From a virus: DNA of 21,826 bases. Of the stretch, positions 1 through 21,826 are shown in pieces. Position 1 is the first letter of the stretch, and each line of letters opens with the position of its first letter. The DNA is taken from positions 1-21,826 of IMG/VR virus record IMGVR_UViG_3300009127_000109. The stretch is one strand, 5' to 3'. The notes below the pieces were generated by a model. That model was not told the origin of the DNA, searched no databases, and saw only the letters and a program-made list of their open reading frames with translations. Both the position numbers and the translations under genes were made by a program.

Positions 1-189
1 TCCCTGTGTAGGATCTACACCAAAGGCAAAACGAACATTGTTGCCTTCAGCAGATATCTCACACATTACTGGAAAGTTTCCATTATCATTTTGTAGTTGA
101 GTATTTGTGAGTCCCTGAGCAATATCAGTGCATGCTATAGCTAGAGTTCCTTCAACATAACCATATTCATTAGATGTTATTTTATTCAT
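1..189 (-). CDS. Partial hypothetical protein, possible virion protein (3' end outside window)
   Basis: An open reading frame starts at ATG 189-187 and runs off the left edge with 63 codons and no stop. The protein begins MNKITSNEYGYVEGTLAIAC and continues as a beta-rich, Ala/Thr/Asn-rich stretch without charged clusters. That composition is common in small phage capsid decoration or fibre proteins, but no family-specific motif is visible. Its start overlaps the stop of the upstream methyltransferase gene as ATGA, so it is the last gene seen of the leftward sugar operon. If it is a structural protein it could be the acceptor of the glycan made by that operon. This is inference from position only. 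Confidence 0.6.
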   Translation of the reverse strand, partial: MNKITSNEYGYVEGTLAIACTDIAQGLTNTQLQNDNGNFPVMCEISAEGNNVRFAFGVDPTQG

Positions 190-788
190 TTTAACCTCTT
201 ATAGATCATAAAAGTGTGGTCTACATCTTTGTAGTCCTTTAGGCTAGTTAAAACATATAGATTGAGTAAGCCACTTAAGTCTGTTGTCGAGATGAAATTC
301 ACAGTATAGGCCCTGTCATTTTTTTCATCTACTTTAGATAAAGTCCAAGACTTTTTGTATTGCAGTGGAGTAAAGATAGAGATTAGTAAAGATGGAATAT
401 TTAGCTTGTTTATATACTCCAGTACATTTTTCCAGCTTGGTATATGTTCTATAATATATCTTAAAATCAAAACATCAGGAGAGATTGTTCTTATTGTCGT
501 AGAAAGTTTATCAATATCCTCTATGTTTAACTCTTCAAATTCTACATTTGGTAGATTAAACTCCTTCTTTGCTCTATCTACAAAAGTTTTAGTTTTGTCA
601 AATCCATAGTAAGTAATATTGTCTACCTTATTAAGAATTTGAATTAGAAGTCTATTATTTCCAAAACCTATTTCGGCAACTTTTTTAGGTTTGATATCTA
701 GTAAGTACTCAATTATGTCATTTGAGTCCTCATCAAAGACATTACTTAGAAATGCTGATGATCTACCTTCCCAATCGTTAATTTTCAT
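186..788 (-). CDS. Class I SAM-dependent methyltransferase (200 aa)
   Basis: The protein has the Rossmann-type SAM-binding glycine motif, VAEIGFGNN at about residues 37-45, followed by an acidic strand end (YYGFD, about 60-64) and a post-II segment ISPDVLILRYIIEHIP at about 103-118. That order is typical of class I methyltransferases. It probably methylates a small molecule or sugar rather than DNA, since no DPPY-type motif is present. The neighbours are a second methyltransferase (11-bp overlap) and glycosyltransferases, so an O- or N-methylation of a glycan is the likeliest role. The substrate is not readable from the sequence. Confidence 0.8.
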   Translation of the reverse strand: MKINDWEGRSSAFLSNVFDEDSNDIIEYLLDIKPKKVAEIGFGNNRLLIQILNKVDNITYYGFDKTKTFVDRAKKEFNLPNVEFEELNIEDIDKLSTTIRTISPDVLILRYIIEHIPSWKNVLEYINKLNIPSLLISIFTPLQYKKSWTLSKVDEKNDRAYTVNFISTTDLSGLLNLYVLTSLKDYKDVDHTFMIYKRLK

Positions 789-1377
789 CTTTTCTAAATA
801 CCTTTAAGTCATTCTTAAACCACCCAGAACAATTCATAGTCTTGAATATAGACATAAGGTAGTCTGACTCATCTTTGCAATAGTTAAAGTTGAATATTTT
901 AAATATCTCTATCCAGTATTCTTTAGGTTGTGGATTGAAGTGATGAAATCCATCCTTTATTGGACAAGCTGAGATACATAATGTATTGCCCAAGATTGTT
1001 AAATTTTTTGCCGATCTTTTTGCAAACTTCTCTTCAAGATGCTCTAAGACCTCAAGACAAAGGACTAAGTCGAATTTTCCAAGATCAGGCAACGAAGCAC
1101 GCATGTCAGCTATCAAGAATGGAGTTCCAAACAACTTTTGAATATAAGGTGCCCAATATCCAGTTCCTTCGATACCAAGAAGTTTTTTACATCCAAGCTT
1201 TCTGAATGCCTGAAGATGAATACCATTAGCACAGCCGACATCTATGATGGACTCAGGCTTGAAATAATCATAGATGACTTCCATAACTGGAGGAATAGTC
1301 GTAAATCTCCATTCTTTAGCATTTATTCTTTTACAGTATTCTTCACCGTAAAGTTCTATTGTTTTAACTTTCTTCAT
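778..1377 (-). CDS. Class I SAM-dependent methyltransferase (199 aa)
   Basis: Motif I, IIDVGCANG (about residues 44-52), and the LCLEVLEHLEE segment (about 106-116) are hallmarks of Methyltransf_11/23-type enzymes, in which the EVLEH stretch follows SAM-binding strand 4. The C-terminal part, with HHFNPQPKEYW at about 145-155, resembles small sugar or lipid methyltransferases found in glycan clusters. The start overlaps the GT-B gene by ATGA, and the end overlaps the next methyltransferase by 11 bp. Two adjacent methyltransferases suggest two positions on one sugar, or capping of a glycan chain; that is inference. Confidence 0.85.
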   Translation of the reverse strand: MKKVKTIELYGEEYCKRINAKEWRFTTIPPVMEVIYDYFKPESIIDVGCANGIHLQAFRKLGCKKLLGIEGTGYWAPYIQKLFGTPFLIADMRASLPDLGKFDLVLCLEVLEHLEEKFAKRSAKNLTILGNTLCISACPIKDGFHHFNPQPKEYWIEIFKIFNFNYCKDESDYLMSIFKTMNCSGWFKNDLKVFRKDEN

Positions 1378-2537
1378 AATTGTCTCGATGCAGCTATTCT
1401 TGATCTCCAGTCAGTCCCAGGGATTATTTTCTTAGTTAACTGAGGAGATCTTTTAGCAGTGTTAATAACTACCCTTTTTCGTTTAGATATAAATTGTCCA
1501 CTAAAACATACTTGATGAGAACAAGTTTCAACATCTGGAAATTCCAAAGGTCTGTCAACTATCTGACAGATATAGTTAATAAATTGCTTAGTACGTATTT
1601 CAGAAGTATGATTGTTCAAGATTAGTTGTCTACCTTTATCAGATATTCTTTTAATTTCATCTTTATCATTAAGTAGGTCTTCTACTCTTTCAATTAGATT
1701 TTCTTTAGAATAAGAAACCATATTTACTTCGTCTTGAAAACCTAGCATTCCAAGATCCGAGAACCAATTAGACATAAGTAATGAACCTGAAGCAGGAATT
1801 TCTACATACTTATGAACAGGAGCATTAATTTTAGATCCTCCTGTTACACATATCCAAGATGATTGAAGTAAATTGTCATAATCCTTATCAATAGGCCATT
1901 TAGAACTCCGTAAAGTCCCAGCTCTGTCTCTTGGTCTTTTAACTCGTTTAAAGTAAGACTTATTTTCCAGAAGTTTTACAGCCATCCTACGATTAGGATA
2001 AAAATCTCGTGTGTATATACCAATGTGAAGAACTCCAATTGACTTCTCAATCTCATCACTGAATCTATTCATCTTAATTGAATGAGGAAGCCAAATACAT
2101 TTAAAGTCAAATTTAGCTCTTGGATGATGTTTGTGAAAAGCATAACTAAACCGATGAAAGATAGTCTTTATTCCAAGATCCTTAGCTATTTTAATCTGAG
2201 CCTTTGGGACAGGCCCATGTACATCTTCTATGAAAATCGCTGAAGGTATACCAAACTTCTTCCAAGGCTCATGGATGTAAGCAAAAAAAGCATCACAAAA
2301 AATAAAGTCATAGTCATAGTCTGAACATTTTTCAAGGTGGTTAAGAACTACATTCTCAATCTTTGTTTCACCAGACATTAACTTGTGAGATATATACCAA
2401 GCATTTTGACCTTTGTCTCCAATAGGACACTTTTCAACAACTGTTACATCAGCAAACTTAGACACAGTATATTTGAAGTAGTTAAAATGCTGTGCCACTC
2501 GATGAGATCGATCTATTGTAAGCCAAAGAATTTTCAT
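1374..2537 (-). CDS. GT-B fold glycosyltransferase, CgeB/Glyco_trans_1_2-like (387 aa)
   Basis: The N-terminal half (about 1-155) looks like the acceptor-side Rossmann domain, opening with MKILWLTIDRSHR. The C-terminal half contains KYVEIPASGSLLMSN at about residues 243-257. This is the K-x-x-E-x-x-x-x-G pattern of CgeB-like and group-1 glycosyltransferases that contacts the donor nucleotide sugar, followed by the usual helix FQDEVNMVSYSKENLIERV. The basic C-terminal tail (about 345-387) is extra to the core fold. The gene overlaps the two-domain GT gene by ATGA. Transfer of a sugar to a growing glycan is well supported; donor and acceptor are unknown. Confidence 0.8.
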   Translation of the reverse strand: MKILWLTIDRSHRVAQHFNYFKYTVSKFADVTVVEKCPIGDKGQNAWYISHKLMSGETKIENVVLNHLEKCSDYDYDFIFCDAFFAYIHEPWKKFGIPSAIFIEDVHGPVPKAQIKIAKDLGIKTIFHRFSYAFHKHHPRAKFDFKCIWLPHSIKMNRFSDEIEKSIGVLHIGIYTRDFYPNRRMAVKLLENKSYFKRVKRPRDRAGTLRSSKWPIDKDYDNLLQSSWICVTGGSKINAPVHKYVEIPASGSLLMSNWFSDLGMLGFQDEVNMVSYSKENLIERVEDLLNDKDEIKRISDKGRQLILNNHTSEIRTKQFINYICQIVDRPLEFPDVETCSHQVCFSGQFISKRKRVVINTAKRSPQLTKKIIPGTDWRSRIAASRQL

Positions 2538-4057
2538 AATGCTCGATCAAGTCCCCACTTTTGTTTAAAGTATTTTACACTCTTTTTAATCTCTTCTCTA
2601 TTTAATCTTGCAGCTTTGTATTCTTTACTTCCTCCCCAGTTATTAACAGCTGCCATTTTATCAAAGAGTTGAAGATTAACTAATTTCCATCCTACTGCAC
2701 GAGCTTGCATAAAAAGATCTATATCCCATTCTCCAATGATATAGGTAGGGTCAATCTTACAAAGATCAAATACATCTCGTCTGATAATTGCTGATGCAGA
2801 GCCGACACTATCTACATACTCAATAGGGAACTGAGCATCTACAACATTGAAAGTTGTTGGTTTGAATACTGAGTTAAGTTTATAAATCTTAGATTTATAA
2901 CGAATTCCTGCAACTCCAATATCTAAGTTATTATCTAAAAACTCAACAGCAGACTCAACTGATCCATCTGTATAAGTTGTATCATCATCTGACAGATTTA
3001 TGTAAGATGTTCGAAAACGATTTAAGGTACGTTTTAGGAGTCCCCTTCTAGCAGGGCCAGTTCCTATGTTTCCTCTAGTAAAAAAGACATCGTAGCTTGC
3101 AAAGTTGCTTGCCAGAGATTTTATTTTCTCTTTTTGTCTACCATCAAGATTTTCAGACCCCTGAACCATTAAGGTTAGATTCATTGGGATAGTTATTGTT
3201 TCTAGATGAGATATCAGTGTATTAATTAACTTTTCATAACGTAACCAAGAAAGCATTGCTAAGGTTAGCCTAGGTCCTTCCATAGATGATATGTAATCTA
3301 TAGAAGGTATAATCCAAGATTCAGGATTCTTCACTCCCCAATGGTTATCTATAACCCTGTTATATTCTAACCACTGAAGACGATTCCAATACATCATTGG
3401 AAAGACTTTTCGTTGTATAGCTTTTACTCGTGGCGTTGAAGGTGAATGATGAAGATGATAAATACTAGCATTGAGTATGTTAACTTTATATCCAAATGTT
3501 ACTAACCTAGACCAAAATGCGTTGTCCTCGCCTCCCCAAGATCCTATGAAATCCTCTGGAATACCTTTTAACTCAAAAAAGATTTTCCTAGGAATAATCA
3601 TTGCTGCCCCAGCAGCTGACCCCATACTTGGAGATTTGGTTTTCTCAATTAGTTCTTTGTGAATATATTTAGACCGTAAATATTTTTTGGTTCCTTTTCT
3701 ATTAAGTAAGTGTAACCTATCCCAGCCGATTGATACTTTGTTGCAGGAGATAACTGACTTAACCCAACTTGAGTCTATGATAAGGTCTCCATCCATTAAG
3801 ACTAACATATCACCAGTTGAGATTTCTTTTGCACATCTGTTAATAGCCCAAGCTCGATGAAAGACTCCTGAGTATTTTGTAAAAAGGTATTTATATTTAT
3901 CAGACAAACTTAAATGTTGTTTCTCACCCACTTCATGAATACAGATCTCAAATTGATTGTTGGAGTGTTTTAGTAAACTCTCCAAACAAGCATATAAGAG
4001 AGGTAATCGTTCTGCTGAATGTTGGTAAGGTATAATTATTGAATATTTAGTATTCAT
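2534..4057 (-). CDS. Two-domain GT-A (family 2) glycosyltransferase (507 aa)
   Basis: Two GT-A domains lie in tandem. Domain 1 (about 1-250) starts MNTKYSIIIPYQHSAERLP and has a DGD metal site (89-91). It also has GGEDNAFW at about 175-182, the galactosyltransferase-type C-terminal motif carrying the catalytic acid. Domain 2 (about 262-507) starts LTLAMLSWLRYEKLINTLIS and has a DDD site (357-359), the ARRGLLKR helix and GEWDIDLF (about 442-449). Such bifunctional proteins usually add two sugars in sequence. The start overlaps the SDR gene by 11 bp. Both metal-binding motifs are intact, so both halves may be active. Confidence 0.87.
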   Translation of the reverse strand: MNTKYSIIIPYQHSAERLPLLYACLESLLKHSNNQFEICIHEVGEKQHLSLSDKYKYLFTKYSGVFHRAWAINRCAKEISTGDMLVLMDGDLIIDSSWVKSVISCNKVSIGWDRLHLLNRKGTKKYLRSKYIHKELIEKTKSPSMGSAAGAAMIIPRKIFFELKGIPEDFIGSWGGEDNAFWSRLVTFGYKVNILNASIYHLHHSPSTPRVKAIQRKVFPMMYWNRLQWLEYNRVIDNHWGVKNPESWIIPSIDYISSMEGPRLTLAMLSWLRYEKLINTLISHLETITIPMNLTLMVQGSENLDGRQKEKIKSLASNFASYDVFFTRGNIGTGPARRGLLKRTLNRFRTSYINLSDDDTTYTDGSVESAVEFLDNNLDIGVAGIRYKSKIYKLNSVFKPTTFNVVDAQFPIEYVDSVGSASAIIRRDVFDLCKIDPTYIIGEWDIDLFMQARAVGWKLVNLQLFDKMAAVNNWGGSKEYKAARLNREEIKKSVKYFKQKWGLDRAL

Positions 4058-4817
4058 CTATAAACCATTTAAAAGTTCTACGAAGACCATTTTCTAAAGA
4101 AACTGTTGGGCTAATAGTTGGAACAACGTCTATATGATTTATCTCACCAGGGACTGAGTCCTTATGTGAAATGTTAGGAGCTGAGCCTATGAGATCTAAA
4201 GATATGTTAGATAACATGTCTACAAGGATATTTATAGAGATTGAATTACCAGATGCCACTGCTGCTACATTCAGTTCATCATCTGAATTTAAAATAGCCT
4301 TCACAACATCCCCTACATATACAAAATCTCTTGTCTGTCTTCCATTTCCATAAATGCAAAAAGTATCATCATTGATAGCTGCTTTTATAAACTTTGGTAT
4401 TACACTATTTTTAAATTCTGAACAAGGCCCATAGACATTTGAGAATCTTATTATTTGAGTGTTTAAGTTATAAGATTCCTTAAATGCTTTGCAGTAGGAT
4501 TCTCCAGCAACTTTGCTCGCTAGGTAAGGCGACCTTGGATCTGACACTCCAATAGATGAAGCAAAAACGAACTTTTTAAAATTATGAAGAGACGCATATT
4601 TCAAGTATTCAAGAGTCTTGAGGCAGTTTGAGTTAAAGTTAGTCAAAGGATCTGAAATAGATAGTCTAACATCTGTAGATGCAGAAAGATGAATAAACAT
4701 ATCTGCATTGTAATGAAAAAGATTATGCAAACACTCAAATTGAATCTCTTCCTTACGTAGATATTCAGACAGATATCTGCCTATGAATCCTTTGTGTCCT
4801 GAGATTAGGTACTTCAT
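4047..4817 (-). CDS. NAD-dependent sugar epimerase/dehydratase, extended SDR (256 aa)
   Basis: The N-terminus has the extended-SDR dinucleotide motif GHKGFIG (residues 7-13). The catalytic Tyr-Lys pair is in SPYLASK (Y98, K102) with serines at 87-88, and the substrate segment includes RFSNVYGP and GNGRQTRDFVYVGDVV. These identify a nucleotide-sugar 4-epimerase or 4,6-dehydratase. At 256 aa it is shorter than the usual 300-340 aa, mainly because the first Rossmann half is compact (the HLSAS strand is already at about 43-47). It overlaps the end of the upstream GT2 gene by 53 bp. It probably makes the activated sugar used by the neighbouring transferases. Confidence 0.88.
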   Translation of the reverse strand: MKYLISGHKGFIGRYLSEYLRKEEIQFECLHNLFHYNADMFIHLSASTDVRLSISDPLTNFNSNCLKTLEYLKYASLHNFKKFVFASSIGVSDPRSPYLASKVAGESYCKAFKESYNLNTQIIRFSNVYGPCSEFKNSVIPKFIKAAINDDTFCIYGNGRQTRDFVYVGDVVKAILNSDDELNVAAVASGNSISINILVDMLSNISLDLIGSAPNISHKDSVPGEINHIDVVPTISPTVSLENGLRRTFKWFIDEY

Positions 4818-5802
4818 TTAAATTATCTTCCCAAGGTTTTAATTCAAGAAACTCTTCAAATGACATTACTTTATTTTTATCAAGCCATCGCTTTTCACTC
4901 TCTCCCCATTTTATAGCTTGATTCCAGTATTTGTCTACATCTATGAAACGCCCAAAGCGTTCCGTAATAGCTTCTTTGTTTCTTCTCATCATAGACTCAC
5001 CACCGAGAACATAGCAAGATACAAGAAATCCTACAGTGTGAGGGCCTTGGCCTGAAGCTGTATAGAGACGATACTTGCCTATTTTTACTACATTTTTGTC
5101 TTTGCCTTTGTCTATCTTAGGATAAGGGCCTATATGGATTCCTGGGTTAGTAGGTACTGCCCAGTTTTTATATCCAAGGAGCCAAGCTTTGACTCCAAGG
5201 TGCATATCTCCTCCACCCCAGGAAACTTTGTGTATAGCAAGAGCTCCATAACCTTTTAAAGTATTTAAGAACCAATCTCTTTTACATATCCAAGGCATAC
5301 CTTTCCAAGTAATAGTTCGTGGATGAAGATAAGCAAGGTTCCAATCACCTAATTCGTTGACAGATACGTCTCTGTCATGTTTGGATCTGCATTCATGCTG
5401 ATGAGCCCAGTTAATAGGTGCATGGCAGAAACCAGTTGTTTCATCCTCGTGGCGATAGATATCCATGAAATTGACTAAGTCAAAAATCATATTTCTGCCT
5501 ATTATCATATGAGAGTCGATGCAGAGGATATATTTACCTAAAGCGTTTTCGATAGCTTTTTCTCTAGCTGTGAAAAGGCAAGGAAAGTTTTGACGAACTA
5601 TTTTGACGAGACCTTCTTTGATATATTTAGAAGGAATGACTGAAGGTAAGAGATCAAAAGTGGATTGGTCTGAATTGTCGCAGATGACTATTTCGGAATT
5701 CTCATGTCCGACTGGACGTAGTTCCTCGATGCAAGACCTGACTGTGATAGAGAGCATTTCCAGATCATTGCGGTTGGAGATTATGATGGAGACTTTTTTC
5801 AT
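4765..5802 (-). CDS. GT-A (family 2) glycosyltransferase (345 aa)
   Basis: From the start MKKVSIIISNRNDLEML the protein shows the GT2 opening strand, a nucleotide-binding segment (IVICDNSDQ), the metal-binding DSH in place of DxD (about residues 96-98), and GGGDMHLGVKAWLLGY (about 196-211), where the catalytic acidic residue is expected. It resembles polypeptide GalNAc-transferase-like GT2 enzymes of phages. An in-frame ATG at 5895 would add 31 residues, but it lies inside the upstream small gene. The chosen ATG (5802-5800) has an AAAGG element upstream and follows the upstream stop by one base, so 5802 is preferred. Confidence 0.85.
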   Translation of the reverse strand: MKKVSIIISNRNDLEMLSITVRSCIEELRPVGHENSEIVICDNSDQSTFDLLPSVIPSKYIKEGLVKIVRQNFPCLFTAREKAIENALGKYILCIDSHMIIGRNMIFDLVNFMDIYRHEDETTGFCHAPINWAHQHECRSKHDRDVSVNELGDWNLAYLHPRTITWKGMPWICKRDWFLNTLKGYGALAIHKVSWGGGDMHLGVKAWLLGYKNWAVPTNPGIHIGPYPKIDKGKDKNVVKIGKYRLYTASGQGPHTVGFLVSCYVLGGESMMRRNKEAITERFGRFIDVDKYWNQAIKWGESEKRWLDKNKVMSFEEFLELKPWEDNLNEVPNLRTQRIHRQISV

Positions 5803-5803
5803 C

Positions 5804-6010
5804 TTAGCCTTTGTATTTGAAGACTTTGTCCATTGTTGACATAAGTTTGTCATCCCAGGTTTCGTCAGGGTCATCAACAGCAACTTTAAGGGCATTTCTC
5901 ATGTCCGAGGCGTAGATCTTACAGATTGTTCCGTAGCCTTTATATAATACCTTACAGACTCTATAAAGAGTTAAGAAGCGTGTAAAGACCATCAATAACA
6001 TTGAAAACAT
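5804..6010 (-). CDS. Small amphipathic/membrane protein, holin candidate (68 aa)
   Basis: The first 18 residues are strongly hydrophobic (MFSMLLMVFTRFLTLYRV), followed by basic residues and an acidic tail with DDPDETWDDKL and a predicted terminal helix. The start at 6010 has a good AAAGGAG site. The gene lies directly after the M15 endolysin, separated by an AT-rich palindrome, which is the classic place for a holin. The DDP...WDDK pattern recurs in small phage proteins beside lysis genes. A single hydrophobic segment and its position are the only evidence, so the holin label is tentative. Confidence 0.55.
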   Translation of the reverse strand: MFSMLLMVFTRFLTLYRVCKVLYKGYGTICKIYASDMRNALKVAVDDPDETWDDKLMSTMDKVFKYKG

Positions 6011-6025
6011 CTTATTTCTCCTTTA

Positions 6026-6052
6026 AAGATCGTTAAAAAATTTTACTATCTT
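6026..6052. repeat. AT-rich intergenic palindrome, copy 1
   Basis: An imperfect inverted repeat, AAGATCGTTAAA - AAA - TTTTACTATCTT, lies between the endolysin stop and the next start codon on the minus strand. It sits just upstream of the AAAGGAG ribosome site of the 5804-6010 gene. It belongs to the dispersed family also seen at 9694, 10624, 12438, 16417 and 20059. Confidence 0.7.
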
Positions 6053-6347
6053 ATTCACCTAACGAGTAATGATTTCCGTCTGGGTTTTTAAATCTACCAC
6101 CCCAAGTACCTCCAAGAGATTCCCAGAATAGACCGAGAGGTAAGTGAGCAGAGGTTTCAGTTAGATATTTTCCATCTTTGAACAGATTTAAGTCAATAGC
6201 CAAGCGTTTATAGTGAAATGAATTCTTACTATGCCCAGATTTAGCATAAGCATCTCCGAGGGTTACTTCGTAACCTTTTTCATAAGCAAAAAGGATTAGT
6301 AAGGCAACTTTCCTAGCAAAATTAGACTGAGCTTTCCTCAATGACAT
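6051..6347 (-). CDS. M15-family peptidase endolysin (98 aa)
   Basis: The protein matches the short phage M15 (VanY / L-alanyl-D-glutamate peptidase-like) layout. SFHYKRLAIDLNLF supplies the zinc ligands H45 and D52 (the H-x6-D spacing), and DGNHYSL supplies the third ligand, H93, near the C-terminus. A conserved WGG (82-84) precedes it. This enzyme would cleave a peptide bond in peptidoglycan stem peptides at lysis. It consists of the catalytic domain only, with no wall-binding domain or signal peptide, so it needs a holin. The start has an AAGGAAGAAG site and overlaps the upstream gene by 26 bp. Confidence 0.85.
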   Translation of the reverse strand: MSLRKAQSNFARKVALLILFAYEKGYEVTLGDAYAKSGHSKNSFHYKRLAIDLNLFKDGKYLTETSAHLPLGLFWESLGGTWGGRFKNPDGNHYSLGE

Positions 6348-6897
6348 TTTCTTCTTCCTTCACCTCAATTATCATACCACTTTCACGTGCAGCCCTAATT
6401 CCACGTTCTTTAAATGATTCAAGCTCGTCAGAAGTTAAAACTGTGCTAACTGAATGTTTTTGAATTCTTGTAGGAGCTCTGAGACCAGAAAGTTCAAGTG
6501 ATACAGTATCAGCAGCTGACTTTTTATCTTTAAGTGAACACTCACCAGACTCATCATCAAAGATCTGATGATATACATCAAGGGCTTTGTTTGTCAGAAC
6601 CCGAATTTTTTCAGATACTTTCTTTGCTTCCTCATCACGCTCAAGACGAATTTCGGAAAGCTTACGTTCCCCGAGTTCGCTATTAAGTGTATTGCTAACT
6701 GTCTGAGGATGAATGTTAAGAATCTCAGCTATCTCTGTCTGCTTAAACCCACGAGCAGCGAGATTAACTATCTCATGATTACGTTGCCAAAGAGATTGAA
6801 TATTGTAAGTTTTACGTTCCTCTGCTGGCACCCGTCTATCATCAGATTCTCTAAACTCAAACCCGTAAAGATTATTTCTAGTCTCTACTCCTTCCAC
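6322..6897 (-). CDS. HTH DNA-binding protein, probable terminase small subunit (191 aa)
   Basis: Residues about 40-72 (NHEIVNLAARGFKQTEIAEI then a turn and HPQTVSNTL) form a clear helix-turn-helix. It is followed by a charged helical region (about 75-115) and a C-terminal tail with RAARESGMIIEVKEE. HTH plus helical oligomerisation region at about 190 aa is the usual build of phage terminase small subunits, and it leads the operon with the lysis genes. The start is GTG (6897-6895) with GAGGAGAAG upstream, behind a strong promoter. No large terminase is in the window, so a transcription regulator is a real alternative. Confidence 0.6.
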   Translation of the reverse strand: MEGVETRNNLYGFEFRESDDRRVPAEERKTYNIQSLWQRNHEIVNLAARGFKQTEIAEILNIHPQTVSNTLNSELGERKLSEIRLERDEEAKKVSEKIRVLTNKALDVYHQIFDDESGECSLKDKKSAADTVSLELSGLRAPTRIQKHSVSTVLTSDELESFKERGIRAARESGMIIEVKEEENVIEESSV

Positions 6898-6939
6898 TTA
6901 ACTTCTCCTCAATTACATTCATTCATTATTCTAACAATT

Positions 6940-6968
6940 ATCATATCATACTAAAATCCAATTGTCAA
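6940..6968 (-). promoter_or_regulatory. Sigma-70-type promoter for the leftward operon
   Basis: On the minus strand, TTGACA (6968-6963) and TATGAT (6945-6940) are separated by exactly 17 bp. It lies about 45 bp upstream of the GTG start at 6897 and is the only strong leftward promoter seen. It probably drives the whole lysis and sugar operon. Confidence 0.85.
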
Positions 6969-6994
6969 CGTAATTTTCAGTACCATTCTTCATA

Positions 6995-7030
6995 CTTAAT
7001 TAAATTTTTCAACTTAATTAAATTTTTTAA
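6995..7030. repeat. Tandem 18-bp AT-rich repeat (palindrome family copy 2)
   Basis: CTTAATTAAATTTTTCAA (6995-7012) is followed at once by CTTAATTAAATTTTTTAA (7013-7030), differing at one base. Each unit contains the TTAAATTTTT core of the dispersed palindrome family. It lies between the divergent operons. Confidence 0.75.
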
Positions 7031-7235
7031 TGATCTTTATTAAACCGTACATGATGGTGCATTTATGAAATCTTTGGACAAAATGTGAGAGAGGTAACCC
7101 GCCCGAGATTACGACTAGATTCCCCCTTTGACATCCATCATTCATATTGTCAATGATATCAATGGTTTAAAATAGTTGTTGACAAACATTTAAATATATG
7201 ATCTAGTGTATGTACAATTTGATATTAGATGTTCA

Positions 7236-7263
7236 TTGACAATTTTATCCTAGTCAATACCGT
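7236..7263 (+). promoter_or_regulatory. Candidate promoter for the 7333 gene
   Basis: TTGACA (7236-7241) is followed 16 bp later by TACCGT (7258-7263), a weak -10 match. A second TTGACA at 7179-7184 has only TCTAGT at 17 bp. One or both probably drive the gene at 7333, but the -10 elements are poor and the choice is uncertain. Confidence 0.4.
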
Positions 7264-7276
7264 TTAGGTGACTAGG
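7249..7276 (+). promoter_or_regulatory. 8-bp inverted repeat, leader hairpin or operator
   Basis: CCTAGTCA (7249-7256) and TGACTAGG (7269-7276) form a perfect 8-bp inverted repeat with a 12-base loop, upstream of the gene at 7333. It lies just downstream of, or overlapping, the candidate promoter. It could be a 5' mRNA hairpin or a repressor site. Confidence 0.6.
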
Positions 7277-7290
7277 TGTTACACCAATTA

Positions 7291-7307
7291 ATTACTAGTG
7301 GTATTTA
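7291..7307 (+). repeat. 17-bp inverted repeat, upstream arm
   Basis: ATTACTAGTGGTATTTA is the exact reverse complement of 7704-7720. The two arms enclose the gene 7333-7692 and lie upstream of its terminator, so both would be in the transcript and could pair. Confidence 0.9.
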
Positions 7308-7332
7308 AATACATTAAATAAAGGAGTAAACT

Positions 7333-7692
7333 ATGGATTTAAATACAACTATAAATGGTATTACAGTAACCAGGTACTGTTCATTTAAACCTGATGCCGA
7401 TTCAGCCGAGTCCAAAAAGGTAACGTTAAAGATCAAATTCGACAATGTGCCATTAAGGTCGGTATTTGACAAAGCGGGCGCAACCACTGCTGTGCAATGG
7501 CAAAATGGCAAAGCTCGTAAAAACTATGAATCATTCGAGGATGGTCAGGTTGTTGAAATTGATTTCAAAGCACCTGCATCAACAATGGTTGACCCAGTCA
7601 CTCAATTACTAGCCGAGGCCAAAGCTGCAAACGTTGACGTTACGGATAAAAAAGCATTAACCGAATACATTGCAGCTAGAGTCAACAAATAA
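7333..7692 (+). CDS. Small unknown protein, apparently strongly expressed (119 aa)
   Basis: The start has AAGGAG 6 bases upstream, and the gene is monocistronic with its own terminator (7729-7757). Codons are more GC-rich than in the surrounding genes. The N-terminal two thirds look beta-rich (GITVTRYCSFKPDADS, then KKVTLKIKFDN). The last 35 residues look helical after a DPVTQLLAEAKA segment. The protein at 10139 has a similar plan, with DPVQAYLAQFG before its C-terminal helix, but the similarity is too short to call homology. Strong signals suggest an abundant early protein such as a nucleic-acid-binding or host-takeover factor. No family is recognised and the role is unknown. Confidence 0.8.
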   Translation: MDLNTTINGITVTRYCSFKPDADSAESKKVTLKIKFDNVPLRSVFDKAGATTAVQWQNGKARKNYESFEDGQVVEIDFKAPASTMVDPVTQLLAEAKAANVDVTDKKALTEYIAARVNK

Positions 7693-7703
7693 CAATTAAC
7701 CTA

Positions 7704-7720
7704 TAAATACCACTAGTAAT
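7704..7720 (+). repeat. 17-bp inverted repeat, downstream arm
   Basis: TAAATACCACTAGTAAT is the exact reverse complement of 7291-7307. It lies between the stop codon at 7692 and the terminator hairpin starting at 7729. Confidence 0.9.
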
Positions 7721-7728
7721 AAATAACT

Positions 7729-7757
7729 AGCCTAGGTTTAACGACCTAGGCTTTTTT
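7729..7757 (+). terminator. Rho-independent terminator of the 7333 gene
   Basis: AGCCTAGG (7729-7736) and CCTAGGCT (7745-7752) form an 8-bp stem with an 8-base loop, followed by a run of T to 7757. It is textbook and separates the 7333 gene from the octamer region. Confidence 0.95.
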
Positions 7758-7808
7758 ATTGCCTATCACATCTGCCTAATTAACCTTGGAAAGTGACGTT
7801 TAATATCA

Positions 7809-7827
7809 TTAAAAAATTTAACGAACT
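7809..7827. repeat. AT-rich intergenic palindrome, copy 3
   Basis: TTAAAAAATTTAACGAACT is the exact reverse complement of the 19 bases AGTTCGTTAAATTTTTTAA found at 12439-12457. This copy is therefore in the opposite orientation and is not next to a start codon. Confidence 0.8.
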
Positions 7828-7877
7828 CCTCTCAATTGCACCAAATGTTACCTTGACTACATAGCAATAGTTATGAT

Positions 7878-7991
7878 ATGTTTAATTGTATGAATGTATG
7901 AATGTTTAAATGTTTAAATGTATGATGTTTGTCTGTCCGTAGGCGGGTATCGACCATACGCAAACATTCCTACAATCCTACAAGCCTACAA
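7878..7991. repeat. Octamer array module A (candidate protein-binding array / origin)
   Basis: Tandem 8-bp units with a TGT core read rightward at 7878-7925 (ATGTTTAA, TTGTATGA, ATGTATGA, ATGTTTAA, ATGTTTAA, ATGTATGA). A further ATGTTTGT follows, one base out of register. The centre is GTTTGTC (7927-7933), 26 bp, then GCAAAC (7960-7965). Units with the complementary ACA core then follow every 8 bp (7964, 7972, 7980, 7988), including TCCTACAA twice and GCCTACAA. The right half is therefore inverted relative to the left. Such unspaced repeats fit binding of ribbon-helix-helix dimers or an initiator. Confidence 0.85.
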
Positions 7992-8028
7992 ATAAAAAAA
8001 TATATCTTATATACTATATATAAGTAAT
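7992..8028. other. AT-rich core between octamer modules (candidate unwinding element)
   Basis: About 37 bp consisting almost entirely of A and T, including TATATCTTATATACTATATA, separates the two octamer modules. A very AT-rich tract flanked by iterons is the usual form of a DNA unwinding element, but there is no direct proof that this is an origin. Confidence 0.5.
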
Positions 8029-8159
8029 ATGTAGTAATGTAGTAACGTATGTGTGTTTGTGTGTAGGTATGTTTGTCAATGGGTGATGCTCTCCACCGGA
8101 CAAGCAAACTTTCTACATTTAAACATTTAAACAATTAAACATTTAAACATTTAAACAAA
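8029..8159. repeat. Octamer array module B (candidate protein-binding array / origin)
   Basis: Rightward units with cores every 8 bp at 8030-8072: ATGTAGTA twice, ACGTATGT, GTGTTTGT, GTGTAGGT, ATGTTTGT. The centre is GTTTGTC (8071-8077), exactly 26 bp, then GCAAAC (8104-8109), the same frame as module A. Inverted units follow with ACA cores at 8115, 8123, 8131, 8139, 8147 and 8155 (TTAAACAT and TTAAACAA forms). The array ends 4 bp before the ribosome site of the 8179 gene, so bound protein could also control that gene. Confidence 0.87.
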
Positions 8160-8178
8160 TAATGAGGAGGTTAGATTT

Positions 8179-8844
8179 ATGAGGGAAAATAGAGATGTGA
8201 AAGTTGAGTCTAGCATACCAGTACAGACTAGAGTTAGTATAGTTAGTTTAGCTAAGTTAATGAATTACTGGGAACTCTCAGGGTATCCGATGAAGACTAT
8301 GAGTCAATTGTTAGCGTGGAGTATTGACTTGTTGATAGAGGTGTTAGTGGCTAACAATGCAATGAATGATAATATAGATACTATTGAGAAAGCTTATCAA
8401 TTGCTGAGAATGAGAGGAGTACTGCAGAAAAGTTTGAAGAATAGAGCTTTGAAGAAAATTCATGCTTCATTGTCATTTGAAAGTTTAAGGCAAGAGGGAA
8501 TTGATCCTAGGAACTATGTGCCTCAACAGTATAATACACTGCATAGGAATACAAGTGTTAAACCTTATCAGGGAACAGTTAGTACAGGTAAGTTCAGTGA
8601 TGTTATTGATGAAGCGTTTGAGAGGTTAGATGAAGAAAATAGAAAGGATAGGAAGGAAACTATTCAAGCAGATATAGAGAAGGCTAAAGAAAGTGGTTTA
8701 GTAATTGAAAAGGGACTTAGAGAAGATATGAGTGATGAGGAGATAGATGAGTATGAGAGAAAGAGGGAAGATGAACAGTTAAAGCTTATCAATCAAGATT
8801 TGACAGAAGAAGATATGAAGAGGTTAATTGTTAAAGATAAATAA
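8179..8844 (+). CDS. Ribbon-helix-helix-like DNA-binding protein (221 aa), candidate octamer-array binder
   Basis: Residues about 12-57 fit a ribbon-helix-helix: a short strand (SIPVQTRVS), helix A (SLAKLMNYWELSG) and helix B (KTMSQLLAWSIDLLIEVL). The middle (about 60-100) is helical and basic. The C-terminal 60 residues are highly charged and acidic, with a KAKESGLVIE motif (about 168-177). The ribosome site GAGGAGG is strong, and the octamer array ends directly upstream. RHH proteins such as MetJ and plasmid omega/ParR bind tandem 7-11 bp sites near their own genes, so this protein is the natural candidate to bind the octamers. It may act in replication, partition or autorepression. Family assignment is by pattern only. 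Confidence 0.75.
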   Translation: MRENRDVKVESSIPVQTRVSIVSLAKLMNYWELSGYPMKTMSQLLAWSIDLLIEVLVANNAMNDNIDTIEKAYQLLRMRGVLQKSLKNRALKKIHASLSFESLRQEGIDPRNYVPQQYNTLHRNTSVKPYQGTVSTGKFSDVIDEAFERLDEENRKDRKETIQADIEKAKESGLVIEKGLREDMSDEEIDEYERKREDEQLKLINQDLTEEDMKRLIVKDK

Positions 8845-8856
8845 ATTTTTTAACAA
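8828..8856. repeat. AT-rich intergenic palindrome, copy 4
   Basis: TTGTTAAA (8828-8835) pairs with TTTAACAA (8849-8856) across the stop codon of the 8179 gene. The following bases continue TTTAACAATCTTAA (8849-8862), a 14-mer repeated at 17801-17814. It may act as a weak terminator or processing hairpin. Confidence 0.65.
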
Positions 8857-8898
8857 TCTTAATCATCAACACTTAACATTGTTAAGGTTAAATAGTTA

Positions 8899-8927
8899 TT
8901 GACAACAATGTGTAGATGTGTTATAAT
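8899..8927 (+). promoter_or_regulatory. Perfect sigma-70 promoter of the right-arm operon
   Basis: TTGACA (8899-8904), exactly 17 bp, then TATAAT (8922-8927). Both boxes match the consensus perfectly. It is the first promoter of the replication operon and should be strong early in infection. Confidence 0.93.
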
Positions 8928-9008
8928 GGTTTTGATAATGAGGAAATGTTTAAACTAACAAATAATAGAAGATACTAACAAATGCTATCAATCAAAAAAG
9001 AAGTAACC

Positions 9009-9095
9009 ATGAAAGTATTTAAAGGCATAATAAATGCAATTGTTCTATCAATACCATTCTGGGCAATTATACTTTATATTATCTGGAGATGGTAA
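9009..9095 (+). CDS. Tiny single-pass membrane peptide (28 aa)
   Basis: A 28-codon frame encodes MKVFKGIINAIVLSIPFWAI followed by ILYIIWRW. A basic N-terminus precedes one hydrophobic segment of about 18 residues with an internal proline, and the peptide ends with an aromatic/basic tail. That is a plausible transmembrane micro-protein. It is the first frame after the strong promoter at 8899. The ribosome site is weak (AAAAAAGAAG). Function is unknown; inhibition or modification of the host membrane is a possibility only. Confidence 0.55.
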   Translation: MKVFKGIINAIVLSIPFWAIILYIIWRW

Positions 9096-9118
9096 ATAAA
9101 CCAAGAAAGGAGAAGACC

Positions 9119-9523
9119 ATGCCAATCAGATACAAAGTCATAAGATCAAGAACTAGAACCTCCGCTATAGTTGGAACAAAATACTATGGCAAATTTTGTC
9201 TCACATATAAAAAAGGTACCATTGTGACCGCACCAAAAGATTCTATAGGGATTATTACTTCACAAACTAGACGTAAAGCAGAACGATGGATAACTAAAGG
9301 AGGACAATTCCATGTCGATGTACCTCTTACAATTATTAAAGTAAGAGGAATAGGGAAAGCAATTAGAATCAAAGACTTCCACGGAAAATGTCACCTCGAA
9401 CATATTCTAGATATATCAAAGATTATAAGCACACTAGGAGTTAGAAAAGCTTTGAGCAAACTTATAGGTTTTGGAAACAGACTCGATATCTTCTGTTACA
9501 AATCTGTGGAGGTACTTGAATAA
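9119..9523 (+). CDS. Hypothetical protein (134 aa)
   Basis: The start MPIRYKVIRSRTRTSAIVG has AAAGGAG 6 bases upstream. An in-frame ATG at 9089 would add 10 residues but overlaps the micro-peptide gene and lacks a good ribosome site. The protein is basic, with alternating strands in the N-terminal half (KFCLTYKKGTIVTAP, then DSIGIITSQTRRKAERWI) and short helices at the end (KIISTLGVRKALSKLIGFG). No catalytic motif or known family is recognised. Its stop overlaps the next start as TAATG, so the two are probably co-translated. Confidence 0.75.
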   Translation: MPIRYKVIRSRTRTSAIVGTKYYGKFCLTYKKGTIVTAPKDSIGIITSQTRRKAERWITKGGQFHVDVPLTIIKVRGIGKAIRIKDFHGKCHLEHILDISKIISTLGVRKALSKLIGFGNRLDIFCYKSVEVLE

Positions 9524-9720
9524 TGCAAATCTATGAAGAAATGACAAAAGATGCAAAAGCAGTTAAAAAACTCATCTACCGCCCACCTTTACCTCAGAAG
9601 AAACAACTCTGTGTTCATTATAAAGGTAGAAGTGGCAAGGTTAAGATTTTCACTGAAGAGGAAATCTTTGTTTATAAATGTAAGTTAATTAAAAGATCAT
9701 TAAAAAATTTAATGGTCTAG
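9523..9720 (+). CDS. Hypothetical small basic protein (65 aa)
   Basis: The gene starts in the overlap TAATG with the upstream gene. The protein is basic and mixed alpha/beta (KQLCVHYKGRSGKVKIFTEE, about 27-46). Its last codons run through palindrome copy 5, which encodes the C-terminal KRSLKNLMV. No family is recognised. Confidence 0.65.
   Translation: MQIYEEMTKDAKAVKKLIYRPPLPQKKQLCVHYKGRSGKVKIFTEEEIFVYKCKLIKRSLKNLMV
9694..9718. repeat. AT-rich palindrome, copy 5
   Basis: AGATCATTAAA - AAA - TTTAATGGTCT forms an 11-bp stem with one G-T wobble and a 3-base loop. It overlaps the 3' end of the 9523 gene and ends 16 bases before the ATG at 9735. Confidence 0.75.
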
Positions 9721-9734
9721 AAAGGAAACAAAAT

Positions 9735-10031
9735 ATGACAGAATTAGAAGAATTAAAAAAGAAGAAGGTAGAGCTAGTTAAACTAATCAACTGGGTATCA
9801 AGAGACATAAATGAATCCTATCAAGTACTTGAAGGATATAAGAATAGACATGATGAATTATTAAGAGAATATAAAGAAGTTGATGAGAAGCTAGCAATGA
9901 TTGATGGGAGGTTTAAGAAAGTAGAAAATTCTGGGAATCCCAAGAAGAAAATAGAACTTACTCAGGATCAAATTTTAGATGTGGCTAAGAAACTTGGAAT
10001 TAAAATTAAATCTGAATATAAACAAACTTAA
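9735..10031 (+). CDS. Coiled-coil protein (98 aa)
   Basis: Residues 1-65 are a continuous charged helix with heptad-like spacing (MTELEELKKKKVELVKLINW at the start), ending near KLAMIDGRFKK. A short linker leads to a C-terminal segment KIELTQDQILDVAKKLGIKI (about 73-92) that looks like a small helical module. Many phage early regions carry such coiled-coil proteins of unknown role. The ribosome site is AAAGGAAA. The gene is the last before the separately promoted gene at 10139. Confidence 0.7.
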   Translation: MTELEELKKKKVELVKLINWVSRDINESYQVLEGYKNRHDELLREYKEVDEKLAMIDGRFKKVENSGNPKKKIELTQDQILDVAKKLGIKIKSEYKQT

Positions 10032-10053
10032 CCAAATTGTACCAAAAAATTCA

Positions 10054-10083
10054 TTGACAATACCATAATAGTTATGTTATTGT
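10054..10083 (+). promoter_or_regulatory. Promoter for the 10139 gene
   Basis: TTGACA (10054-10059) with TATTGT 18 bp downstream (10078-10083). The -35 is perfect and the -10 partial. It precedes a leader with possible structure and the strong AAGGAGG site of the 10139 gene. Confidence 0.6.
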
Positions 10084-10089
10084 AATATT

Positions 10090-10135
10090 AAACCTTGGGC
10101 AATTCCGCCCACTAACATTAAACCAAGGAGGTTTA
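10090..10135 (+). promoter_or_regulatory. Structured leader of the 10139 gene
   Basis: TGGGC (10096-10100) pairs with GCCCA (10107-10111). Alternatively CCTTGG (10093-10098) can pair with CCAAGG (10124-10129), which is part of the Shine-Dalgarno sequence. The two pairings are mutually exclusive, so the leader could hide or expose the ribosome site. This is read from complementarity only. Confidence 0.35.
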
Positions 10136-10138
10136 GCT

Positions 10139-10519
10139 ATGCCAGAAAAACTTAATGTAACTGCACAAGTACCAGCGAATGAAAAGAAAGAAACACCACA
10201 GTTAGGGCCTGTTACTGTCACAGTGGAAACTGGAGAGACAGCAACTGAGATGATCAAGATCTTCGGCGACGAAGCCATTAAGACAAATGCCCATGCCAAC
10301 TGGATTGTAACTCTTCAGGCAAACATTAGAGCCGGCTTGAAACGTGGTGAGACTGCCGAACAACTCCAGGCAAGACTCGGCGGAGCCAAGATGGGTGTCG
10401 CTCAAAAAGGTGTCAAGGTTGATCCTGTCCAGGCCTACCTTGCACAGTTCGGAAATGCTACTCCTGAGGTCCAGCAAAAGATGCTTAAGGAACTGCAGAA
10501 GAGAGCCGCTGGGAAGTAA
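10139..10519 (+). CDS. Small unknown protein, apparently strongly expressed (126 aa)
   Basis: The gene has its own promoter, a strong AAGGAGG site and its own terminator (10549-10585). Codon use is richer in C and G than in the neighbours. The N-terminus is flexible and charged (EKLNVTAQVPANEKKETPQL). The middle contains a helical EMIKIFGDEAIKTNAHANWI stretch. The C-terminus is helical with DPVQAYLAQFG and QKMLKELQKRAAGK. The layout echoes the 7333 gene: a stand-alone, highly expressed small protein embedded among weaker operon genes. No known family is recognised; an abundant DNA-binding or scaffold protein would fit but is unproven. Confidence 0.8.
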   Translation: MPEKLNVTAQVPANEKKETPQLGPVTVTVETGETATEMIKIFGDEAIKTNAHANWIVTLQANIRAGLKRGETAEQLQARLGGAKMGVAQKGVKVDPVQAYLAQFGNATPEVQQKMLKELQKRAAGK

Positions 10520-10548
10520 AAAAAGGTTTTGCCATAACCTACTCCGGA

Positions 10549-10585
10549 AGTACCCTGGCTTTGAAATTCGAGTCAGGGTACTTTT
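10549..10585 (+). terminator. Rho-independent terminator of the 10139 gene
   Basis: AGTACCCTG (10549-10557) and CAGGGTACT (10574-10582) form a perfect 9-bp stem with a 16-base loop, followed by T to 10585. A smaller hairpin AGGTT/AACCT (10524-10540) precedes it. Confidence 0.9.
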
Positions 10586-10623
10586 CAAACTTAAGAAAAT
10601 GTACATAGATGATGAAATGAATT

Positions 10624-10651
10624 AAGTTTGTTAAATTTTTTAATTAACTAA
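10624..10651. repeat. AT-rich intergenic palindrome, copy 6
   Basis: This 28-bp stretch, beginning AAGTTTGTTAAATTTTTTAA, matches 12438-12465 at 27 of 28 positions. Its core, TTAAATTTTTTAA, is a near-perfect palindrome. It ends about 20 bases before the ATG at 10672, immediately upstream of the AAAGGAAAAG ribosome site. Confidence 0.85.
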
Positions 10652-10671
10652 ACGAAAGAAAGGAAAAGCAA

Positions 10672-11133
10672 ATGGAAATAACTTACATTCCGTTAGATAA
10701 AAGATTAAAAAAAGCAAGAAGAGAAAGTGCTGCTATCTACAGATTCCACCGAGATAACCAGAAAAAGATAGACCTAATTGAGAAGAATGACTGGTTAATA
10801 TCTCAAGAAAAAGCAGTTGTCAAATGTAAAATAGACACCTTCTCTTACCCAGATCTCACCATCCATATATCAAATGTACCTATAGAAGAATTCATTGAGA
10901 ACATTCTTGGACTATTCCATGAAAAGTTTGGATACTTTTGGAAACTCGAATTGGAAGGCCAAGTGGATGATCCTGTATTTGTATTTACTGATATAGATAA
11001 ATATTGGTCTGATATAAAGTTTAGAGTAAAAGAAGGTGAGTTCACATCTTGTACGTTTGAGAAAAGATTCTCTCATGCCACGAAACCTGAAGCTAGTAGA
11101 CCAGTATACAAAATTGAAATGATCTGTGAATAA
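10672..11133 (+). CDS. Hypothetical protein (153 aa)
   Basis: The start follows an AAAGGAAAAG site. The N-terminal 45 residues are basic and helical (RLKKARRESAAIYRFHRDNQ). The remainder is alpha/beta with aromatic-rich strands (KVKC-like, then FHEKFGYFWKLELEGQVDDP and YWSDIKFRVKEGEFTS). No catalytic signature is seen and no family is recognised. It lies 10 bp upstream of the DNA ligase gene, so it may be co-expressed with replication genes. Confidence 0.75.
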   Translation: MEITYIPLDKRLKKARRESAAIYRFHRDNQKKIDLIEKNDWLISQEKAVVKCKIDTFSYPDLTIHISNVPIEEFIENILGLFHEKFGYFWKLELEGQVDDPVFVFTDIDKYWSDIKFRVKEGEFTSCTFEKRFSHATKPEASRPVYKIEMICE

Positions 11134-11143
11134 GGAGTAACTT

Positions 11144-12010
11144 ATGCCTAAATACCAACGTTGGAAAGGGATAATGAAGTGTTATCCTTTTGAGGAAGAA
11201 CGTCTCGCCAAATGGAAACCTCCTTACATAGTCCATATTAAGTATGATGGATTCAGATCTAAATCAATTCCTATCCAAACTGGTCTTAAACTTAATGAAT
11301 ACCTTTTACTCTCAAGTGAAGGAAATGTTCAGTATAGTGTACCTCATATAGATAGAGCATTTAGTTCTTTGCATCTAGATGGAGAGTTTGATGGAGAACT
11401 TTATAGTCATCGACTTTACCTTGAGGGCGGGTTTGATCTGATTTCATCAATAGTTTCACGAACTGTCAACCTTCATCCAAGACACGAAGAGATAGAATTC
11501 CACTGTTTTGACATCATCAACGACCTTCCTCAGATGAAAAGACTACTAATAATTGAAAACCTCAAAGATCTCCATCCTAAAATCAAAGTGGCTCCTTTCT
11601 GGATATGTGAAACTTTAGATGAAATAAAAAAAGTCTACGATGAGATCATTGAGAAAGGCTATGAAGGTATCGTTGTTAGACATTTTTCTAATTTTTATGA
11701 GGAAAAAAGAAGTACTTATGTTATGAAGTTCAAACCTAAGAAACAAGACACATATGAAATAGTTGGATGGAATGAAGAGATATCTATAGAAGGAGAACCT
11801 AAAGGTAGAATTGGCTCACTCATTATGTCTTCTCAAACTGGTGATACCTTTGCTGTAGGAGCTGGGTTGGATAGTAATGAGAAAGACTTACTTTGGAAAA
11901 TAAGAGATCAAATATCTGATCACAAGGCAATAGTTCATTATCAACACTTGACTAATAAAAAGATACCTAAAGGTTGCTTTGATATAGAGATTCCAGATCT
12001 AAATATATAA
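11144..12010 (+). CDS. ATP-dependent DNA ligase (288 aa)
   Basis: All core nucleotidyltransferase motifs are in order: motif I KYDGFR with adenylated lysine K33, motif III DGELY (E85), motif IIIa CFDIIND (121-127), motif IV EGIVVR (174-179) and motif V KFKPKK (195-200). The last 85 residues (about 203-288) form the OB-fold-like region. At 288 aa it is a minimal phage ligase without extra DNA-binding domains, so it probably seals nicks at replication or recombination. The start has an AAGGAG site. Neighbours with HIRAN, RecB-type and Sak4 proteins fit a replication/repair module. Confidence 0.93.
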   Translation: MPKYQRWKGIMKCYPFEEERLAKWKPPYIVHIKYDGFRSKSIPIQTGLKLNEYLLLSSEGNVQYSVPHIDRAFSSLHLDGEFDGELYSHRLYLEGGFDLISSIVSRTVNLHPRHEEIEFHCFDIINDLPQMKRLLIIENLKDLHPKIKVAPFWICETLDEIKKVYDEIIEKGYEGIVVRHFSNFYEEKRSTYVMKFKPKKQDTYEIVGWNEEISIEGEPKGRIGSLIMSSQTGDTFAVGAGLDSNEKDLLWKIRDQISDHKAIVHYQHLTNKKIPKGCFDIEIPDLNI

Positions 12011-12079
12011 GAAGGAAATAATATGAAACTTGTAGGAATAACAACTGGAAGAATAACTTCAAACGAAAGGAGAAAAAGT

Positions 12080-12439
12080 ATGAAAGATGAAGAATTAGAA
12101 GGTAAGGTTATTGACTTTAACAGAGGAGACCTTGTCAAGAAAGGTCTAGTAGTTGGATGTGATCGTGAGATTGGTATAACTATTGTTGATAATAGTGACC
12201 ATAATAGTTACCTACTATGCCTAACAGGTCCCTCTTCACCACTTTGGACATCACGTTTCCCTGAAACGACAGAAAATGCCTTACGATTAACTGAGCACTA
12301 CAAAATCTTTGAGTATTTAGTAGATCAGATTAAGTTGAGTAGGATTATAGTCGATGATTTAAGAATAATACTAATGAAAATAACACATAGTACAGGAGGA
12401 ACAAGCCCATCAAAAGAATCCTGTCCTTTCGGACAATAA
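12080..12439 (+). CDS. Hypothetical protein (119 aa)
   Basis: The preferred start is ATG 12080, which has AAAGGAG 7 bases upstream. An in-frame ATG at 12023 with a GAAGGA element would add 19 residues and cannot be excluded. The protein has a strand-rich N-terminal part (EGKVIDFNRGDLVKKGLVVG), then helices (ALRLTEHYKIFEYLVDQIKL). It ends with a Ser/Gly/Pro-rich tail, and no known family is recognised. Confidence 0.7.
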   Translation: MKDEELEGKVIDFNRGDLVKKGLVVGCDREIGITIVDNSDHNSYLLCLTGPSSPLWTSRFPETTENALRLTEHYKIFEYLVDQIKLSRIIVDDLRIILMKITHSTGGTSPSKESCPFGQ

Positions 12440-12465
12440 GTTCGTTAAATTTTTTAATTAACTAA
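12438..12465. repeat. AT-rich intergenic palindrome, copy 7
   Basis: Matches copy 6 at 27 of 28 positions. It lies between the 12080 gene, overlapping its stop codon, and the AAGGAG ribosome site of the HIRAN gene at 12480. Confidence 0.85.
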
Positions 12466-12479
12466 TAAGGAGAAAACAA

Positions 12480-12797
12480 ATGGAATTAGTAACTTTTTTC
12501 ATCGCCGGAGTTCAACATCACCAGCTGCACAGGGTTCTTAAAGATCTCAAAACCAATGAGATTCTTGAACTCGTACCTGAGCCTATAAACAAATTCGATC
12601 CTAATGCAGTCCGCATTGAGCATAGTGCAACTGAAGAAAACATCATGTGTGGTTATGTGCCAAAGAAGTTTAGTGCTGAAATAGCTGCTATGATTGGTCT
12701 TGGTAAACATCTCATATGTGAAATTGAGGAACTTAACAAAGAAGCCAAACCCTGGGAGCAATGTAAGGTTACTATTAAGGAGGTAAAAGATGCCTAA
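12480..12797 (+). CDS. Stand-alone HIRAN domain protein (105 aa)
   Basis: The whole protein is one HIRAN domain: FFIAGVQHH (6-14), ELVPEPINKFDPNAVRI (30-46) and CGYVPKKFS (57-65), the conserved blocks of the family. HIRAN domains bind 3' ends of single-stranded DNA at damaged or stalled forks, as in HLTF. In phages the domain often stands alone near replication genes, which fits here between ligase and nuclease genes. The start has AAGGAG, and the last 8 bp overlap the next gene. Confidence 0.88.
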   Translation: MELVTFFIAGVQHHQLHRVLKDLKTNEILELVPEPINKFDPNAVRIEHSATEENIMCGYVPKKFSAEIAAMIGLGKHLICEIEELNKEAKPWEQCKVTIKEVKDA

Positions 12798-13152
12798 AGC
12801 TATTTACTGTGCAAACTGTGGCCTTCAACTTACAATAACCTTAAAACCCCTACCTCAACATGAGAGAATTATCACTATGGTTGAGTACCATGAGTGTCTT
12901 GACGAACCTGTCAAACTTGATCTCTCATCACCAGTAGATATTCCTGTACAATCTGAAAAGCGAGCCTTCGCAGATGGACTTGACGAACTGAAAAATGTCC
13001 CTCACGGTCCTATCAGCACTGAAGACCTCAGGGATAGAAGAAAAACTGAACATACTAGATCCTCAGCACCGGAAAATCTAACTAACATGATCTCAACACT
13101 TGGCAACACTACGCCTGCAAATGATATAGGAAAGGAGCCTGAAAATGAGTGA
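12790..13152 (+). CDS. Zinc-ribbon-like protein (120 aa)
   Basis: The N-terminus has a CxxC (C7, C10 in YCANCG) and a later HxC (H34, C36 in YHECLD), a likely single zinc site. The remaining 80 residues are hydrophilic and probably disordered (rich in E, D, R, S and P). The start overlaps the HIRAN gene by 8 bp and has AAGGAGG in the end of that gene. Such proteins commonly bind nucleic acid or partner proteins; the specific role is unknown. Confidence 0.7.
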   Translation: MPKAIYCANCGLQLTITLKPLPQHERIITMVEYHECLDEPVKLDLSSPVDIPVQSEKRAFADGLDELKNVPHGPISTEDLRDRRKTEHTRSSAPENLTNMISTLGNTTPANDIGKEPENE

Positions 13153-13450
13153 AGATGAAAAAAGAAAAGTCTTCATTGTAAATAAATCTTCACATGACTT
13201 TAGTGCTGCGGAGGAATTTGGAGAGATAGTTTTCCTCAGCGAAGGTCCTATGAATCGCTATGCAGCTAATAACATGCACAGGCAGTTTAGTTCAATTATG
13301 AAGGATTCAACTAGCTTGGATTACATAGTTCCATGCTCACTGAATGTAATGAACTCTATTGCCTGTGCTATTTTCGCTCATAAGCATGGAAGATTGAACA
13401 TACTGTTGTTTAAAGGAGGTGAATATATTGAAAGGAACCTCGTCCTCTAA
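13145..13450 (+). CDS. Conserved-looking hypothetical protein (101 aa)
   Basis: Compact alpha/beta protein with a strand KVFIVNKSSHDFS (9-21), a block GEIVFLSEGPMNRYAANNMH (26-45), a central strand DYIVPCSLNVMNSIACAIFA and a C-terminal strand pair (RLNILLFKGGEYIERNLVL). The even spread of small and polar residues suggests a folded single-domain enzyme-like protein. I know no assigned function. It overlaps the upstream gene by 8 bp, and its last codons contain the ribosome site of the next gene. Confidence 0.75.
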   Translation: MSEDEKRKVFIVNKSSHDFSAAEEFGEIVFLSEGPMNRYAANNMHRQFSSIMKDSTSLDYIVPCSLNVMNSIACAIFAHKHGRLNILLFKGGEYIERNLVL

Positions 13451-13811
13451 AGTTATGTATAGGCTAAAGCTGACTTTAAAGAACGGAAAAGTATTCTTAG
13501 GTCCTTTTGTCTATGATTTAGATGAGAAAGCCAGGAAGAAGAAACTAAAGAAAATGAGTTGGCTTTGTAAGAATGAACAAGGTAAAGAGATTCATAAACT
13601 TGAATTTATTGAAGTAAATAAATATCCAAAAGGATCTATCCACAATTCAGATGCTTATTATTGGAGAGTGTTTAAGTATCTTCGAGAACATGTAGAAATA
13701 CTCGAAGATGAATGGAATAAACTAACGAAAGGAGAAGAAGAAAATGGCTATAACAGAAAGAACTTTGAGGAAATGGAGGAGAGAAGCGTTAGTAACAAAG
13801 TCAGTATATAA
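13428..13811 (+). CDS. Hypothetical protein (127 aa), TTG start
   Basis: AAAGGAGGTG (13412-13421) lies 6 bases before TTG 13428, a spacing repeated at the TTG start 16462, so TTG is preferred over the GTG at 13419, which lies inside the Shine-Dalgarno sequence. The protein is basic. It has an N-terminal beta region (YRLKLTLKNGKVFLGPFVYD), a lysine-rich helix, and a C-terminal helical part ending in a charged tail. The last 68 bp overlap the next gene in another frame. No family is recognised. Confidence 0.65.
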   Translation: MKGTSSSKVMYRLKLTLKNGKVFLGPFVYDLDEKARKKKLKKMSWLCKNEQGKEIHKLEFIEVNKYPKGSIHNSDAYYWRVFKYLREHVEILEDEWNKLTKGEEENGYNRKNFEEMEERSVSNKVSI

Positions 13812-13941
13812 AGATGCTGGGGATGACTCACACTTACCCGCAGAGATAAGAATATATCAGGCAAAGGAAGTGACTTTAATTGAACGTATCCTTCGCACAA
13901 CACAAGAACTTCTTGACTGGCATCTTTTGAGGAGGAAATAA
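13744..13941 (+). CDS. Small helical, HTH-like protein (65 aa)
   Basis: The start has AAAGGAG at suitable spacing and lies in a +1-shifted frame relative to the upstream gene, which it overlaps by 68 bp. The first 20 residues (AITERTLRKWRREALVTKSV) look like the recognition part of a helix-turn-helix of MerR/Xre type. The second half is a long helix (TLIERILRTTQELLDWHLL). It may be a small DNA-binding protein; the assignment is weak. Confidence 0.6.
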   Translation: MAITERTLRKWRREALVTKSVYKDAGDDSHLPAEIRIYQAKEVTLIERILRTTQELLDWHLLRRK

Positions 13942-13955
13942 TAGGGAGGACATAA

Positions 13956-14957
13956 ATGTTTCAACTATCTGAACAACTAGAATGGCAAATTCGAGATTCC
14001 TCAAAACTTGATGACTATATTTCCTGCCCACGTCAATACATGCTTGCTCACGTCTTTGGCTGGAGACTCGATCAACCAGCTCACGATCTTCACTTCGGTA
14101 GCAGTTGGCATTGTGCCAGGGAATATCAACTACTCAATAGCTACGAAGATATCCAAGGTGCTTACAATGCTTTTGAAACTGAATATCGAAAAGTATTTGC
14201 ACCGGAAACTGATGAGATCTACAAGCCAAAAACTCCTGCAGGTGTTCTAAATGCTCTTATACAGTTTGCTGATAATGAAGAACGTAGAAATGATCTTTCA
14301 CAAAATGAAGTTGTTGTCTTAGATGGAAGAAAGATGACTGAAATCTCGGGCTCAGTTCCTGTTGCTGAAGACCGTGTTCTTTACTATCGAATGGATTCTA
14401 TTATGAGACGTAAAGCAGACGATATGATATTCTCTTGGGATCATAAAACAACTCATGAAAGATATCTCAATGGAAGACAGTGGGCTGAAGCTTTTCACTT
14501 AGGCCTTCAAAATGGAACTTACACTCATTGCCTCTATTGTATGTTTCCTATTGAGAAAGTTCTAGGAATAGAATTTTGTGGGACTGGGTTTACTTACTTA
14601 TCTCGTGGGAGTAAATACCGTCCTGCAGGTTACCATGCTTCATTTCGTCGAGTCCCTGCATTTAAAACACCTGACCAAATGAATACTTGGCTCTGGACAG
14701 TTAACGACACACTTGATGATATAGATCGTGATATGGATAGGTTGTTTCATTGTAAGGAAGGTGACCCAGTCTTGATGGCTTTCAAGATGAATCCAAAGTC
14801 TTGTACAGACTACAGAGGATGCCCTTACCATGATTACTGCCTCTCATGGCAAAATCCTTTACAACAATGTTATGAGCCACCTCTTGGATTTAAGATTGAG
14901 TTCTGGAATCCAGCAGAGATGGACACTACTAATAAAAAAGATTTGGAGTGGAGATAA
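13956..14957 (+). CDS. PD-(D/E)XK nuclease with Fe-S cysteines, RecB/Cas4-like (333 aa)
   Basis: The order of motifs is that of the Cas4/AddB group. SKLDDYISCPRQY carries the first cluster cysteine (C24), FGSSWH the motif I histidine (H52), YYRMDS the catalytic aspartate (D147), and WDHKTT the D-x-K pair (D162, K164). LQNGTY provides QxxxY (Q185, Y189). Three C-terminal cysteines, C283, C289 and C295, complete the 4Fe-4S site. The enzyme should be a metal-dependent exonuclease that processes DNA ends for recombination together with the nearby Sak4-like ATPase. The start has GGGAGGAC upstream. Confidence 0.9.
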   Translation: MFQLSEQLEWQIRDSSKLDDYISCPRQYMLAHVFGWRLDQPAHDLHFGSSWHCAREYQLLNSYEDIQGAYNAFETEYRKVFAPETDEIYKPKTPAGVLNALIQFADNEERRNDLSQNEVVVLDGRKMTEISGSVPVAEDRVLYYRMDSIMRRKADDMIFSWDHKTTHERYLNGRQWAEAFHLGLQNGTYTHCLYCMFPIEKVLGIEFCGTGFTYLSRGSKYRPAGYHASFRRVPAFKTPDQMNTWLWTVNDTLDDIDRDMDRLFHCKEGDPVLMAFKMNPKSCTDYRGCPYHDYCLSWQNPLQQCYEPPLGFKIEFWNPAEMDTTNKKDLEWR

Positions 14958-14958
14958 A

Positions 14959-15258
14959 ATGATAGAAATAATGAATCTTAGAAATGACAAACCAACTGAA
15001 CTATATGACTTTAAGGTTGATCGTACTACTCCTTTGGGAAACAGATTCAATATGCAGTCTGAATTTGATAGAAATAGTGTGTGTATTGAGTATGATAATT
15101 ACTTTCCAACACTGATAGCAAATAAATTACCTAGTATTTACTTTAGTCAAATTCTATCTGCATATAGAAAATACGGAAAGGTAAGACTATTCTGTTGGTG
15201 CTTTCCAAAAAGATGTCATGCTGAAACTATTAAGAGAACACTAGAGGAGTGGAAATGA
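14959..15258 (+). CDS. DUF4326 family protein (99 aa)
   Basis: The N-terminus (IEIMNLRNDKPTELYDFKVD) and the C-terminal motif CWCFPKRCHAETIKRTLEEW match the DUF4326 pattern (NLR at the start, then CxCxPxxCHxxxI). These residues could bind a metal. The family is common in phages; its biochemical role is not established. An upstream in-frame ATG at 14830 lies inside the nuclease gene, so the ATG at 14959 with GGAGTGGAG is chosen. It begins one base after the nuclease stop. Confidence 0.85.
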   Translation: MIEIMNLRNDKPTELYDFKVDRTTPLGNRFNMQSEFDRNSVCIEYDNYFPTLIANKLPSIYFSQILSAYRKYGKVRLFCWCFPKRCHAETIKRTLEEWK

Positions 15259-15590
15259 TCAAAAGACCTCAAGTCCTTAATTCATCAACCGTCTGCATTC
15301 CAACTGGCTATGGAAAGATGTATGTAACTATCTCCGAACACGAAGGTAAACCATTCGAAGTTTTCTGCTCAGTTGGGAAAAGTGGCCAATCTATCCAAGC
15401 AAAAGCTGAGGTAACTGGTAGGTTAACTTCACTTGCTTTACGTAATGAGATCCCTGTGGAAGAAGTCATTAAACAACTACTTGACATAGATGGTGGAAAT
15501 ACTTACGCTTGGAAAAAGACTATTATTAAATCTATTCCAGATGCAGTAGGTAAAGTTTTAAAAGAAAAGTATTTAAAGAAAGGAGAGTAA
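15255..15590 (+). CDS. Stand-alone TSCPD-like domain protein (111 aa)
   Basis: The sequence has the TSCPD-domain pattern seen at the C-terminus of vitamin-B12-dependent ribonucleotide reductases: a strand GKMYVTISEHEGKPFEVFC (22-40), GKSGQSIQAKAEVTGRL, a helix PVEEVIKQLLDI and a C-terminal KSIPDAVGKVL. The last segment is where the signature T-S-C-P-D would lie; the cysteine is replaced by isoleucine. As a free protein in a phage it may modulate a reductase or bind nucleic acid; the role is unknown. The ATG overlaps the upstream stop as ATGA and has AGAGGAG; a GTG at 15249 is less likely. Confidence 0.8.
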   Translation: MIKRPQVLNSSTVCIPTGYGKMYVTISEHEGKPFEVFCSVGKSGQSIQAKAEVTGRLTSLALRNEIPVEEVIKQLLDIDGGNTYAWKKTIIKSIPDAVGKVLKEKYLKKGE

Positions 15591-16418
15591 ATGCCTTACG
15601 ATTATAAGAAAGAACTCAAGCAAGTAAAGGACTACTACAATGGTGACCCACTACAAAAACGATTCAGTGCACTCGTAACAGGTGAAACTAATGCTGGGAA
15701 AACCTTCTTACTCCGTACTGCACGTAAACCAGTTCACATCGACTCTTTTGACCCAGGTGGAACAAAGTGTCTTCGTGACCTTATCAAATCCGGAGATATT
15801 ATTGCAGATACTCAATGGGAAGCAGATGACCCCTTCAGCCCAGATAGATTCGCTAAATGGATGAAAGCTGTTGATACAAGAATTCAAATAGGATACTTTG
15901 ATCATATTGGAACTTATTGTCTAGACAGTGCAACTACCTGGGGTGAGGCTGTCCAAGCTTATGACATGGGAGGAAGAGGTAAAGCAGGTGAGGTCCCTAA
16001 TCACCGACGTGACTATAATCCTGCAAAGGTGTATATGACTAACTATATTAAAAAACTGATGCGTATTTCTTGTGATTTTATCTTGACAGGTCATCTACGT
16101 GAGATGAGGAATCTAATTAGAATAGACACTAAGACTGGAATTAAGTTTGAAGAAGTCAAATACCGATTCTATACAATAGGTCAAGCAGTTATTACAATTC
16201 CACTCAATTTTGATGAAATCTATGTATTAAAAGGAAGAGATGACCGTGGAGGAGGAAATCCAAAACGTGAGTTGTTACTTGACTCACTAGGTACATATGT
16301 AGCTAGGTCTCGTCTTAAAGCCAATGGTCTTCTTGATGCAATTGAGGAGCCAGATATTAAGAAGTTGTTAGAGAAGATTGGTCTTGATTGGAAGGATAAA
16401 CCTAAGCTAGAAATTTAA
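15591..16418 (+). CDS. Sak4-like RecA-fold ATPase (275 aa)
   Basis: Walker A GETNAGKT (31-38), a DSFDPGG segment (51-57) typical of the phage Sak4/AAA_24 group, and Walker B TYCLDSAT (108-115) are all clear. A following HLREMRN block (around residue 170) fits the sensor region. Sak4 proteins are RecA-like single-strand annealing/exchange ATPases. The gene sits directly after the TSCPD gene and close to the DUF669-like protein, as often seen in phage recombination modules. The start ATG has AAAGGAGAG. Confidence 0.9.
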   Translation: MPYDYKKELKQVKDYYNGDPLQKRFSALVTGETNAGKTFLLRTARKPVHIDSFDPGGTKCLRDLIKSGDIIADTQWEADDPFSPDRFAKWMKAVDTRIQIGYFDHIGTYCLDSATTWGEAVQAYDMGGRGKAGEVPNHRRDYNPAKVYMTNYIKKLMRISCDFILTGHLREMRNLIRIDTKTGIKFEEVKYRFYTIGQAVITIPLNFDEIYVLKGRDDRGGGNPKRELLLDSLGTYVARSRLKANGLLDAIEEPDIKKLLEKIGLDWKDKPKLEI

Positions 16419-16443
16419 GATCATTAAATTTTTTGTTGATCTT
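16417..16443. repeat. AT-rich intergenic palindrome, copy 8
   Basis: AAGATCA (16417-16423) and TGATCTT (16437-16443) form perfect 7-bp arms around TTAAATTTTTTGT. It lies between the ATPase stop and the AAAGGAGGTG ribosome site of the 16462 gene. Confidence 0.8.
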
Positions 16444-16461
16444 GAAAGGAGGTGATCTAAT

Positions 16462-16662
16462 TTGTTAGTAAAAGAGCTACGAAGATATATTCAACTGCTC
16501 CCAGGCAATGCTGATGTAGTTATTCAAAAAAGGATAACTAATAAGTGGACTCTGGTCTCACCAGTATTACATGCAAGGATAACAAAAACAAAAGACTTGA
16601 AAAAAGATAGACTGGTACTTATGAATATGAAGTTGGCCAAGAAATCAACTATAACTAACTAA
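16462..16662 (+). CDS. Small hypothetical protein (66 aa), TTG start
   Basis: AAAGGAGGTG precedes TTG 16462 at good spacing. The N-terminal block LVKELRRYIQLLPGNADVVI resembles a widespread phage small protein starting with a helix and a leucine-proline turn, followed by a strand. The rest is basic. The function of this group is unknown. It lies just upstream of the DUF669-like gene. Confidence 0.7.
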   Translation: MLVKELRRYIQLLPGNADVVIQKRITNKWTLVSPVLHARITKTKDLKKDRLVLMNMKLAKKSTITN

Positions 16663-16674
16663 GGAGGAAAACTA

Positions 16675-17097
16675 ATGCCATTAACTGACTACAGCGATCT
16701 TGAAAAAGAAATCGCAGACGCTCCAGAACCAAAAATCTTACCTCGTGGAACCGAGGTAAAAGCTCGAATCATTGCTGTTCGTGGAGGGATCTCAGAAAAG
16801 AACAGCTGTCAATGGTACACACCTGTCTTCGACGTCCCTGATGATCCTATGGTAATCGAGTTCAATGACTTCTTTTGGGACTTGGCAGATGCTCAAGGAA
16901 AAATTGATGAAAAGCAATTTCAACGGGCTCTAAATAGTTTCAGAAACTTCGCAGCTGCTTTTGGTATTGACTATTCACGACCTTTTAGCTGGGAAGATGA
17001 TCTCCCAGGGCTTGAAGGTTGGCTCATTGTTGGAGTGAGAAAGGATGATGAGTATGGGGATAAGAATACAGTCTCCAAGTATGTCAAAAGAAAGTAA
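16675..17097 (+). CDS. DUF669-like phage protein, possible ssDNA-binding partner (140 aa)
   Basis: Residues about 20-60 (ILPRGTEVKARIIAVRGGIS and QWYTPVFDVPDDP) form an OB-like beta region. It is followed by a helix RALNSFRNFAAAFGIDYSRP and the WEDDLPGLEGWLIVGVRKDD strand pair. This matches the arrangement of DUF669-type proteins that accompany Sak4 ATPases and are thought to bind single-stranded DNA. The start has AAGGAGG. The assignment rests on pattern and context. Confidence 0.75.
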   Translation: MPLTDYSDLEKEIADAPEPKILPRGTEVKARIIAVRGGISEKNSCQWYTPVFDVPDDPMVIEFNDFFWDLADAQGKIDEKQFQRALNSFRNFAAAFGIDYSRPFSWEDDLPGLEGWLIVGVRKDDEYGDKNTVSKYVKRK

Positions 17098-17107
17098 TTG
17101 AAAATCT

Positions 17108-17205
17108 TGGGCAGCATGAAGTATTTTGGAAATACTAATCGGAGTAAGGCTCTTAAACCTCTCTGTACAAAATGAGCTATGCAGGTTCGAATCCTGTCTG
17201 CCCAA
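17108..17205 (+). tRNA. Unusual tRNA-like cloverleaf, isotype not assigned
   Basis: A canonical acceptor stem TGGGCAG/CTGCCCA (17108-17114 with 17198-17204) stacks on a perfect T-arm, GCAGG-TTCGAAT-CCTGT (17181-17197), with a discriminator A at 17205. The 66 bases between are abnormal. There is a hairpin GTATTT-TGG-AAATAC (17121-17135) where the D-arm should be, and a long hairpin CGGAG-TA-AGG with CCT-CTCTG (17140-17165) carrying an 8-base CTCTTAAA loop. The total of 98 bases exceeds a normal class I tRNA. No anticodon can be assigned safely (CTT and TTA are both readable). It is intergenic and may be a divergent tRNA or a tRNA mimic. Confidence 0.55.
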
Positions 17206-17223
17206 GATAATAAAGGTAAAGAT

Positions 17224-17403
17224 ATGAAAGAAATGATACTAATTATTATACTAATAATTATGACTTTCATTATAATACTTAATGAAAACAAAGAAACTAA
17301 ATTCTCCAATCTCCAAACTGAAAACCTTGAACTTCTCAGAGAAAACTGGAGACTTCAAAAAGAGTGTCAATGTCTACATCCAGGATTTAATCTTACTAAA
17401 TAA
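17224..17403 (+). CDS. Membrane-anchored coiled-coil protein, i-spanin-like (59 aa)
   Basis: The start ATG 17224 is chosen because the longer frame from 17179 lies in the tRNA-like element. Residues 4-20 (MILIIILIIMTFIIILN) form one transmembrane segment, followed by a helix LQTENLELLRENWRLQKE. This plan, a membrane anchor plus periplasmic coiled coil, resembles inner-membrane spanins. The next gene encodes a lipoprotein, as for an outer-membrane spanin. Both are far from the lysis genes, so the spanin label is only a suggestion. Confidence 0.6.
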   Translation: MKEMILIIILIIMTFIIILNENKETKFSNLQTENLELLRENWRLQKECQCLHPGFNLTK

Positions 17404-17422
17404 TGAAAGGAGGTGAAATAAA

Positions 17423-17785
17423 ATGAAAAAGTTAGTGTTATTAGTACTATTACCTCTATTGTTTAGCTGCATGTGGTTTAGTGATACAGCTGTTGATAGC
17501 CCAAGAACATTAGCAGATTATTGTATTGTAGATGATACATCAGATACATATCACACGTACAACCTTAGATATACTAGAGATAAGGCAGAGTTAGCTGAAA
17601 AATTTATAATACAGATCTATGCAATAGAGGGAATAAAACAAGTATACCCAAGTCGATACACTGTCGGAATCAGTATTGGAAGTGCTTACTCATGGGAAGA
17701 GATTGAGCCAAAAGTCTTTGATTTAATAACTAAATTTGTTAATGGAACTATTGAAGAGGTTATAGATCCAGAGAAGATTTACTAA
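17423..17785 (+). CDS. Lipoprotein with Nfu N-terminal-like domain (120 aa)
   Basis: The N-terminus MKKLVLLVLLPLLFSC is a lipoprotein signal peptide with the lipid cysteine at C16 (LFSC lipobox). The mature part has AELAEKFIIQIYAIEGIKQV followed by a VGISIGSAYSWEEIEP segment (about 75-90) and a terminal helix. The order 'helix, EGI-x-x-V, strand, W-x-x-x-x-P-x-V, helix' matches the Nfu/NifU N-terminal scaffold-type domain. No CxxC iron-sulfur site is present. AAAGGAGGTG gives a strong start. The role is unknown; the family link is by pattern. Confidence 0.65.
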   Translation: MKKLVLLVLLPLLFSCMWFSDTAVDSPRTLADYCIVDDTSDTYHTYNLRYTRDKAELAEKFIIQIYAIEGIKQVYPSRYTVGISIGSAYSWEEIEPKVFDLITKFVNGTIEEVIDPEKIY

Positions 17786-17795
17786 CAGATAACCA

Positions 17796-17814
17796 AATAA
17801 TTTAACAATCTTAA
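17796..17814. repeat. Degenerate AT-rich intergenic palindrome, copy 9
   Basis: AATAATTTAACAATCTTAA shares the 14-mer TTTAACAATCTTAA with 8849-8862, but only half of the palindrome is kept. It lies directly upstream of the AAAAGGAG ribosome site of the 17828 gene. Confidence 0.55.
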
Positions 17815-17827
17815 AAGGAGAAACAGA

Positions 17828-18163
17828 ATGGATAAGAAAACTTTTGACAGTTACAAAAATAACATACTTCGTAAGGCAGCTACTGTACGATCTGCTAAAG
17901 AAGCTGAGTACCTTAGTGAATCAGATTCATTAGCCAACTTCCGGAAGATTGCTTCATTTAGAGGGAATTCAACTCCAGTAACAATTATGAATCTGGGAGC
18001 AAAGTCTATCCAGTCAATCTCTGATATGATTAATACTGAGTTTGGGAGTTCTAGTATCCTCAATGATGAAATTATTCCTCTCGAAGAATGGGATGAAAAG
18101 TTCGTTGATGCTATTAACTACCTCCTCAAACTCTATGCTTCGATCAGGGAAGAGATGGAATAA
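17828..18163 (+). CDS. DUF1599-like phage protein (111 aa)
   Basis: The sequence has a SESDSLANFRKIASFRG block (about 30-46), a middle GAKSIQSISDMINTEF helix, and EEWDEKFVDAINYLLKLYAS near the end. The SLANFRK and D-x-INYL-x-L elements match the DUF1599 (nucleotide-modification-associated) pattern, which is often found beside nucleotide-metabolism genes in phages. The dCMP deaminase gene follows 45 bp downstream, in line with that. The start has an AAAAGGAG site. No catalytic role is established. Confidence 0.6.
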   Translation: MDKKTFDSYKNNILRKAATVRSAKEAEYLSESDSLANFRKIASFRGNSTPVTIMNLGAKSIQSISDMINTEFGSSSILNDEIIPLEEWDEKFVDAINYLLKLYASIREEME

Positions 18164-18207
18164 TACACGACATCGTACATTTTTGAAACTTTGGAGGAAT
18201 TCAACTT

Positions 18208-18867
18208 ATGGATAAATGTGATAACTGTGAGGACATATATCCAGGTAAAATGATAAAAGTTGTCAACTTACGTGATCCTCACTGTACTAAATGTGGAAGG
18301 GAAGTTAACATGAACAAAGACTACTTCGCAGAAACTCAAAAGCGTTGGGATTCTTATTTCTATGCCATCTGTATAGCAGTAGCAAAGAAATCACCTTGTC
18401 TATCTCGTGAGATAGGTGCTATCCTTGTACGTGATAGGAGTATTACTTCAACTGGCTACAATGGTCCTCCGAGAGGAGTTCCTCATTGTGGGCAGGACAG
18501 ATTTTTGAAAGACGAACAACTGAAGTTATTAGCGGAGTTTTCTACATTCCCAGATGAAAAACATCTCTCAAGATTTGAAGAAGAATGTCCTCGCAAAGTT
18601 CTCGGCTACAAGTCAGGCACTCACATGGAACTTTGCCCTGCCCAACATGCTGAGCAAAATGCTATTTCAAATGCAGCTCGGAATGGTGTCTCAGTTATTG
18701 GAACTACACTTTACATGAACTGTATAATCCCTTGCAAAAATTGCTTTGGTACTCTCATTAATGCAGGTGTTAAGGAAGTCGTTGTCGAAGATGTCAAAGT
18801 CTACGACAAACATACTCAATTCTTAATCAACAATTCAAACATCAAAATAAGGAGCTTCAGAAAATGA
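18208..18867 (+). CDS. dCMP deaminase with N-terminal zinc ribbon (219 aa)
   Basis: The cytidine/deoxycytidylate deaminase active site is clear: HAEQNAI (H147, E149) and PCKNC (C176, C179), which bind the catalytic zinc. Upstream GYNGPPRG fits the nucleotide-binding loop. Residues 4-29 contain two CxxC pairs (C4, C7, C26, C29) forming a second zinc site not present in the minimal enzyme. It converts dCMP to dUMP, feeding thymidylate synthesis for phage DNA. The start has TTGGAGGA. The stop overlaps the next start as ATGA. Confidence 0.92.
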   Translation: MDKCDNCEDIYPGKMIKVVNLRDPHCTKCGREVNMNKDYFAETQKRWDSYFYAICIAVAKKSPCLSREIGAILVRDRSITSTGYNGPPRGVPHCGQDRFLKDEQLKLLAEFSTFPDEKHLSRFEEECPRKVLGYKSGTHMELCPAQHAEQNAISNAARNGVSVIGTTLYMNCIIPCKNCFGTLINAGVKEVVVEDVKVYDKHTQFLINNSNIKIRSFRK

Positions 18868-20054
18868 AAATCATAATCCTCGGTGCTGATGGATACATAG
18901 GCTATCCATTGACACTTCATTTATTAAAACTAGGTCACAAAGTATGGACCTTAGATAACATAAGTCGCAGACATAGAGTTAGAAAAGCTAGAAGTGAGTC
19001 ATTGACTCCCATCTTGGAGCCAAAGAAGAGAATTAAGTATCTAAAAAGTTTTAGCAGATATAAAGGCAACTTCATTTTTGACCTAGGAAGAAATGATCCT
19101 GGTCATCTACGTAGTTATCTATCTGAAGTAAAACCTGATGCCATTGTTCATCTTGCTGAGCAGCCATCAGCACCTTGGTCTATGATAGATGTTTATAAAG
19201 CAACTACTACACAATACGAGAATGTAATAGGTACTTTGCATCTCCTCTGGGCAATGAAAGAGGAATGTCCTAATGCTCATTTAGTTAAACTAGGTTCGAT
19301 GGGTGAGTATGGAACTCCAGAGTGTGATATTCCTGAAGGGAAGATTCCTAGTAATTGTATAGGAATATATGGCACAGACTTTGATAGTGAATTTAAAGAT
19401 AAAATACATACTTGTTCTATGTCAGGCCTTCCCTTTCCTCGCTCACCAGGCTCTCTCTATCATCTCTCAAAAGTCCATGACACTCATAACATAATCTTTG
19501 CTTGTAAAACCTGGGGACTTAACTCAACTGATATTATGCAAGGAGTTGTATTTGGGATTGCTAATCCAGGAGTTGAAGAAGAGTTCACACGTTTTGACTA
19601 TGATCAATATTTTGGTACAGTCATCAATAGATTTTGTGCTCAGGCTATCATTGGACATCCTTTGACAATCTATGGAAAAGGTAATCAAACTCGTGGTTTT
19701 CTACCTCTTCAAGATTCACTTCAATGTCTTTCTTTAGCAATCGAAAATCCTCCAAAGAAAGGTGAATATAGAACCTTTAATCAATTTGAGAATATATATA
19801 GTATAAATGAGCTAGCCGAAATGGTTCAGAAGGGAATGAATGCTAACGAAACTGTAATGATAGCTCATATACACAATCCTCGAGATGAGGCTGAGAAACA
19901 TTACTATAACCCTGCACATCAAAACCTCTTTGATATTGGCTACATACCAACAACTGATATCCAAAGTGAGATAGCTAATCTAATTAGGTTATTACTTCCT
20001 TACAAAGATAGAGTTATGGAAAAAGCTATCATGCCCACTACAGAGTGGAAATAG
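18864..20054 (+). CDS. sqdB: UDP-sulfoquinovose synthase-like SDR enzyme (396 aa)
   Basis: The protein matches the SQD1/SqdB layout throughout: GADGYIG (7-13), RSESLTPI (43-50), EQPSAPWSMID (99-109), KLGSMGEYGTPECDI (142-156), SLYHLSKVHDTHNI (197-210), DYDQYFGTVINRFCAQA, GNQTRGFLPLQDS and FNQFENIYSINELAEM. The catalytic triad would be S145, Y199, K203; plant SQD1 uses Thr in place of the Ser. The enzyme joins UDP-glucose and sulfite to UDP-sulfoquinovose. Extended SDRs that share these motifs but make other sugars remain possible. It overlaps the deaminase gene by 4 bp, so it is expressed early. Confidence 0.85.
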   Translation: MKIIILGADGYIGYPLTLHLLKLGHKVWTLDNISRRHRVRKARSESLTPILEPKKRIKYLKSFSRYKGNFIFDLGRNDPGHLRSYLSEVKPDAIVHLAEQPSAPWSMIDVYKATTTQYENVIGTLHLLWAMKEECPNAHLVKLGSMGEYGTPECDIPEGKIPSNCIGIYGTDFDSEFKDKIHTCSMSGLPFPRSPGSLYHLSKVHDTHNIIFACKTWGLNSTDIMQGVVFGIANPGVEEEFTRFDYDQYFGTVINRFCAQAIIGHPLTIYGKGNQTRGFLPLQDSLQCLSLAIENPPKKGEYRTFNQFENIYSINELAEMVQKGMNANETVMIAHIHNPRDEAEKHYYNPAHQNLFDIGYIPTTDIQSEIANLIRLLLPYKDRVMEKAIMPTTEWK

Positions 20055-20058
20055 ATAA

Positions 20059-20077
20059 TTAAAAAATTTAACAAACT
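20059..20077. repeat. AT-rich intergenic palindrome, copy 10
   Basis: TTAAAAAATTTAACAAACT is the exact reverse complement of AGTTTGTTAAATTTTTTAA in copy 6. It ends 10 bases before the ATG at 20088. Confidence 0.8.
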
Positions 20078-20087
20078 GGAGAATCTA

Positions 20088-20324
20088 ATGAACGAAGACT
20101 ACAAACCACGCTTTTCATTTGAGATTACTGAAGAACAAAAATTCCGTGCTGATAAGCTTCTTGACACCTATGGCCTACGCAAAGCCATCTTTGGCAGAAT
20201 ACTTGATGATGTTCTAGACATCATTGAAGAATACGGTGGGATGGCTATAGGTGTCATGATGAAGGGTAAGCCGAGGGAAATTATTCCTTCGATAAAAGGA
20301 GTAGAGGAGGTTGGGAAGAAATGA
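20088..20324 (+). CDS. Small ribbon-helix-helix-like protein (78 aa)
   Basis: Residues 6-50 read as a strand (KPRFSFEITEEQ) followed by two helices (KFRADKLLDTYGL and IFGRILDDVLDIIEEYG), the topology of small RHH regulators. The C-terminal 28 residues are basic. It could regulate nearby genes. The AT-rich palindrome directly upstream is a possible site, but this is inference. The stop overlaps the next start as ATGA. Confidence 0.65.
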   Translation: MNEDYKPRFSFEITEEQKFRADKLLDTYGLRKAIFGRILDDVLDIIEEYGGMAIGVMMKGKPREIIPSIKGVEEVGKK

Positions 20325-20515
20325 AATTAAAAAAGTTAATAAAGGATCTAGATAGAAGAACCCTTTATCTACATCATGGTAAGGCATGGGTAGTAAAGTC
20401 AGTTTGTAAAGAGCCATCTGTTACTATGATATGCATAGGCACCCATGAAAAAGTAAGTTTTGGAATAAATAGTTTACTCTCTAAAGAATTCAAAAGAATA
20501 AAGGAAAAGAAATAA
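20321..20515 (+). CDS. Small hypothetical protein (64 aa)
   Basis: Basic protein with strands TLYLHHGKAWVVKSVC and SVTMICIGTHEKVSFG and a lysine-rich C-terminus. The start overlaps the upstream stop (ATGA) with AGGAGG upstream, and its own stop overlaps the next start as TAATG. It is probably translated as part of a block with its neighbours. No family is recognised. Confidence 0.65.
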   Translation: MKLKKLIKDLDRRTLYLHHGKAWVVKSVCKEPSVTMICIGTHEKVSFGINSLLSKEFKRIKEKK

Positions 20516-20724
20516 TGGCTAACTTAGACGACTTAAACTACAAATCAATAACTGACATGGATGTAGATGAAGCACTTGAAACTATTCGTCAAATTCGCCT
20601 ATCTAGACGAATACCAGTTAAGAAAGTTACTAAGTCTACAATGAAGAAAAAGAAAAAAATGGCTCCAAAGGTAGACGCAAACCAAGCAGCTGAACTTTTA
20701 AAAATCTTAACTGGAGGTAAATAA
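20515..20724 (+). CDS. Small basic hypothetical protein (69 aa)
   Basis: An acidic N-terminal helix (DVDEALETIRQIRLSRRIP) leads into a lysine-rich linker (KKVTKSTMKKKKKMAPK) and a short C-terminal helix (ANQAAELLKILTGG). The linker suggests contact with DNA or RNA. It starts in the TAATG overlap and stops directly next to the ParB-methyltransferase start at 20725. No family is recognised. Confidence 0.65.
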   Translation: MANLDDLNYKSITDMDVDEALETIRQIRLSRRIPVKKVTKSTMKKKKKMAPKVDANQAAELLKILTGGK

Positions 20725-21826
20725 ATGTCTGAAATACAAGTTGGAAAGGTGGGAATGATCCCACTTGAATCTATTACTATCGGTGAACGTGCTAGACAAG
20801 AAATGGGTGACCTTGATAGTCTTGAAACTGATATGAAGGGAAGTGGTCTTATCTCACCACTTGCTGTTAAAGATAATAAAGATGGAACCTATTTACTCTT
20901 AGCTGGCGAACGCCGATTTACAGTTCTTAAGAAGAATAACATACAACAAATACCTGTCCGTATCTACGAACAAGATCTTTCACCTCTCGAAATGAAAATC
21001 ATTGAGAAGTCCGAAAACTTCCATCGCAAAGATATGGAATACTATGAGTTTGATGCATTGACTCTTGAAATCCATCAGATGAAACAACAACTTCATGGTG
21101 TGAAGGCTCCAGGTCCAGGTGATGGATGGAGTATGAAAGACACTGGCGAAACACTGGGTGTAACTGACGCTTCTGTCTCAATGGCAGTTAAACGAGCAGA
21201 AGCTCGTGAAGCATTTCCGGAATTGTTTGACAAATGTAAGACTGCTTCTGATGCATCTAAAGTAATTAAGAAAGTTGACGAAGCAATCGTTAAACAGACT
21301 ATTGCTCAGAAACTTGAAACACAAAGAAGTGATGGTACCTTGCAGCAACTAAGCAAGTGTTTTATTCTCAAAGATTTCTTTGAAGGCGTTAAGGAAATCC
21401 CTGATGAGGTAATGCACTTGGTGGAAATTGATCCTCCTTATGCTATTGATATTAAGAAGAAAAAGAAATCTGATGGTGAATCTCAGTATGCTTTAGAGGA
21501 TTATAATGAAATAGATATTGAAAAGTATCAAGTGTTTATTAGTAAAGTGTTCCAGGAATGCTACCGAGTCATGGCAACTCACTCATGGCTCATCTGTTGG
21601 TTTGCTCCTGAACCTTGGTTTGAAGTCATCTACAGGGAACTAAACAATGCAGGATTTAATACTTCTCGTATGTGTGGTATCTGGACAAAGCCTTCAGGTC
21701 AAACTATGCAACCTGATATCTACCTTGCTAATTCCTACGAGATGTTCTTCTATGCATGGAAAGGTAGACCAGCACTTAATAAAGCAGGTCGAAAGAATAT
21801 ATTTGAATTCTCACCTGTCTCACCAA
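20725..21826 (+). CDS. ParB-like domain fused to DNA methyltransferase (partial, at least 367 aa)
   Basis: The frame opens at ATG 20725 with GGAGG upstream and runs past the right edge. Residues 10-100 form a ParB/Srx-type N-terminal domain with LLLAGERRFTVLKK (57-70; GERR 61-64). Next is a predicted helix-turn-helix (about 136-160, ETLGVTDASVSMAV). Then a DNA methyltransferase with motif IV DPPY (236-239) begins, followed by YRVMATHSWLICWFAPEPWF. DPPY indicates an N6-adenine or N4-cytosine amino-methyltransferase. Such fusions are widespread in phages and may protect phage DNA or regulate packaging. The motif order after 239 cannot be checked because the gene is cut. Confidence 0.88.
   Translation, partial: MSEIQVGKVGMIPLESITIGERARQEMGDLDSLETDMKGSGLISPLAVKDNKDGTYLLLAGERRFTVLKKNNIQQIPVRIYEQDLSPLEMKIIEKSENFHRKDMEYYEFDALTLEIHQMKQQLHGVKAPGPGDGWSMKDTGETLGVTDASVSMAVKRAEAREAFPELFDKCKTASDASKVIKKVDEAIVKQTIAQKLETQRSDGTLQQLSKCFILKDFFEGVKEIPDEVMHLVEIDPPYAIDIKKKKKSDGESQYALEDYNEIDIEKYQVFISKVFQECYRVMATHSWLICWFAPEPWFEVIYRELNNAGFNTSRMCGIWTKPSGQTMQPDIYLANSYEMFFYAWKGRPALNKAGRKNIFEFSPVSP

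Follow-up and report, generated by a model that had tools for sequence, protein, structure and literature searches.

The leader of the gene starting at 8179 in an environmental phage is filled with short unspaced repeats, and these form one imperfect inverted repeat around an AT-rich core. Judging from its sequence, there is about an even chance that this is a ribbon-helix-helix (RHH) filament site through which the early operon is autoregulated and which probably also serves as a replication origin. The window, that is, the whole stretch of DNA analyzed, is IMG/VR record IMGVR_UViG_3300009127_000109, positions 1–21,826, and the site studied lies at 7873–8163. More specifically, RHH dimers of the 8179 protein would line up on the unspaced octamers of their own leader, and four short filaments would make up two mirror-image half sites flanking the core. 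The bound protein would thereby autoregulate its expression, by blocking or tuning a promoter that has its -10 in the first unit. Paired filaments may then strain and open the AT-rich core, and the opened site would be used as a replication origin by the phage's own polymerase and primase. Binding, stoichiometry, repression, strand opening, and origin use are what we infer in this proposal.

Gene setting and organization of the site

The site lies between two gene groups. Leftward genes to its left encode an M15 peptidase, a terminase-small-like HTH protein, and others, while rightward genes to its right encode a ligase, a PD-(D/E)XK nuclease, and a Sak4-like protein. A 119-aa gene precedes the site and is followed by a hairpin and T-run resembling a terminator. 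Positions 1–6010 hold a leftward gene cluster that, from reading alone, looks like glycosyltransferases, methyltransferases, and an epimerase. A ParB-like N-terminal domain followed by a DNA methyltransferase domain is encoded at 20725–21825 and at 205–1530 of the related locus L064, the domains having been scanned in the relative. The features of the site are as follows.

7834–7858 (+): conserved 25-bp box ending in the -35; consensus AAATGTACcAAATATTACcTTGACA, here AATTGCACCAAATGTTACCTTGACT
7853–7882 (+): sigma70-type promoter TTGACT-18-TATGTT, with -35 at 7853–7858 and -10 at 7877–7882
7873–8163: whole-site imperfect inverted repeat, arms 7873–7989 and 8047–8163
7878–7925 (+): left outer array, six 8-bp units with TGT cores at 7879–7919
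7927–7965: centre 1, GTTTGTC-26-GCAAAC, an inverted copy of centre 2
7963–7990 (-): left inner array, four inverted units with ACA cores at 7964–7988
7990–8030: AT-rich core, proposed DNA unwinding element
8029–8077 (+): right inner array, six units with TGT cores at 8030–8070 (CGT at 8046)
8071–8109: centre 2, GTTTGTC-26-GCAAAC
8114–8161 (-): right outer array, six inverted units with ACA cores at 8115–8155
8164–8170 (+): Shine-Dalgarno-like GAGGAGG, read from sequence
8179–8844 (+): RHH-family gene, 221 aa, proposed array-binding protein

The original prediction described about 22 octamer cores in two modules, each with a 26-bp centre, separated by an AT tract. Every core lies where it had been placed, and 21 of the 22 are exact TGT or ACA. 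Both 26-bp centres are likewise exact, running from GTTTGTC at 7927–7933 to GCAAAC at 7960–7965 and from GTTTGTC at 8071–8077 to GCAAAC at 8104–8109, and the tract between the modules (7990–8030) is 93% A+T. Chains of six TGT and six ACA cores occur at 8-bp spacing, and dinucleotide shuffling, repeated 200 times for the whole window and 2000 times for the 291-nt region, never gave a chain of more than four. The idea of two separate modules with unrelated centres has to be given up, as the modules are the halves of one inverted repeat with arms of 117 nt each that are 74% complementary. Because 7873–8163 forms this single imperfect inverted repeat, the two centres resemble each other when inverted; in a gap-free alignment, centre 1 and the reverse complement of centre 2 agree at 17 of 26 positions (p 0.0075 against shuffles). 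The view that geometry is conserved rather than sequence thus holds between phages and fails within this phage, where each centre is an inverted copy of the other. The extent of the site was also drawn too narrowly, since it reaches further left into a promoter that overlaps the first repeat unit, although all coordinates given for it were right.

Promoter and leader

The -10 TATGTT overlaps the first octamer, and the array extends from this -10 to just before the Shine-Dalgarno of gene 8179. In most relatives a TTGACA-like -35, a spacing of 16–18 bp, and a TATRAT-like -10 are found at the same place, and the 25-bp box is present at the RHH operon of most of them. Genomes usually have two or three copies of the box: one leftward, one at the RHH operon, and one downstream. 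The window has three (6963–6987 on the minus strand; 7834–7858 and 10035–10059 on the plus strand), and no array is found at the other two, the RHH copy alone carrying one. A CGTTTAA..TTAAACG-like palindrome upstream of some promoters was dispersed across genomes and was therefore discarded as not site-specific.

RHH proteins commonly autoregulate, and it is conceivable that the arrays are simply a large cooperative operator for an RHH autorepressor of the early operon in the style of MetJ, omega, or CopG, with the AT-rich core as a flexible or promoter-like spacer and no role in replication. A start at the -10, a leader filled by the array, and the covariation of array and RHH protein described below are consistent with an operator, as is the use of contiguous 7-bp repeats by pSM19035 ParB (PMC9499535). 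However, an operator alone leaves unexplained both the mirror symmetry about the core and why nearly all genomes melt most easily there, and approximately 280 bp is large for one promoter. We regard a purely regulatory site as a rather doubtful explanation.

The leader could also act as RNA, in which case a long 5'-leader hairpin would govern RNase III processing, translation, or the stability of the transcript, and the DNA repeats would be a by-product. The leader is predicted to fold as one hairpin (-103 kcal/mol, z -10.7), most relatives show strong folds, and G-U-type mismatches outnumber A-C-type mismatches (119 vs 71). However, once composition is corrected for, this excess weakens to p 0.034, the two strands have equal mean z-scores (-6.36 and -6.32), and no Rfam match was obtained at the gathering threshold. 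An RNA element, which would leave the periodic units tracking the RHH protein unexplained, is improbable.

Conservation among related phages

The first relatives to be found were a near-identical contig (99.99%) and a phage carrying a 42% homologue, ligase alignment yielded 51 related contigs, and an iterated profile search placed the RHH family in approximately 38 loci, a few of them duplicates. The same plan is present in approximately 30 related IMG/VR phages, whose loci contain a promoter, phage-specific direct repeats, an AT-rich core, and a mirrored arm, with array boundaries set by eye from printed sequence. In nearly all loci with the region available, the best, or a significant, inverted repeat lies just upstream of the RHH gene. 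Homologues of gene 8179 lacking an upstream array had been named as the observation that would overturn the original prediction; nearly all homologues with the region available have the promoter, inverted repeat, and AT-rich core. The four loci found later by RHH query are among these, with an inverted repeat and AT-rich core in 4/4, and their conserved box was clear in two, weak in one, and unconvincing in one. No relative without both gene and array was found when sought, and the RHH gene is present in all 16 near-complete genomes. A small extra ORF lies between array and RHH gene in L014, L029, L032, L033, L045, L120, and L121.

The phage group is apparently lytic and uncultivated. No relatives were found when bacterial genomes were searched for a host with ligase or RHH queries, and no integrase was found in these phages, so that nothing points to a prophage stage requiring partition.

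The 8179 protein and its covariation with the array

That the 8179 protein has an N-terminal RHH domain is well supported by fold comparison of predicted models. The domain covers approximately residues 12–58 (8212–8352) and is followed by a mostly helical C-terminal part. RHH proteins act as dimers that place a two-stranded sheet in the major groove, and their strand-helix-helix domain has approximately 45 residues. Two AlphaFold2 models, both monomer predictions, have an unpaired strand region followed by helices at 21–33 and 41–58, which is the strand-helix-helix order. Most structural neighbours of the N-domain model are RHH proteins (among them NikR, CopG, Arc, PutA, ArtA, MazE, and AtaR), as the original prediction of an RHH-like gene would have it, with modest Z values of approximately 3.3–5.4. 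Foldseek gave no significant match for the N-domain (E-values >1), and fold searches with the whole protein gave no clear match. The 8179 protein matched no RHH family in Pfam, PHROGs, or NCBIfam, RHH domains being short and divergent, and three family members used as queries found no match in 50,697 GenBank phage records. One relative, L046, has two tandem RHH-family genes, at 1872–2204 and 2204–2965.

The array was originally proposed to be read by the 8179 protein, and the correlation between the two favours this proposal. Among 26 phages, arm 5-mer similarity is correlated with RHH N-domain identity (Mantel r 0.41, p 0.0003), while array similarity shows no significant correlation with the ligase, TerS, the 10139 family, or the upstream 119-aa gene (r 0.00–0.10). 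The left arm is correlated with the RHH protein (r 0.39) even though it is far from the RHH gene and touches the promoter box, whereas neither the promoter box (r 0.03) nor the spacer upstream (r -0.06) is. The array–RHH correlation holds at k values of 4 to 6 and persists when the three most similar arrays are removed; within clades, the left arm is significant in each, and both arms together are not significant within clade 1. The Mantel permutation treats phages as exchangeable and ignores shared ancestry, and RHH distances are almost uncorrelated with most control-gene distances here. It is possible that the covariation partly reflects physical linkage, but the promoter and flanking-gene controls argue against this. 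Because the array tracks RHH identity and not a flanking gene or the adjacent promoter box, the RHH protein is very probably the reader of the array.

The alignment also separates two groups, one with a VQxR-type strand and GTTTG/TGTAT-type units and the other with a VQVW-type strand and TGTCG/TGCTG-type units, and clade-2 arrays are of the TAATGTCG type. Within a phage, units recur from one arm to the other in inverted orientation (cosine 0.34 vs 0.14 between phages). Repeat period was tried as a marker of RHH clade and abandoned (Fisher p 0.24, with two loci mis-assigned to clades); sequence content separates the clades instead.

AT-rich core and possible origin function

Of all 30-bp and 60-bp windows in the 21.8 kb, those at the AT tract (7990–8030) are the least stable. 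The corresponding core is the least stable 30-bp window in 13/16 near-complete genomes and the second in another, whereas in genomes G011 and G021 it does not rank among the least stable windows of that size. The repeats have an adjacent AT-rich element of the kind expected at an iteron origin, its unwinding being predicted. It is also possible that the AT-rich cores serve as promoter elements or flexible operator spacers. DNA polymerase A is encoded in 19/23 records searched, some of them fragments, and the one genome annotated has a primase-like protein; a lambda-O-type initiator was not found. In L064, positions 1561–4083 encode a uracil-DNA glycosylase domain fused to DNA polymerase A (Pfam PF03167, PF01612, and PF00476). 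GC skew did not discriminate as an origin test, as its minima track the direction of the genes and are 1 kb to tens of kb away from the site, and third-position GC skew by gene strand gave no usable signal.

The original prediction left the choice between a phage origin, a centromere, and a large operator. If the site were a centromere or a packaging site, the RHH filament would be a ParB/ParR-like partition complex, or the array would be a pac-like site recognised together with the small terminase encoded nearby. RHH ParBs do use contiguous short repeats in either orientation (PMC9499535), and a terminase-small-like gene lies approximately 1 kb to the left of the array. However, no ParA (PF13614) was found in 15 genomes, in a search in which 14/14 controls matched, and the lack of an integrase also speaks against a centromere. 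A search for ParM-type actin gave no match, with no control matching either. We consider partition or packaging highly improbable. An origin in an autoregulated leader is favoured over a centromere given the AT-rich core, the polymerase and primase, and the failure to find a lambda-O-type initiator, an integrase, or ParA.

In its more specific form, the RHH protein would be the replication initiator, and mirrored filaments on a transcribed palindromic array would open the AT-rich core at a type of origin not described before, with arrays and protein co-diversifying across the phage group. We put this forward as a tentative possibility, with the odds somewhat against it. No RHH phage origin was found in the open-access literature.

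Comparison with known systems

Iteron origins, such as lambda ori and those of iteron plasmids, have repeats that are read by a replicon-encoded protein beside an AT-rich unwinding element and near a promoter. Their iterons are longer and usually one-sided, and their initiators are not RHH proteins, whereas the units here are short, unspaced, and mirrored on both sides. MetJ is an RHH metabolic repressor that binds a few tandem 8-bp met boxes. It is like the 8179 system in its tandem 8-bp units, although met boxes are few and no sequence relation was seen. We know of no AT-rich core described at the dyad of pSM19035 parS. The heptad arrays of that parS resemble the site here in consisting of contiguous short repeats, both direct and inverted, but they have 7-bp units and a ParA ATPase, while the site here has 8-bp units and no ParA was found. 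The RHH dimer omega/ParB of pSM19035 needs at least four contiguous 7-bp repeats, direct and inverted, for full function (PMC9499535).

Measured by DNA polymerase (46.6%) and by ligase (37.5%), the closest phage in GenBank is Desulfofustis phage LS06-2018-MD01 (OP947158), which has a similar gene layout. The RHH family matched it only very weakly (E 0.04), and no array comparable to the one here was found in it. Near a gene divergence around 41293–41400 of this phage (L062), there is a 12-bp pyrimidine-rich direct repeat.

If the proposal is true, the known phage origins and initiators would gain an RHH-based class, from a group of environmental phages with an RHH protein that none of the libraries scanned recognises. 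The approximately 30 natural protein–array pairs would also form a data set on how an RHH strand reads DNA.
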